Assembly (NCBI RefSeq): GCF_024346455.1
Contig: NZ_JAGQCY010000007.1
Span: forward strand, 1 to 64,000
Length of the DNA: 64,000 bases
Direction of reading: 5' to 3'
From: Cyanobium sp. Aljojuca 7A6
GTDB taxonomy: Bacteria; Cyanobacteriota; Cyanobacteriia; PCC-6307; Cyanobiaceae
The notes beneath the pieces are model-generated. The model searched no databases. It was given only the letters and a program-made list of their open reading frames with translations, and had not been told where the DNA came from. The translations under genes were made by a program, and so were the position numbers. How positions within the stretch are numbered: the first letter of the stretch is position 1; each line of letters starts with the position of its first letter. Shown piece after piece: positions 1 to 64,000 of this stretch.

Positions 1-66
1 GGCTGCGCGATCACGCAGCCCCCTAAACCAATTGGCATAGGCAGTCGTCTCCCGAACCTCCACCAT
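1..66 (-). CDS. HigB/RelE-type toxin, N-terminal fragment (cassette 4)
   Basis: Twenty-two codons are visible before the window ends, starting at ATG 66-64 and reading MVEVRETTAYANWFRGLRDR then AA. This matches the usual N-terminus of the 'addiction module killer protein' group of RelE/HigB mRNA-interferase toxins (hydrophobic TxxxxxWFxxLRD pattern). The gene is the first of the cassette that begins at the crossover of the attC at 118-206. Toxin-antitoxin cassettes are common in large chromosomal integrons, and the antitoxin would be expected just beyond the left edge. A strong promoter ends right at the start codon, so the mRNA is probably leaderless. The family call rests on a short stretch and is therefore tentative. 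Confidence 0.65.
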   Translation of the reverse strand, partial: MVEVRETTAYANWFRGLRDRAA

Positions 67-72
67 TGGAGC

Positions 73-101
73 ATTGTATCCCAAGAGATACGAAAGCGCA
101 A
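73..101 (-). promoter_or_regulatory. Promoter with overlapping operator palindrome for the toxin cassette
   Basis: Reading the minus strand, a -35 element TTGCGC (101-96) is followed by a 17-bp spacer and a -10 element TACAAT (78-73), close to the sigma-70 consensus. The imperfect palindrome GTATCTCTTGGGATAC (91-76) fills the spacer and touches the -10 box, where a toxin-antitoxin autorepressor would be expected to bind. The start codon (66) lies 6 bp past the -10 box, about where transcription should begin, so the transcript is probably leaderless. Confidence 0.6.
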
Positions 102-117
102 CCCGCTCTTTTCGTCT

Positions 118-206
118 GTCTAACGCTTCCGATCACCTGCCCGCCAGGCACTCTGCGAATGAAGATATGCCATAGGCGGCGGGTCAGGTGCATCGGATTG
201 TTCGGC
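118..206 (-). other. attC recombination site C (end of cassette 3)
   Basis: Read on the minus strand the site opens with GCCGAAC (R'', 206-200) and closes with GTTAGAC (R', 124-118). The inner arms are complementary: CCGATGCACCTGACCCGCC near R'' pairs with GGCGGGCAGGTGATCGG near R', leaving two unpaired extrahelical bases on the R'' side. That asymmetry is a hallmark of attC sites, which recombine as folded single strands. R'' begins 4 bp after the hsdR stop codon. Crossover is expected between G124 and T123. Confidence 0.85.
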
Positions 207-210
207 CTCC

Positions 211-3305
<3,095 letters not shown>

Positions 3306-3309
<4 letters not shown>

Positions 3310-4043
3310 TCGGCCTCCTGCCCGTCATCACCGGGCTCAGCAGCGGTGGCGCCGATGCCGGCTCCACTGCCTTCGGAGAGGTACTCGTTCAGCGCGGCCT
3401 TGTACGCCTCTCGATCGCCGTGGAACAGCACCCGACTCGGCAACAGTTCAAGTTCACCTAGCCGTATCAATTCATTGTCACGGTCAAAAGCCTCATTGAA
3501 GTCGGTGTGGTCCTCGTAGTACACGCGCGCGCCGGGCGTCTGCATCAGCGCATCGCGGTGGATGCGGTAGAGAAACGACACGATGGTGTCCGCTGCCTGG
3601 GCCGCAAGCGTGGCCTGTCGAAGATCAAGCCGGGCGGAGAAGCCGTCGCGGCCATGGGAGGCCATGCCGTAACCGTTCCGGAGTTCACACAGTCCTTGGA
3701 TGGTCTGGAGCAGCCCGCGGATCGTCTTCTCTACCGATTCGCGCGCCTTGGTCGGGTCGGGATGGTTGCGCGGCAGCAGCGCCAGGCGGTTGGTGGTCTC
3801 CCTAAGGAGCTTCGGCGCGTCCCAGTTTGTGTCCGCCTGCTGACCGATGTCTGCGAGCACCGTCTTGCACACCGACTCGACCAGCGTCTTGGAGAGGTCG
3901 AAGGCGAAGTCGGGCACGCTTTCCAGCGCGTTCTCTATGGCGTGGATCTGCTGTTCGATTGTCTCGGAGATGGGGCCATCGAGCACCGCCGCGCGGGCGC
4001 CGACCATCTGAAAGCGCGCAGGGGCTGTGGAGGGTTCAACCAT
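3306..4043 (-). CDS. Abi-C domain (abortive-infection-type) protein inside the R-M operon
   Basis: The 245-residue product carries the conserved C-terminal block of abortive infection family proteins, with [13 protein letters not shown] at about residues 122-134 followed by a helical segment. Abi-C proteins are found in many defence operons, but their biochemical activity is not established. The chosen ATG (4043) is preceded by GGAGGTGCGCC, a good ribosome binding site; a GTG at 4070 would add nine residues. The start overlaps the end of hsdS by 8 bp and the stop overlaps the hsdR start by 4 bp, so the four genes should be made together. It may sense failure of restriction or trigger dormancy; this is inference. 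Confidence 0.8.
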
Positions 4044-5334
4044 GGCGCACCTCCACACGCAACTGGCCACTCAAGAGCTTAGGAAGCAAATAGTCGCGCA
4101 TTTCGGCAAGCCTGCGAGATTCAAGTTGCGCCATCGCGCGAATCTCGAACAAAGGCGCGATCACCTGATTGCTTCGTTCTAGAAACATAGGCGGCGGCAC
4201 CGCCACAAGCGCTTGGCTCAGATGGCCCCGCTTGATGTGGCCCATGGTTGTTGCCTTGCTCGCGGCGATGAGGCGAAATTCTGGCAGATGATGCTGGACC
4301 CACTCGAATACCAGCCATTGTGGGTACTCGTCCGAAGTTACCTTGAACAAGTGCTGATTCAATGCTCCAGGACCGCCAAACCAAAAAGCCGCTTCAAGCG
4401 TTCCGGACCAAGAGAACAGCAGGTCGCCGTCCCGTATCTTGTAAATCTCGCTGATGGAATCGTTGGAAGTGTCGGCTCCTTCCGTTGAACCCTTGCGAAG
4501 CTGGGCGATCTTGATGACCGGGAGATCGGTGCCGTCCTCGCGTGGAGGGTACTTCTGGAGTGCCAGTCCGTTGAGAAACTCTGCGACGCTATCGAGAGGC
4601 TTTATCTCCCACCCCAGCGGAACAGGGCCTATGGCGGAATCTACGAAGCGGGTTGGAAGGGCGTCGAAGACAGGCTGGGGCATTCCGGGAAAGGCAGAGC
4701 TGCCTTCGGCCTTGGCCTTGACCGGCTCGAAGTCCACGTACCACGCCCGGAAGATCGCCCGCCCCAGCCGCTCCAGCGCCCGCGCGGTCTGCCGGTTCTG
4801 TTCGATCTTGTCATCCAGCGCGCCAAGGACTCCGGCGATGGCGCGTTGTTCATCAATCGGAGGTAGCGTAGTTTCAAACTCGCAAATACGACCGGGGGAT
4901 GTGTGGCGCACCGACGATCCTGACGCGGTGGCCAGAATGTGGTGTCTATAGTCGTCCGCACGTAGCCGATAGAATAGAAAGCGCTTATCCGCCTCGGCAT
5001 CGTGTTTGATCTCGATGAGCCCTACTCGCTGATTGTGCAGGTAGCGTCTACCGACAGATTCGGGGATCAGAGCAGGATAGCCAAGAGTATCGCCAGCCTT
5101 GCTGAGATCGGTCATCGTCACAACCAGATCGCCAGCCTGAAGGACGTAGTCATCAGGCACCGGTCCCGCGTAATACTTCAATTTGGTGTCTTGGAAGCCA
5201 CCACCGATGGCAAAGTTGCCTGGTGTGACGAGTACGTCTGGGGTCGTCTCGTCAGTGAAATACTCACCCTTGAATGCGAAGCCATGCTTCACATGGATGT
5301 AACTGCCAAGCGTGGGGCGACAAGCATCATTCAT
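4036..5334 (-). CDS. hsdS: Type I restriction enzyme, S (specificity) subunit
   Basis: HsdS recognises the bipartite DNA target for both methylation and restriction. The 432-residue protein has the standard layout: target recognition domain 1 (about residues 1-165), a central conserved helical region beginning around PPIDEQRAIAGVLGALDDKI, target recognition domain 2, and a C-terminal conserved helix ending MRDYLLPKLLSGQL. The target sequence cannot be predicted from the protein. The start ATG at 5334 is chosen because it overlaps the hsdM stop by 8 bp (ATGAATGA). A longer reading frame upstream only runs back inside hsdM. Both domains look complete. Confidence 0.95.
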   Translation of the reverse strand: MNDACRPTLGSYIHVKHGFAFKGEYFTDETTPDVLVTPGNFAIGGGFQDTKLKYYAGPVPDDYVLQAGDLVVTMTDLSKAGDTLGYPALIPESVGRRYLHNQRVGLIEIKHDAEADKRFLFYRLRADDYRHHILATASGSSVRHTSPGRICEFETTLPPIDEQRAIAGVLGALDDKIEQNRQTARALERLGRAIFRAWYVDFEPVKAKAEGSSAFPGMPQPVFDALPTRFVDSAIGPVPLGWEIKPLDSVAEFLNGLALQKYPPREDGTDLPVIKIAQLRKGSTEGADTSNDSISEIYKIRDGDLLFSWSGTLEAAFWFGGPGALNQHLFKVTSDEYPQWLVFEWVQHHLPEFRLIAASKATTMGHIKRGHLSQALVAVPPPMFLERSNQVIAPLFEIRAMAQLESRRLAEMRDYLLPKLLSGQLRVEVRHG

Positions 5335-7009
5335 CTGCTTGGACCCTTGTGAGCTGCTCTCGAACCACCGCTGTAAACCGTTCGCTCTCCCCAAAGCACT
5401 CCTCCAACTCCGCCAGCAGGCGCGGGTACTTCTCCGCGAACGGCTCGCCATCGTCCTCCTGCTCCTCGGCGCCCACGTAGCGGCCGGGTGTGAGCACGAA
5501 GCCGCGCTTGTCTATGCCCGCGATCGTCTCGGCCTTGCAGAAGCCGGGGATGTCACGGTACTTCCACGCGCCGTGCTGGGCCTCGTTCCACCAGGCGGGC
5601 GCAGGCTCACCGCGCCACTGGCGGAAGGCGTAAACGATGCGGCCGAGGTCGGAATCGAAGTTTGGGTCGCCCATGCCGTCGGCCAGCATGCTCTCGCCGT
5701 CGTCGCCTCCGGTGAGGACGCGCAGCGTCCGGGTCTTCAGGGTGCCGAGCTTGTGGGCGTTGATGAAGAGGGTCTCGCCATTCCGCTCGCGTCCGCCGTG
5801 CTTGAGGTTCCTTCCACTCTTGTCGCGTGTAAGGAACCAGAGGCAGGCGGGGATGCCGGTGGTGAGGAAGAGCTGGGCCGGCAGCGCGACGATGCAATCC
5901 ACCAGGTCGGCCTTGACGATGCGTTCGCGGATCTCGCCCTCGCCGCCGGAGCCGGTGGAGAGCGAGCCGTTGGCCATGACGAAGCCTGCCACCCCTCCGC
6001 CGCGGCCATTGGGCGGCGCGAGGTGGTGGATAAAATGCTGGATCCAGGCGTAGTTGGCGTTGCCGACAGGCGGCGTGCCGTATCGCCAGCGCCCGTCGTC
6101 GCCTAATAGCTTGCCGGACCAGTCAGAGATGTTGAACGGCGGATTAGCGAGGATGTAGTCGGCCTTGAGGTCGGGGTGGAGGTTGCGCAGGAAGCTGTCG
6201 GCGGGCTGGCTGCCGAGATTGGCTTCAATGCCGCGGATGGCGAGGTTCATGTGTGCCAGCCGCCAGGTGGTGGGGTTCGACTCCTGGCCGAAGATCGAGA
6301 TGTCGGTCTTCTGACCGCCGTGCGCTTCCACGAAGCGTTCCGACTGCACGAACATGCCCGCCGAGCCGCAGCAGGGGTCGTAGACGCGACCTTCGTAGGG
6401 TTCGAGCATCTCGACCAGTAGCCGGACGATGCAGCGTGGCGTGAAGAACTCGCCACCGAGCTTGCCCTCGGCCTGGGCGAACTTACCGAGGAAGTATTCG
6501 TATACGCGGCCAAGGGTGTCGCGGGCCTTGGCGCGGTCGCCCTTGAAGCCGACGTCCGCGATCAGTTCGATCAGCCCCTTCATCTTCTCCGGAGCAATGC
6601 CGCGGCGGGCGTAGTCCCGCGGCAGCTTTCCCTTGAGGCCCGGGTTGTCTCGCTCTACTGCGAGGATGGCGTCGTCGATCAGCGTTGAGATGTCTGCGCG
6701 CGCGGCCTGGTTCTGAAGGTTCTGCCAGCGTGCCTCTGGGGGCACCCAGAAGACCCGTTCGGCGGTGTATTCGTCGCGGCTCTCCAGAAGGCTTTCTAGT
6801 TGCTGCCCTGTGATGCCATCAGCTTCCAACTCAGCTTGCAGCTCATCTCTGCGAGCTGCGAAAGAATCTGAAATGTACTTAAGAAATAGCAGACCTAAGA
6901 CAACATGCTTGTATTCGGCTGCGTCGATTTGACCTCGAAGAGTATCAGCAGCCTTCCAGAGGGCTTCTTGATTGGCGAGGTCTGTGGGTTTGGATTCAGA
7001 CGATGCCAT
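5327..7009 (-). CDS. hsdM: Type I restriction enzyme, M (adenine methyltransferase) subunit
   Basis: HsdM transfers methyl groups from S-adenosylmethionine to adenine N6 in the HsdS target, marking host DNA. The 560-residue protein has an N-terminal helical HsdM domain (about 1-140), the SAM-binding motif DPCCGSAG (about 211-218) and the catalytic NPPF (289-292) of N6-adenine methylases. ATG 7009 (MASSESKPTDLAN) is chosen because family homology begins there; a longer frame to 7141 is not conserved-looking. The 176-bp leader up to the cassette boundary has a possible -10 element (TAGAAT, 7037-7032) but only a weak -35, so the promoter is uncertain. Read-through from cassettes 1 and 2 is also possible. 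Confidence 0.96.
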   Translation of the reverse strand: MASSESKPTDLANQEALWKAADTLRGQIDAAEYKHVVLGLLFLKYISDSFAARRDELQAELEADGITGQQLESLLESRDEYTAERVFWVPPEARWQNLQNQAARADISTLIDDAILAVERDNPGLKGKLPRDYARRGIAPEKMKGLIELIADVGFKGDRAKARDTLGRVYEYFLGKFAQAEGKLGGEFFTPRCIVRLLVEMLEPYEGRVYDPCCGSAGMFVQSERFVEAHGGQKTDISIFGQESNPTTWRLAHMNLAIRGIEANLGSQPADSFLRNLHPDLKADYILANPPFNISDWSGKLLGDDGRWRYGTPPVGNANYAWIQHFIHHLAPPNGRGGGVAGFVMANGSLSTGSGGEGEIRERIVKADLVDCIVALPAQLFLTTGIPACLWFLTRDKSGRNLKHGGRERNGETLFINAHKLGTLKTRTLRVLTGGDDGESMLADGMGDPNFDSDLGRIVYAFRQWRGEPAPAWWNEAQHGAWKYRDIPGFCKAETIAGIDKRGFVLTPGRYVGAEEQEDDGEPFAEKYPRLLAELEECFGESERFTAVVREQLTRVQADE

Positions 7010-7179
7010 AGAGGGGCTTAGCTTGACAGGGATTCTAGGCCGAGCAAGCCGAGGCAGCCAGAGGCAACGGAGCAGCCTTCGATGCGCATGGGCGACTGAC
7101 CAGGAGTCTCGCCGGAGTGATACCGACAGAGCTACTAACATGAAAAACGCAATGGGTTCTTAAGGCTGTTGACGGGCAG

Positions 7180-7266
7180 GCCGAACGCTCAAGATCAGCG
7201 GCGGGCTTGAAGCTGGATCGCAAGTTGGTAACTCTTGCTCCCGTCCGCTGAATCTTGATGTTAGGC
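7180..7266 (-). other. attC recombination site B (end of cassette 2)
   Basis: On the minus strand the site begins GCCTAAC (R'', 7266-7260) and ends GTTCGGC (R', 7186-7180). The arm CAAGATTCAGCGGACGGG pairs with CCCGCCGCTGATCTTG, leaving two extrahelical bases on the R'' side. The TAA stop of the cassette 2 gene lies inside R''. Crossover is expected between G7186 and T7185. Confidence 0.87.
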
Positions 7267-7878
7267 GGTCCTCGCTGAAGTGGATCCGTTTGGGCCGGCT
7301 GCTCGTGCCACAGCTCCGGGGAGGTCCTCAAATGAAACCGCTGTTGGGCAAAGCCTCTGAAGCGTGCCTAGAGAGATCATCTTTTGGTTACTACACGATT
7401 CGTTAAGTACGGGCGTTCCGAGCACATAGAACTCCCACTGATTCACATTGAGCGGATCGATCGATTCCTGTGCGATGTGGGCATGAACTGCGAAGACGTA
7501 GACGTCAGCTGGCCTGGCTGCTTCTGTAGCCGAAATGTTCGTTGAGGCATCCCAGCTGAGCTTGGGAGCAATGTCGAAGCCAACGCTCGAGAGCCTCGCT
7601 TGGGCCCAGGACTGAATAAAGCCTGAAGCCTTGACCTCAACTTTAATGCCGGAATCGGTGACCAAATCGTAGGCATCCCACTCAGTTTGAACGCCGCTAT
7701 CGGCACCCAGCGCATGCGCTACCAGAAACTCAGCAAGGATGCCACGCTGCGAGTTGCTGATGAGATCCGAGCCTGACCATTGCCAGAACTGGTGCAGGGA
7801 GACACCTAGAGGTGCGCCATTCGCGTGCAGAGGCTCTAACCCACTCTTGCGCTCAGTTTCGATTCGTCCGAGGTTCAT
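7261..7878 (-). CDS. Cassette 2 protein with a PD-(D/E)XK nuclease-like motif
   Basis: No function is established for this 205-residue cassette protein. It contains a plausible PD-(D/E)XK endonuclease core: a helix with E50 (GILAEFLVAHAL), then D71 in WDAYDLVT, then the EVK triad E81-V-K83 inside GIKVEVKAS. This is the order and spacing expected of restriction-endonuclease-like folds. The start ATG at 7878 follows the cassette boundary by 25 bp and has GGGAG about 10 bp upstream. The stop lies inside attC B. Base composition is much poorer in GC than the core genome. The nuclease call is inference from motif spacing; it could be a non-catalytic member of the fold. Confidence 0.6.
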   Translation of the reverse strand: MNLGRIETERKSGLEPLHANGAPLGVSLHQFWQWSGSDLISNSQRGILAEFLVAHALGADSGVQTEWDAYDLVTDSGIKVEVKASGFIQSWAQARLSSVGFDIAPKLSWDASTNISATEAARPADVYVFAVHAHIAQESIDPLNVNQWEFYVLGTPVLNESCSNQKMISLGTLQRLCPTAVSFEDLPGAVARAAGPNGSTSARTA

Positions 7879-7897
7879 CTTGAGACTACTCCCATCT

Positions 7898-7987
7898 GCC
7901 TAACGCTCGCCATCACCAGGCCGCAGTGATACTGGACTATAGATAGTAACCATCCGGCGGCGGCTCTGGTGCATGGCGGTGTTAGGC
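7898..7987 (-). other. attC recombination site A (end of cassette 1)
   Basis: On the minus strand the site opens GCCTAAC (R'', 7987-7981) and closes GTTAGGC (R', 7904-7898), a perfect 7-bp inverted pair. Next to these, CGCCATGCACCAG pairs with CTGGTGATGGCG with one extrahelical G, the strand-selection feature of attC sites. Total length is 90 bp. The TAA stop of the cassette 1 gene is inside R''. Crossover is expected between G7904 and T7903. Confidence 0.9.
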
Positions 7988-8698
7988 GATTGCGCTCTTG
8001 GTGCACCTAACTGATGATATCAAATTGCCAATCTCATTGCCGAAAAGTGCAATGTAGCTGTCGCTTAGGCCTCGCGAACTGCTGGGGTGCGGCAGGGACA
8101 CTATGCTGCACCTCTGAAAGCTTTGGAAGCCAATCCTGAATCTGCGGCCAGAAAACTCCTTCTGTACTTTTCGTAGCGGATTGGTCTCCGCGCCTACAAT
8201 CGCGGAAAATCGAGCCAAGATCGACGACTTCTGAAGAACGTCAATCATTACAGACCCCATGAAGAGGATTACGGCTGGATCCAGCTCCGACACGAGGAAT
8301 AGGAAGTTATCAACCTGCGCAGGATCAGAAAGCTTGGAGTTAAAGCTCCCCTCAATGTGGTGTCCATTGGTATTACACCAGTTGGTCTGCACAATGCATT
8401 TTTCAAAGGGGCCGCCCAGGCCCTCACGATCTAGCGGATGCCCCCATAGCTCGAACCACCGGTGTATGCGATTGTCATAGCGCCATGCCAATGCGCGACT
8501 TCCATGTGCCGGTGTTTTATTTGAGAAGGTGGTCTCTGCATCTGGATCAAAAAATGGCGCAGGGTTCCCTTCTGCAAAAAGACGCTGATCATCTAAGCTG
8601 AACCCCCACTCGTAGCCACAGATTAGAATCCCGCGCTTGTCGTTAAGCCCTAGAAAGAGACTGTTTGCGAGGTTTAGTTCTTTGGTCACCGTAGCCAT
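7982..8698 (-). CDS. Cassette 1 protein, possible uracil-DNA-glycosylase-like fold
   Basis: This 238-residue protein is not firmly recognised. Three features recall the uracil-DNA glycosylase superfamily fold: an N-terminal strand-loop GILICGYEWGFS where family members have a G-rich active-site loop, a central hydrophobic strand AVILFMGSVMIDVL, and a late SLPHPSSSRGLSD segment resembling the HPS motif. This is a fold-level suggestion only. It is the first cassette after attI, so it should be the best expressed if transcription enters from the intI side. The ATG (8698) lies 17 bp from the cassette boundary with AGGAG directly in front. The TAA lies inside attC A. Confidence 0.55.
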   Translation of the reverse strand: MATVTKELNLANSLFLGLNDKRGILICGYEWGFSLDDQRLFAEGNPAPFFDPDAETTFSNKTPAHGSRALAWRYDNRIHRWFELWGHPLDREGLGGPFEKCIVQTNWCNTNGHHIEGSFNSKLSDPAQVDNFLFLVSELDPAVILFMGSVMIDVLQKSSILARFSAIVGAETNPLRKVQKEFSGRRFRIGFQSFQRCSIVSLPHPSSSRGLSDSYIALFGNEIGNLISSVRCTKSAIA

Positions 8699-8709
8699 CT
8701 CCTGATTCG

Positions 8710-8780
8710 CCTAACTCTTTATTGGGCGGTTCCGTGAACCACAGAACTTCCTGCGCCCCTTTCCGTGAACCACAGCTGAC
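8710..8780 (-). other. Candidate attI primary recombination site
   Basis: The first cassette begins at a core site GTTAGGC (minus, 8716-8710) within AAAGAGTTAGGC. Upstream of the core lie two identical 15-bp direct repeats, TTCCGTGAACCACAG on the plus strand at 8731-8745 and 8761-8775, exactly 30 bp apart. An inverted partial copy, GTGGTTCACGG, is at 8851-8861. Integron attI sites characteristically carry direct repeats that act as additional integrase-binding sites next to the core. Everything between the intI stop (8887) and the core is non-coding. Confidence 0.65.
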
Positions 8781-8886
8781 GCCAGCGAAACATCGGACGA
8801 AAATCCTTTCCTGCACAGCGATCTTAATTGGATGGCCAAGTCTTTTGGCAGTGGTTCACGGGTCCGATAACCACATGTAGCCATGA

Positions 8887-9858
8887 CTACATCAAGTCTG
8901 CTGGACTGCAGACAGCCAGCGGCCCTCGGTTCAGCACATGGGTGTAGATCATGGTGGTGCTCACATCCTGATGGCCCAGCAGTTCCTGGATCGTGCGGAT
9001 GTCTTGCCCCCGTTCCAACAGGTGGGTCGCGAAGGAGTGGCGGAAGGTATGGCAGCTGGCCGCTTTCGTCAGCCCCGCCTCAGCCACAGCCAGCTTCACA
9101 GCCTTCTGCACCACGCTCGGATCGAGGTGGTGGCGGCCCTGGGTTCCTGAGGCCCGGTCTCGCCAGCGGTTTTGTTGGGGAAACACCCATTGCCAGGCCC
9201 ACTCCCGATCCGCCTTCGGGTATTTCCTCGCCAGGGCGTAGGGCATCACCACCCGGCCCCAGCCCGCCGCCAGATCACCCTGATGCAGCTGGCGCACCCT
9301 CCGCAGATGCTCCTGCAGCTCGGGCACCAGGCTCTGCGGCAGCAGCGTCAGCCGGTCCTTGCCGCCCTTGCCGTCGCGCACCGTGAGCTCCCGTCGCTGA
9401 ACATCGAGATCCTTCACGCGCAGGCGCAGCGCCTCCATCAACCGGAGGCCACTGCCGTAGAGCAGCCCCACCACCAGTGCCGCCTCTCCCTCCAGTTGTT
9501 GGCGCACCGCCCGCACCTCCGCTTCGCTGAGCACCACCGGCAGCCGGCGCCGTGTTCGCGCCCGCACCACCCCCTCCAGCTCCAGATCCCGCTCCAGCAG
9601 CTCCCGGTACAGAAACAGCAGCGCCGCCAGCGCCTGGTTCTGGGTGGAGGCGCTCACCTGCAGCTCCACCGCCAGGTGGCTCAGGAAGGCGTTCACCTCG
9701 GCGCTGCCCATCTCGCGCGGGTGGCGCCTGCCGTGAAACCGGAGGAATCGCCGCAGCCACTGCTCGTAGGTGTTCACGGTGCGGCGGGCGTAATGGCGCA
9801 TCTGCAGCTCTTCGCGATAGCGCTGGATCAGGCCTGGGGCGCGGCTGGCGTCGGCCAT
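8887..9858 (-). CDS. intI: Integron integrase (site-specific tyrosine recombinase)
   Basis: IntI inserts and excises gene cassettes by recombining attI and attC. The 323-residue protein has an N-terminal SAM-like core-binding domain (about 8-90) and a catalytic domain with the tyrosine-recombinase residues: R139 in [19 protein letters not shown]270 and R273 in CHTFRHSF, H296 in LLGHQDV and the nucleophile Y305 in TTMIYTHVL. The feature that separates IntI from XerC/D is the extra motif [19 protein letters not shown] (about 208-226), present and close to the class 1 sequence. ATG 9858 gives the usual family length; the frame extends further upstream without homology. Its 3' end faces the cassettes. 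All catalytic residues are intact. Confidence 0.96.
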
Positions 9859-9917
9859 GGGCTCGAGAGTTTGGGGGCCTCTTGAGAGTTCCCCAGCCGG
9901 GCCCACTCCCCCTAATC

Positions 9918-9939
9918 TGTACAGACCCCATGTACAGAC
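9918..9939. promoter_or_regulatory. Direct repeat TGTACAGAC x2, candidate operator between intI and the toxin-antitoxin pair
   Basis: Two copies of TGTACAGAC (9918-9926 and 9931-9939) are separated by 4 bp, and each contains the palindrome TGTACA. They lie 7 bp before the antitoxin start codon and 60 bp before the intI start, in the 88-bp divergent region. This is where an antitoxin autorepressor would bind, and it could also affect intI. It does not match the cyanobacterial LexA consensus. Confidence 0.45.
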
Positions 9940-9946
9940 GCCCTCC

Positions 9947-10201
9947 ATGGCGCGCGTCTCGGTGACCCACCTGCGCCAGAACCTGCCGGCCTGGCTCAAG
10001 CGCGTGCAGGCCGGGGAAGCGATTCAGGTCACCTCCCACGGGCGGGTGATTGCCCGCATCGAGCCGGAACACGACCCGGCCGAGGAGGCCCGCCGCTGGC
10101 TGGAAGGGCTGGGCGGCAGCGTCACCCTGGGGGATGTCGTCGCCCCGATCGCCGATGGCGACGCCGATCTCGAAGGCACCGGTGATGCTGACCATCTGTG
10201 A
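9947..10201 (+). CDS. Type II antitoxin, Phd/YefM family
   Basis: The 84-residue protein has the Phd/YefM DNA-binding N-terminus ([20 protein letters not shown] followed by [18 protein letters not shown]), then an acidic flexible C-terminal tail that would neutralise the toxin. ATG 9947 is chosen because homology begins at [10 protein letters not shown]; the frame remains open upstream without conserved sequence. The gene overlaps the toxin gene by 17 bp. Antitoxins of this family usually repress their own promoter, here probably through the TGTACAGAC repeats just upstream. It is divergent from intI and outside the cassette array. Confidence 0.87.
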
Positions 10202-10586
10202 CACCCATGTGCTGCTGTTCTGGGCCCATGAGCCGGCCCGGCTGTCCCGCCGTGCCGCGGCGGCTCTGGAGCAGGGGCGCGCCCAAGGGCAGCTGGCCAT
10301 CGCCGACATCAGCCTCTGGGAGCTGGCCCTGCTCCACGAGCGCGGACGCCTGAGCCTGCCGGACGACGTGCCCCCGGCCCTCTACCTGCGCCGCCTGCTC
10401 GAAGCCCTGCGGCTGGAGGTGCTGCCGATCACCGCCGAGATCGCCCTGCTCTCCCGGGGCCCCCAGTTCCGCCATGGCGACCCGGCCGATCGCCTCATCG
10501 CCGCCACGGCCCTGCAGGGCCGCCGGCCCCTGATCAGCGCCGACGAGAAGCTCCGCGCCATTCCGGAGCTGGAGACGATCTGGTGA
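10185..10586 (+). CDS. VapC-type PIN-domain toxin ribonuclease
   Basis: A 133-residue PIN-domain protein. The acidic metal-binding residues typical of VapC endoribonucleases are visible: the aspartate in [10 protein letters not shown] (about residue 5), the glutamate in ISLWELALL (about 47), and the aspartates in HGDPADRLIAATA near residue 100. Its start overlaps the antitoxin by 17 bp, as in most toxin-antitoxin operons. Partner Phd-type antitoxins are common for this PIN subgroup. The stop TGA overlaps the GTG of the next acetyltransferase gene (GTGA), so that gene may be co-transcribed. Next to an integron, such a pair could help to retain the region; that is inference. Confidence 0.9.
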   Translation: MLTICDTHVLLFWAHEPARLSRRAAAALEQGRAQGQLAIADISLWELALLHERGRLSLPDDVPPALYLRRLLEALRLEVLPITAEIALLSRGPQFRHGDPADRLIAATALQGRRPLISADEKLRAIPELETIW

Positions 10587-11467
10587 GCTCCCCCCTCGCC
10601 ATCCGTCCCCTGCAGAGCGCCGACATCCCCGCCATCACTGGCTGGGCCAGGCGGGAGGGCTTCGCGCCGGGGGTGGGCGATGTGGCCATCTACCGCCAGA
10701 CCGATCGCCAGGGCCTCTGGGTGGGCTGGCTCGGTGACGAGCCGGTGGGGTGCATCGCCGGTGTCCGCTACAACGCCGCCTACGGCTTCATCGGCCTGTT
10801 CCTGGTGGTGCCCGCCCAGCGGGGCCGGGGCTACGGGGTGCAGCTGTGGCGCCACGCCCTCCAGCACCTGGCCGACGTTCCCTGCGTCGGCCTGGAGGCC
10901 GCCCCCGACCGGATCGACGACTACGCCGGCTGGGGCTTCGCGCCCGCCTCCCCCACCACCCGCTGGCAGCGGCTCGCCGCCACAGACAACCCCGCCCCGC
11001 CGCCCGCCGCGCCGGAGCCCCCCTGGTGCCTGCTGGAGGGCGGCGCCATCCCAGCCGCCGCCGTGCAGCGTTTCGATGCCGAGCGGGAACCCTCGCCCCG
11101 CCCCCACTTCCTGCGCCAGTGGCTGCGGCATCCGGCCGGCACCGTGCTGGCCCTGGTGGATCGCAGCGGCGCCTGCCACGGCTTCGGCCGGGTGCGGCCC
11201 TGCCTGCTTCCCGACGGCGACGGCTGGCGCGTCGGGCCCCTGGTGGCGGACAGCCCTGCCGCCGCCCGGACCCTGCTCGAAGGCCTGCTGCAGCGCCATC
11301 CCGGCACGGTGCTGATCGATGCCCCCGGCGCCAATGCCGCCGCCGCCCCGCTGCTGGCGTCGCTGGGGTTCACCCCGGCCTCCCGCACGTTGCGCATGTA
11401 CCGGGGCGTACCGCCGGCCGTGTCGCTGGCGGACGTGTATGGGCTGGCCTGCCTGGAGCTGGGCTGA
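10583..11467 (+). CDS. GNAT-family N-acetyltransferase, two-domain
   Basis: The 294-residue protein has an N-terminal GNAT fold with the acetyl-CoA loop VPAQRGRGYGVQLW (about 76-89). A second, more divergent GNAT-like half (about 155-285) shows VLALVDRSGACHGFGRVRP and a C-terminal LGFTPASRTLRMYRG. This layout matches two-domain acetyltransferases of the YitH-like group, whose substrates are mostly unknown. It starts at GTG 10583, overlapping the toxin stop by 4 bp. No host pathway is indicated by neighbours. Confidence 0.85.
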   Translation: MSSPLAIRPLQSADIPAITGWARREGFAPGVGDVAIYRQTDRQGLWVGWLGDEPVGCIAGVRYNAAYGFIGLFLVVPAQRGRGYGVQLWRHALQHLADVPCVGLEAAPDRIDDYAGWGFAPASPTTRWQRLAATDNPAPPPAAPEPPWCLLEGGAIPAAAVQRFDAEREPSPRPHFLRQWLRHPAGTVLALVDRSGACHGFGRVRPCLLPDGDGWRVGPLVADSPAAARTLLEGLLQRHPGTVLIDAPGANAAAAPLLASLGFTPASRTLRMYRGVPPAVSLADVYGLACLELG

Positions 11468-11504
11468 CCCCCAGCCCAGCAATGGCTCCCCTACCTTCGA
11501 TCCC

Positions 11505-12257
11505 ATGCCATCGCGCTCGATCCTCCCGTTCCCCGGCCTGGTGCTGCTGTCGCTGGCCCTGGCGGCGCCGCTGCGTGCCGCGCCGATCCCCCTGATGGAG
11601 CCGGCGGGCATGGAGCTGCTGGTGGCCAGCAGAGAGCGGGCCGACTACGGCCCCCTGGCCGAACAGTTCCTCACCCAGGCCAACCTCGCCTACTGCGGTG
11701 TGGCCAGTGCCGCCATGGTGCTCAACAGCCTGGCCGTGCCCGCCCCCGCCGTGCCGGGCTACGGCCGTTACCGCTTCTGGACCCAGGAGAACGTCTTCGA
11801 GGTGCCGGCCGGCCGCACGGTGGTGAGCGCCGAGGTGGTGCGGCGCCAGGGCATGACCCTGGCCGAGCTGGCCGGCCTGCTGGAGGCCCACGGGGTGACA
11901 GCCGAAGCGATCCACGGCGACCAGCTCAGCCTCGAGCAGTTCCGCGCCCTGCTGCGCGCCAACCTCAGCCAGCCCGGCGACCGCCTGCTGGCCAACTACC
12001 TGCGCCCGGCCCTCGGCCAGGCCGGCGGCGGCCACATCGCGCCGCTGGCGGCCTTCCATGCCCCCTCCGACAGGGTGCTGATCCTCGATGTGGCCCGCTA
12101 CCGCTACCCCTCGGTGTGGGTCCCGGTCGCCGACCTGTGGAAGGCGATCCGCACCGTCGACTCCACCTCGGGCCGCAGCCGCGGACTGGTCACGATCCGG
12201 CAGGCGCCTGGGGCGACACCGCCTCCAGAAACCGTTCCGCCACCCGGTCCCAGCTGA
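11505..12257 (+). CDS. Exported phytochelatin-synthase-like cysteine peptidase
   Basis: The 250-residue protein has an N-terminal signal peptide (about 1-25, hydrophobic core GLVLLSLALAAPLRA). It also has the papain-like triad of bacterial phytochelatin synthase homologues: C64 in LAYCGVASAAMVLNSL, H177 in GGGHIAPLAAF and D195 in LILDVARYRYP. Cyanobacterial homologues lack the second domain of plant enzymes and mostly hydrolyse the glycine from glutathione rather than polymerise it. Export suggests a periplasmic role in thiol turnover or metal handling. ATG 11505 is chosen for the signal peptide. The 3' end overlaps the converging glycosyltransferase gene by 68 bp. Confidence 0.88.
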   Translation: MPSRSILPFPGLVLLSLALAAPLRAAPIPLMEPAGMELLVASRERADYGPLAEQFLTQANLAYCGVASAAMVLNSLAVPAPAVPGYGRYRFWTQENVFEVPAGRTVVSAEVVRRQGMTLAELAGLLEAHGVTAEAIHGDQLSLEQFRALLRANLSQPGDRLLANYLRPALGQAGGGHIAPLAAFHAPSDRVLILDVARYRYPSVWVPVADLWKAIRTVDSTSGRSRGLVTIRQAPGATPPPETVPPPGPS

Positions 12258-13296
12258 AGGGCGTTACGTGCTCGCGGCCGTAGGCGCGGCAGCGGGCCTG
12301 CAGTTCGGGATCGGTGAGCAACTTCAGCAGGGCCTCGGCCAGCGCCTGAGGATCCCGCGGCGGCACCAGCAGGCCGGCCCGGCCGTGGGGCACCACCTCC
12401 GGTATCGCCGTGGCCGTGGTGCTCACCACCGGCAGCCCACTGGCCATCGCCTCAAGAAACACGATCCCGAAGCCCTCCTGGATCGACGGCAGGCAGAACA
12501 CCGCGCTACGCCGGTACCACTCCCGCACGGCCCCGTCGTCGGCCAGGGCCCCCAACAGCTGCACCATCGCCCCCAGCCCCAGCCGCTGCACCAGCTCCCG
12601 CAGCGCCCCGTGCTCCGGCCCGTCGCCGATCACCACCAGCCGGGCACTCGGCAGCCGGGCGTGCACGCTCTGGAAGGCCGTGATCAGATCCCCCACCCGC
12701 TTGCGCGGGTACTGCCGCGCCACGCAAAGCACCGTGTGGGGCTCGCGGGCCCCATCCAGGGCGGCCAGGGCAGCAGCGTCCGCACCCGCCGGGTTCCACA
12801 GCCCGGTGTCGATGCCCTCCGGCACCAGCCGCAGCCGCCCCGCCGGCACCCCGTAGTGCTCTTCGATGCGTGCGCAGCAGTAGCGGCTGGTGGAGAACAC
12901 CAGCGGCGCCCGGCGGGCGTTGAGGCGCTCCAGCCGCGACAGACCCCAGAGCATCCGCCGCGGCCAGCCGCTCTCGCAGCGCGACTCCTCCGCCAGCACT
13001 CCCTTGATGCAGCACACGTAGGGCACCGGGCAGCGGTGCGCCACCCGAAAGCCGTCGATGTCGAAGCCCACCACCAGGTCGTAGCGGCCCGCGGCGGCCG
13101 CCAGGCGGCGGGGCAGGCTGAGGTTGAACCAGAGGCGGCGCAGCAGCAGATTTCCAGGCCAGGCCCCCTCGGGCACCAGGCGCTCCACCTGGTGGCCCCG
13201 GGCGACTAGAGCCCCGGCCAGGCCGCCGATGGCGGCCGCGGTGCCGCTGCCCTCGGCCACGTCCTGCAGCCAGGAATCGAGAAAGGCGATGCGCAT
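12190..13296 (-). CDS. Glycosyltransferase family 4 protein
   Basis: The 368-residue protein has the two Rossmann-like halves of GT-B glycosyltransferases. The C-terminal half carries VPEGIDTGLWNP, the nucleotide-sugar region HTVLCVARQYPRKRV and the retaining-enzyme E-x7-E block EGFGIVFLEAMASGLPVVS, all typical of family GT4. Likely roles are assembly of lipopolysaccharide or extracellular polysaccharide at the inner face of the membrane. The sugar cannot be deduced. Its start lies 20 bp downstream of the purF stop on the same strand, and it ends in overlap with the phytochelatin-synthase-like gene. Confidence 0.88.
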   Translation of the reverse strand: MRIAFLDSWLQDVAEGSGTAAAIGGLAGALVARGHQVERLVPEGAWPGNLLLRRLWFNLSLPRRLAAAAGRYDLVVGFDIDGFRVAHRCPVPYVCCIKGVLAEESRCESGWPRRMLWGLSRLERLNARRAPLVFSTSRYCCARIEEHYGVPAGRLRLVPEGIDTGLWNPAGADAAALAALDGAREPHTVLCVARQYPRKRVGDLITAFQSVHARLPSARLVVIGDGPEHGALRELVQRLGLGAMVQLLGALADDGAVREWYRRSAVFCLPSIQEGFGIVFLEAMASGLPVVSTTATAIPEVVPHGRAGLLVPPRDPQALAEALLKLLTDPELQARCRAYGREHVTPFSWDRVAERFLEAVSPQAPAGS

Positions 13297-13316
13297 GCTG
13301 GGGCCGGCCGCCGGGC

Positions 13317-14852
13317 CTACACCCGCGCCGCCAGGCCGGTGGGCTCGAGCATCAGCTTGCTGTTGCGCACCTCCTCATCCATCTCGATCGGGTAGTTGCC
13401 GTCGAAGCAGGCGGTGCAGAAATGGCTGGAGTTGGCCTGGGCCGCCTCCACCATGCCCTCCTTGCTCAGGTAGCTGAGTGAGTCGACGCCGAGGTGCCGC
13501 TCGATCTCCTCCAGCGTCAGCCGGGCGGCGATCAGGTGGTCCTGGGTGTCGGTGTCGATGCCGTAGAAGCAGGGGTGGGTGACAGGGGGCGAGCTGATCC
13601 GCATGTGCACCTCGGTGGCACCGGCATCCCGCAGGGCCGCCACCAGCTTGCGGCTGGTGGTGCCGCGCACGATCGAGTCGTCGATCACCACCACCCGCTT
13701 GCCGGAGAGCACATCCGGCAGGGGGTTGAGCTTCACCCGGATGCCCGCCTCCCGCATCGCCTGGGTGGGCTGGATGAAGGTGCGGCCCACGTAGCGGTTC
13801 TTGATCAGGCCATCGGCGAAGGGGATGCCGCTGGTGTGCGAATAGCCGATCGCCGCCGGGATGCCCGAATCGGGCACACCGATCACGATGTCGGCCGCCA
13901 CGGGGTTCTCCCGGGCCAGCACCTCGCCGATCCGCACCCGGTAGCTGTACAGCGATTCGCCGAAGAAGCGGCTGTCGGGACGGGCGAAGTAGATCATCTC
14001 GAAGACGCACAACTTGCTGGGCTCCTCGCACCAGCGCTGCCGCTCGGGGATCGGATCGGCCTGGCGGAAGTGGATCAGCTCACCGGGCTGGACGTCATCC
14101 ACAAAGCTGGCGCCGATGATGTCGAGGCCGCAGCTCTCGCTGCTGGCCACCCACTGGCCCTGCTCCGGTTCGCCCAGCATCCCGAACACCAGCGGCCTTA
14201 TGCCGTGGCCGTCCCGCAGGGCGAACAGGCCGTCAGGGGTGCCGATCACCAGGCTGAAGGCGCCGCGGCAGCGGGCCGCCGCCGCCCGGATCGCCGCATT
14301 CCAGCCCAGGCCGGAATCCACCGCCTCCTGCAGCGCGAAGGCGATCAGCTCCGAGTCGGTGGTGGAGGTGAACTCGCCGGCCATGTGGTCGAGCGAGACC
14401 CGCAGCTCCGCCGCATTCACCAGGTTGCCGTTGTGGGCCAGGGCCAGCGGCCCCAGGCGCGTCATCAGCACCACCGGCTGGGCGTTGCAGACCTTGCTGC
14501 TGCCGGTGGTGGAATAGCGGTTGTGGCCCACGGCCAGCTGGCCCGGCATCCGCTCCAGCAAGCCCTGGTCGAACACCTGGCTCACCAGGCCCATGTCCTT
14601 GTGCAGCCGCACCTTCACATCGTCGAAGACGGCGATGCCAGCCGACTCCTGGCCCCGGTGCTGCAGGGCGTACAGCCCGAAGTAGGTGAGATTGGCCACC
14701 GCCTGACCCGGAGCCAGCACGGCGAACACGCCGCAGGCCTCCTCCGGCTTGTCGGGGCGGTCGCTCTCGGTGATTCCCGTGGGCTGCGCATCGCGTTGAT
14801 CGGCGCAGGGCACGGGGTGTCTCACTCTGGGGGAAAGTTCATCTTCGCCCAT
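13317..14852 (-). CDS. purF: Amidophosphoribosyltransferase
   Basis: PurF catalyses the first step of purine synthesis, making 5-phosphoribosylamine from PRPP and glutamine. The 511-residue protein has the N-terminal nucleophile glutaminase domain with the catalytic cysteine in EEACGVFAV (C40, exposed after propeptide removal) and GLYALQHRGQESAGI. The C-terminal phosphoribosyltransferase domain has the PRPP loop VVVIDDSIVRGTTS. The start ATG overlaps the purL stop by one base (TAATG), so translation is coupled. The order purL-purF is the standard picocyanobacterial arrangement. Confidence 0.97.
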   Translation of the reverse strand: MGEDELSPRVRHPVPCADQRDAQPTGITESDRPDKPEEACGVFAVLAPGQAVANLTYFGLYALQHRGQESAGIAVFDDVKVRLHKDMGLVSQVFDQGLLERMPGQLAVGHNRYSTTGSSKVCNAQPVVLMTRLGPLALAHNGNLVNAAELRVSLDHMAGEFTSTTDSELIAFALQEAVDSGLGWNAAIRAAAARCRGAFSLVIGTPDGLFALRDGHGIRPLVFGMLGEPEQGQWVASSESCGLDIIGASFVDDVQPGELIHFRQADPIPERQRWCEEPSKLCVFEMIYFARPDSRFFGESLYSYRVRIGEVLARENPVAADIVIGVPDSGIPAAIGYSHTSGIPFADGLIKNRYVGRTFIQPTQAMREAGIRVKLNPLPDVLSGKRVVVIDDSIVRGTTSRKLVAALRDAGATEVHMRISSPPVTHPCFYGIDTDTQDHLIAARLTLEEIERHLGVDSLSYLSKEGMVEAAQANSSHFCTACFDGNYPIEMDEEVRNSKLMLEPTGLAARV

Positions 14853-17227
14853 TACCTGTCGGGTGGGGGCCCGGCTTTCCGCAACCGGTCAGGGATCGCC
14901 TGCTCGTAGGTGTCGCGCAGCTGCTCCACCGCCAGCTCCAGCAGCGGCTGGCCGCCCCGGGCCAGGCCCAGGCACCCATCCGCTGTCACGGTGCCGAGGC
15001 GCTGGGCCGGAACGGACGCACCAGCCTGATCAGCCTCAGCCAGGGCCGCGCGCCAGGCCGTCTCCTGCTCGGGCGCCACGCTCACCAGCAACCGCGCCCC
15101 GCCTTCGGCAAACAGCAGCCGATCGGGCCGCGCCGCACCGGCGGGCAGCTCCAAGCGGGCCCCCAGGCCGGAGGCGATGCAGGCCTCCGCCGCCGCCACC
15201 GCCAGACCACCATCGGAGAGGTCGTGGGCGGAGCACACCAGACCGGCGCCAATGGCCTGGCGCAGGAAACCCTGCACCCGCCCCTCCAGGGCCAGATCCA
15301 CCAGGGGCGGGCGGCCCGTGAGCCGGCCGTGCACCACCTCCAGGTAGCTGCTGCCCCCCAGCCCCAGGCTCCCGTCGCCGATCTCCTGGAGCGGCACCCC
15401 CAGCAGCCAGATGGCATCACCGGCCTGGCGCCAGGCCAGCCCCGTCACGTGGGCCAGGTCGTGCACCAGCCCCACCATGCCCACCACCGGGGTGGGGTGG
15501 ATCGGCTGCATGCGGCCATCCGGCAGGCGGGTCTCGTTGTACAGCGAGACGTTGCCGCCGGTGACCGGCGTGGCCAGGGCGCTGCAGGCCTCCGACAGGC
15601 CGCGGCAGGCCATCGCCAGCTGCCAGTAGCCGGTGGCGGTGTCGGGGGAAGGAAAATTGAGGTTGTCGGTGACGGCCAGGGGTTCTGCCCCGGTGCAGGA
15701 GAGGTTGCGGGCCGCCTCCGCCACCGCCGCCATGGCGCCCCGCTCCGGATCGAGCGCCACCCAGCGGTTGGGGCAGTCAACCGTCGCCGCCACGCCACGC
15801 GTTGCCGCCGCCATCGCCCCCGGCCCCTGCTGGGGCCGCAGCCGAACCACCGCCGCATCGGCACCGCCGGGCAGCACCACGGTGTTGGCCTGCACCTGGT
15901 GGTCGTACTGGCGGTACACCCAGCGCTTGCTGGCGATGGTGGGGTCATCCAGCAGCCGCAGCAGCGCGTCGCCCCAGCCCAGCGCTCCCTCAGCCAAGGA
16001 AAGTCCGCCGGCCGAGGCCGCCGGCAGCTCGGCTTCGCTCCAGGTCCAGTGGGCCTGAATCTCGGCCGGGGGTTCGGCCAGCAGCTCGTGGTGGTTGATG
16101 GGGGTGTCGTCCGCCAGGGCGCTGGCGGGCACCTCGGCCGCCACCGCGCCGTACTGCAGCACCCGCACCACGTTCTCCTGCAGCACCCGGCCCACCACCG
16201 CCGCCTGCAGGCCCCAGCGGCGGAAGCGCTCCATCAGGGGCTCCTCCCGCCCCGCCGCCACCACGAACAGCATCCGCTCCTGGGATTCGCTCAGCAGGAA
16301 TTCGTAGGCGGTCATGCCGCTCTCCCGCGCCGGCACCCGATCGAGGTCGAGCTCGATGCCCAGCCCACCCTTGGCCGCCATCTCCGAGCAGCTGCAGGTG
16401 AGGCCGGCGGCGCCCATGTCCTGGGCCGCCACCACATCGCCGCTCTGGAAGGCCTCCAGGCAGGCCTCGATCAGCCCCTTCTCCAGGAAGGGATCGCCCA
16501 CCTGGACGGCGGGCCGGTCGTCGAGGGAGGCCTCGGTGAGCTCGGCGCTGGCGAAGCTGGCGCCGCCCATGCCATCACGGCCGGTGGTGCTGCCCACGTA
16601 GACCACCGGATTGCCCACGCCCACCGCCCCGGAGCAGACGATGTCGTCGGTTTCCATCAGGCCCAGGGCCATGGCGTTCACCAGTGGGTTGCCGCCATAG
16701 CTGGGGTCAAAAGCCACCTCCCCCCCCACCGTCGGCACCCCCACGCAGTTGCCGTAATGGGCAATGCCGGCCACCACCCCCTCCATCAACCCCACGTTGC
16801 GTTCGTCTTCCAGCGGCCCGAAGCGCAGGGCGTTGAGCAGGGCGATCGGGCGCGCCCCCATGGTGAAGATGTCCCGCAGGATGCCCCCCACCCCGGTGGC
16901 CGCCCCCTGGAAGGGCTCCACGGCCGAGGGGTGGTTGTGGCTCTCGATCTTGAAAGCCAGCCGTTGCCCCTCACCCAGATCCACCACACCGGCGTTCTCG
17001 CCCGGCCCCACCAGGATGCGCGGGCCGGTGGTGGGGAACTGGCCCAGCAGGGGGCGGGAGTTGCGGTAGCAGCAGTGCTCCGACCACATCACCCCGAACA
17101 TGCCCAGTTCGGCCCGGTTGGGGGGCCGCCCGAGGCGACGCACAATCTCGTCGTAATCGCCCTGGCTCAGGCCCTCCTTGCGCAGGGCCTCCGGCACCGA
17201 GAAGGACGGAGTCGAGGCAGAAACCAC
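14852..17227 (-). CDS. purL: Phosphoribosylformylglycinamidine synthase subunit II
   Basis: PurL carries out the ATP-dependent amination of FGAR to FGAM with PurS and PurQ. The roughly 791-residue protein is of the small PurL type, with [16 protein letters not shown] near the N-terminus, [16 protein letters not shown], and duplicated AIRS-type ATP-binding halves. Sequence upstream of about 17227 in this frame is out-of-frame overlap with the preceding gene. The start is uncertain: GTG 17227 is the best candidate because homology ([13 protein letters not shown]) begins about eight residues later, but its only Shine-Dalgarno-like sequence lies inside a hairpin. It ends one base into purF. Confidence 0.95.
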
Positions 17228-17228
17228 C

Positions 17229-17251
17229 GGAGGGCGCGGCAACGGCCCTCC
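17229..17251 (-). promoter_or_regulatory. Hairpin immediately before the purL start
   Basis: On the minus strand GGAGGGC (17251-17245) pairs perfectly with GCCCTCC (17235-17229) around a 9-nt loop. The structure ends 1 nt before the proposed GTG start. The 5' arm contains the only Shine-Dalgarno-like sequence, so folding would hide it, while melting or coupling to translation of the upstream gene would expose it. Confidence 0.4.
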
Positions 17252-17255
17252 AGTA

Positions 17256-18128
17256 TCAGATCCAGGGGTCGTCGGCTTCGCGGGGCTCCCGGCCCCGGTA
17301 GCGATCGCGGCGGGGCGCCGGCTCCTCCAGTGGCGGCTGGCGGGGCGTTTGCCGGGTCGGTTCCGGTGGATCTTCCTGTTCCTCCTCCTCCGGCCAGTCC
17401 TCGAGCGGGTCGGGATCGTCCCGGTCGCTGGCGTAGCGCTCGTCGGGATAGAGATCATTCGGATAGCGATCGCGGGGGTCGCGCTCGGGCCAGGGGATCT
17501 CCTCACGCAAGGCCTCCGGCCAGGGGGGCTCCTCCAACCAGCCCTCGAGCCGCTCCTCGACCCGGCCGCCCACCTGCTGCACCTGTTCCTTCCAGCGCTG
17601 GGAGCGGCGCAGCAGCTTCTGGCGCACACTGGCCCGGGCCACCGGCAGATCATCCAGCCCCCGCAGGGCGGTGAACACCCGGCCGGGCTGCTGGTCGACG
17701 ATCCGGTCGGGACTCAGGCGCCAGCGACTGGAGCCCGGCAACCGCGGATCGCTGCGGGACACCAGATAGTGCAGGATGCGGCCGCTGCGCAGCTCCACGG
17801 CAGCATCGGCCACCATCCCCAGGGGCACGCCATCGGCACCGGTGAGGGCGGCCTCGATCAGGGTCGGCAGCCGTTCGAGGCTGGCTGCATCCGTTTCCGC
17901 CGGCTCCCCCTTCACGAACACCTCCTGCTCCCCCAGCCCCCGCAGCTGGTCGAGCCGCCAGACCAGCCGCTTCTGGGCGAAGGCCGAGGGCCGGCTGGCC
18001 CAACCCAGCAGCCGATGCACCGGTGGATGCATCCAGGCCAGCACCCCCGCGCCGCGCTCAAGGCCCTGATCACAACGCACCTGCCGACGCAGCAGGTCGC
18101 TCAGCAGCAGCTGCTCGGGAAGACCCAC
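17256..18128 (-). CDS. PRC-barrel domain protein, conserved between dnaN and purL
   Basis: The 290-residue protein is a cyanobacterial protein of unknown function found in this position in picocyanobacteria. Two PRC-barrel-like units are visible: one at the N-terminus ([16 protein letters not shown] through [10 protein letters not shown]) and a second at about residues 85-150 ([30 protein letters not shown]). The last 90 residues are very rich in Asp, Glu, Pro and Arg and look disordered. PRC barrels bind RNA, rRNA-processing factors or photosynthetic membranes in other families; no specific role is shown here. It starts 4 bp after dnaN. Confidence 0.8.
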
Positions 18129-18132
18129 GGGC

Positions 18133-19305
18133 TCAGCTGGTGCGGATCTGGACCGGCATCACCAGGTAGGTGAAGGCCTCGTCGGCCCCCACCGGCGCCA
18201 GCACGGCCGGGGTGGTGGCAGCATTGCACTGCAGCACCACCTGGTCGGAGGCCATGGCCTTGAGGCCATCCAGCAGGTAGCGGACGTTGAAGGCGATCTC
18301 GATCGCCTCCCCCTCGATCGTGGCCGCCAGCGATTCGGAGCCACTGCCAACGTCCTGGGCGTCGGCCCGGATCGTGGCCGTGCCGGCGGCGGGGTCGGCG
18401 CTGATCTTGACCACGTTGTTGTGCTGGTCGGCCAGCACGGCCACCCGCTCCAGGGCGGCGATGAAGGCGCGACGGTCGAGCACCAGGCGACGCTGGAACG
18501 CGGGCGGAATCAGCTGGCGGTAGTTGGGGTAGGTGCCATCGAGGCTGCGGCTGGTGAGCACCTGATCGGCGGAGAGCACCACCACCTGGCCCCGCTCGCA
18601 GAACAGGCTCAGGGGCTCCTGGGAGCCGCGGCCGGAGAGGATCCGCTCCAGCTCCCGCAACGACCGGGCCGGGACCGTGACGGCGAAATCCGCCCCCTCG
18701 GCGCCGGTGGCATCCGGATCGGGACTGGCGGCGGCTTCCACCGCATGGGAGAGGCGTTGCACGGCCAGACGGTGGCCATCGGTGGCGGCGCATTCCAGGC
18801 CTTCGCCATCCAGCCGCAGGTGCACGCCGGTCAGCAGCTGCTTGTTCTCATCCGGGCTGCTGGCGAACAGGGTGGCCCTCAGCCCCTTCACCAGGGCCTC
18901 GGCGTGGAAGCGGATCGGGGTGCCGCTCTGGGCCAGGGGCAGGTCGGGATAGTCATCGGCGGGCATGCCCCGCATGCGGTAGCTGCCCGAGAGGTTGGTG
19001 AGCTCCAGCTGCTCCTCGCCTTCCGGGCAGCTGAGGCTGATCGGGCTGTCGGTGGCGAGCTTGGCCACGATCTCGCCGAACATCTTCGCCGGCAGGGTGA
19101 TGGCGCCGCTGGTCTCAACGGCGGCGGGCAGGCTTGTCTGGATGCCGAGGCTGAGATCAAACCCGGTGAGGCTGAGGCGGCCGGTGCCCGCATCGGCGGT
19201 GAGCAGCACGTTGGCCAGCACCGGGTGGGTGGGCCGCGTTGCCACTGCCCGGCTGACCAGCTGCAGGCTGGCGTTGAGTTCAGCCTGGGAGCAGACCAGC
19301 TTCAT
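18133..19305 (-). CDS. dnaN: DNA polymerase III beta subunit (sliding clamp)
   Basis: DnaN forms the ring-shaped dimer that tethers DNA polymerase III to DNA. The 390-residue protein starts MKLVCSQAELNASLQLVSRA, has three successive clamp domains, and ends with the typical VMPVQIR C-terminus (about 382-388). It is slightly longer than many orthologues because of inserts in the middle domain (AVEAAASPDPDATGAEGADF). It heads the minus-strand run dnaN - PRC gene - purL - purF. In picocyanobacteria dnaN lies next to the replication origin. Confidence 0.97.
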   Translation of the reverse strand: MKLVCSQAELNASLQLVSRAVATRPTHPVLANVLLTADAGTGRLSLTGFDLSLGIQTSLPAAVETSGAITLPAKMFGEIVAKLATDSPISLSCPEGEEQLELTNLSGSYRMRGMPADDYPDLPLAQSGTPIRFHAEALVKGLRATLFASSPDENKQLLTGVHLRLDGEGLECAATDGHRLAVQRLSHAVEAAASPDPDATGAEGADFAVTVPARSLRELERILSGRGSQEPLSLFCERGQVVVLSADQVLTSRSLDGTYPNYRQLIPPAFQRRLVLDRRAFIAALERVAVLADQHNNVVKISADPAAGTATIRADAQDVGSGSESLAATIEGEAIEIAFNVRYLLDGLKAMASDQVVLQCNAATTPAVLAPVGADEAFTYLVMPVQIRTS

Positions 19306-19692
19306 GGCGGGTGCCGGCGACGGCGGAACGGCGTTCTAGAGGCCCCACGGTTTCACAGGGCGCGGCAAAGCGCAACGGGTGGTCTCCCGACTGTTCAGAG
19401 GATCAATCAAGGATTGAAGAAAGCAAAAACAGCCCGTCGTCGTAGGGGCGGGGGAAAACGGGTAAACAGGTTGTCTTCCTCTGGTATCACTGGCTTTTTT
19501 CGGATTGATGACTGGGGAATGGGCCGAACAAGTGAGCCGTTTTGAGGGTTTTTCCCCCGAATCCCGGGCCTGGGGAATCTGCCGACCGCCCAGGGGGGTA
19601 TCCCCGCCCCGGACTCTCCCGTCGGGACGGGGGGAAACTCCCAGGATTTCCCCAGACGGTTGGGCCACCGGCAGACGCCTAAAGGCGGCGGC
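19306..19692. other. Intergenic region upstream of dnaN (387 bp), origin-proximal candidate
   Basis: This non-coding stretch holds the dnaN promoter region and the thrC 3' end. It is less GC-rich than the genes near dnaN (about 19,380-19,540), with A/T tracts. By analogy with other picocyanobacteria it could be at or near oriC, but I find no clear DnaA boxes (TTATCCACA or TTTTCCACA) on either strand, only loose matches such as TTTTCCCCC. A perfect 7-bp hairpin lies at 19631-19653. Confidence 0.4.
19631..19653 (-). terminator. Hairpin downstream of thrC, possible terminator
   Basis: GGGGAAA (19631-19637) and TTTCCCC (19647-19653) form a 7-bp stem with a 9-nt loop, 40-62 bp past the thrC stop. 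There is no T-run after it on the thrC strand, so it may be an attenuating or processing structure rather than a full intrinsic terminator. Confidence 0.35.
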
Positions 19693-20751
19693 TCAGAAGC
19701 CCATCACCTTGGCCACGGTCTCGGTTTCGGGGGCGATGCCCGTGTGGAAGGTGGCGTCGTTGTTCTCGATCGCCGTCGTCGGGTCCTTGAGGCCATTGCC
19801 CGTGAGCACGCACACCACCGTGGCGCCGGCGGGCACCTCCTCCCGTCGCTTCAGCAGGCCCGCCACCGAGGCGGCGCTGGCCGGTTCGCAGAAGATGCCT
19901 TCCCCCTGGCCCAGCAGCTTGTAGGCGTCGATGATCTCGGCATCGGTGACAGCCATGAAATCGCCGTTGCTCTCCTTCTGCACCTTGAGGGCGTTCTCCC
20001 TGTTCACCGGATTGCCGATTCGGATCGCCGTGGCGATGGTGTCCGGCTGCTCCACCGTGTGCCCCAGCACCATCGGCGCCGAACCGGCGGCCTGGAAGCC
20101 CATCATCCGCGGCAGGACCGTGCTGTGGCCCGCCTGGCGGTACTCCTTGAAGCCCATCCAGTAGGCGCTGATGTTGCCGGCGTTGCCCACCGGGATGCAC
20201 AGCCAGTCGGGGGCCTCGCCGAGGGCATCGATCACCTCAAAGGCGGCCGTTTTCTGCCCCTGCAGGCGGTAGGGGTTGAGCGAGTTCACCAGGGTCACCG
20301 GGTAGCGGTCGGCCACATCCCGCACGATCGCCAGGGCCCGGTCGAAATTGCCCTGCACCGCCAGCACTTCGGCGCCGTAGAGCAGGGCCTGGGCCAGCTT
20401 CCCCTGGGCCACGTAGCCATCCGGAATCAACACGAAGGCCCGCATGCCGCCCCGGCTGGCATAGGCCGCCGCCGCCGCCGAGGTGTTGCCGGTGCTGGCG
20501 CAGATCACCGCCTCCGAGCCCGCCTCCTTGGCTTTGCTGATGGCCATCGTCATGCCCCGGTCCTTGAAGGAGCCGGTGGGGTTGAGGCCGTCGTACTTGA
20601 GGAACACCTTCACGCCCCGTCCCACCCGTTCGGCGATCACCGGCGCCGGAATCAGGGGGGTGGCCCCCTCCCGCAGGGTCACCACCGGCGTGGCGTCACT
20701 GACGGGCAGCCAGGAGCGGTAGGCCTCGATCAGCCCTGGCCAGTCCTGCAT
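19693..20751 (-). CDS. thrC: Threonine synthase
   Basis: ThrC converts O-phosphohomoserine to threonine with PLP. The 352-residue protein has the PLP lysine in [20 protein letters not shown], the phosphate-binding [13 protein letters not shown] and [19 protein letters not shown]. The start at ATG 20751 ([16 protein letters not shown]) matches the normal length; a TTG at 20823 would add 24 non-conserved residues. The gene ends with ETVAKVMGF, the usual C-terminus in this group. Confidence 0.96.
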
Positions 20752-20845
20752 GGTGGGCTGCCGGCCCAGGCGTCGCAGGGCTCGTAGCAGGGGCACAGCG
20801 GACAGCGGCGAAGCTGACGTCAATGTAAGGCTCCGGTCTGGGGCG

Positions 20846-21472
20846 TCAGGGGGCGGGTGTGGGTGCCGCCGGGGTGGCGGGTGCCAGGGGGGCCGGCGCC
20901 GTGGGGGCCGGCTGGGGCTCGTTGCCCCGCAGACCGTCGAGGGGAGATTCCGAGAAGAAGCGCACCAGTTCGCTGATCGAGGAGGCCTTGGAGATCACAG
21001 CCATCAGGGCTGGAATGCTCACCTCCAGTTCCTGGGTCGGGTAGGCGCGCAGGAAGGTGATGGCCGACAGCGACCCCTTGCCCTCGTAGGTGCCCAGCAC
21101 CATGGCGGCGCGCAGGGCGGGCACACCGGCAGCTGGGGCCCTCAGGGGGAACAGGATCCTCGCCAGGCGGGCCAGGATCGCCTCGCCGATGCGGGTGTTG
21201 AGCAGGCGGCTCATCAGAACGATCGGCAGCCGCACCGATTCATTCAGCAGCTTGCTGACGTCCTTGGGGTCCTGGCGGCCCAGGCGCAGTACGTCCGCCA
21301 GCAGGCCCCGGGCCTCGCCGGTGGTGGCCAGATGCTCCAGATCCGCGACCGGGATTGAGCGGCGGAAGGCACCGCTGGTGAACACCAGGTTCTGGGCTGC
21401 GAACGCCGCCGGCGTCGACCAGCACAGCCCCAGACCCAGGACAGCGGCCACGAGCCTTCGCCGCTTGTTCAC
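20846..21472 (-). CDS. Exported DUF1400-like protein
   Basis: The 208-residue protein has a clear signal peptide (about 1-25, ending AAFAAQN) followed by a domain resembling DUF1400. That domain is usually the N-terminal part of cyanobacterial alpha/beta-hydrolases ([20 protein letters not shown], then helical segments with [19 protein letters not shown]). The hydrolase domain itself is absent, and the protein ends in a proline/alanine-rich tail, so it looks like a stand-alone regulatory or truncated form. It lies between thrC and the ABC1 kinase gene on the same strand. Confidence 0.7.
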
Positions 21473-21508
21473 ACGTGTCTCCCTTGTATTGCGCTGACTC
21501 TACGGATC

Positions 21509-23449
21509 TCAGGCCCCGGTGACTCCGGCGGCCTGGCGCACCTCCCGGGTCACCAGCACATCCCGCAGCAGGTGCACCACGCCCCGTTCCGCCAGACCCT
21601 TGGCCACCTGCAGACCCATGCGGCGCAGATCCGGCTCCCCCAACACCCGCGGCAGGCGCTTCAGCAGCAGGGATGGCTCGAAGCCGGGCAGGTCGCGCAG
21701 GATCGCCAGCAATTCCTGGATCGGTTCGAGGTCCATCAGCGGCGTCGTGGCCGGGGCGGGGGGAAGGGCGCGCAGCCCCGGCGGCAGGAAGCGGCTTGGC
21801 AGCCGCCGGCCGATGCGCAGGGTGGTGTTCCAGGCCAGGGCATCCATCTGCTGCACCACCGCATCGACGAGCTGCTGGCGCAGCAGGCCGCCGGTGGGGG
21901 AGAAGAGGAAATCGAGCACCTGGTCGAGCAGGCCTTCCAGGTCCAGCTGCTCCTGGAGCGAAGCACTGGCCACCAGGCTTTCGAGCCGCTGCCAGCGGAA
22001 TTCATCGCCGTCGTAGAGCATCTCCCGCAGGCTGCGGCGCAGCTCGGGATCGGGATCCTCCATCAGACGGCGGGCGAAGTAGGGATAGGCGGCGCCGAGG
22101 ATCTTGAAGTCCGGGTCAACACTCAGGGCAATGCCTTCGAGGGTCACCAGGGAGCGGATGATCAGGGCGTAGTAGGGGGGGACCTGGAAGGGGAACCGGT
22201 ACATCACGCCGGAGAGGTCATCGGTCACCGCCTTGAAATCCATGCGGCTCACACCCATCTCCAGGGCCTGGCCGAACACGGTTTCGAAGGCCGGCACGAT
22301 CGGTTCGAGATCCACCGCCTCGCCAAGGAAGCCGAGCTGCACGAAGTCTTTCGAGAGGGCGCCGAAATTGCGGTTCACCAGGTGCACCACGGCCTGGATC
22401 AGGCCGGTGCGCGCCTCCCGCGACACCTCGCTCATCATGCCGAAGTCGAGGTAGGCGAGGCGCCCGTCGGCAAGGGCCAGCAGGTTGCCGGGGTGGGGAT
22501 CGGCGTGGAAGAAACCATGCTCCAGCAACTGCTGCAGGCTGCAGTTCACCCCCACCTCCACCATGTGGTCGGGGTCGACACCGAGGGCGCGAACCGCCTC
22601 GAGGTTGGTGAGCTTGACGCCGTCGATCCACTCCATCGTCAGCACCCGGCGGCTGGTGGCCTGGCGGTAGATCGCTGGGACGGCAATGCGGGGATTGTGG
22701 CTGTGCAGACGGGCGAAGGTTTCGGCGTTGGAAGCCTCGTTGATGTAGTCCATCTCCTCGAACACCCGCTTGCCGAGTTCGTCGATCAGCCCCACCAGAT
22801 CGCTCTTGATCAGCCCCACATTCCGGTTCAGCCAGGAGGCGATGTTGCGGACGATGTAGAGGTCGAGGGTGATCTGCTCCCGCAGGCCGGGCCGCTGCAC
22901 CTTCACCGCCACCCTCTCGCCGGTCAGCAGCACGCCTCGGTGCACCTGGCCAAGGGAGGCGGCGGAGATCGGTTCCTTCTCCAGTGACGCGAAGATCGAC
23001 TCCACCGGGGCCTGCAGGTCCTCCTCGATGCAGGCCATGGCCAGGGAACTGTCGAAGCCAGGCAACTGGTCCTGCAACTGGGCCAGCTCCTCCAGCAGCA
23101 CCGGCGGAATGATGTCGGGCCGGGTCGAGAGGGCCTGGCCGGCCTTGATGAAGGCGGGGCCGAGGGCCACCAGCAGTTCGGCGCACTCCCGGGCCCGCCG
23201 CCGGGCCCGGCCGGGGTTGGCCAGCTGGCCGGTGACCTTGTCGACGCCCACCACCAGCAGGTAGAGGCCGATCGGCACAAGCGTCTGCCAGACCCGGCGC
23301 ACCAGACGCATCGGGTGGCCGGCGTAGAGGCGGGTGATGGCGGCCGGGTCGTAGCTGAGCAGGCCCGCCGCCTCCAGGAAGTCACCCATCTCGACCTCGG
23401 CGGGCAGGCGCTCGGAGGTCGCGGCGGGGGCTGGGGGGGAGGAAACCAT
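21509..23449 (-). CDS. ABC1/UbiB-family atypical kinase
   Basis: Members of this family act in quinone and tocopherol metabolism and in plastoglobule or thylakoid lipid homeostasis. The 646-residue protein shows the family hallmarks in order: the KxGQ motif IKAGQALSTRPDIIP, the ATP-site VAVKVQRPG lysine, HADPHPGN and the DFG equivalent YLDFGM. The N-terminal hydrophobic segment VRRVWQTLVPIGLYLLVVG may associate with the membrane. ATG 23449 is preferred; a GTG at 23461 would add four residues. Cyanobacteria carry several paralogues, so an exact assignment is not attempted. Confidence 0.92.
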   Translation of the reverse strand: MVSSPPAPAATSERLPAEVEMGDFLEAAGLLSYDPAAITRLYAGHPMRLVRRVWQTLVPIGLYLLVVGVDKVTGQLANPGRARRRARECAELLVALGPAFIKAGQALSTRPDIIPPVLLEELAQLQDQLPGFDSSLAMACIEEDLQAPVESIFASLEKEPISAASLGQVHRGVLLTGERVAVKVQRPGLREQITLDLYIVRNIASWLNRNVGLIKSDLVGLIDELGKRVFEEMDYINEASNAETFARLHSHNPRIAVPAIYRQATSRRVLTMEWIDGVKLTNLEAVRALGVDPDHMVEVGVNCSLQQLLEHGFFHADPHPGNLLALADGRLAYLDFGMMSEVSREARTGLIQAVVHLVNRNFGALSKDFVQLGFLGEAVDLEPIVPAFETVFGQALEMGVSRMDFKAVTDDLSGVMYRFPFQVPPYYALIIRSLVTLEGIALSVDPDFKILGAAYPYFARRLMEDPDPELRRSLREMLYDGDEFRWQRLESLVASASLQEQLDLEGLLDQVLDFLFSPTGGLLRQQLVDAVVQQMDALAWNTTLRIGRRLPSRFLPPGLRALPPAPATTPLMDLEPIQELLAILRDLPGFEPSLLLKRLPRVLGEPDLRRMGLQVAKGLAERGVVHLLRDVLVTREVRQAAGVTGA

Positions 23450-23552
23450 GGCTGGGTGCACCGCCGCGGCGCCGGCAGGCGAAACCCCCTTCTAAACGAA
23501 AGTCACAGCCGCTACGGTCGGGCCACGTACCGATCGCTCGCCGGAGGCCTGG

Positions 23553-25271
23553 GTGCTCACGGGTCTGCGCCTCGAGAACATCGCCCTGATTGAGCGACTG
23601 GAGCTGATCTTTTCGGCCGGGTTCACCGTGCTCACCGGCGAAACCGGCGCCGGCAAGTCGATCCTGCTCGATGCCCTCGATGCCCTGCTCGGCGGTGCCC
23701 AGGGCAGCCAGGGGGCCCGCCTGCTGCGGCGCGGCGCCGAGCGGGGTCGCATCGAGGCCTGCTTCAGCCTGTCTCCCCCCGTGCGCGACTGGCTGGAGCG
23801 CCAGGAGCTGGAGGCCGAGGAGGGCGAGCTGGTGCTCAGCCGCGACTGGCGGCTCCAGGAGGGCCGGCTCACCAGCCGCCACCGGCTCAACGGGGTGGTG
23901 GTGGGCCGCAGCCAGGTGCTGGAACTTCGGCCCCTGCTGCTCGACCTCACCGTCCAGGGCCAGACCCAGCAGCTGGGTCGCCCCGGCCAGCAGCGCCGTT
24001 GGCTGGATCGCTTCGCCGGTGATGGTGTGGCCCCGGCCCTCGAGGCCAGCCGCGGCGCCTGGCTGACGTGGAAGGGAGAGGCCGAAGCACTGGCCCGTGC
24101 CCGTGCCGACCGGGAGCGTTTTGCCCTGGAGCGGGACCGCCAGGAGGAGCTGCTGGCGGAGCTGGAGGCCGCCGCGCTGGAGGATCCCGCCGAGCGCCAG
24201 CGTCTTCAGGGTGAGCAGGACAGGCTGGCCCATGCGGTGCGGCTGCAGGAAGGCGTGATGACGTTGATGGGCCGGCTGGTGGAAGGGGCCGAGGCGGCCC
24301 CGTCGGTGCTGGATCACCTGGCCGCCTGCGACCAGGAGCTGCAGACCATGGCCGCCCTCGACGCCGGCGTGGTGGCCCTGCACGGGGCTTGCGCTGACGC
24401 CCTGGCCGGACTGCAGGATCTCGCCCGCGACCTCGACCGCTACGGCTCCCTGCTGGAGAGCGACCCCGAGAGCCTGGCCCTGCTGCAGGAGCGCATGGCC
24501 CAGCTCAAGGCCCTGGAGCGCCGCCACGGCCAGACCTTGCCCGAACTGATCGCCCGCCGCGACAACCTGCGCGAGCAGCTGGCCGGGGCGGACGCTGAGG
24601 CGGCCCTGGCGGCCCTGGAGGCCGCCGAAGCCGCCGCCCGCCAGGGGCGTGATCGGGCCAATGCCGCCCTCACCCGTGCCCGCACCGTCGCCGCCCGCGG
24701 CCTCGAGCACCAGCTGATGGAGGCCCTGCGGCCCATGGGGCTGGCCAACGTGCGCTTTGCCGTGGCCCTCAGCGCCGCCGAGCCCAGCGAGGAGGGGGCC
24801 GATGCGGTCCAGTTCCTGTTTTCCGCCAATCCGGGCCAGCCGCCGGCGCCCCTGGCGGAGGTGGCCTCGGGTGGCGAGATGAGCCGCTTCCTGCTGGCCC
24901 TCAAAACCTGCCTGGCGGCGGCCGACCCCCATGTCACGTTGCTCTTCGATGAGATCGATGCGGGCGTGAGCGGCCGCGTCAGCGGTGCCATGGCCCAGCT
25001 GCTGCGGCGCCTGGCGGAGCAGCGCCAGGTGTTCTGCATCACCCACCAGCCCCTGGTGGCCGCTGCGGCCCAGCACCACTTCCGGGTCAGCAAGAGCGTC
25101 GAGGCCGGCCTCACCCACACGCGGGTGTCCCACCTGCGGGACACTCGCGAGCGCCAGGCGGAGCTTGCGGAACTGGCCGGCGGCGATTCCGGCGAGGCCC
25201 ACAGCTACGCCGCCAGCCTGCTGGGCCTTGAGGGCACGAGCGTTCCCGACAAGGTCAACCGGGCGGCGTAA
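23553..25271 (+). CDS. recN: DNA repair protein RecN
   Basis: RecN is an SMC-like ATPase that gathers DNA ends in double-strand-break repair. The 572-residue protein has Walker A GETGAGKS (29-36), a long coiled-coil middle (about 160-370), the ABC signature VASGGEMSRF, Walker B TLLFDEIDAGVSG and the switch histidine in CITHQPLVAAAA. It starts at GTG 23553, divergent from the ABC1 kinase gene, with 103 bp between the two starts. It converges on a radical SAM gene 47 bp downstream. Confidence 0.96.
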   Translation: MLTGLRLENIALIERLELIFSAGFTVLTGETGAGKSILLDALDALLGGAQGSQGARLLRRGAERGRIEACFSLSPPVRDWLERQELEAEEGELVLSRDWRLQEGRLTSRHRLNGVVVGRSQVLELRPLLLDLTVQGQTQQLGRPGQQRRWLDRFAGDGVAPALEASRGAWLTWKGEAEALARARADRERFALERDRQEELLAELEAAALEDPAERQRLQGEQDRLAHAVRLQEGVMTLMGRLVEGAEAAPSVLDHLAACDQELQTMAALDAGVVALHGACADALAGLQDLARDLDRYGSLLESDPESLALLQERMAQLKALERRHGQTLPELIARRDNLREQLAGADAEAALAALEAAEAAARQGRDRANAALTRARTVAARGLEHQLMEALRPMGLANVRFAVALSAAEPSEEGADAVQFLFSANPGQPPAPLAEVASGGEMSRFLLALKTCLAAADPHVTLLFDEIDAGVSGRVSGAMAQLLRRLAEQRQVFCITHQPLVAAAAQHHFRVSKSVEAGLTHTRVSHLRDTRERQAELAELAGGDSGEAHSYAASLLGLEGTSVPDKVNRAA

Positions 25272-25318
25272 GCCCCCCACCCTTGTGCCACCGACAGGAC
25301 ATCCGACCGTTCAGATCC

Positions 25319-26917
25319 TTACGGCGATGTGCCAGTGGCGATCTCGATCCGCGGCCGATCCATCAGTGCCAGCCGAGCCAGCTCCTGTTCACGGCCATAG
25401 GCGGCCAATTGCGTTTCGATCTGCAGCCGCACGATGTCTCGATACTCCATGAAATGCTCGTTGTGGGCGCAGACAGCGAGGTATTGCTCCGTCACCTTGG
25501 GGTTGGCCCGGAGAATGTGGATCAGGTGGTGCCAGAAGGCCCATCGGGTGGAGCGTTTGATGCCCTGGCGCCAGCAGACGATCAGCAGCGCCCGGAGCAC
25601 CGCCAGCTCGGGAAGCTTGAAGGCGCTTCTCACCCTGGGTGGGCCGAGTTTCAGGAAGTAGCGATGCACCCGATCGAGATAGGCATGCGGTTCGTAGAGC
25701 TGGCAGAACGCTTCCACATACTCCTGGGCAATGCCTTCCACCGGCCGGGTCGGCACGAAGTTCATCAGGGTGGTCTGGTTGATGTTGCCGACTTTGTCAA
25801 TCAGTCGTCCTTCCTTCTCCAGCCTGTGCCATAGGGCCGTATGGGGAAGTGCCTGCAGCATGGCGAAGGTGGTTGTGGGAATCCCAGCGGCCTCGGAGAA
25901 GGCGACGATCCGCTGGCCGGCGCCTTCCTTTTCGCCATCGAAGCCGATGATGAATCCTGCGATCACCCGCAGACCGCATCGGGTCACCTTATCGACCGAT
26001 TCGAGCAGGGGTGAGCGCATGTTCTGGAATTTCATCGTGGCCGCCAGACTGTCCGTGTCCGGGGTCTCGATGCCCATGAAGACGGCGGCAAAGTTGCAGG
26101 CCAGCATCTGATCAATGAGCTCCTGATCATCAGCCAGATCAAGGGAGGCTTCTGTATCGAAGCGGAACGGATACCCATGGTCCCTCTGCCATTGCTCAAG
26201 GGCCGTGAGCATCATCTTGACGTTGCGCCTGTTGCCGATGAAGTTGTCATCCACCATGAACACGCCACCGCGCCAGCCGATGGCGTAAAGGCGGTTGAGT
26301 TCGCTGACGAGTTGTTCCGGCGTCTTGGTGCGGGGTTTGCGTCCGTAGAGCACGATGATGTCGCAGAATTCGCACTGGAAGGGACAGCCGCGCGAGAACT
26401 GCACACTCATCGAGTCATAGGCACTGAGCTCGAGCAGGTCGTACCGGGGGATGGGGGTGGCGGTGACATCCGGTTTCACGCCCTCGGAGCTGAAGCGGCC
26501 GCCTTTGTCGCCCCGATTCCAGGCCTCCACGAACAGCGGCAGGGTGATCTCCCCTTCATCGAGGATCAGGTAATCGGCGCCAGCGGCCACGAGTTCTTCA
26601 GGTGTGGAGCTTGGGTAGGGTCCCCCGACAGCCACCGGCTTGCCATGGTGCCTGGCCAGGTTGATCTGGCGAATGATGTCGTCTTTCTGGACGATCATTG
26701 CCGACATGATCACGAGATCAGCCCACTGCCATTGCTGCTCCGAGACCGGCCTGATATTGACGTCCGCCAGCTTGAAGGTCCAGTTCTGGGGCAGAATGGC
26801 GGCAACGGTGATCAAGCCGAGCGGCGGCAGCAGAACCTTTCGGTTCACCAGCTCAAGAATCTTCTCGTAGCTCCAAAATGTCTTCGGGAATTCTGGGTAA
26901 ACAAGTAGAACGTTCAA
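25319..26917 (-). CDS. B12-binding radical SAM protein (DUF4070/HpnP-like)
   Basis: The 532-residue enzyme has an N-terminal cobalamin-binding domain (LLVYPEFPKTFWSYEKI to about residue 140). A radical SAM core follows with the cluster motif CPFQCEFC and downstream MGIETPDTDSL, then a C-terminal region like DUF4070. This architecture is shared by hopanoid C-2 methylase HpnP and by uncharacterised cyanobacterial paralogues. No hopanoid or squalene genes are nearby, so the substrate is open. Such enzymes usually methylate unactivated carbons. It is transcribed towards recN and has a 269-bp region upstream shared with the next, divergent gene. Confidence 0.85.
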   Translation of the reverse strand: MNVLLVYPEFPKTFWSYEKILELVNRKVLLPPLGLITVAAILPQNWTFKLADVNIRPVSEQQWQWADLVIMSAMIVQKDDIIRQINLARHHGKPVAVGGPYPSSTPEELVAAGADYLILDEGEITLPLFVEAWNRGDKGGRFSSEGVKPDVTATPIPRYDLLELSAYDSMSVQFSRGCPFQCEFCDIIVLYGRKPRTKTPEQLVSELNRLYAIGWRGGVFMVDDNFIGNRRNVKMMLTALEQWQRDHGYPFRFDTEASLDLADDQELIDQMLACNFAAVFMGIETPDTDSLAATMKFQNMRSPLLESVDKVTRCGLRVIAGFIIGFDGEKEGAGQRIVAFSEAAGIPTTTFAMLQALPHTALWHRLEKEGRLIDKVGNINQTTLMNFVPTRPVEGIAQEYVEAFCQLYEPHAYLDRVHRYFLKLGPPRVRSAFKLPELAVLRALLIVCWRQGIKRSTRWAFWHHLIHILRANPKVTEQYLAVCAHNEHFMEYRDIVRLQIETQLAAYGREQELARLALMDRPRIEIATGTSP

Positions 26918-27186
26918 ACGGGGGTATCCATGGCTGGCGCTGAGTATCAGCAGAATCTAACCAGATAAAATCCTTCCTAGCACGGAAAGCGCGCTTTCCC
27001 TTTCCAGCCGACGTACAGGTCATCGTTCCTGAGCAAGGAGAAACCGCTGGAACCCACGGGATGGCGCGGTCTCCGTTGCCATCGATTGAGGAGTGCTTTG
27101 CAGCCAACCAAGTATTCCAAGATGAAGAACTTCAGGACTATGATCATTCTCCAAGGCTTTTGTAAGTGCTATAGGATTCTTGGAGA

Positions 27187-29157
27187 TTGGCGATACCAAC
27201 CTCACCACCGCCACCACCACCGTCGGCTGAGCGGGAGTGGCTGGTCACCAACGGCCTGGGCGGATACGCCATGGGCACGGTGTCGGGGGTGCCGAGCCGC
27301 AGCTACCACGGCCTGCTGATCGCGGCCCTCTCACCGCCGGTGGAGCGCACCCTGCTGGTGAGCCAGCTGCAGGAGTCGGTGGATGGGGATTCGGGCGCCT
27401 GCGGGCCCCTGCAGATCGTGTCCTTTGCCCTTGAGGGCAGCGTGCCCCGCTGGCGCTTCGCCTGGGGAGAGACCCTGCTGGAGAAGCGGGTCTGGATGGC
27501 CCAGGGGGCCAACACCACCCATGCGAGCTACCGGCTGGTGCGCGGCGGTCCGCTTGAACTCCGCCTGACGGCCTTTGTGCAGCACCGCTCGCACCACGGC
27601 GGCGAACGTCCCGCGTTGGCCCTGGCGCCGTTGCCAAGGGGCGTGGCGGTGCGTCCGCTGGGGGCGGCGCCGTTCGTGCTGGTCAGCGACCGGGGCGACT
27701 GGTGCCTGGAGGACCCACCGCTCTGGGAGGAGGGCGTCCCCCTGGCAGCGGAGGCCGAACGGGGGCTGGTGAGCACGGCCGAGCAGCTGCGGGCGGCCAC
27801 GCTCACCGTCACCCTCAGCGAGCAACACCCGTGCATCACCGTCGTGGCCAGCACGACGGAAGCGCCGACCCTCGATGGTGAACAGGCCCTGGCGCAGCGC
27901 CGCGACCACGAGGACGCTCTGCTGCGCTCCTGGCAGGCCGCCAATCCCATCCTGGCGCCGTCGGCACCGGCCTGGATCCGCCAGCTGGTGTTGGCCGCCG
28001 ATGCCTTCGTCGTGGAGAGGTCGATGGACGGCCGTGCTGGTGAGCGGCTGGGGGCCTCGCTGATCGCCGGCTACCCCTGGTTCAACGACTGGGGCCGCGA
28101 CACGATGATCAGCCTGGCGGGCCTCACCCTGGTGACGGGCCGCTGCGGCTGGGCCGAGCGCATCCTGCGCACTTACGCGGCCCACATCAGCCACGGGCTG
28201 ATCCCCAACAGCTTCCCCGACCGGGCCGACCAGCCCCTGGACCGACGCGCCTACAACACGGTGGACGCCACGCTGTGGTTTTTCCAGGCCCTGGCGGAGC
28301 ACCGGGCGGCCAGCGGCAGCGACGCCCTGGTGCGGGAGCTCTTTCCTCGGCTGGAGACGATTCTTGAGCACCACGTGGCCGGCACCTGGTTCGGGATCCG
28401 CATGGATCCGGCCGATGGGCTGCTGAACGCCGGGGAGGGGGAAACCCAGCTCACCTGGATGGATGCCAAGCCCCGCGACCGGGCCATCACCCCCCGCCAC
28501 GGCAAGGCGGTGGAGGTCAATGCCCTGTGGGTGAACGCCCTGCGCACCATGGCGGGCTTCTGCCGGCTCACCGGGGCCGATCCCGGCCGTTGGCAGGCCC
28601 TGGCGGATCGGGCCTCGGCGGGCTTCCAGCGCTTCTGGAACCCGCGGCTGGGCTGTTGCTGCGATGTCATCGACGGGCCCTCCGGAAGCCCCGATGAGCG
28701 GCTGCGGCCCAACCAGCTGCTGGCCCTCGCGTTGCCGGAGCCTCTACTCAGCCCAGCTCAGGCCGCCAGCGTGCTGGCGCTCTGCGGCCGGCGGCTGCTG
28801 ACGCGCCACGGGCTGCGCACGCTTGATCCGGCCGATCCCGACTACCGGGGCCACTACGGCGGCGACGCCCAGCGCCGGGATGGGGCCTACCACCAGGGCA
28901 CGGTGTGGGCCTGGTGGCTGGGGCCCTTCGCCCGGGCCCATTTCGTTGTGCACGGCGATGCGGCCCTGGCGCTCTCGTACCTGGAGCCCATGGCCGATCA
29001 CCTGAACATGGCGGGGCTGGGCAGCCTGAGCGAGATCTTCGATGGCGACGCCCCCCATGCCCCGCGGGGCTGCATCGCCCAGGCCTGGTCGGTGGCCCAG
29101 GTGCTGGCGGCCTGGACGGCGATCAGTGGTGGAATCCCGAGACCTCCGGGCCGCTGA
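27187..29157 (+). CDS. Glycogen-debranching-type amylo-alpha-1,6-glucosidase
   Basis: The 656-residue protein matches the bacterial/archaeal debranching family. It has an N-terminal beta-sandwich domain ([21 protein letters not shown] at its start) and a C-terminal (alpha/alpha)6-barrel glucosidase domain with [19 protein letters not shown] and [15 protein letters not shown]. It probably trims alpha-1,6 branches in glycogen mobilisation. The start is uncertain: TTG 27187 is the first start codon and is followed by a proline run. The 3' end overlaps the converging decarboxylase gene by 35 bp. Confidence 0.9.
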
Positions 29158-30520
29158 GGGCGCTCTGGCTGGGGTGGCTGGCGAAGCCATTGAGCGACTG
29201 GCGGATGTTCTCCAGCAGCAGATCAGCCAGGTCCCGGCTGACGCCGTGGCGCACCAGGATGCGTTGCACGGTGATGTCCTCGCAGTGGGACGGCAGGGTG
29301 TAGGCCGGCACCTGCCAGCCGCGCACCCGCAGGCGGTCGGCGAGGGCGTAGAGGTTGAAGTTGACGTCGCTTCCCTCTCGGATCTTCCAGCAGATGGCAG
29401 GGATGCCTGATTGATCATCAGCGCCGAAAATGATCTCGAACGGCCCCAGCTTGCCGATTTCCACAGCCAGGTACTGGGCCGTGGCGTAACAGGCGGCATG
29501 CACCTTGCGGTAGCCCTCCCGGCCCAGGCGCAGAAAGTTGTAGTACTGGCAGACCACCTGGCCCCCCGGCCGCGAGAAATTGAGGGTGAGGTCGCGCATG
29601 TTGCCGCCCAGGTAGTTCACCCAGAACACCATCTCCTCGGGCAGATCGGTGGTCTGCCGCCACAGCACCCAGCCCACCCCCAGGGGCGCCAGGCCGAACT
29701 TGTGGCCGGAGGCATTGATCGAGCGCACCCGCGGCAGGCGGAAATCCCACACCAGATCAGGGGCGCAGAAGGGAGCCAGGAATCCGCCGCTGGCGGCGTC
29801 CACGTGGATGGAGATGTCCAGGCCAGTGCGGGCCTCCAGGCCATCGAGGGCGGCCGCCAGCGCCTGCACCGGTTCGTACTGGCCGGTGAAGGTGACCCCC
29901 AGGGTGGGCACCACGCCGATGGTGTTCTCGTCGCAGTACGGAAGGGCCGCTTCGGGGGACAGGATCAGCTGACCGGGCTGCATCGGGATTTCACGGTGTT
30001 CAATGTCCCAGTAGCGGCAGAACTTGTGCCAGCAGATCTGTACCGGCCCGGTCACCAGGTTGGGCCGGTCGATGGGCTTCCCCTGCCGTTGGCGCTCCGC
30101 CTCCCAGCGGCGCTTCATCGCCAGGCCCCCGAGCATGGCCGCCTCGCTGGAGCCGGTGGTGGAGCAGCCGATGGCGCCGTTGATCGATGGGGCGTGCCAG
30201 AGGTCGGCCACCATGCGGGCGCAGCGGGCTTCGATCTCAGCGGTCTGGGGATATTCGTCCTTGTCCTCGATGTTCTTGTCGATGCACAGATCCATCAGGG
30301 CGTGCACTTCGTCCTCCACCCAGGTCTGGCAGAAGGTGGCCAGGTTCTGGCGGGAATTGCCATCCAGCATCAGCTCGTCGCGAATCGCGGCAAACACGGC
30401 GCGCGGGTTGTGTTCCTTCGGGGGGAAATGGGTCTTGGGCAGGGTGACCGAGAGATCGGACGACGAGTAGATGTCGTCCTCCAGCGAATAGCGGGCCGCC
30501 GGCTTTTCGTGGAGGGTCAT
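29123..30520 (-). CDS. gad: Glutamate decarboxylase
   Basis: This PLP enzyme converts glutamate to GABA, consuming a proton; in cyanobacteria it can feed the GABA bypass of the TCA cycle. The 465-residue protein has the PLP lysine in [24 protein letters not shown], and [13 protein letters not shown] as in GadA/B. The C-terminus (after [17 protein letters not shown]) has the family's tail. ATG 30520 is used; a TTG at 30547 would add nine residues. It converges with the glucosidase gene. Confidence 0.95.
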
Positions 30521-30592
30521 CGATCGCAACGGCGCTTTCCTGGCCAATTCAGGCTAGGAGCCGTGCTGGCCCCGTGCCGCCGGCCTTCCGCT

Positions 30593-32376
30593 TCAGGGGG
30601 CTGGGGTGGGGGCACCGCCCCCGGGAGCCCCCCCGAACCGCCAGCGCAGACCACCGCCGTAGGAGATCTCATTGCCATTGCTCCAGAACGAGCCGCCCAC
30701 ATCGGCATAGAGCGACAGGCTTTCGGAGGCTTCAAACTCGAGATTCAGGCCCACTTCCAAGGCACTGGCGCCCCGGTTCTGACCCAGAAGGGTCAGCGAT
30801 CCGGGTTCTGGAACCTGGGCGAAGGAGGCCGTGAGCTGGTGCTCCTGGTCGGCATTCCCCATCACGTCGTACGCGTAGCCGATGCTGAGGCGTGGAATCA
30901 GCCGTGACTGATTCGACAGACTGATCGGTACTTCCAAGGTTCCCCCGAGGCCCAGCACGAGCGAATCAGCCTTGTGACTGTTGACTGCAAGATTCAAGGA
31001 GTTGGCGCCGGTTTCATTGATGGCCCCCTGGCTGTATTTGGCGTAGGACACGAGGGCCCGTGGCTTGAGCCTGATGGCGTCGCGCTGGGGGGCCGGTGGG
31101 TTTTCGCCGCCGGCTGGCCGGGCTGGGTTCAGAACCCAGTCGTATTCAGAGGTCAAGGCCAGGCTGAGGCCATGGCCAGCCCATCGCGCCTGGGCCGTGC
31201 GATCGATCGTCCCGAACTGGATCGGACGGTTGGACCGGTTCTGGAAACTGGAGTAACCAGCCAGGGCAGCAATCTTCCAGGCTGGTCCAGGCGTGTACAG
31301 GCCGTAGACGGCACCTGAATAGGTGTCCGCATCGATGGTCACGTTGCTGAACTGGTAATTGGACAGTCCGCTGGTTCCATAGCCGAAGACGCCACCCAGG
31401 CGCCAATCGGGAGAGAGGCGATACTCCAGGCCATAGGTGGACTGGAAGATCTGATAATCCAGGGAGGCCAGGCCGCCGGTTCCCCTCAGGGACGCCTGGG
31501 TGTTGGAGGCATCCAGCATCAGGGCCCAGCGGTGACCGTCGCGCCATGAGCATCCAGGGGAGGGCGGCTCGGTGGCGGACGGCTTGTCGGCGTTGCCCTC
31601 AGCGGCTGGCGGTTGTCTGCAGCTCCCGTTCTCCGGGCCGAAGGACATCTTCTGGGTGGACAGAGCCAGTTGCAGGGCGTCCTGGCGGAAACGTTCCAGG
31701 GTCTCCAGACCCACCGAGATCTGGCTTGCGTAGGGCTCGGCGATCACCTGCTCAAAGGATCGATTCACGGCTGCCTGGCTGGGCAGGGCGTTCACAGCGG
31801 CCAGGACACCATTGAAGTCGGCGTTGCTGGTGGCGCCCACCACGGTCGGCTGACCCGTCTGGCCGGTGACGACATAGTTGGTCACCCCCTGGCCCAGGCC
31901 CGCGGCCACCGGCTGCTGGGGACCAGGGGAATTGGCCAGAATGCTGGAGGCGGCGCCACTCACATTCGGGTTCGGGGATGTCGGCACGGCCTGATAGTTC
32001 AGGATCAGCAGATCTGCCGTCCTGCCGAGGCAGTTGGAACTGGAAGTCACGCTATTCCAGTAGCAGAGATCCCACTGACCGAGTCGCAGAAGCGGTGTGT
32101 AGCCATAGGCGGCGCCAAGGGGTGTCTGCAACCGTGAGCCGTATCTTCGGCCGCTTGCTGCTGTCCCCACCAGGCCGTGTTCAGCAAGCGCGGATCGATG
32201 CCTCTGGGCGAATCCGGTGCCACGAAAAACTCGTAGTCGATCTGATACTGAACACCATTGGCTCCGATCGAGAGCATGGTGTCCGCCCTGGCCGGATCAG
32301 GGCCGCCAACCAGGGCACCCAGGGTCAACAGGCCGCCGATCGCCGAGATCGAAACGCGCTGCCTTTCCTTGACCAT
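30593..32376 (-). pseudogene. Autotransporter-like outer-membrane protein gene with a frameshift
   Basis: Two frames join into one protein. The first (ATG 32376) has a signal peptide (MVKERQRVSISAIGGLLTLG to PARA) and runs into DYEFFVAPDSPRGIDPRLLN. The frame then shifts by one near 32148-32165, in the repeat CAGCAGCAAG, and the second frame continues YGSRLQTPLGAAYGYTPLL through a linker into a beta-barrel domain with alternating aromatic strands ending ISYGGGLRWRF. The second part alone (30593-32170) is a 525-residue frame without a signal peptide. It could be a decayed gene, a slippage-controlled gene or a sequencing error. Confidence 0.75.
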
Positions 32377-32635
32377 GCCAGAGATCGTTACCTCCAGCCA
32401 GCCTATGCATTGGATGCGGAAAGACAATAAAACCCTGGGATCTTGTTCATCAATTCCAGGGATGAGTGGGCGTCCAATGTAAGAAAAACGCAAGTCTTGC
32501 TGTTGGAGGCGATGATCCCAGGGTGTCGTCTCTCTTGCCCAGCTGATGCCGACAGCGGCGGTTGTCCTGCCGCTGTACAACGGAACGAGACGCACCCGTG
32601 CCCTGGCCGTTCTGTCGCCGCTGCAGTTCCTTTAG
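32377..32635. other. Divergent intergenic region with nested inverted repeats
   Basis: Non-coding region, visibly AT-richer around 32,405-32,500, between the autotransporter-like gene and the AraC regulator. It holds the 11-bp perfect inverted repeat ACCCTGGGATC (32432-32442) and GATCCCAGGGT (32514-32524). A second, imperfect pair is GCATTGGATGC (32407-32417) and GCGTCCAATG (32470-32479). These could be binding sites for the adjacent regulator. Confidence 0.35.
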
Positions 32636-32788
32636 GCACCGGGCCTGAGCACGCTTCTGCGCAGCGACGATTTCGGCGCCTGGGACAGCCTCGTCGCCGG
32701 CACCCTGGGCCACCACCGCAGCCGACTGCTGCCGGGTTCACCTCCCTTCAGGGCCCATATCCGTTGGGGGGCTGTTGCGGAATTTGAG

Positions 32789-33556
32789 GTGCTGCTGCTG
32801 CACGGGAGTGGCCGGGTGGAGCTGCAGCGGCAGCAGGGCGGCCATGGGGTGCTCTTGTTGCCACTCCAGGGACTGACGCAGGAATGGGTCAACGGGATCG
32901 AGCAACTGGCCGAACCGGGCATGGCCTTGTTGTTCCGTCCCGGCGATGCCATGCGGGGTTGCACCAGCGACACCATCACCGGCCTCTCGATCCTGATCCC
33001 CGAGGCCTGCCTGCCAGGGGCTGCACCACCCTCACCCCTGCTCAACCAGGGGCCGGTTCATCGTCGGCTGATCACAGCAGGGCTGCAGCTGGCCATGGCC
33101 GCGGCCTGGCAACCCGAAGGCTCCGAGCATGCCGCCGCGGCCCTGGTGGAGGCCCTGCACCCGTGGAGCCACCCGCCCGATCCCGACCAGGACGGGGATC
33201 GCCTCAGCGCCCGTCGCCGTCGCCAGGCCGTGGCCGACGCCTGCGGCTGGATGGAGGTCCACCTGGGCCGTCGCGTCAGCCTCGAGGAGCTGGGCCTGGC
33301 CTTGGGGATCTCCGTCCGGACCCTGGAGTACGGCTTCCGGGAGCAGCTGGGCCGGTCGCCGATGGCGGAGCTGAAGCGGCGACGCTTGCGGCGCCTGCGG
33401 CAACTCCTGCAGGAGGCTGACCACGATCACCGCAGCGTCGCCGAACTGATGCAGGCCGCCGGACTGCTGGCCTGTGGTGTCACGGCGGCGGAGTACGGCC
33501 GCTGCTGGGGGGAATCGCCGCGGCGCACGCGGCAGCGACGGACAATGGCCCCCTGA
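32789..33556 (+). CDS. AraC-family transcriptional regulator (5' end unclear)
   Basis: The 255-residue frame from GTG 32789 has part of an N-terminal cupin-like sensor domain (LLLHGSGRVELQRQQGG) and a C-terminal AraC helix-turn-helix domain (RRVSLEELGLALGISVRTLE and SPMAELKRRRLRRLRQLL). Clear family-like sequence (LSTLLRSDDFGAWDSLVAGT) continues in frame 48 codons upstream to CTG 32645, but no ATG, GTG or TTG occurs there before a TAG at 32633. The gene has either lost its start, carries an upstream frameshift, or starts at CTG. It is divergent from the autotransporter-like gene, a possible target. Confidence 0.75.
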   Translation: MLLLHGSGRVELQRQQGGHGVLLLPLQGLTQEWVNGIEQLAEPGMALLFRPGDAMRGCTSDTITGLSILIPEACLPGAAPPSPLLNQGPVHRRLITAGLQLAMAAAWQPEGSEHAAAALVEALHPWSHPPDPDQDGDRLSARRRRQAVADACGWMEVHLGRRVSLEELGLALGISVRTLEYGFREQLGRSPMAELKRRRLRRLRQLLQEADHDHRSVAELMQAAGLLACGVTAAEYGRCWGESPRRTRQRRTMAP

Positions 33557-33570
33557 CGCGCGAACCTGCC

Positions 33571-34125
33571 GTGGGTTCTCCCACCCCCATCGCCACCACC
33601 GCCGAGGCCTTCGCCCGCTTCGACGGGCTCCCCCCCGTGGAGATCCCGTTCATGCTCGGTGCCTGGACGGGGGAGAGCGTCCCCACCGGCCACCCCCTCG
33701 ACGGCGCCCTGGAGGCCTTCCACTGGCATGGCAAGCGCTTCGACAGTGCGGAGGCGGTGTATCCCCTGGTGTTCACCACCCTCGGCGGGGGGCTGGCCTG
33801 CCTGGAGCCGAAGACGCTGGGCCCCGGTCTGCGCCTGAGCGAGCATTTTCCCGTGCCGAAATCGGCGTTGGTCGGCCGCCTGTTCCAGCTGCTGATACCC
33901 CTGCTGAGCACCGCCGACTCCAGTGCCCGGCTGCGGATGACCAGCTTTCGCGGTTTGGTCAGCGCCACCATGCTTTACGACCATCTCCCCATCAACGATG
34001 TCTTCCGCCAGCTGGACGACGACACCGTGCTGGGGGTGATGGACTTCAAGGGCATGGAGCAGCCGTTCTTTTTCCTGCTCCGCCGCGAAGGTCCGGATCC
34101 GTCACATTCCGTTACGATTTCCTGA
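33571..34125 (+). CDS. GXWXG/DUF4334 domain protein
   Basis: The 184-residue protein has an N-terminal GXWXG domain (PFMLGAWTGESVPTGHPLDG) and a C-terminal DUF4334 domain (ATMLYDHLPINDVFRQLDDD, then VMDFKGMEQPFFFLLRR). The combination occurs in many bacteria and its function is unknown. It starts at GTG 33571, 14 bp after the AraC regulator stop, so it is probably co-transcribed with it. Confidence 0.85.
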   Translation: MGSPTPIATTAEAFARFDGLPPVEIPFMLGAWTGESVPTGHPLDGALEAFHWHGKRFDSAEAVYPLVFTTLGGGLACLEPKTLGPGLRLSEHFPVPKSALVGRLFQLLIPLLSTADSSARLRMTSFRGLVSATMLYDHLPINDVFRQLDDDTVLGVMDFKGMEQPFFFLLRREGPDPSHSVTIS

Positions 34126-34184
34126 GGGAGTCCCTCTCCTGGTGATGGATCTCTCCGCAACGCCCTGCCCTTCTGCTGATCACC

Positions 34185-35120
34185 ATGCGCTGGACTGCCG
34201 CCGACATCCCTGACCAGTCCGGGCGGATCGCCCTGGTCACCGGTGCCAACAGCGGGCTGGGCCTGGAAACCGCCCGGGCCCTGGCGGCCAAGGGTGGCAC
34301 CGTGCTGCTCGCCTGCCGTTCGCTGGCGAAGGCGGAGCAGGCCCGCGAGGAGCTGCTCACGACGGCGTCCTCCACTGGCGCTCTCGACGTGCTGCACCTG
34401 GATCTGGCTGATCTGACCAGCGTGGCCGCCGTCGCAGGGATCGTTGCCGAACGCTATGGGCGCCTCGATCTGCTGATCAACAACGCCGGCGTGATGGCCC
34501 CGCCCCGCCGCCTCACCCGCCAGGGCTTCGAACTCCAGTTCGGCACCAACCACCTCGGCCACTTCGCCCTCACCCTCGCCCTGCTGCCCCTGTTGCGCGA
34601 CCGGCCCGGTGCCCGGGTGGTCACGGTCACCTCCGGGGCCCAGTACTTCGGTCGCATCGCCTTCGACGACCTCCAGGGCGAGCGCCGCTACGACCGCTGG
34701 GGCGCTTACGGCCAGAGCAAGCTGGCCAATGTGATGTTCGCCCTGGAGTTGCAGCGGCGCCTCGCCGACCAGGGAAGTCCCGCCCTGTCCCTGGCCGCAC
34801 ACCCCGGCTTTGCCCGCACCAACCTTCAGCCCGCCTCCATCGCCGCCACCGGCTCCCGGCTTGAGCCCGTCGCCTATCGGTTGATGGATCCCCTGTTCCA
34901 GAGCGCCGCCATGGGAGCCCTGCCCCAGCTGTTCGCCGCCACCGCCCCAGAGGCCAAGCCCGCTGGCCACTACGGCCCCGACCAGTGGGGCGGCCTGCGG
35001 GGCTGGCCCACCGAGGTGCGCATCGCCCCGGCCGCCCTCGACGCCGACCAGTGCCGGCGCCTCTGGGATGTCAGCCAGCAGCTCTGCGCCGAAGCGGCGC
35101 CCCTGCCCGCCCTGGCCTGA
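34185..35120 (+). CDS. Short-chain dehydrogenase/reductase
   Basis: The 311-residue protein has the SDR cofactor motif TGANSGLG (about 19-26), NNAG (about 102-105) and the active-site YGQSK (about 184-188). It resembles retinol-dehydrogenase/WW-oxidoreductase-like SDRs, which share ancestry with light-dependent protochlorophyllide reductase; the substrate is unknown. The arginine in the segment LLACRSLAKAEQA suggests NADPH use. It has its own start ATG 34185 and ends 51 bp before uvrA. Confidence 0.9.
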   Translation: MRWTAADIPDQSGRIALVTGANSGLGLETARALAAKGGTVLLACRSLAKAEQAREELLTTASSTGALDVLHLDLADLTSVAAVAGIVAERYGRLDLLINNAGVMAPPRRLTRQGFELQFGTNHLGHFALTLALLPLLRDRPGARVVTVTSGAQYFGRIAFDDLQGERRYDRWGAYGQSKLANVMFALELQRRLADQGSPALSLAAHPGFARTNLQPASIAATGSRLEPVAYRLMDPLFQSAAMGALPQLFAATAPEAKPAGHYGPDQWGGLRGWPTEVRIAPAALDADQCRRLWDVSQQLCAEAAPLPALA

Positions 35121-35171
35121 GCCTGTCCCAGGGTCGACCCCCGTAGACTCATCGGCTGCCGACCACCCCTT

Positions 35172-38100
35172 ATGCCCCGCGCCCGCGCCGGAACCACCAG
35201 CAAGAGCGCGGCCCCTGGAAACGGCACCTCCGGCGAGCCCCCGGAAGCCGCCCTGCGCACCTTGAACGGCGGCAGCCTCGAGGATGTGATCCGGGTCCGG
35301 GGGGCCCGCCAGCACAACCTGCGCAATGTGGATCTCACCATCCCGCGCAACCGCATGGTGGTGTTCACCGGGGTGAGCGGCAGTGGCAAGAGCTCCCTGG
35401 CCTTCGACACGATCTTTGCCGAGGGCCAGCGGCGCTACGTGGAGAGCCTCTCCGCCTACGCCCGCCAGTTTCTTGGCCAGGTGGACAAGCCGGATGTGGA
35501 TGCGATCGAGGGGCTGTCGCCGGCGATTTCGATCGACCAGAAATCCACCAGCCACAACCCCCGCTCCACGGTCGGCACGGTCACGGAGATCCAGGACTAC
35601 CTGCGGCTTCTGTACGGCCGCGCCGGCGAACCCCACTGCCCCCAGTGCAGTCGCTCGATCCGGCCCCAGTCCATCGACGAGATGGTGGACCAGATCCTCA
35701 CCCTGCCCGAAGGCACCCGCTACCAGTTGCTCGCCCCGGTGGTGCGAGGCAAGAAGGGCACCCACGTGAAGCTGCTGGCGGGCCTGGTGTCCGAGGGCTT
35801 CGCCCGGGTGCGGATCAACGGTGAGGTGCGCGAGCTGGCCGACAACATCGAGCTCGACAAGAACCATGCCCACCACATCGAGGTGGTGGTCGATCGGCTG
35901 GTGGCCCGTGAAGGCATCAACGAACGTCTCACCGACTCCCTGCGCACCGCCCTGAAGCGCGGTGAGGGCCTGGCTCTGGTGGAGGTGGTGCCCAAGGCCA
36001 ACGAGCCCCTGCCTGAGGGTGTGGAGCGCGAACGGCTTTACTCCGAGAACTTCGCCTGCCCCGTGCACGGGGCCGTGATGGAGGAGCTGTCCCCCCGTCT
36101 GTTCTCCTTCAACAGTCCCTACGGCGCCTGCCCCGACTGCCACGGCATCGGCCACCTGCGCAAGTTCACCATGGAGCGGGTGGTGCCTGACCCCTCCCTG
36201 CCCGTGTACGCCGCCATCGCCCCCTGGAGCGACAAGGAGAACAGCTACTACTTCTCGCTGCTGTTCAGCGTCGGCGAGGCCTTCGGCTTCGAGCTCAAGA
36301 CCCCTTGGAACCTGCTCACCGAGGAGCAGCGCCAGGTGCTGCTGCAGGGCAGCGAGGAGCCGATCGCCATCAAGGCCGACAGCCGCTACCGCAAGAGCGA
36401 GGGCTATGTGCGTCCCTTCGAGGGGATCCTGCCGATCCTGGAGCGTCAGCTGCGCGATGCCAGTGGCGAATCGGTGCGCCAGAAGCTGGAGAAGTACCTG
36501 GAGCTGGTGCCCTGCGAAAGCTGCCATGGCCTGCGGCTGCGGCCCGAAGCCCTGGCGGTGCGTGTGGGGCCCTATGCCATCCACGAGCTCACCTCGGTGA
36601 GCGTGGCCGTCACCCTGGAGCGCATCGAGGCCCTGATGGGCGTGGGGGCCAGTGAAGGGGCAGAGCCCCTGCTCAGCAGCCGCCAGATCCAGATCGGCGA
36701 TCTGGTGCTGCGGGAGATCCGCATGCGCCTGCGCTTCCTGCTCGATGTGGGCCTCGATTACCTGAGCCTTGATCGGCCCGCCATGACCCTCTCCGGCGGA
36801 GAGGCCCAGCGGATCCGCCTGGCCACGCAGATCGGCGCCGGCCTCACCGGCGTGCTCTACGTGCTCGACGAGCCCAGCATCGGGTTGCACCAGCGCGACA
36901 ACGACCGCCTGCTCGCCACCCTCACCAAGCTGCGGGACCTGGGCAACACCCTGATCGTGGTGGAGCACGACGAGGACACGATCCGCGCCGCCGACTACCT
37001 GGTGGACATCGGTCCCGGTGCCGGTGTCCATGGCGGCCACATCGTCGCCGAGGGTTCCCTCGAAGACCTCCTCATCGCCGAGGACTCCCTCACCGGGGCC
37101 TACCTGAGCGGCCGCCGCTCCATTCCCACCCCCGCCGAGCGCCGCGATTCCGGCAGCCGCCGGCTCACCCTGTCCAACTGCACCCGCAACAACCTCCAGG
37201 GCATTGATGTGGAGATCCCCCTTGGCCGGCTGGTGTGTGTCACCGGGGTGAGCGGCAGCGGCAAGAGCACCCTGGTGAACGAGCTGCTGCACCCAGCCCT
37301 CGAGAACCGCCTCGGTCTGAAGGTGCCTTTCCCCTCCGGGCTCGAGGAGCTGCGGGGCATCAAGGCGATCGACAAGGTGATCGTCATCGACCAGTCGCCG
37401 ATCGGCCGCACCCCCCGCTCCAACCCCGCCACCTACACCGGCGCCTTCGATCCGATCCGCCAGGTGTTTGCCGCCACGGTGGAGGCCAAGGCCCGTGGCT
37501 ACCAGGTGGGCCAGTTCAGTTTCAACGTCAAGGGGGGACGCTGCGAGTCCTGCAGCGGCCAGGGGGTGAACGTGATCGAGATGAACTTCCTTCCTGATGT
37601 CTACGTCCAGTGCGACGTCTGCAAGGGGGCCCGCTACAACCGCGAAACCCTGCAGGTCACCTTCCGGGGCCACACCATCGCCGACGTGCTCGAGATGACC
37701 GTGGAGCAGGCCGCCGAGGTGTTCGCCGCCATCCCCCAGGCCGGCGACCGACTCAGCACCCTGGTGGACGTGGGGCTGGGCTACATCAAGCTGGGTCAGC
37801 CCGCGCCCACCCTCTCCGGCGGTGAGGCCCAGCGGGTGAAGCTGGCCACCGAGCTCTCCCGCCGCGCCACCGGTAAGACCCTCTACCTGATCGATGAGCC
37901 CACCACGGGCCTCAGCTTCTATGACGTCCACAAGCTGATGGATGTGATGCAGCGGCTGGTGGACAAGGGCAACTCAATCCTGGTGATCGAGCACAACCTC
38001 GATGTGATCCGCTGCGCCGACTGGCTGATCGACCTTGGTCCGGAGGGCGGCGACAAGGGCGGCCACATCGTCGCCATCGGCACCCCCGAGTCCGTGGCCG

Positions 38101-38177
38101 AAAATGCCGCCAGCCATACCGGCCGCTACCTGCGGCACGTGCTGGAGCAGCATCCCCCCATTCCCCTCGCGGCCTGA
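35172..38177 (+). CDS. uvrA: Excinuclease ABC subunit A
   Basis: UvrA is the damage-sensing ATPase of nucleotide excision repair. The 1,001-residue protein has two ABC modules: Walker A TGVSGSGKSSLAFDTIF with the interrupted first domain and zinc finger (CPQCSRSI), signature LSGGEAQRIRLATQIG, and the second Walker A TGVSGSGKSTLVNELLH with zinc site CESCSGQG...CDVC and LSGGEAQRVKLA. The first about 45 residues are a low-complexity extension (MPRARAGTTSKSAAPGNGTS) relative to E. coli UvrA. A later start is possible but no better one is evident. Confidence 0.97.
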   Translation: MPRARAGTTSKSAAPGNGTSGEPPEAALRTLNGGSLEDVIRVRGARQHNLRNVDLTIPRNRMVVFTGVSGSGKSSLAFDTIFAEGQRRYVESLSAYARQFLGQVDKPDVDAIEGLSPAISIDQKSTSHNPRSTVGTVTEIQDYLRLLYGRAGEPHCPQCSRSIRPQSIDEMVDQILTLPEGTRYQLLAPVVRGKKGTHVKLLAGLVSEGFARVRINGEVRELADNIELDKNHAHHIEVVVDRLVAREGINERLTDSLRTALKRGEGLALVEVVPKANEPLPEGVERERLYSENFACPVHGAVMEELSPRLFSFNSPYGACPDCHGIGHLRKFTMERVVPDPSLPVYAAIAPWSDKENSYYFSLLFSVGEAFGFELKTPWNLLTEEQRQVLLQGSEEPIAIKADSRYRKSEGYVRPFEGILPILERQLRDASGESVRQKLEKYLELVPCESCHGLRLRPEALAVRVGPYAIHELTSVSVAVTLERIEALMGVGASEGAEPLLSSRQIQIGDLVLREIRMRLRFLLDVGLDYLSLDRPAMTLSGGEAQRIRLATQIGAGLTGVLYVLDEPSIGLHQRDNDRLLATLTKLRDLGNTLIVVEHDEDTIRAADYLVDIGPGAGVHGGHIVAEGSLEDLLIAEDSLTGAYLSGRRSIPTPAERRDSGSRRLTLSNCTRNNLQGIDVEIPLGRLVCVTGVSGSGKSTLVNELLHPALENRLGLKVPFPSGLEELRGIKAIDKVIVIDQSPIGRTPRSNPATYTGAFDPIRQVFAATVEAKARGYQVGQFSFNVKGGRCESCSGQGVNVIEMNFLPDVYVQCDVCKGARYNRETLQVTFRGHTIADVLEMTVEQAAEVFAAIPQAGDRLSTLVDVGLGYIKLGQPAPTLSGGEAQRVKLATELSRRATGKTLYLIDEPTTGLSFYDVHKLMDVMQRLVDKGNSILVIEHNLDVIRCADWLIDLGPEGGDKGGHIVAIGTPESVAENAASHTGRYLRHVLEQHPPIPLAA

Positions 38178-38180
38178 CCC

Positions 38181-38672
38181 ATGGCTGAACTCACCCCCGC
38201 CCAGGCGGCCCTGCTGCGCATCGTCTGCACCGTCGCCTGGGCGGACGGTGAATGCTCTACCGCCGAGCGTGAGCTGCTCGCCGAGCTGGTCGCCCGCCAT
38301 CTGCACGGCGACAGCCCCAACCTCGTCGATGAAGCGAAGCTGGAGGCCTTTCTGGCCGAGAGGCTGCCGGTGGCCGGCCTGGACGCTCTGGTGGACCAGC
38401 TCGGCAGCTCCGATGCCCGCCAGCTGGCCCTGAAACTGAGCTACATGATGGTCCGGGTGGGGCGGCGCTCGCCGGCCGAGTCCAGCATCAATGCCCAGGA
38501 ACGGCTGGCCTACCGCCACCTGGTCGAGCTGCTGGGCCTTGATGACGCCAAGATCCAGGAGATCGAGTGGGCCGCTGAAGCCGACTTGCCGAAGAAGGAG
38601 GGTCTGGCCCAGCTCCTGGCCGAGCTCACCGCCGGCTGGCGCAGCCCCGACGACGGCCGGGGCCCCGCCTGA
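38181..38672 (+). CDS. TerB-like (tellurite-resistance-type) protein
   Basis: The 163-residue all-helical protein resembles TerB, with LLRIVCTVAWADGECSTAER, where the acidic ADGEC loop corresponds to the TerB metal-binding site. A second helical bundle ends INAQERLAYRHLVELLGLDD. TerB proteins take part in stress and membrane-associated responses; the exact role is unknown. It begins 3 bp after uvrA, so it is probably in the same operon. It converges with the LCP gene 4 bp away. Confidence 0.85.
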   Translation: MAELTPAQAALLRIVCTVAWADGECSTAERELLAELVARHLHGDSPNLVDEAKLEAFLAERLPVAGLDALVDQLGSSDARQLALKLSYMMVRVGRRSPAESSINAQERLAYRHLVELLGLDDAKIQEIEWAAEADLPKKEGLAQLLAELTAGWRSPDDGRGPA

Positions 38673-38676
38673 AGCT

Positions 38677-39678
38677 TCAGGGGAAGGGGACCTCGCCGCT
38701 GCCGCTGGAGTGGGCCTGGTTGCTGTCGGGCATCCAGTAGCTGAGGTCGTTGTGCCAGTAGAGCCGGCCCGGCACCCGCTGGGTGCTCAGCTTGGTCCTG
38801 CCGAGGGCGGACATCAGCTGGGTCAACTCGATCGGCGAGAGGTCGGTGACCATGTCGTTGCCGGCGATCTCAAGCAGGGCCGGCAGCCTGGCGATCGTGG
38901 CCGGATCGGCGAGTTTGCGGAACACCTCGGCCATCACCAGCCGCTGGCGATCCATCCGGCCCAGGTCGCCTTCGGGATCATTGCGGAAGCGCAGGAAGCC
39001 TTCCAGGTCGTTGCCCTTGAGCAGTTGCTTGCCGGGGTAGAGGTCGATGTAGAGGCCCTGGGCGTTGTCGACGTAGTACATCCGCTTGGGCACGTCCACC
39101 TCGACGCCTCCGAGGGCTTCGGCCAGCTTGTTGACCGCGCCGAGATTCACCTTCAAGTAGCGGTCGACGGGAGCCGACAGCAGGCTGCCCACTTCATCCT
39201 TGGCGGTCTGGATGCCGCCGAGGGCGAACAGGGCATTGGCCTTCACCACCCCCAGCTGGGGTGAATCGATGAAGGTATCCCTCGGCACCTGGGTGATGTG
39301 GGTGATGTCACCGTCGAGCCGCACGGTGAACATCACGTCCGTGTTCTCACCTACGGTGTCGCGACCGAGCACCAGGATGCGGCGGTTTTCGACGGAGAGG
39401 GGATTGAGCACCGCCCCGATGCCTTTGGGGGTGGGAATCAGCCCGGCCAGGAACGGGGCAAGCCGCGCCGGAATGGGTCCGGCCAGCACGGCTCCCACGG
39501 CCACACCCAGCCCGAAGGTGACCAGGGGGCGGCGCCGTGACCGGTGCTGGGCCGGCGGCCGATGCTTGGGATCGGGCCTGGGGCTGGTGTTCTCAGGGAG
39601 CGCCACGGCCCCCATGTCTCGCTTCTCCCGTGCCTTCCGGGAGCGCGCGAGCCTTGAGGATGAATGGGCCTGAGTCAT
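38677..39678 (-). CDS. LytR-CpsA-Psr (LCP) family protein
   Basis: LCP enzymes transfer glycan polymers from lipid carriers to cell-wall peptidoglycan. The 333-residue protein has a basic cytoplasmic N-terminus, one membrane segment (about 52-72, VTFGLGVAVGAVLAG) and an extracytoplasmic LCP domain. That domain has the conserved VLGRDTVGENTDVMFTVRLD, QVPRDTFI, and the RFRNDPEGDLGRMDRQR block with pyrophosphate-binding arginines. It is probably involved in attaching polysaccharide at the cyanobacterial envelope. It is monocistronic and convergent with the TerB-like gene. Confidence 0.92.
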   Translation of the reverse strand: MTQAHSSSRLARSRKAREKRDMGAVALPENTSPRPDPKHRPPAQHRSRRRPLVTFGLGVAVGAVLAGPIPARLAPFLAGLIPTPKGIGAVLNPLSVENRRILVLGRDTVGENTDVMFTVRLDGDITHITQVPRDTFIDSPQLGVVKANALFALGGIQTAKDEVGSLLSAPVDRYLKVNLGAVNKLAEALGGVEVDVPKRMYYVDNAQGLYIDLYPGKQLLKGNDLEGFLRFRNDPEGDLGRMDRQRLVMAEVFRKLADPATIARLPALLEIAGNDMVTDLSPIELTQLMSALGRTKLSTQRVPGRLYWHNDLSYWMPDSNQAHSSGSGEVPFP

Positions 39679-39741
39679 TGTGCTACCCGCAGGGGCGCAC
39701 CATAGGGCTCGAAGTGTCGAAAAACCAGTGGTGGCGACGGT

Positions 39742-40947
39742 TTAGCTGCTGGTCTGCACCTGAACGTGCGCGGCGGCCCCATCGGCACGCCGGCGGGCCT
39801 CAGCCTCATCTTCGCCGCGGGCCAGGGCCACCCCCAGGCGCCGCCAGGGCCGGACGTCGGGTTTGCCGAAGATCAGCACCTGGGTGTCCGGCACCGCCAG
39901 AGCCTGCTCCAAGCCCAGGTAGCTGGGTGTGCCGGCCCCGCTGGGGGCTTCCGGTCCGGCCAGGATGACCCGCGAGGCCGCCGCTCCGAGGCTGCGGATC
40001 GCGGGAATCGGCAGACCCAGCACCGCCCGCAGATGCAGCTCGAATTCGCTCAGGTTCTGGCCCACCAGCGTCACCAGGCCGGTGTCGTGGGGCCGGGGCG
40101 AGAGCTCGGAGAACACCACCTCTTCAGCACCGGGTTCGCCGCAGAGGAAGAACTCCACCCCGAACAGGCCGGCGCCGCCCAGGTCGTCGGTGACGGCCTT
40201 CGCCATCGCCTGGGCCGCCGCCAGCTGCCCTGCCCCCAGCTGGGCCGGTTGCCAGCTGCACTGGTAGTCGCCCCTTTCCTGGATGTGGCCGATCGGCGGG
40301 CAGAAAAGGGTGGGTCCCTGCCATTGGCGCACCGTCAGCAGGGTGATCTCCAGGTTGAAACGCAGGAACTCCTCCACGATCACCCGCGTGCCTGCGCCCC
40401 GGGCTCCTGCCATGGCCCCGTTCCAGGCGGCTTCGATCTCTCCAGGGCCGTGCACGACGCTCTGCCCCTTGCCTGACGAGCTCATCACCGGCTTCACCAC
40501 CACGGGCCAGCCCAGGGGGGCCGCCGCTGCCGCCAGTTCCGCGGCGCTTTCGGCATAGGCGAAGCGGGCGGTGCGCAGCCCCAGCCCCTGGGCGGCCAGG
40601 TCGCGGATGCGGTCGCGGTTCATGGTCACCGCCGTGGCCCGGGCGGTGGGAATCACGGTGAGGCCCTCGGCCTCCAGCTCCGCCAGGGCATCCACCGCCA
40701 GGGCTTCGATCTCCGGGATGACCACGTCGGGGTGATGGCGCCGCACCACCGCCTTGAGGGCCTCGGGGTCGGCCATGGCCACCACCTCGCTCACCTGCGC
40801 CACCGCCATGGCGGGGGCCTCGGCGTAACGGTCGACGGCGATCACCCGGCAGCCCAGCCGCTGGGCGGCGATGGCCACCTCCTTGCCGAGCTCGCCGCTG
40901 CCCAGCAGCATCACCGTCCGTGGGAAGGGAGAAGGGCCAGGTGCCAT
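39742..40947 (-). CDS. purT: Formate-dependent phosphoribosylglycinamide formyltransferase
   Basis: PurT formylates GAR using formate and ATP, an alternative to folate-dependent PurN. The 401-residue ATP-grasp protein has the N-terminal LLGSGELGKEVAIAAQRLGC, the ATP-grasp region VVKPVMSSSGKGQSVV, metal/ATP residues in VFSELSPRPHDTG, and the C-terminal FGKPDVRPWRRLGVALARG. The start at 40947 places homology about 11 residues in. Its formate could come from PurU, encoded 10 kb away in this window. Confidence 0.96.
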   Translation of the reverse strand: MAPGPSPFPRTVMLLGSGELGKEVAIAAQRLGCRVIAVDRYAEAPAMAVAQVSEVVAMADPEALKAVVRRHHPDVVIPEIEALAVDALAELEAEGLTVIPTARATAVTMNRDRIRDLAAQGLGLRTARFAYAESAAELAAAAAPLGWPVVVKPVMSSSGKGQSVVHGPGEIEAAWNGAMAGARGAGTRVIVEEFLRFNLEITLLTVRQWQGPTLFCPPIGHIQERGDYQCSWQPAQLGAGQLAAAQAMAKAVTDDLGGAGLFGVEFFLCGEPGAEEVVFSELSPRPHDTGLVTLVGQNLSEFELHLRAVLGLPIPAIRSLGAAASRVILAGPEAPSGAGTPSYLGLEQALAVPDTQVLIFGKPDVRPWRRLGVALARGEDEAEARRRADGAAAHVQVQTSS

Positions 40948-41008
40948 GGCAGGGAAGCGGGTCGGGCGATCCTGACGCGGCGCGCGCCCTTTCCCCTAAC
41001 GTGCCGCG

Positions 41009-41179
41009 ATGCTTGTGGCTCTCCTCCCTCTAGCCTTCAGCACCGCTGGCGATGCAGCCAACGGGCTGCTGCCCTTCGGCTGGGATGTGGCGGGTTTCCA
41101 GAAATGGACCCTGATCTACCTGGGCGTCTCCTCCCTGGCCTTCGTGGTGGTGTGGCTGGTGGGTTACGTCCGTCGTTGA
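41009..41179 (+). CDS. Small single-pass membrane protein
   Basis: A 56-residue frame (ATG 41009, TGA 41177) with a weakly hydrophobic N-terminus (MLVALLPLAFSTAG), a short polar middle (WDVAGFQKW) and a strong C-terminal membrane segment (IYLGVSSLAFVVVWLVGYV) ending in two arginines. It lies divergently 61 bp from purT. I do not recognise the family. The hydrophobic pattern and the basic end favour a real protein, and many cyanobacterial photosystem and NDH-1 subunits are this small, but no such assignment can be made. Confidence 0.6.
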   Translation: MLVALLPLAFSTAGDAANGLLPFGWDVAGFQKWTLIYLGVSSLAFVVVWLVGYVRR

Positions 41180-41219
41180 GCGCCATTGCAGCCGTCCCGC
41201 GGGGGGCGGTGATCGGTGA

Positions 41220-41468
41220 TCACTGTTTGGTCTCGTCCAGCAGGGTGAGCTGGCTCTCGGCTGATTCCTCACTCACAAACCCGTAGGCCCCGAACACGGC
41301 GGGATCGGGGTGGGTGATGCGCTGGCCCTCCGGGTGGCGTTCCACCTTGAAGCCCTCGCCGGCCATGCGGCGCATCAGAGCTGAGGCCTCCTCAAACCGT
41401 GCCGCCATGGCCTCCAGGCTGGCGCAGTCGGCGGTTAGGCCCGTTTCCTTCCAGGTGAAAAACGCCAT
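41220..41468 (-). CDS. Small conserved hypothetical protein
   Basis: The 82-residue soluble protein begins MAFFTWKETGLTADCASLEA and has a helix (MAARFEEASALMRRMAGEGF) followed by short strands and an acidic end. I do not recognise a named domain. Codon use and GC match the neighbours and it has a normal ATG start. It lies between the small membrane protein gene and mraY. Confidence 0.65.
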   Translation of the reverse strand: MAFFTWKETGLTADCASLEAMAARFEEASALMRRMAGEGFKVERHPEGQRITHPDPAVFGAYGFVSEESAESQLTLLDETKQ

Positions 41469-41529
41469 GGCCCGGGGTGCGACGGAACGGTCGGCGGGGG
41501 TCGACGCGAGCGACGACAGGGAAGGCTGC

Positions 41530-42606
41530 TCAGGGCAGCAGGACCAATCCCACCAACACCAGTATCAGGCTGACGCCCCAAAGGCCGAGCACCACGCTCT
41601 GCTCCGGCAGTCCCCCCAGCTCGAAATGGTGATGCAGGGGCGCCATGCGGAACAGCCGCCGTCCCTGGCCGTCGGCGCCCTTGGTGGCCTTGAACACCCC
41701 GACCTGCAGGATCACCGAGAGGGATTCGGCCAGGAACACCCCCCCCATCAGCAGCAGGGGCCAGAGGCTGTCGCTGAGCAGCGCCACCGACGAGAGGGCG
41801 GCCCCCATGGCGAGGGAGCCGGTGTCGCCCATGAACACCCTGGCTGGATGCCGGTTCTGGCTCAGGAAACCGAGCCAGCAGCCCGCCATCGCCGTGCAGA
41901 AGGCGGCCAGCACCGGATCTCCCCCATGGCCCCGCAGCATCAGCTGCAGCCCCATGCCGGTGAACACGACGGCGCCGCAGCCGGCGGCCAGGCCATCCAG
42001 CCCATCGGTGAGGTTGGTGGCGTTGCTCTCGGCCAGGAACACGAACAGGGCCAGCGGCCAGATCAGTAACCCGAGGGTGAGCACCCGGCCGAAGGGCAGA
42101 CCCAGATCGCCGGGCATGCCGCCACCCAGCCAGCCGCCCTGGTGGGCCCAGACCAGGAAGGCCACCGCGGCCAGGGCCTGGAGCAGGAGCTTGCCCCGGG
42201 GGCTGAGGCCGGTGTTGGTGCGGCGGGTGAGGCTGCGCCAGTCGTCGACGGCGCCGATGGCCATGTAGGCCAGGGTGACCGCCGCCAGCGCCAGCAGGCG
42301 GGGATCCTGCGGGCTGATCAGCCCCCCCACCAGCACCCCCACAGGAACCACCAGCAGGCCTCCCATCGTGGGTGTGCCCGCCTTGCTGTGGTGGGCCTGG
42401 GGACCCTCATCGCGGATCACCTGGCCCAGCTTCAGGGCCCGCAGCCGGGGCACCCCCAGGGCCGCGACGCCAGCGCTGACCAGGGCCGCCACCACCAGGG
42501 GCAGGGTCAGCATGGAGTTGGCCACCAGGGCATCGCTGGCCAGGCACGCGGCCAGCAGGATCAGGGCGAGCAGGGCCGCAGGCGTGCGGCCGTCGCGGGA
42601 GGCCAT
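41530..42606 (-). CDS. mraY: Phospho-N-acetylmuramoyl-pentapeptide transferase
   Basis: MraY makes lipid I, the first membrane step of peptidoglycan synthesis. The 358-residue protein has about ten membrane segments and the family motifs [18 protein letters not shown] (cytoplasmic loop), [15 protein letters not shown] (catalytic aspartates) and the histidine-rich loop [12 protein letters not shown] near the C-terminus. Length is standard. It is in the same direction as the DUF3134 gene upstream. Confidence 0.97.
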
Positions 42607-42640
42607 CGGAGAGGCTGCAGGGTGATGACGGATCGGACCG

Positions 42641-42892
42641 TCAGTCCTCCCAGTCTTCCTCCGAGGGTTCGTCCGCCGGGCTGTAATCCTCTTTCTCGCC
42701 CATCAGTGCCGACAACTCCTCCTCTTCCACCGTGCTCACATCGGTGCTGGCCGTTTCCTCGTCGGCCACCAGGCGGCCGCTGGCCTCCAGCAGGCTCAGC
42801 AGGTCGGGCTCATCCCGCAACGGCAGCACCGGTGCAGGCTCGTTGCGCCGGTAGCGGGTCAGGGAGGGGTTGATCGTGTCGAGAATGCTCAT
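42641..42892 (-). CDS. DUF3134 family protein
   Basis: The 83-residue protein contains the cyanobacteria-specific DUF3134 segment ([20 protein letters not shown], then [14 protein letters not shown]) and a strongly acidic tail ending EEDWED. Function is unknown. ATG 42892 ([11 protein letters not shown]) is chosen because homology begins there; in-frame starts at 42925 and 42928 would add 11-12 residues. It lies 34 bp before mraY on the same strand, so co-transcription is possible. Confidence 0.8.
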
Positions 42893-42936
42893 GCCGTCAG
42901 GCTGGGTCGTCAAGGACCGACTCATCACCCTACCGC

Positions 42937-43215
42937 GTGACCCATGAGCACCTCCAAATGACCACCGCCAAGATCCTGGACGTGGGCCGTCTCTGGTCGG
43001 CGGCCCTCGTGCTCAGCACCCTGCTGGCCGCGGCCGCCGTCCGCTGGCCCCGGCCCCTGCCGATCCTGCCGGCCGTGGTGGCCGCCCTGGTGCTCGGGCC
43101 GCCCCTGCTGCTGGCCCTGGTGGTGTTGCTGCGCTGGCGCCTGCCGGCGGCGGACCAGGGGGGAGAATGCCCCGAGGCGACAGAATCGGTCGCCACAGCG
43201 CAGGAGCGTCACTGA
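42937..43215 (+). CDS. Small membrane protein upstream of argG
   Basis: The frame encodes up to 92 residues with two hydrophobic segments ([17 protein letters not shown], and [23 protein letters not shown]), a short loop rich in Pro and Trp, and a charged tail. No family is recognised. A GTG at 42937 or an ATG at 42958 could be the start. The stop TGA overlaps the argG ATG by one base (TGATG), suggesting coupling and supporting reality of the gene. Confidence 0.6.
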
Positions 43216-44471
43216 TGGCGGAGATGGGGCAGCAGGTGGCGGGCGGTGCGCCGCCGACAGGAACGCCGCGCGCGGAGAGGGTGGTGCTCGCCTATTCCGG
43301 CGGGGTCGACACCAGCGTCTGCATTCCCTACCTGCTGCGGGAGTGGGGCGTGAAGGAGGTGATCACCTTCGCCGCCGACCTGGGTCAGGGAGATGAACTC
43401 GAGCCGATCCGGCTCAAGGCCCTGGCCGCCGGTGCCAGCCGCTCTCTGGTCGACGACCTGATCGATCCGTTCATCCGTGAGTTCGCCTTTCCCGCCATCC
43501 GGGCCAATGCTCTCTACGAGGGCCGTTATCCCCTTTCCACGGCCCTGGCTCGCCCCCTGATCGCCCGCCGCCTCGTGGAGGTGGCCCGGGAGGTGGGTGC
43601 CGATGCGGTGGCCCACGGCTGCACCGGCAAGGGCAACGATCAGGTGCGCTTCGATGTCGCCATCGGTGCCCTGGCCCCCGACCTCAAGGTGCTGGCGCCG
43701 GCGCGGGAATGGGGCATGAGCCGGGAAGAGACGATCGCCTACGGCGAGCGCTGTGACATTCCGGCGCCGGTGAGCAAGAAATCCCCCTATTCGATCGACC
43801 TCAACCTGCTGGGCCGCAGCGTCGAAGCCGGGCCCCTGGAGGATCCAATGGTGGAGCCGCCCGAAGAGGTCTTCGCCATGACCCGGTCCGTAGCGGACGC
43901 CCCGGCCGAGGGGCAGGTGGTGGAGATCGCCTTCGAGCAGGGCAATCCGGTGGCGATCGACGGCGAGCGCCTCGATCCGGTGGCCCTGATCCGGCGGGCC
44001 AACGCCCTGGCGGGGGCCCATGGCTTCGGCCGCCTCGACATGATCGAGAACCGGGTGGTGGGCATCAAGAGCCGGGAGATCTACGAAACCCCCGGCCTGT
44101 TGCTGCTGATCCGCGCCCACCAGGAGCTCGAAAGCCTCACCCTGGCTGCCGACGTGCTCCGCTACAAGCGCCAGATCGAGATGAGCTGGGCGGACCTGGT
44201 GTATCAGGGCCTCTGGTTCGGCCCCCTGAAGGACGCTCTTGACGGCTTTCTTGATCGCACCCAGGCCACGGTGAATGGCCTGGTACGGATCCGGCTGCAG
44301 AAGGGCAGCGCCACGGTGGTGGGGCGCTCCAGCGCCAGCGACAGCCTCTATGTGCCCGACATGGCCACCTACGGGGCCGAGGACCTGTTCGATCACCGCG
44401 CCGCCGAGGGCTTCATCTACGTCTGGGGGATGCCTACGCGGTTATGGGCCGCCCGTCGTCGTGGCGACTGA
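43215..44471 (+). CDS. argG: Argininosuccinate synthase
   Basis: ArgG joins citrulline and aspartate with ATP in arginine synthesis. The 418-residue protein has the P-loop-like motif [32 protein letters not shown] and [16 protein letters not shown] 43215 is chosen for AGGAG 8 bp upstream and its one-base overlap with the preceding stop. A longer frame from 43167 lacks these signals. The end overlaps a converging gene by 38 bp; the sequence after about residue 400 ([15 protein letters not shown]) is family-atypical but short. Confidence 0.97.
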
Positions 44472-45138
44472 TTTTCTGGGTTGTTCCATCGGCCTCCGGC
44501 CCGCCCAGCCGCAGGGCCCGCTTCAGGGCCTGGCCCCAACCCTCCTTCCTGGCCACCGTGGGCAGCAGCAGGGGCTGGGGGCGTCCTGACCCGGGGGGCG
44601 GCACGTCGGCGGCCGGATTGAGGCTGTAGAGCCGTTCCCGCAGGGCCTGGTTGTCGTCGAGAAGATGCTTCTGGTGCTCCAGCACTGTGGCCAGGCGTTG
44701 CTGGAACTTGCGCTCGAAGATCTCGGGCAGGTCTTCGAGCATTTCGTGCAGGGCCTTGATCTCATCCCGGGCGGCCGCCAGCTCCATCTCGAGCTGCTGG
44801 GCCTCTGGGCCGGTGGTGGTGATAGCGAGGCTGGACGGACCAGGCCCAGCCGCCTTTGGGGCCTGGGGAGGGGCCGGTGGCTGGTCCGGGGCCAGGAGAA
44901 TCGGCTCGGCGTCGATCGCGTCCCTGGGGCTGGAATCCGCTTCACCGCCCGCAGCAACCACCTCGCCGAAACTGAAGCTGGCGGGTGGCGCCGGCGCCTG
45001 GCCGTGTGTCAGCACGCTCGGCGCCGACGGCGCCTGGTTGGCGGGCCAACCGGAGGGGCTGTAGGCCGGCTGAGCCGGAACGGCACGGGGGGGACTCTTC
45101 CCGTCCGGATTGGCGTCCTCCTTGTCCGTCGCAGTCAT
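44434..45138 (-). CDS. Hypothetical protein with a C-terminal coiled coil
   Basis: The 234-residue protein has a long Pro/Ala/Ser-rich N-terminal half (about 1-105), probably disordered. A predicted coiled coil follows ([20 protein letters not shown] through [20 protein letters not shown]), then a basic tail containing [17 protein letters not shown] do not recognise a named domain. It lies downstream of rpsF in the same direction, 57 bp away. Its end overlaps argG by 38 bp on the opposite strand. Confidence 0.65.
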
Positions 45139-45195
45139 CGCCTACCACCCATTGGGCGGACTGTAGGCCCAGTGCTCAGCGATGAACAACCGGGA

Positions 45196-45558
45196 TCAGA
45201 CCGCCGCCGGTTCGGTGGGAGCCACGTCCACGGCAGCGCCGGGGGCGCTGCGGGGGGGAGGCATCGGGCCGTCCTGGATCACTGTCAGATAGCGGATCAC
45301 GTCTTCGGAGAGACGCATGGCCCGCTCCAGCACAGCCACTTGCTGGCCATTGCCACTGTGGTTGAGCTGCACGTAGATGCCTTCGCGATGCTTGGCGATC
45401 GAATAGGCCAGCCGGCGCTTGCCGCGCATCTGCGTGTCGAGCACTTCGGCGCCGGCCTCAATCACGAGGTCGCGGTACTTGGCCACGTGGGTCTCGACTT
45501 CTTCCTCCGGGATGTCCGGCCGGAGGATGTACATGGTTTCGTAATAGGGCTGCGTCAT
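45196..45558 (-). CDS. rpsF: 30S ribosomal protein S6
   Basis: S6 sits on the platform of the small ribosomal subunit beside S18. The 120-residue protein has the typical [20 protein letters not shown] start, the [20 protein letters not shown] strand pair and a C-terminal Ala/Pro-rich extension ([20 protein letters not shown]) common in cyanobacteria. Length is normal for the phylum. Confidence 0.97.
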
Positions 45559-45651
45559 GGTCGCCTGTGGAGGGGCTGAGGGGCACGGAGCCCGTCAGCG
45601 ACGGATTCAAGAACCTATCGCAGCACCGTCGGCTCCTTGTGCAGGGGGGGA

Positions 45652-46119
45652 TCAGTAGAGCTGCATCCGCACCGCTTCGGAGACGGTGGGGATGTCGGCT
45701 TCCTTGCCCCGCAGGCTCTGGATCACCGAGAACAGCACCAGCAGCAGGGTGCCGAGGAAGATCGTGTTGGAGAGGGTGCGGATCGCGAAACCGGCGCCGA
45801 GGGGAGCCAGCACCGTGTCGAAGGCCAGGCTGAGCAGCACCAGCACGATGTCGATCAGGATCGCCTGCAGCACGTTGAAGCGGATCGGGTAGGGCACCTT
45901 GGGGTTGCGCACCACCAGCAGGAACAGCACCAGGAACAGCACCAGCCCGCCGAAGGGAACGGCCCGCTCCAGCACCACCAGGGGCAGGGCCGGCAGGGCG
46001 ACCCACTGCAGCAGTGGGAACATGTCGAACAGGGCCTGCCCGAAACGCAGGGCGTCGCTCAGGGGCAGCAGGTAGGCCAGGGCTCCCAGCAGCCGCTGCC
46101 AGATCGGAGGACCTTCCAT
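45652..46119 (-). CDS. Tic20-family membrane protein
   Basis: The 155-residue protein has four membrane segments and the Tic20-like motif YPIRFNVLQAILIDIVLVLL followed by RTLSNTIFLGTLLLVLFSVI. Tic20 is the core of the chloroplast inner-membrane protein import channel; the cyanobacterial homologues have no settled function. It lies between aroE and rpsF, 35 bp downstream of aroE on the same strand. Confidence 0.88.
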   Translation of the reverse strand: MEGPPIWQRLLGALAYLLPLSDALRFGQALFDMFPLLQWVALPALPLVVLERAVPFGGLVLFLVLFLLVVRNPKVPYPIRFNVLQAILIDIVLVLLSLAFDTVLAPLGAGFAIRTLSNTIFLGTLLLVLFSVIQSLRGKEADIPTVSEAVRMQLY

Positions 46120-46154
46120 GGGGGCTCTGGGAAAGGCAGGACAGTGCCTGCAGG

Positions 46155-47069
46155 CTAGGGGCCCTCCAGTCTGGCCAGAGCCGCGGTCCGCATGGCGATG
46201 ACCGGCATCTCCTCGAGCCCGCTCCAGAGCCGCAGGGAGGCGGCCCCCTGCTGCACCAGCATCTCCAGGCCGTCGATGCTGCGGCAGCCCTGCTCCTGGG
46301 CCAGGCGCAACAGGGCCGTGGGTCTGGGGGTGTAGATGAGGTCGTAGACGGTGGCCGCCGGCGACAGCGCCGCCATCTGGTCGGGGCGCAGGGGTGAGCG
46401 TTCCGCCGCTGTGGGATCACGGGCTGAGGCCATGCCCACCGGCGTCGTGTTCACGACCAGATCGGCACTCGCCAGGGCGGCGGCCAGGGGGTCCGGTGAG
46501 CCGGCCGTGTCGGCCTCCCAGGCCAGGGGCACCAGGCCAGGGGCCCAGTCGGAGCAGGAGCGGACGAAGGGCTCCAGGCGCCTGGCATCGCGGCCCGCCA
46601 CTCGGATGCAGTCCACGCCCAGGTCCACCAGACCCGCTACCACGGCCCGGGCGCTGCCGCCACAGCCCAGCACCAGGGCCTCGCGGGCCGTGAGCGCCTG
46701 CAGGGGCGCCAGGAACCCTTCCACATCGGTGTTGGTGCCAAGCCATCCCCCGCCCTCGCGTCGCACCAGGGTGTTCACGGCCCCCAGCCGCCGGGCCAGC
46801 GGCGTCAGCGCGTCCGCCAGTTCGGCAGCGGCCTGCTTGTGGGGCAGGGTGACGTTGAGGCCGCGGCAGTCGATCGCCGCCAGGGCCCGCAGCACCACGG
46901 CCAGGTCCGCCGCCGCCACCGGCAGGGCCAGGTAGGCCCAGTCGAGGCCCAGCGCGGCGATGGCCGCGTTGTGCATCGCCGGTGAGAGGGAATGGCGCAC
47001 CGGATCCCCCAGTACCCCCACCAGGGCCGTGCCGCCACCGATCGCCGGTGCTGTCGGGGGGGTCACCAT
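46155..47069 (-). CDS. aroE: Shikimate dehydrogenase
   Basis: AroE reduces 3-dehydroshikimate with NADPH in the shikimate pathway. The 304-residue protein has the substrate-site segment GDPVRHSLSPAMHNAAIAAL, the catalytic lysine in NVTLPHKQAAAELAD, and the NADP-binding LVLGCGGSARAVVAGL. ATG 47069 is chosen as homology begins shortly after; the frame is open to 47219 with no conserved sequence. Upstream and divergent is dnaK. The pathway's first enzyme (DAHP synthase) is also in this window at about 61 kb. Confidence 0.95.
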   Translation of the reverse strand: MVTPPTAPAIGGGTALVGVLGDPVRHSLSPAMHNAAIAALGLDWAYLALPVAAADLAVVLRALAAIDCRGLNVTLPHKQAAAELADALTPLARRLGAVNTLVRREGGGWLGTNTDVEGFLAPLQALTAREALVLGCGGSARAVVAGLVDLGVDCIRVAGRDARRLEPFVRSCSDWAPGLVPLAWEADTAGSPDPLAAALASADLVVNTTPVGMASARDPTAAERSPLRPDQMAALSPAATVYDLIYTPRPTALLRLAQEQGCRSIDGLEMLVQQGAASLRLWSGLEEMPVIAMRTAALARLEGP

Positions 47070-47245
47070 GGGCTCGCGGGAGCAGCTGCCGCCCGACCGT
47101 AGATCCGCCGGATCCCAGGCTCCGACAGGCCGCCGGCTCCGTACCGGTACGGCATCGGTTCGGGAACCACACCTCGCCCGAGTCAACCCCTGATGCGGAA
47201 GATGGCTGAAGCCAGACATTCATCCACACCAGGAGGTGGTTATCC

Positions 47246-49156
<1,911 letters not shown>

Positions 49157-49190
49157 TCCCTGGGCCGCCCGGCCCGGATCCTGCCGCACC

Positions 49191-49214
49191 AAGCCCCCCT
49201 CGGGGGGCTTTTTT
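49191..49214 (+). terminator. Intrinsic terminator after dnaK
   Basis: AAGCCCCCC (49191-49199) and GGGGGGCTT (49202-49210) form a GC-rich stem with a minimal loop (CTCG if the last C-G pair is open). A run of six T follows, counting the two that close the stem. It lies 35 bp after the dnaK stop. This is the clearest rho-independent terminator in the window. Confidence 0.9.
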
Positions 49215-49248
49215 CATGGGCCCCCGCGTGCATGGCCCGCCGCGGTCG

Positions 49249-50358
49249 TCAGGCGTCCCGGTGGCCGGCCTCGATCCGTTCGGCCACCCAGGCGGCGCTG
49301 GCCGGCGCCAGCAGCACCCCATTGCGGTAGTGGCCAGTCGCCAGCAGCAGTCCCGCGGCCGGCTGCTCCAACAGGGGGGCCGGCTGGCCGACCGGGCGCG
49401 GCCGCAGCCCTTGCCAGTGGCGCACCACCCGTGCCCCTCGCAACCACTCCGGCGCCGCGTCCCCCAGCTGGCGCAGCTGAACCAGCTCATCTGGGTCGGC
49501 CCTGCTGCCCGGTTCCAGAGTCGCCCCCAGCCACAGCCGCCGGCCCCCCTCCAGGTCCGGACGGGGCACCAGATTGAGGCCGCGCCACACCACCGTCCCA
49601 GGCCAATGGGAGGGGAGGGGTGCCTCCAGTTCCAGCTCCAGGGCTTGGCCCAGCACGGGCTCCAGCGCCCAGCGGTCACGCTCCTTGCCCAGGACACTCT
49701 CCAGCAGGGTGCTGGCGGCGGTTCCCGGCGCCAGCACCACCCAGGCCGCCTGCTCCACGCCGCCGCCGGCCAGCTCCACCCGCCAGCCGCCCCGCTCCGG
49801 CTGCAGGGCGACGGCCGCCTCCGCCCGCAGCGCCAGGCCCCGTTGCCTGCCGTCCGCCGCCAGGGCGGCCAGGGCGGCACCGGGGTCGATCTGGCCATCG
49901 CGGCCGCAGTGGAGCCCTGCCAGGGTGGGTTGGGGCAGGGTGGGCTGGAGCGGTTCCAGCCGCTGCTGGTCCCAGGGCTCCAGGGGCAGGCCCAGGGCCC
50001 GTTTGCGCGCCCCCAGCGCCACCAGCCGTTCCACTTCGGCGCCATCGGCGGCCAGCAGCAGCACCCCGGCCCGGTAGGGGATCGGATGCCCCCGCTGGGC
50101 CAGATCGCGGCGCCACTGGCTCCAGAGCTTCTGGCTGCGCTGACGCAGCTCCCAGGCCCGGCCGCGGTCGCGGTGGAAGCTGTCGGCCATCAGCACGCCG
50201 AGGGCAGCCCGGCTGCCGCTGCGCTGCACGCCCCCCGGGTCGTCATCGCCCGTGCCACCACCGGCCAGGCCCGGATCCAGCAGCATCACCTGATGGCCCC
50301 GACCCTGGAGCCACCAGGCGCAGGCCAGGCCCACGATCCCGGCCCCCACGACGATCAC
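49249..50358 (-). CDS. FAD-dependent oxidoreductase, ThiO-like
   Basis: The 369-residue DAO-family protein has the FAD dinucleotide-binding motif VVGAGIVGLACAWWLQGRGH at the N-terminus, a substrate domain, and the C-terminal LLLATGHYRNGVLLAPASA, which is typical of glycine oxidase ThiO in thiamine thiazole synthesis. Other glycine or D-amino-acid oxidases share the fold, and no thi genes are adjacent. It starts at GTG 50358. Downstream it runs towards the dnaK terminator. Confidence 0.82.
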   Translation of the reverse strand: MIVVGAGIVGLACAWWLQGRGHQVMLLDPGLAGGGTGDDDPGGVQRSGSRAALGVLMADSFHRDRGRAWELRQRSQKLWSQWRRDLAQRGHPIPYRAGVLLLAADGAEVERLVALGARKRALGLPLEPWDQQRLEPLQPTLPQPTLAGLHCGRDGQIDPGAALAALAADGRQRGLALRAEAAVALQPERGGWRVELAGGGVEQAAWVVLAPGTAASTLLESVLGKERDRWALEPVLGQALELELEAPLPSHWPGTVVWRGLNLVPRPDLEGGRRLWLGATLEPGSRADPDELVQLRQLGDAAPEWLRGARVVRHWQGLRPRPVGQPAPLLEQPAAGLLLATGHYRNGVLLAPASAAWVAERIEAGHRDA

Positions 50359-50404
50359 CGTGCTGGAGGCGCCGCCGGTTGGCGGCCCTTGCGGAGGGCC
50401 GGCT

Positions 50405-51004
50405 TCAGGCGTCGGCGTTGCTCACGGAGACCGGCTGGGGAGCCGGGGTGGTCGGCGAGGGGGCGGGGGGCACGGCGTTCGACAGCTTGTCTTCGGCGGC
50501 GAAGGCTTCCGCCATGGCGACGGCCTCGGCCGGGATCACCTCGGCATAAGCGCTGAAGCCGGTGGCCACCTTGATGTAGTCCTTGCGGAGGTTCTCGCCG
50601 TCCTGCAGACGGGCGGCCTCATCGAGCTTGGCGAGGGAGGCTTTCAGCTTCGTGGCCCGCTTGCCGGCCTCGGCCCGGTCGGCCGGCAGCAGGCGCTGGT
50701 TGATGTAGAGCATCTGGCGACCCAGATCCTGCATCGGACCGTGGATCAGGTTGCGGGTGAACACCCAGTTGCGGTCGTTGACCAGATCGGCCAGTTCGGG
50801 CAGGCGCTCCTTCGAGGCCAGGAACCCTTCGGCCTGGCGGGCGATCAGGGTCATGTCCGCGGGGCTGATCGTCGGGGGCTTGCGGCTCTGGTCGCCCGAG
50901 CAGGCCACCAGAGAAACGCTGAGCACCAGGGCCACGGCGAGCAGGCCAAGGCGGCGCAGGCCAGCCATCAGGGAGATGGGCGCGGAGATCGACGCGACGG
51001 CCAT
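50405..51004 (-). CDS. psbQ: Photosystem II lipoprotein PsbQ (CyanoQ)
   Basis: CyanoQ is a lumenal lipoprotein bound to photosystem II that supports the oxygen-evolving complex. The 199-residue precursor has a lipoprotein signal (LRRLGLLAVALVLSVSLVAC, cleaved before the Cys of VAC-S) and then the four-helix PsbQ domain, with NDRNWVFTRNLIHGPMQDLG and LRKDYIKVATGFSAYAEVI. The start may be ATG 51004 or the closer ATG 50968; both give a functional-looking signal. A Pro-rich tail ends the protein. It is strong evidence that the host is an oxygenic cyanobacterium. Confidence 0.9.
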   Translation of the reverse strand: MAVASISAPISLMAGLRRLGLLAVALVLSVSLVACSGDQSRKPPTISPADMTLIARQAEGFLASKERLPELADLVNDRNWVFTRNLIHGPMQDLGRQMLYINQRLLPADRAEAGKRATKLKASLAKLDEAARLQDGENLRKDYIKVATGFSAYAEVIPAEAVAMAEAFAAEDKLSNAVPPAPSPTTPAPQPVSVSNADA

Positions 51005-51095
51005 GGGACGGTGCTGTGACGTGGCTGGCGCAGCGACTTTACCGGCCCGCCTGCGCCACCATGACGGTCCCGCCCGCTCCGTTCCGGAACCATCG

Positions 51096-51950
51096 ATGCG
51101 TGCCCCCACGGCGATCCTGCAGCTGATCTGCCCCGATCGGCCAGGGCTGGTGAGCGAACTCTCGGGCTGGGTGGCCGCCAACGGCGGCAACATCCTCCAC
51201 GCTGATCACCACACCGATGCGGGGGCGGGGCTGTTCCTGAGCCGGATCGAATGGGCTCTGGAGGGCTTCGGTCTGCCGCGGGAGGCCATCGTTCCGGCCG
51301 TGGCCGCCCTGGCGGGGCGTCTCGGCGGCGAGGGCCAGGTGCACTTTTCCGATGTCCTGCCCCGGGTGGCGATCTTTGCCAGCCGTCAGGACCACTGCCT
51401 GGTGGATCTGCTCTGGCGCACCCGCTCCGGGGAACTGCCGATGCAGGTGCCCCTGGTGGTGTCCAACCACCCGGATCTGGCAACGCTGGCAGCTGATTTC
51501 GGTGCCCGCTTCGTGCACCTGCCAATCACGGCGGCCTCCCGCTCGGAGGTGGAGCAGGGCCAGCTGGCCCTGCTGGAGGAGGAGGGGATCGAGCTGGTGG
51601 TGCTGGCCAAATACATGCAGGTGCTCAGCCCCGCCTTCCTGGCCCGCTTCTCCCAGGTGATCAACATCCATCATTCTTTTTTGCCTGCCTTCCAGGGGGC
51701 CCAGCCCTATCACCGCGCCTGGGAGCGGGGGGTCAAGCTCATCGGCGCCACCGCCCACTTCGTCACCGAGGAGCTGGATGGGGGCCCGATCATCGAGCAG
51801 GCCACCATGCATGTCGGCCACCGTGACGAGGTGGAAGACCTGATCCGCAAGGGCCGTGACACCGAAAGGCTGGCCCTGGCCAGGGCTGTGCGTCTGTTTC
51901 TGCGCCGACAGGTGATGGTTTATCGCGGCCGAACCGCTGTGTTTGATTGA
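51096..51950 (+). CDS. purU: Formyltetrahydrofolate deformylase
   Basis: PurU hydrolyses 10-formyl-THF to formate and THF, supplying formate to PurT and balancing the one-carbon pool. The 284-residue protein has an N-terminal ACT domain (LQLICPDRPGLVSELSGWVA) and a formyltransferase-fold catalytic domain with VVSNHPDLATLA, LAKYMQVLSPAF and the active-site INIHHSFLPAF and GATAHFVTEELDGGPI. ATG 51096 is chosen because homology begins at once. Confidence 0.96.
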   Translation: MRAPTAILQLICPDRPGLVSELSGWVAANGGNILHADHHTDAGAGLFLSRIEWALEGFGLPREAIVPAVAALAGRLGGEGQVHFSDVLPRVAIFASRQDHCLVDLLWRTRSGELPMQVPLVVSNHPDLATLAADFGARFVHLPITAASRSEVEQGQLALLEEEGIELVVLAKYMQVLSPAFLARFSQVINIHHSFLPAFQGAQPYHRAWERGVKLIGATAHFVTEELDGGPIIEQATMHVGHRDEVEDLIRKGRDTERLALARAVRLFLRRQVMVYRGRTAVFD

Positions 51951-51958
51951 GCGGTGCC

Positions 51959-53260
51959 ATGGGACCCGCCACTGCTCCGGTGATCCGTTTTTCCGCCCTC
52001 GACGACCGCCTGCAGGCGTCTCGCCCTGACGCCGCCACCCCGCTGGGCTGGCGTTGTTTCCAGCTGGGGCTGTTCCTGTTGGCCAGCAGCGCCTTCCTGG
52101 CCGGTCTGGCCCTGCTGCTGGCCCTGATCCTGGGCAGCCGCGGCCGCCGGCCCGTCCTTGAGGACCGCGCCAATGGTGTGCTTCTGGTGGCGGCGGTGCT
52201 GATGGTGCTGGGCTGCTTCCGGGCCGCCAGCAACGAACTGGCCTGGCTGGGGATGGGCAACTGGCTGCCCTTCTTCTGGGGTTTCTGGGGCTTCCAGGTT
52301 TATCTCGGCACCCCCGCCGCCCGCCGCCGGGTAGCGCTGGCCCTGGTGGCGGGAACGGTACCGGTGATCCTCACCGGCCTGGGCCAGCTCTGGTGGGGCT
52401 GGAGCGGACCCTTTCAGTGGCTGGGAGGTCTGATCATCTGGCACATCAAGGCCGGGGGCAATCCGCCGCAGCGGCTCGCGGGACTGTTCGACTACGCCAA
52501 CATCGCCGGGGCCTGGATGGTCCTGGCCTGGCCCTTCACCCTGGCGGCCCTGCTCGAAGTTCGCCAGGGCTGGCGGCGCCGGGGGGTGGTGCTGGTGATC
52601 GCCGCCAGCCTTGTGGCGGCGGTGTTCCTCACCGATTCCCGCAATGCCTGGGGGGCCCTGATGCTGGCGGTGCCCCTGGTGGCGGGGCCGGGCAGCTGGC
52701 TGTGGCTGCTGCCAGCGCTGCTGGTGGTGCTGGCGGTGATCGGTGTGGCCACCCTGCCCTGGGTGCCCCTGGGCCTGCAGGAGCTGGCCCGCCACCTGGT
52801 GCCCGAAGCGATCTGGGGCCGGCTGATCGACCTTGAGCACGGCGGCCAGCGTCCGCTGGCGATCACCCGCCTGGCCCAGTGGCAGGTGGCCGTGGGGCTG
52901 ATCGCCGAACGGCCCTGGCTGGGTTGGGGGGCGGCCGCCTTCAGCATCATTTACCCGATGCGCACCGGCTTCTGGCATGGCCACCCCCACAACCTGCCGA
53001 TCGATCTGGCCTTGAGCCACGGGGTGCCGGTCGCCGTGCTCGTGGTGGGGCTGGTGCTGTGGCTGCTGGGCCGGGCCGGCTGGCTGGGCATGGCCGGCGG
53101 CAGCCTGTTCGATCGGGCCTGGTGGGCGGCGACCCTGGTGCTGGTGGCCCTGCACGCCACCGACATTCCCCTCTACGACAGCCGCGTCAATGTGGCGGGC
53201 TGGGTGCTGCTGGCGGGTCTGCGCTGCTATCGCCAGCCAGCGCCTCCTGCCGATGCCTGA
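51959..53260 (+). CDS. O-antigen ligase-like membrane protein
   Basis: The 433-residue protein has ten or more membrane segments and a Wzy_C/WaaL-like periplasmic loop with the conserved GWGAAAFSIIYP and HGHPHNLPIDLALSHGVPV region. Such proteins ligate or polymerise polysaccharide on lipid carriers; the cyanobacterial bicarbonate-related IctB belongs to the same superfamily, so the exact role is open. ATG 51959 lies 9 bp after the purU stop; a TTG at 51947 would overlap it. The end overlaps the converging radical SAM gene by 74 bp. Confidence 0.82.
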   Translation: MGPATAPVIRFSALDDRLQASRPDAATPLGWRCFQLGLFLLASSAFLAGLALLLALILGSRGRRPVLEDRANGVLLVAAVLMVLGCFRAASNELAWLGMGNWLPFFWGFWGFQVYLGTPAARRRVALALVAGTVPVILTGLGQLWWGWSGPFQWLGGLIIWHIKAGGNPPQRLAGLFDYANIAGAWMVLAWPFTLAALLEVRQGWRRRGVVLVIAASLVAAVFLTDSRNAWGALMLAVPLVAGPGSWLWLLPALLVVLAVIGVATLPWVPLGLQELARHLVPEAIWGRLIDLEHGGQRPLAITRLAQWQVAVGLIAERPWLGWGAAAFSIIYPMRTGFWHGHPHNLPIDLALSHGVPVAVLVVGLVLWLLGRAGWLGMAGGSLFDRAWWAATLVLVALHATDIPLYDSRVNVAGWVLLAGLRCYRQPAPPADA

Positions 53261-54800
53261 GCAGGGTGGCCGGCGGCAGGGGTCCTTCCAGATGGGTCCA
53301 GGGCAACACCCGCTGCTCAGCCCAGGTGGCATGGACCACCTCCTCCCAGGGGGGCGGCATCGGTAGGGGGAACGGCAGATCCGTGGGCATCGCCACGTCC
53401 CCGGCCCGCGCCGCCCGGTAGGCCTTCTTCCAACCGCCCTGGCTGTCGTGCTGGCCCCGCGCCGCGGCGATCACCGGCGCCAGGCGGCGGTCGCTGCGGG
53501 AGAGCAGGGCCTGGATGACGCTCCAGCCGTAGCTCTCCGGCCGCAGCTCGATGCCCTTCGGCTGCAGGCGCCGCGCCAGCCGCTGCAGGCGTTTCTCCGC
53601 CTCCGGGCGCACCCCCTGCCACTGGAAGGGGGTGTGGGCCTTGGGCACGAAGGTGCTCACCCCCAGGCTGAGCCGCAGGCCCGGGGTGGCTGTCTTCAGG
53701 GCCAGCAGCAGGTCGGCGGTGGCTTCGATGTCGGCGTCGTCTTCGCTGGGCAGCCCCGCCATGCCATAGAGCTTCAGGCCGCTGAGGCCACCCTCTTTGG
53801 CGTAGCGGGCCGCGGCGAAGATCTCCTCGCCGCTCAGCTTCTTGTTCACCACCCGGCGCATCCGCTCGCTGCCGCTTTCGATCGCGATCGTGAGCGACTT
53901 GCTCCCCCGCCGGGCCAGGATCCGCCCCAGCTGGGGGGTCACGGTAGCCGCCCGCACCGAGCTGACGCTCACCCGGGTGCCCTCGAAACGGTCCTGATCG
54001 AGCCAGCTCAGCAGGTCGGCGAACTGGGGGTGCTGGGTCACCGAGGCCCCCAGAAGGCCGAGCCGCTGCGTCACCGCCAGCCCCGTCTCCACCGCCGGGA
54101 TCAGGCCGTCGTCGAGGGAGGCGGTGCGGAACGGCAGGGTCAGGTAGCTGGCCAGGCAGAAACGGCACAGCTCCGGGCAGCTGCGGGCCACCTCCACCAT
54201 GTGGATCGACGGCCAGGCCGCCTCCGGCGTGATCACCGTGGAGTGGCTGAGGGTGTTGCCGCGCCAGGTCTGCTTGGCGATGGTCGCCGGCAGGCCCGGC
54301 CCGATCGGCTCCACTCCCAGCAGCGCTCCCTCGCTGTCGTAGCGGGGGGCGTAGAGCGCCGGCACGTAGACCCCGGGAACCTTGGCCAGGAGGCACAGCC
54401 GCTCGGAACGGGGCAGGGCACGCCCGGCCTGGAGCGCGTCGATGAAGGCGGGCAGCAGCAGCTCTCCGTCGCCGAGCAGCACCACGTCGAAGAAGGGGGC
54501 CAGGGGTTCGGGGTTGGCGGTCAGCACCGGGCCGCCGCCGAACACGATCGGATCGTCCTCCCCCCGCTGGTGACTCCAGAGGGGGATGCCCTGGCGCTCG
54601 AGCAGATCGAGCAGCACGGGGCCGTCGAGTTCCCAGCTGAGCGACAGACCGAACAGGTCGCAGTGCCGGTGTGGCGGGTCCCCCTGGTCGGTGAACAGCC
54701 GGCGCACATCGAGGTCGCTGCGGCGCGCCAGGCTGGCCCACACCACCTGGTACCCCAGGCTGGTGATCCCCACCGAATAGCTGCTTGGGAAAGCCAGCAC
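53187..54800 (-). CDS. Radical SAM protein (TIGR03960-like)
   Basis: The 537-residue protein has an N-terminal B12-binding-like region (FPSSYSVGITSLGYQVVWAS through VFGGGPVLTANPEPLAPFFD) and a radical SAM core with SCPELCRFCLASYLTLPFR, which carries the CxxxCxxC cluster. It matches the architecture of the radical SAM group TIGR03960, whose function is unknown. The start is uncertain: GTG 54800 opens directly in the conserved region, and in-frame sequence upstream (LLFQPARPVADALRT) looks coding but has no standard start codon. The 3' end overlaps the ligase-like gene. Confidence 0.85.
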   Translation of the reverse strand: MLAFPSSYSVGITSLGYQVVWASLARRSDLDVRRLFTDQGDPPHRHCDLFGLSLSWELDGPVLLDLLERQGIPLWSHQRGEDDPIVFGGGPVLTANPEPLAPFFDVVLLGDGELLLPAFIDALQAGRALPRSERLCLLAKVPGVYVPALYAPRYDSEGALLGVEPIGPGLPATIAKQTWRGNTLSHSTVITPEAAWPSIHMVEVARSCPELCRFCLASYLTLPFRTASLDDGLIPAVETGLAVTQRLGLLGASVTQHPQFADLLSWLDQDRFEGTRVSVSSVRAATVTPQLGRILARRGSKSLTIAIESGSERMRRVVNKKLSGEEIFAAARYAKEGGLSGLKLYGMAGLPSEDDADIEATADLLLALKTATPGLRLSLGVSTFVPKAHTPFQWQGVRPEAEKRLQRLARRLQPKGIELRPESYGWSVIQALLSRSDRRLAPVIAAARGQHDSQGGWKKAYRAARAGDVAMPTDLPFPLPMPPPWEEVVHATWAEQRVLPWTHLEGPLPPATLLRHRQEALAGDSSADPPAAPSPPH

Positions 54801-54949
54801 GGTGCGCAGGGCATCGGCGACCGGTCGGGCTGGCTGGAACAGCAGGGTTTCCTGATTCAGGGGGGCGTCAGGGTGGGGAGCTCCAGCGTGTCACTTTGGA
54901 CGACCCGGCGTTGCTTACCTAGAGTGGGGGGCTTTACAAAGTTCCTTCG

Positions 54950-56044
54950 ATGCCCACGCTGCCAAGTTCCGTCGAGATCATCCTCGGGATCCTGGTGCTG
55001 TTTGGCGGCGGGGAGTTGTTCGTGGCTGGTTCCGTCGCCCTGTCCCTGCTGCTGGGCATTCCCCAGCTGGTGATCGGCCTGACGGTGGTGTCGCTGGGTA
55101 CCAGCGCCCCGGAACTGTTCGTGAGCCTGATCTCCACATTCAATGGCGACGCCGACCTGGCCGTCAGCAACGTGGTGGGCAGCAACATCTTCAACATCCT
55201 GGTGGTGCTCGGCGCCAGCGCGGCCATCGTCCCCCTGCGGGTCAGGAGCCGCCTGGTGCGCCGGGACGTGCCGCTGCTGCTGGGTATCTCCATGGCCGTG
55301 TGGGGGATGGCCTCCGCGGGCCGCGTCACCTGGCAGGCCGGGGTGGCGTTGCTGTTCGCGATGGTGGCCAACGTCGTCTGGGAGATGCGCACCGCCTCGG
55401 AAGATTCTGAGGCGGCCGAAGAGGACATCGAAGACGAACGGGCCACTCCGATGGTCGCCTCCCTGAAGCTGGCCGCCGGCCTTGCCCTGCTGGTTGTGGG
55501 CTCGCAGCTGCTGGTGAAGGGGGCCACCACGGCCGCCGTGGCCCTGGGGGTGAGCCAGACGGTGATCGGCCTGACGATCGTGGCGGCCGGCACCTCCATG
55601 CCCGAGCTGGTCACCTCCGTGGTGGCCGCCTACCGGGGCAGGGCCGACCTGGCCATCGGCAACGTGGTGGGCAGCAACCTGCTCAACCAGGTACTGATCC
55701 TGGGCCTCTGCGCCGTGGCCTCCGGCAGCAAGGGGCTGGCGGTGGATCCGGTGATGATCAGCCGCGACCTGCCGATCATGGTGGCCACCACCCTGGCCTG
55801 CCTGCCGATCTTCTGGAGCAACGGGACGATCTCCCGCCTTGAGGGCTGGCTGCTGCTGGGGCTCTACGGCCTCTATCTGGTGGAGCAGGTCCTGTCCGCC
55901 ACCGCTGGCGGCGAGATCGTCGACAACACCTACCGGTTCGTGGTGCTGGTGGCGGTGCTGCCCCTGCTGATGGTGTTCCTGGTCTGGCAGGTGCTGCGCT
56001 GGAAGCAGCAGCGCAAGCTCCTGGCCGTTCAAGGCGGCGAATAG
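54950..56044 (+). CDS. Calcium/sodium antiporter (CaCA family)
   Basis: The 364-residue membrane protein has the two inverted alpha repeats of CaCA exchangers: GLTVVSLGTSAPELFVSL (about 44-61) and GLTIVAAGTSMPELVTSV (about 205-222), which carry the ion-binding acidic residues. An acidic loop (ASEDSEAAEEDIEDERA) separates the halves. It probably exports calcium from the cytoplasm in exchange for sodium or protons. It starts at ATG 54950 and ends 59 bp before the broken nucleotidyltransferase gene. Confidence 0.93.
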   Translation: MPTLPSSVEIILGILVLFGGGELFVAGSVALSLLLGIPQLVIGLTVVSLGTSAPELFVSLISTFNGDADLAVSNVVGSNIFNILVVLGASAAIVPLRVRSRLVRRDVPLLLGISMAVWGMASAGRVTWQAGVALLFAMVANVVWEMRTASEDSEAAEEDIEDERATPMVASLKLAAGLALLVVGSQLLVKGATTAAVALGVSQTVIGLTIVAAGTSMPELVTSVVAAYRGRADLAIGNVVGSNLLNQVLILGLCAVASGSKGLAVDPVMISRDLPIMVATTLACLPIFWSNGTISRLEGWLLLGLYGLYLVEQVLSATAGGEIVDNTYRFVVLVAVLPLLMVFLVWQVLRWKQQRKLLAVQGGE

Positions 56045-56103
56045 CAACCGAGGGCAGGTCGGCGGCGCTGGGCCCCTGCGTTCTGCGGCGGTAGCGTTTC
56101 TCC

Positions 56104-56474
56104 ATGGCTACTGCCTCTGCACAGTCGTTCGAGCCGCCCGCGATTCCCTGGCGTCAGCCGCAGCAGCTGTCGCCTCTGCTGGATCTCGGCCCCGGCCTGG
56201 ATCCGGAGGTCTGTCGTCTGGCCCTGTCACGGCTCTGTGCCGACACCGAGCTGATGGCGGTGCTGGCTTCGGCTCGCGGGCCCGGGGCGAGGCGCGCCCC
56301 GATTCCGACCTTGACCTGGCGGTGATCGTGGGCCGAGTCCAGCTCAGCCCCGCCGAGAAGGCCGCCTGCTGGCAGCGCTTTCGCCAGGTCCTTGGGCCCC
56401 TTGGCGTGGGGGTGGACTTGGTGGTGGCCGGTGCCGCCGACGCGGAACGGTGCCCGCTGGCGCCCGCGATTTAG
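56104..56474 (+). pseudogene. Broken nucleotidyltransferase (MNT-type antitoxin-like)
   Basis: The frame from ATG 56104 encodes a helical start (MATASAQSFEPPAIPWRQPQ to LASARG) and stops at about 56325. Shifting the frame by one near 56270 continues FGSRARGEARPDSDLDLAVI, the GSxxxG...SDxD motif of minimal nucleotidyltransferases, up to a TAG at 56472. A single lost base explains the break. MNT proteins usually act with a HEPN toxin, and none is visible here. A sequencing error would restore the gene. Confidence 0.7.
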
Positions 56475-56789
56475 CGCTTCGGAGTGATGCTGGGTGGAGC
56501 TTCGTGCCCAAGTTTTTCCGTCCGAACCGGCCCAATGCGGCGAGATTGGATTCAACCACTTCCTGGATGGAGCGCCAACCGATGGCCAGGTTGGGCTACG
56601 GCAGCAGGGTGTTTCTCCAGGTCTGCCTGAGTCGACGGGGTGTCATGGCTCTGAAAGGTGAACCCAGACCATCAACGGATTTGGCGGCGTTGCCCTCAGG
56701 ACAACTCGAACGTATGCTTTCCACGGCGGAAGATTTGGGACTTAGACGTCTCCGCCCGAGAAGCGTTAGGCCGCACAAACGGAGATTCC
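56475..56789. other. Non-coding stretch with a lone attC-type end
   Basis: No convincing gene is seen between the broken nucleotidyltransferase and the VOC gene. Its right end reads GAGAAGCGTTAGGCCGCAC (56758-56776), which resembles the R' end of the attC sites in the integron (GAGCGTTAGGC, GGAAGCGTTAGAC). No matching R'' half is found to its left, so it is a remnant or a coincidence. Confidence 0.4.
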
Positions 56790-57226
56790 ATGCGAATTCC
56801 ACAAGGCTTCAGTACCGTCACTCCGTACTTCTTCATGGAAGGCGCAGACCGCTTTCTTCAATTCCTCGCTGAGGCATTTGGTGGTGTCGAGATTGGCCGC
56901 CACATGAACGGTGATCGCATCGCGAACGCACAAGTGCGGATTGGAACATCAACTGTCATGGTCAGTGAGGCATCAGCAGAGTTTCCTGCCATGCCAGCCT
57001 CGTACTACCTGTACGTCGAGAACGCTGATGAGGCGATGGTGAAGGCCATTGCTGCGGGGAGCGTAAAGATCATGGATGTAGCGAACATGCCATACAACGA
57101 CAGGCAGGGCGGCATCCGAGACCAGTTTGGAAATCTGTGGTGGTTGTCGGAGCGCCTCACAGATGGTCCGTACTGAAGGGCAGGCTCTGCCCATCACCTT
57201 GTGGTACTGCCAAGGACGTGCGGCCT
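56765..57226. repeat. 12-bp inverted repeat GTTAGGCCGCAC flanking the VOC gene
   Basis: GTTAGGCCGCAC lies at about 56765-56776 before the gene and GTGCGGCCTAAC at about 57215-57226 after it, a perfect inverted pair. The outer seven bases are exactly the core-site heptamer (GTTAGGC/GCCTAAC) of the integron attC sites. It fits a cassette boundary on the left and an R'' box on the right, but no complete attC is present. Confidence 0.5.
56790..57176 (+). CDS. VOC-superfamily (PhnB/glyoxalase-like) protein
   Basis: The 128-residue protein has the paired beta-alpha-beta-beta-beta units of the vicinal oxygen chelate fold. It starts with GFSTVTPYFFMEGADRFLQF and ends with GGIRDQFGNLWWLSERL, as in PhnB-like proteins often called glyoxalase/bleomycin-resistance family. 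The function cannot be narrowed further. GGAGATTCC stands before ATG 56790. Base composition is clearly poorer in GC than its neighbours, and a 12-bp inverted repeat made of the integron core motif flanks the gene, so it looks like an acquired cassette. Confidence 0.85.
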   Translation: MRIPQGFSTVTPYFFMEGADRFLQFLAEAFGGVEIGRHMNGDRIANAQVRIGTSTVMVSEASAEFPAMPASYYLYVENADEAMVKAIAAGSVKIMDVANMPYNDRQGGIRDQFGNLWWLSERLTDGPY

Positions 57227-57345
57227 AACCTGTAACCTGTGGCTCGAGAATTCATTCCACATTTTTCAACAGACCGGAACGGCTCACCCACTCATTGAAT
57301 AGGCGGGAAGAAACGTTCCCGGGAACAAGCCAGGTAGGATTTGTC

Positions 57346-57948
57346 TTGACCCCGAGCAAAGGACCGAGGCGTGCTCCCTTCGCCTTCGCTGCCGCTGGCC
57401 TTCTGGCCATCAGTCTCCCAGCTGGGGTTGGATTGGCCCAGACCGCAATCGACAGTCAGAGGATCACGTTTCGAGCTGGGACCGACACCGCCCTGTTCAT
57501 CGGTAGCAGCTCCGGCAATCGTTTCCGTGGGCCTTTGCCCAGCGATGGCGATGTCAGGGTGAGGGTGTATCTGATGCGGCCGGCGGCGCGCCGCAAGGAA
57601 TCCAGCACCTACAGCCTCAAGGTTGGGATCAGTGGTGCTCCCCTCGCCCCGCGTGCCCTGATCCCGGGCACACCGTACGATGGCTCAGCGGAGGTGCTCT
57701 GTGGGTCCGGGAGCAGCGTTAAGGCCACCAGGTGCAAGGCCTCCGTGATCCGCCGGGCCAACAACAGCGCCACGGTGGTCGTGATGAACCCCAAAGGCCA
57801 GAAACGCCAGTTCCTGTTCGTGAAGGGCAAGGCTGTCGTTTCCGATCAGCCCGAGAAGCTCACGGTGCAGCGACGCGGCGATGTGTCGCTGCTTGGGGAG
57901 AACTTCGAGCGCTATGCGAGCGTCGACGCCCTGGTGGTGGGGGGCTGA
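57346..57948 (+). CDS. Exported protein of a PPC-like family
   Basis: The 200-residue protein has a signal peptide (RRAPFAFAAAGLLAISLPAG, cleaved near GLAQ). Its body resembles proteobacterial exported proteins often mislabelled 'DNA breaking-rejoining protein': ALFIGSSSGNRFRGPLPSDG, VRVYLMRPAARRKESSTYSL and a C-terminal domain ending DVSLLGENFERYASVDALVV. Compared with that family, the first part of the N-terminal domain appears to be missing. TTG 57346 (AGGTAGGAT upstream) is chosen; a TTG at 57295 would place the signal too far in. Function unknown. Confidence 0.65.
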   Translation: MTPSKGPRRAPFAFAAAGLLAISLPAGVGLAQTAIDSQRITFRAGTDTALFIGSSSGNRFRGPLPSDGDVRVRVYLMRPAARRKESSTYSLKVGISGAPLAPRALIPGTPYDGSAEVLCGSGSSVKATRCKASVIRRANNSATVVVMNPKGQKRQFLFVKGKAVVSDQPEKLTVQRRGDVSLLGENFERYASVDALVVGG

Positions 57949-57971
57949 GGCCTCAGCCCTTGGTGAGGTGA

Positions 57972-58003
57972 GGGATCGAGACGTGAATCACGGGTTCGAT
58001 CCC
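57972..58003. terminator. Hairpin between the exported protein gene and acnB
   Basis: GGGATCGA (57972-57979) pairs with TCGATCCC (57996-58003); the loop contains a nested CGTG/CACG. It lies 24 bp after the upstream stop. No T-run follows, so it is a possible bidirectional terminator or a structured 3' end. Confidence 0.35.
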
Positions 58004-58016
58004 TCCGTGCCCTGAA

Positions 58017-58033
58017 CCCACGCACGGCGTGGG
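58017..58033 (-). terminator. Hairpin after acnB
   Basis: CCCACGC (58017-58023) and GCGTGGG (58027-58033) form a perfect 7-bp GC stem with a 3-nt loop, 9 bp past the acnB stop. It lacks a T-run on the acnB strand. Confidence 0.4.
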
Positions 58034-58042
58034 TGCGCCATC

Positions 58043-60685
58043 TCAGACCTCCGCCAGCACCTTCTGCTCCTCCTCCACGCTCACCACCCGGCCGGCATCT
58101 TCGAAGCCATCGATCTGGTCGAAGTTGAGGTAGCGGTAGAGCTGGTCGGAGAGGGGATCGATCTTGGCCGCGGCGATCTCCAGGTACTCGGCCGGGCTGG
58201 GGATGCGCCCCAGCAGGGCGCACACCGCCGCCAGTTCGGCGCTGCCCAGGTACACCTGGGCGCCGTTGCCGAGGCGGTTGTTGAAGTTGCGGGTGCTGGT
58301 GGAGAACACGGTGGTGTTGTCCTCCACCCGGGCCTGGTTGCCCATGCACAGCGAACAGCCCGGCAGCTCCATGCGGGCGCCGGCGGTCTCGAACTTGGCG
58401 GTGTACCCCTCGGCCCGCAGCACCTCGTCGTCCATGCGGGTGGGGGGGCAGACCCACAGCCGGGCGGCGCTGGTGCCGGCCCCATCCATCACCGTGGCGG
58501 CGGCGCGGTAGTGGCCGATGTTGGTCATGCAGGAGCCGATGAACACCTCATCGATCCGGTCACCGGCCACCTCGCTCAGCAGCTTGACGTTGTCGGGGTC
58601 GTTGGGGCAGGCCAGGATCGGTTCGCTCAGCTCATCGAGGTTGATGTCGATCACGGCGGCATACTCGGCGTCCGCATCGGCCTCCATCAGCACCGGATCG
58701 GCGAGCCAGGCCTCCATTGCCTTGATCCGCCGCGCCATGGTGCGGGCGTCGCTGTAGCCCCGGGCGATCATGTTCTTCAGCAGCGCCACGTTGCTGCGCA
58801 GGTATTCGCTCACCGTTTCGACGCTCAGCTTGATCGTGCTGCCGGCACAGGAGCGCTCGGCGGTCGCATCCGTCAACTCAAACGCCTGCTCCAGCTTCAG
58901 ATCGGGGAGCCCTTCGATCTCCATGATGCGGCCGCTGAAGATGTTCTTCTTGCCGGCCTTCTCCACCGTCAGCAGCCCCTGCTGGATGGCCACGTAGGGG
59001 ATGGCGTTGACCACGTCCCGCAGGGTGACGCCAGGTTGCAGGGAGCCGGAGAAGCGCACCAGCACCGATTCGGGCATGTCGAGGGGCATGGCCCCGATGG
59101 CCGCGGCGAAGGCCACCAGGCCGGAACCGGCCGGGAAGGAGATGCCGAGCGGGAAGCGGGTGTGGCTGTCACCGCCGGTGCCCACCGTGTCCGGCAGGAG
59201 CATGCGGTTGAGCCAGCTGTGGATGATGCCGTCGCCGGGCCGCAGGGCGACGCCGCCCCGGGAGCTGATGAAGTCGGGCAGCTCGGCGTGGGTCTTGATG
59301 TCGACAGGCTTGGGGTAGGCGGCGGTGTGGCAGAAGCTCTGCATCACCAGATCGGCGGAGAAGCCCAGGCAGGCCAGCTCCTTCATCTCATCCCGGGTCA
59401 TCGGCCCGGTGGTGTCCTGGCTGCCGACGCTGGTCATCAGCGGTTCGCAGCTCGTGCCGGGGCGCACGCCCGCCAGGCCGCAGGCCTTGCCCACCATCTT
59501 CTGGGCCAGGGTGAAGCCCTTGCCGGTGTCACTGGGGGCCACCGGCCGGATGAAGGCCTCGGAGGCGGGCAGGCCCAGCTGCAGCCGCACCTTGTCGGTG
59601 AGCGAGCGGCCGATCAGCAGGGGGATGCGGCCGCCGGCCCGCACTTCGTCGGCGATGGTGCTGGGCTTGAGCTCAAAGCGGGCGACCACCTCTCCGGCGC
59701 CAGGCTCTCCGGCGGCCCGCTCGATCGTGCCCGCATACGGCCGGATCGTGATCACGTCGCCGCTGCTGAGGGCGCTCACGTCGCACTCGATCGGCAGGGC
59801 ACCGGAATCCTCGGCGGTGTTGAAGAAGATCGGCGCGATCTTGCTGCCCAGCACCACCCCGCCACTGCGTTTGTTGGGCACGTGGGGAATGTCGGTGCCG
59901 ATGTGCCAGAGCACCGAGTTGATGGCGGATTTGCGCGAGCTGCCCGTGCCCACCACATCGCCCACGTAGGCCAGCGGGTGGCCCTTGGCCTTCAGCTCGG
60001 CGATCAGGCCGAGCCCCTCCGGCATGCGCGTCTCCAGCATTGCCTGGGCGTGCAGGGGGATGTCCGGACGGGTGGTGGCGTGGGTGGCCGGCGACAGGTC
60101 GTCGGTGTTGGTTTCCCCGGACACCTTGAACACCGTGACGGTGATCGCCTCCGACAAGGGGGGCCTGGCGTGGAACCATTCGGCCGCCGCCCAGCTGTCC
60201 ACCACCTGGCGGGCCAGGGGGTTGGTCTCGGCCAGCTCCAGGACGTCGTGGAAGGCGTCGTAGACGAGCAGGGTGCGGCTCAGCCCCCGGGCGGCCTCTG
60301 CGGCGATGGCGGCCTCCGGGCTGGAGAGCAGGGCGATCAGGGCGCCGACGTTGTAGCCGCCGATCATGGTGGCCAGGAGCCCGGTGGCCTCCAGGGGGCT
60401 GACCAGGGGGCTTGATGCGACGCCCTGGGCCACGGCGCTGAGCCAGCCGGCCTTCACATAGGCGGCCTCATCCACCCCGGGCGGGATGCGCTCGCTCAGC
60501 AGATGCAGCAGGAACGCCTCCTCGCCGGCGGGAGGCTGCTCCAGCAACTGGGTGAGGGCCTGCGCCTGGGGTGCCGTCAGGGGCAGGGGCGGCACGCCGA
60601 GGGCTTCGCGCGCCGCAGCCTCCTCGCGGTAGGTGGGCAGCAGGTCGGCAGGAGAGAGGGGGGCGGGGCTCTGGGAGACGGACAT
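58043..60685 (-). CDS. acnB: Aconitate hydratase B
   Basis: AcnB interconverts citrate and isocitrate in the TCA cycle with a [4Fe-4S] cluster. The 880-residue protein has the AcnB order: an N-terminal HEAT-like domain, a swivel domain ([38 protein letters not shown]) and the cluster domain with [13 protein letters not shown] and the Cys-bearing [15 protein letters not shown] and [14 protein letters not shown]. Length matches the family. It is monocistronic and divergent from DAHP synthase. Confidence 0.97.
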
Positions 60686-60853
60686 GGGGGGGAAGGGGTC
60701 CGGGTCGTACCCCCGGAGGGCATGGGCATGGACTCCATTGTTCTTCCCCGCGGGGCCGCCCTCTGGTGGCGACGGCTGCAGAAGTCGGCGAAGGCGTCAG
60801 TGCCGTCACTTCGTAGGCTGGGGGGTCTGACCCATCCCCGCCGGTCGCCGCGC

Positions 60854-61927
60854 ATGATCCCCACCTCCGATCTCCACGTGGTGGAAACCCGGCCGCTGGT
60901 GCCGCCGGCGGTGCTGCACGCAGAATTGCCCCTGTCTGAGCAGGCCGCCCGCACGGTGCAGCAGGCGCGAGAACGCATCAAGGCCATCCTGCACGCCGGT
61001 GACCAGCGGGTGTTGGTGATCGTGGGCCCTTGTTCGGTGCATGACGTGGCCGCGGCCCGCGAGTACGCCGAGGCCATCGCCCAGGCCCAGCGCCGCCATC
61101 GGGGCGAGTTGGAGATCGTGATGCGGGTCTACTTCGAGAAGCCCCGCACCACCGTGGGCTGGAAGGGAATGATCAATGATCCCCACCTCGACGGCAGCTA
61201 CGACATCAACACCGGCCTGCGCCGCGCCCGCTCCCTGCTGCTGCACCTGGCGGAGATGGGCCTGCCGGCAGCCACCGAGGTGCTCGATCCGGTGGTTCCC
61301 CAGTATCTCGCCGATCTGATCAGCTGGACCGCCATCGGCGCCCGCACCACCGAAAGCCAGACCCACCGGGAGATGGCCTCGGGCCTGTCGATGCCGATCG
61401 GCTTCAAGAACGGCACCGACGGCAGCGCCGCCACCGCCATCAATGCCATGGAGGCGGCCGCCCGGCCGCATCATTTCCTGGGCATCAACAGGGAGGGCCA
61501 GGCCGCCATCGTCTCCACCACGGGCAACCCCGACGGCCACCTGGTGCTGCGGGGGGGCAAGAGCGGCACCAATTACCACGCCGAGGCGGTGGAGGCCGCG
61601 GCGGCCCTGCTGGCCAAGGACGGCCTGCCGGCCCGGCTGATGGTGGATTGCAGCCACGGCAATTCCAACAAGGACTACCGCCGCCAGGGGGAGGTGCTGC
61701 GCCAGGTGGCCGACCAGGTGCGCCAGGGTTCGGTCCATGTGATGGGGGTGATGGTGGAGAGCCATCTGGTGGAGGGAAACCAGAAGATCTCCGCCGATCT
61801 TTCCTCCCTCACCTATGGCCAGAGCATCACCGATGCCTGCATCGATCTGGACACCACCCTGGAACTGCTGGTCGAACTCGCCGAGGCTGTCCAACAGGCT
61901 CAGGCCCGCAGTCTGGCCCTGGCCTGA
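60854..61927 (+). CDS. 3-Deoxy-7-phosphoheptulonate (DAHP) synthase, class I
   Basis: This enzyme condenses phosphoenolpyruvate and erythrose-4-phosphate, the first step to aromatic amino acids. The 357-residue protein is of the AroF/G/H type with VLVIVGPCSVHDVAAAREYA, MRVYFEKPRTTVGWKG, NGTDGS and the metal site LMVDCSHGNSNKD. Which paralogue or feedback inhibitor applies cannot be told. ATG 60854 is chosen as homology begins soon after; the frame is open further upstream through non-conserved sequence. Confidence 0.95.
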   Translation: MIPTSDLHVVETRPLVPPAVLHAELPLSEQAARTVQQARERIKAILHAGDQRVLVIVGPCSVHDVAAAREYAEAIAQAQRRHRGELEIVMRVYFEKPRTTVGWKGMINDPHLDGSYDINTGLRRARSLLLHLAEMGLPAATEVLDPVVPQYLADLISWTAIGARTTESQTHREMASGLSMPIGFKNGTDGSAATAINAMEAAARPHHFLGINREGQAAIVSTTGNPDGHLVLRGGKSGTNYHAEAVEAAAALLAKDGLPARLMVDCSHGNSNKDYRRQGEVLRQVADQVRQGSVHVMGVMVESHLVEGNQKISADLSSLTYGQSITDACIDLDTTLELLVELAEAVQQAQARSLALA

Positions 61928-61934
61928 GGGGTTC

Positions 61935-61963
61935 ATCAGCACTCTGAAGCTTTGAGTGCTGAT
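61935..61963 (+). terminator. Hairpin after the DAHP synthase gene
   Basis: ATCAGCACTC (61935-61944) pairs perfectly with GAGTGCTGAT (61954-61963) around a 9-nt loop, 7 bp after the stop codon. No T-run follows, so it may be a weak terminator or a protective 3' end. Confidence 0.5.
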
Positions 61964-61980
61964 TCGATCGTCTGCAACAG

Positions 61981-61999
61981 ACTGTTCTTGATGAACAGT
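61981..61999. promoter_or_regulatory. Palindrome ACTGTTC-N5-GAACAGT upstream of a small gene
   Basis: ACTGTTC (61981-61987) and GAACAGT (61993-61999) form a perfect inverted repeat with a 5-bp spacer, 53 bp before the start of the next gene. It looks like an operator for a dimeric repressor, but no regulator is encoded next to it and the protein is unknown. Confidence 0.35.
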
Positions 62000-62052
62000 T
62001 AACTGGCCCGCCCTGGGTACGTTTGGATCGGCAAGATCAACGAGGTCCGCTG

Positions 62053-62406
62053 ATGTCCTATCTCCTGCAGTTCTGCGGGTTGTCGGATCCCTTGCAGTTG
62101 TTTTACCTCGAACAGAAGTCCGTTTCCCCGGCCTCGGGCAACCCCACCCCGGGCCCGATCTACGGCGGCTTCCGCCCCTTCCAACTGGATGATCTGCTGG
62201 GTTGGGCGCTCGACACCGCCCGGGGACGCAGCTGGGACGGTGAGGCCATCCAGCGGCTGGTGCTCGACGTCTGGATGGAGCGGGCTGACGTGATCCGCCA
62301 GTGGCAGCTGCGGTTGCGGGAGGAGCCGGCCGAGCGGATGCTGGTGGCCGGGATCGGCACCCAGCGCGACTGGGAGTTCCGCTGCGAGCAGCTCCTGAGG
62401 GCCTGA
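62053..62406 (+). CDS. Conserved hypothetical protein
   Basis: The 117-residue soluble protein starts MSYLLQFCGLSDPLQLFYLE, has a helical middle with AIQRLVLDVWMERADVIRQW and ends GTQRDWEFRCEQLLRA. I do not recognise a named domain. Codon use matches the core genome. ATG 62053 is chosen; an ATG at 62023 would add ten residues. It lies between the DAHP synthase gene and the converging mechanosensitive channel gene. Confidence 0.7.
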   Translation: MSYLLQFCGLSDPLQLFYLEQKSVSPASGNPTPGPIYGGFRPFQLDDLLGWALDTARGRSWDGEAIQRLVLDVWMERADVIRQWQLRLREEPAERMLVAGIGTQRDWEFRCEQLLRA

Positions 62407-62444
62407 TCACTCCTGCCCCTGGGCCTGCCCGGGTCAGTGCCTCC

Positions 62445-63908
62445 TCAAACGACCTCGATGCCGAACAGCTGGCGCATGCGCTCCAGGATGGAGGTCTGGC
62501 GCCGTGCCGCATCCGGGGAGGAGAGCTTCTCCAGTTCCGAGCGCCGTTGGCCCACGATCGCCGCCAGGGCGTCCAGCACCCCGGCGTCGTCTTCCACCAG
62601 GGGCATGATGTCCTCCCGCTCCACTTCCAGCAGCACACACTCCCCCCGGGAACGCACCGTGGCTGTGCGAGGTTCCCCCGTGCACACCGTCATCTCCCCG
62701 AAGATCTGATCACGGCCCAGCACCGCCACCGACCGCCCCAGGGGGGAGCCATCGGCCTTGAACACCTCCACCTCGCCGTCCACCACCTGGAACAGGGCGC
62801 CGCCCTCCTCCCCCTCGCCCACGATCGTTTCGCCGGAGCCGAAGCGCAGGCAGCGCACCTGGGGCGCCAAGCGGCTCACCTGCTCGGGGTCCAGCTGGGC
62901 GAACAGCCAGCTGCGCCGCAGCAGTTCCGCCGTCAGGGAGGCATCCACACCTGTGGGGTGGGCCGGATCCCGCTGGGTCTGGCGGCGCTTGAGCTCCCGC
63001 ACCGGATAGGGCAGCTCCCAACCCTGCCGCTCCAGGGCATACCAGATCTGCTCCAGCAGTTCGCTGCGCAACCGGATCCGATCGCCTTCCGAGGGCCCCC
63101 ATTGGTAGCCCTGAAGCTCGTAGCGGATGAGGGAGTCCTCGTAGGCGCTGACCTGCACCTCCGGTGCGGGATCGATCAGCACCAGGGGGTTGTCGGCCAT
63201 CACCCGCACCAGCAGCTGGCGGGCCTGGGCCGGAGGAATTTCATAGCCCAGGGCGATCTCGAAGAGGTTCCCCACCGGTTCGTGCTGGCCGAATCGCCGC
63301 ATCGGGTTGTCCGCCACCGTGTTGTTGGGCAGGGTCACGGTGGAGCCATCCCTGCGGCGTAGACGGGTGTTCATCAGATGCAGCGACTCCACTACGCCGC
63401 TCTCTTCGCCGACGCTGATCCAATCCCCTTCCCGGAAGGGCGGATCCAGCTGCAGTTCGATGCCAGCGAACAGATCCTTGAGCGATTCCTGGGCCGCCAG
63501 GCCGATGACCGCGGTGAGCACGGCTGAGGTGGTCACCAGGCCCACCAGGTTGAGGTTGGCCAGGCGCTGCAGCACCAGCACGGTGGCCACAGCCGACAGA
63601 CCCAGGCTGAGCAGGTCCCGCAGGATCTTGGCGGTGGGCCGCCACCAGCCCAGGGCCTCCGGACACTCCAGGGCCAGCCAGGCCAGCAGGCCGATCAGGG
63701 CATAGGCGGTGGCCAGTTCGTCCAAGGCGCCGAGCCACTGCACCCCGGCCGGTCGGGCTGTCGTGCCGAGTGCCCACCACAGCAGCACCGCCAGCAGCGG
63801 CATGAGCAGCGGCGGGGCCGGGAGGCGAAAACGGCGGGTGGCGAGCCTTAACCCCAGCAAGGCCGCCACGAGGGCCAGGCCGATCAGGATCCGCTCGATC
63901 GGTCCCAT
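62445..63908 (-). CDS. MscS-type mechanosensitive channel with a cyclic-nucleotide-binding domain
   Basis: The 487-residue protein has three to four N-terminal membrane segments, an MscS pore and beta domain (LVTTSAVLTAVIGLAAQESL, then DWISVGEESGVVESLHLMNT and VTLPNNTVADNPMRRF), and a C-terminal cyclic-nucleotide-binding domain (about 345-460, with GEGEEGGALFQVVDGEVEV and FGEMTVCTGEPRTATV). Channels of this build respond to membrane tension and possibly to a nucleotide ligand; the binding-pocket consensus is imperfect, so ligand binding is unproven. ATG 63908 overlaps the upstream stop by one base (TGATG). A GTG at 63926 would add six residues. Confidence 0.9.
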   Translation of the reverse strand: MGPIERILIGLALVAALLGLRLATRRFRLPAPPLLMPLLAVLLWWALGTTARPAGVQWLGALDELATAYALIGLLAWLALECPEALGWWRPTAKILRDLLSLGLSAVATVLVLQRLANLNLVGLVTTSAVLTAVIGLAAQESLKDLFAGIELQLDPPFREGDWISVGEESGVVESLHLMNTRLRRRDGSTVTLPNNTVADNPMRRFGQHEPVGNLFEIALGYEIPPAQARQLLVRVMADNPLVLIDPAPEVQVSAYEDSLIRYELQGYQWGPSEGDRIRLRSELLEQIWYALERQGWELPYPVRELKRRQTQRDPAHPTGVDASLTAELLRRSWLFAQLDPEQVSRLAPQVRCLRFGSGETIVGEGEEGGALFQVVDGEVEVFKADGSPLGRSVAVLGRDQIFGEMTVCTGEPRTATVRSRGECVLLEVEREDIMPLVEDDAGVLDALAAIVGQRRSELEKLSSPDAARRQTSILERMRQLFGIEVV

Positions 63909-64000
63909 CAGCTCAGCACCCGCCACAGACCCGCCACCGCCATCGGCACGCTGAAGTTATCGAGGCCAAACAGGGCCCATTGCTCCAGCCCCGTGGCCAC
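63908..64000 (-). CDS. C-terminal fragment, phytol/dolichol-kinase-like membrane protein
   Basis: Only the last 30 codons are in the window (GLEQWALFGLDNFSVPMAVA, then GLWRVLS, stop). The pattern 'GLDNxxVPxxxAxLW' resembles the C-terminus of cyanobacterial phytol kinase and related CTP-dependent kinases. The stop overlaps the start of the channel gene by one base, so the two are translationally coupled. The identification is tentative because the rest of the gene is outside the window. Confidence 0.5.
   Translation of the reverse strand: MATGLEQWALFGLDNFSVPMAVAGLWRVLS

Follow-up and report, generated by a model that had tools for sequence, protein, structure and literature searches.

What does the ORF at positions 7261-7878 in the genome of Cyanobium sp. 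Aljojuca 7A6 encode, and in what genetic setting does it lie? We addressed both questions in a window of 64,000 nucleotides, the whole stretch of DNA analyzed here (positions 1 to 64,000 of the forward strand of contig NZ_JAGQCY010000007.1). A sequence-only reading of this DNA had seen in the product a PD-(D/E)XK-like core marked by E50, D71 and E81-x-K83, and had taken its location next to a type I restriction-modification (R-M) cassette as a sign of a second nuclease-based defence or mobile-element function.

The integron and its cassettes

An integron integrase gene, intI, was located at 8887-9999 on the minus strand (TIGR02249, 453.9 bits, cut-off 265), and the cassettes are placed beyond its 3' end in the same direction as intI. 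Recombination at attC sites cuts between the G and the TT of the GTTRRRY motif. We scanned for attC sites as paired cores with complementary arms, with eight shuffles of one strand as the null (maximum score 11.5). Three sites were found on the minus strand: the attC upstream of the ORF, which belongs to the preceding cassette (7898-7987, GCCTAAC...GTTAGGC, score 19.5, z -4.7 to -5.8), the attC of the cassette that carries the ORF (7180-7266, GCCTAAC...GTTCGGC, score 16.5, z -4.2 to -4.8) and that of the type I R-M cassette (118-206, GCCGAAC...GTTAGAC, score 14.5, z -4.0 to -4.4). The only other match in the window, at 43392-43475, scored 10.5, which is within noise. When the three sites were folded as single strands, 0 of 200 shuffles equalled them in each of six folds.

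Since attC sites lie on both sides of the ORF and IntI is encoded on the same strand, the ORF is a single-gene integron cassette of 718 bp (7186-7903, minus strand), measured between the cut points of the upstream attC and of its own attC. The TAA stop codon lies inside the GCCTAAC core of the attC site. The cassette holds one sizeable ORF and no methyltransferase gene, the nearest methylase being the HsdM of the next cassette. Around most same-genus relatives of the gene our scanner did not find an attC-like pair, so the cassette status holds for the window copy only. The DNA at 7170-7270 resembles seven further places in its own genome, two of them just 22-23 bases long, and was matched in seven of the eight genomes searched (own included); this recurrence fits the expectation for a lineage-specific attC family. 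In the same genome (G000), attC-like DNA was observed on six other contigs (C16, C17, C18, C23, C24 and C31), together with a second intI above the cut-off on C18 and a broken intI on C23, which points to several cassette arrays.

The region 8709-8870 of the minus strand, with GTTAGGC at 8709-8715 and three copies of GTGGTTCACGG, is presumed from its location to be the attI region. These copies, two direct and one inverted, lie between intI and the first cassette, and perhaps are the integrase-binding repeats of attI.

Concerning the neighbouring cassettes, the ORF was literally right to be placed beside the type I R-M operon as a cassette, both units being bounded by attC sites. The R-M cassette (124-7185, 7062 bp, minus strand) has an attC at each end and, based on Pfam and PADLOC matches, carries hsdM (5327-7141), hsdS (4036-5451), an Abi_C protein gene (3306-4070) and hsdR (211-3309). 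It thus contains a complete operon plus the Abi_C-domain gene and is much longer than usual cassettes. Both of its end cores, GTTCGGC at the head and GCCGAAC in its own attC, differ from GTTAGGC/GCCTAAC and yet are exact complements, as would be expected had the whole operon circulated as one cassette. The cassette preceding that of the nuclease gene (7904-8714, 811 bp, minus strand) carries an ORF of 238 aa (7982-8698) for which no family match was obtained; neither 99 genomes nor the viral contigs yielded a relative. A reading of this protein as a uracil-DNA glycosylase, based on motifs, was unsupported by the searches. At the contig end (1-117, minus strand), an ORF starts after the attC of the R-M cassette (MVEVRETTAYANWF...) and runs off the contig; presumably it resembles a RelE-family toxin.

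Conserved residues and predicted fold

The ORF (7261-7878, minus strand) starts with ATG and encodes 205 aa. In the model of the protein, E50 is placed in a predicted helix at 42-56, D71 immediately before a strand at 72-73, and E81-V82-K83 in a strand at 79-86. E50, D71, E81 and K83 thus occupy the positions claimed for them, and each is identical in 28/28 aligned homologues, whose median pairwise identity is 38%. The residues invariant among these 28 members are R45, E50, V53, D71, E81, V82, K83, Y127, V128, F129, W148 and F150; N42 is kept in 26. Judged from the alignments, the conservation of E50, D71, E81 and K83 is beyond chance.

A second set of 54 sequences, 45 of them distinct, comprised the window protein and 53 viral ORFs. 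It kept E81 and K83 in 54/54, Q89 in 53/54, E50 in 50/54 and D71 in 48/54, and the active-site motif was ExK in every sequence of both sets (28/28 and 54/54). E50 was missed in L133, L134, L141 and L144, ORFs whose N-terminal part is unaligned. D71 was a gap in one row and Arg in five near-identical prophage sequences (L124-L127 and L129), which lie directly before a serine integrase. This Arg-for-Asp lineage is perhaps inactive or repurposed. Loss of the residues in close homologues, which the sequence-only reading had named as evidence against such a core, was not seen among intact copies: apart from that one prophage lineage, which lacks D71, every intact homologue aligned has kept them.

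Our alignment (A6) left out broken, truncated or partial copies (L001/L011, L003, L009, L013-L016, L019, L020, L023-L025, L037, L046, L051, L075 and L076), the short same-genus paralogues L017, L018, L021 and L022, and the near-duplicates L044 and L049. L028 and L033 stand outside it, yet they carry the same residues. L017, L018, L021, L022 and L025 form a shorter paralogous group in the genus that lacks the long middle insert; among the first four, ExK is present in three and DxK in L017.

An AlphaFold model of the window protein, built with 18 sequences, reached a pLDDT of 90 and a pTM of 0.86. In a Foldseek search of the PDB, the first 32 rows were all restriction enzymes of the PD-(D/E)XK fold, with a best probability of 1.0; chains of NhoI and Eco15I ranked best (E 8e-4 to 1e-3, TM by query length 0.34-0.41) and PvuII came next. 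VIA-align gave a Z of 10.7 for NhoI (133 aligned residues, rmsd 7.3), 9.4 for I-Ssp6803I, 7.3 for PvuII, 6.6 for 1rzn, 6.5 for a Holliday junction enzyme and 5.8 for DpnI, values that are likenesses at the fold level only because the rmsd is high. Weak matches to viral models included proteins named PD(D/E)XK endonuclease and DNA endonuclease IV. The core proposed from sequence, whose absence from a predicted structure would have spoken against that reading, is supported by the first 32 PDB rows. On the model, DSSP assigned the core helix and later strands, but neither the first strand nor the crossover helix. Based on these structural matches, the window protein is predicted to have a restriction-endonuclease-like PD-(D/E)XK fold.

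Relatives, neighbours and decay

Searches with the window protein against Pfam, NCBIfam and PADLOC gave nothing better than E 0.038, and across the family Pfam, NCBIfam, PADLOC and PHROGs gave weak matches only, over the active-site stretch. The sole PADLOC matches were weak ones to mREase_II, by the window protein and 6/15 members (best 0.0087). DUF6998 (PF22522) gave a weak core match in 11/28 members (best E 0.0032), all under the gathering cut-off. Rfam gave no match, and the family profile found none among the PDB sequences, or one at E 1.4 (3pgb). Comparisons of this profile with single sequences were uninformative (probabilities of 5.7 for PvuII, 3.3 for DUF6998 and 5.6 for DenB). A candidate set of BisI-type relatives, sought through PDLC03212, yielded three weak matches in 194 genomes, and the two ORFs that were read resemble a different family.

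PHROG 1360, which represents phage T4 DenB (endonuclease IV), matched 8/15 members (best 1.1e-4). Among the profile comparisons a signal came only from an eight-row DenB alignment, which matched the family profile with a probability of 91.9; the match spans 54 columns and brings E, D and ExK into register. The controls for this match were column shuffles and reversal: 100 column shuffles reached at most 23.6 against 49.5 for the real alignment, and the reversed alignment 13.1. On this comparison of profiles, DenB looks like a distant relative of the family. The family is without a name in the libraries searched and was not shown in the literature, a search that covered open-licence PMC papers; the kind of enzyme, and integrons as defence stores, are both already known.

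Relatives were found at nine loci in genome contigs, in 10/149 relatives' genomes (own included), in 14 of 72,556 plasmid records and in three of 50,697 phage records, two of which are the same phage. The 28-row profile recovered 55 loci in viral contigs, a count of loci and not of independent events because near-duplicate contigs and same-contig pairs are included; the 13 loci L038 and L040-L051 are the same contigs as within these 55. Record names point to cyanobacteria, a Polyangia MAG, actinomycetes, Bacillus/Priestia and a Pseudoalteromonas. Judged from these sequence matches, the family is widespread in several phyla, plasmids and prophages.

In 28/55 viral loci, or 27 of the 51 that have at least 1 kb downstream, phmmer identified an integrase of the tyrosine or serine type that follows the gene on its own strand at a distance of no more than 0.6 kb. 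No upstream integrase was found at the 55 loci; L095 showed a weak serine-recombinase match on the opposite strand. At all five viral loci checked, an HTH repressor precedes the gene and an integrase follows it, as in phage FP_Brigit. Genes in this repressor-integrase slot are often superinfection genes expressed in the lysogen.

Of the 14 plasmid records, ten were opened, and their gene tables are incomplete. Within 6 kb of the gene, restriction- or helicase/nuclease-type genes were found in 4/10 (L027, L031, L032 and L033), an annotated DNA methyltransferase in 1/10 (L031) and a type I R-M gene in 0/10. One plasmid has a cytosine methyltransferase about 1.5 kb from the gene. The Polyangia homologue adjoins a DUF2357-PDDEXK_7 gene and an ATPase gene. 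In the relative G011, the homologous ORF (L053, 9772-10392) overlaps the end of hsdR (10380-13448), and a RhuM/Fic-domain gene lies on the opposite side. For unannotated loci we took the neighbour genes from a longest-ORF script. The tallies of defence neighbours are raw counts without a control set. Among the matches listed (25 of 109 PADLOC families), one of 71 neighbour proteins matched Wadjet JetC; from its size, this is probably the 1367-aa gene near L008. Neighbours scanned singly gave no PADLOC match for three of L007, two of L009 and one each of L005 and L003, and one neighbour each of L002, L004 and L006 matched ATPase-type models. As to the proposed second nuclease-based defence or mobile-element function, this context fits a predicted-nuclease defence gene on mobile DNA.

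All copies at least 66% identical over the matched part are incomplete. Those of G002 consist of one with an in-frame stop, one with two stops and a fragment; that of G013 is truncated, L003 misses an internal part, and in G006 and G018 only residues 1-66 were matched. In these broken copies E50 is replaced by Asp in L001/L011, and E81 by Ala in the truncated L013 and by a stop in L020. Open reading frames are kept in the 47% identical copy of G011 and in several short paralogues. The window copy is intact, and its comparison with the G002 copy gave a dN/dS of 0.29 over 204 codons.

A probable solitary nuclease and its possible function

We favour the reading that the cassette encodes a solitary PvuII/BisI-like PD-(D/E)XK endonuclease that depends on modified DNA and provides one-gene (type IV / IIM-like) phage defence, with a probability of about 0.5. 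That the window protein is a nuclease is very likely and a role in defence is likely, so that the gene probably helps the cell to cut incoming phage DNA; dependence on modification, suggested by the solitary habit of the gene and by BisI as the nearest solved fold, is somewhat less than an even bet. The protein would form a dimer through the helix preceding the core helix (residues 28-35), the conserved N42/R45 linker would contact the minor groove, and DNA would be cut in a Mg2+-dependent manner with E50, D71 and E81-x-K83 as the expected metal-binding/catalytic residues. It is less certain that cleavage would be limited to DNA carrying a base modification absent from the host. The outcome would be one-gene restriction, of the type IV / IIM-like kind, against phage DNA. 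Cutting only modified DNA would explain why integrons, plasmids and prophages carry the nuclease gene by itself, with no methyltransferase in its own cassette.

In favour of this reading, E50, D71, E81 and K83 are kept in 28/28 homologues, the model reaches a pLDDT of 90, the best solved matches, NhoI and Eco15I, are m5C-dependent, NhoI has the same N42/E50 spacing, and the sole PADLOC matches are the weak ones to mREase_II. The cassette has no methyltransferase gene, and 9/10 plasmid loci opened have no annotated DNA methyltransferase within 6 kb, in gene tables that are incomplete. The relatives beside a type I hsdR or a DUF2357-PDDEXK_7 gene, those directly before an integrase (28/55 viral loci) and after a repressor (the five loci checked), and the dN/dS of 0.29 also speak for it. 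Against it stand the ExK motif in place of QxK, the Arg at D71 in one prophage lineage, the broken closest copies, the HsdM of the next cassette, the nearby cytosine methyltransferase of one plasmid and the preference of DenB for unmodified cytosine. Caution on modification-dependence is called for because DenB prefers the opposite and the motif is ExK.

According to PMC11347163, BisI enzymes recognise m5C although they have no dedicated sensor domain, and their motif is QxK, and NhoI has its catalytic-helix Glu at position 50 and its minor-groove Asn at 42, the same spacing as N42/E50 here. The window protein shares with the BisI family (NhoI and Eco15I, which are m5C-dependent and cut GCNGC) the best solved fold match, the habit of a small solitary enzyme and the Glu on the core helix. 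However, its active site is ExK, no sequence match was found, and at 205 aa it is longer than most BisI enzymes tabulated in PMC4926085, which have 160-190 aa. Because the motif is ExK and not PD-QxK, we do not file it as a BisI member. With PvuII it shares the fold (Z 7.3) and the D-x9-ExK spacing, but PvuII-type systems carry the cognate methyltransferase in the same unit and the window cassette has none. As for DenB, only the 54 core columns can be aligned, with AE, D and EVK in register. PMC12405507 assigns a PD-(D/E)XK site to DenB, and PMC6071114 describes it as a lytic phage's host-DNA nuclease, specific for single strands containing cytosine and preferring unmodified cytosine.

The DenB match also opens the question whether the protein is a strand- or structure-specific nuclease (DenB-, Holliday-junction-resolvase- or RecU-like) that degrades foreign DNA or takes part in recombination, and does not act on modified sites. 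The profile probability of 91.9 over 54 columns, above 100/100 column shuffles, the PHROG 1360 matches in 8/15 members (best 1.1e-4) and the fold matches to the Holliday junction enzyme (Z 6.5) and 1rzn (Z 6.6) speak for it; yet the DenB match is limited to the core and the whole model fits BisI and PvuII better (Z 10.7 and 7.3 versus 6.5), which leaves this explanation rather unlikely. It is quite unlikely that the protein is an ordinary sequence-specific type II enzyme with its protecting methylase elsewhere in the genome, as its PvuII-like fold and the D-x9-ExK spacing might suggest: the cassette has no methylase, 9/10 plasmid loci have none annotated within 6 kb, and a type II enzyme that arrives by itself would be lethal to a new host.

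A role as a nuclease that assists HsdR in type I R-M systems would agree with the adjacent R-M cassette in the window and with the ORF overlapping the end of hsdR in G011, but it is very unlikely, given that the nuclease gene and the R-M operon are separate cassettes in the window, that 0/10 plasmid loci opened list type I R-M genes within 6 kb and that prophage copies precede integrases. We give as little credit to a mobile-element enzyme, be it a homing-type endonuclease that stands alone or a protein that assists integration or excision. The homing endonuclease I-Ssp6803I is a fold match (Z 9.4), and both tyrosine and serine integrases adjoin the gene in prophages; however, these integrases are of unrelated types, most plasmid loci opened have no adjoining recombinase gene and the window gene is an ordinary attC cassette. 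That the cassette is decaying and without current function is hardly probable at all: stops, truncations or a deletion affect the closest copies, whereas the window copy is full length, has all conserved residues and shows the dN/dS of 0.29 over 204 codons.

The solitary endonuclease reading could be extended to a cross-phylum family of one-gene antiphage nucleases, carried in integrons, plasmids and prophage repressor-integrase modules, with a catalytic core common with T4 DenB. Because this core is shared, the nuclease that a phage turns on host DNA and the one that hosts and prophages turn on phage DNA would have branched from a single family and would prefer opposite states of base modification. 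We consider this extension as a whole doubtful. According to PMC12409362, chromosomal integrons of Vibrio stock defence genes in single-gene cassettes, which the window cassette with its probable defence function would resemble; here, unlike in Vibrio, the host is a cyanobacterium and a whole type I R-M operon forms one cassette. If our main reading is true, it would add a one-gene restriction family without a name in the curated libraries searched, and would provide a cyanobacterial example of an integron storing defence genes, including a type I R-M operon as a 7-kb cassette. The family would also offer a compact test of how solitary nucleases spare the DNA of their own host.
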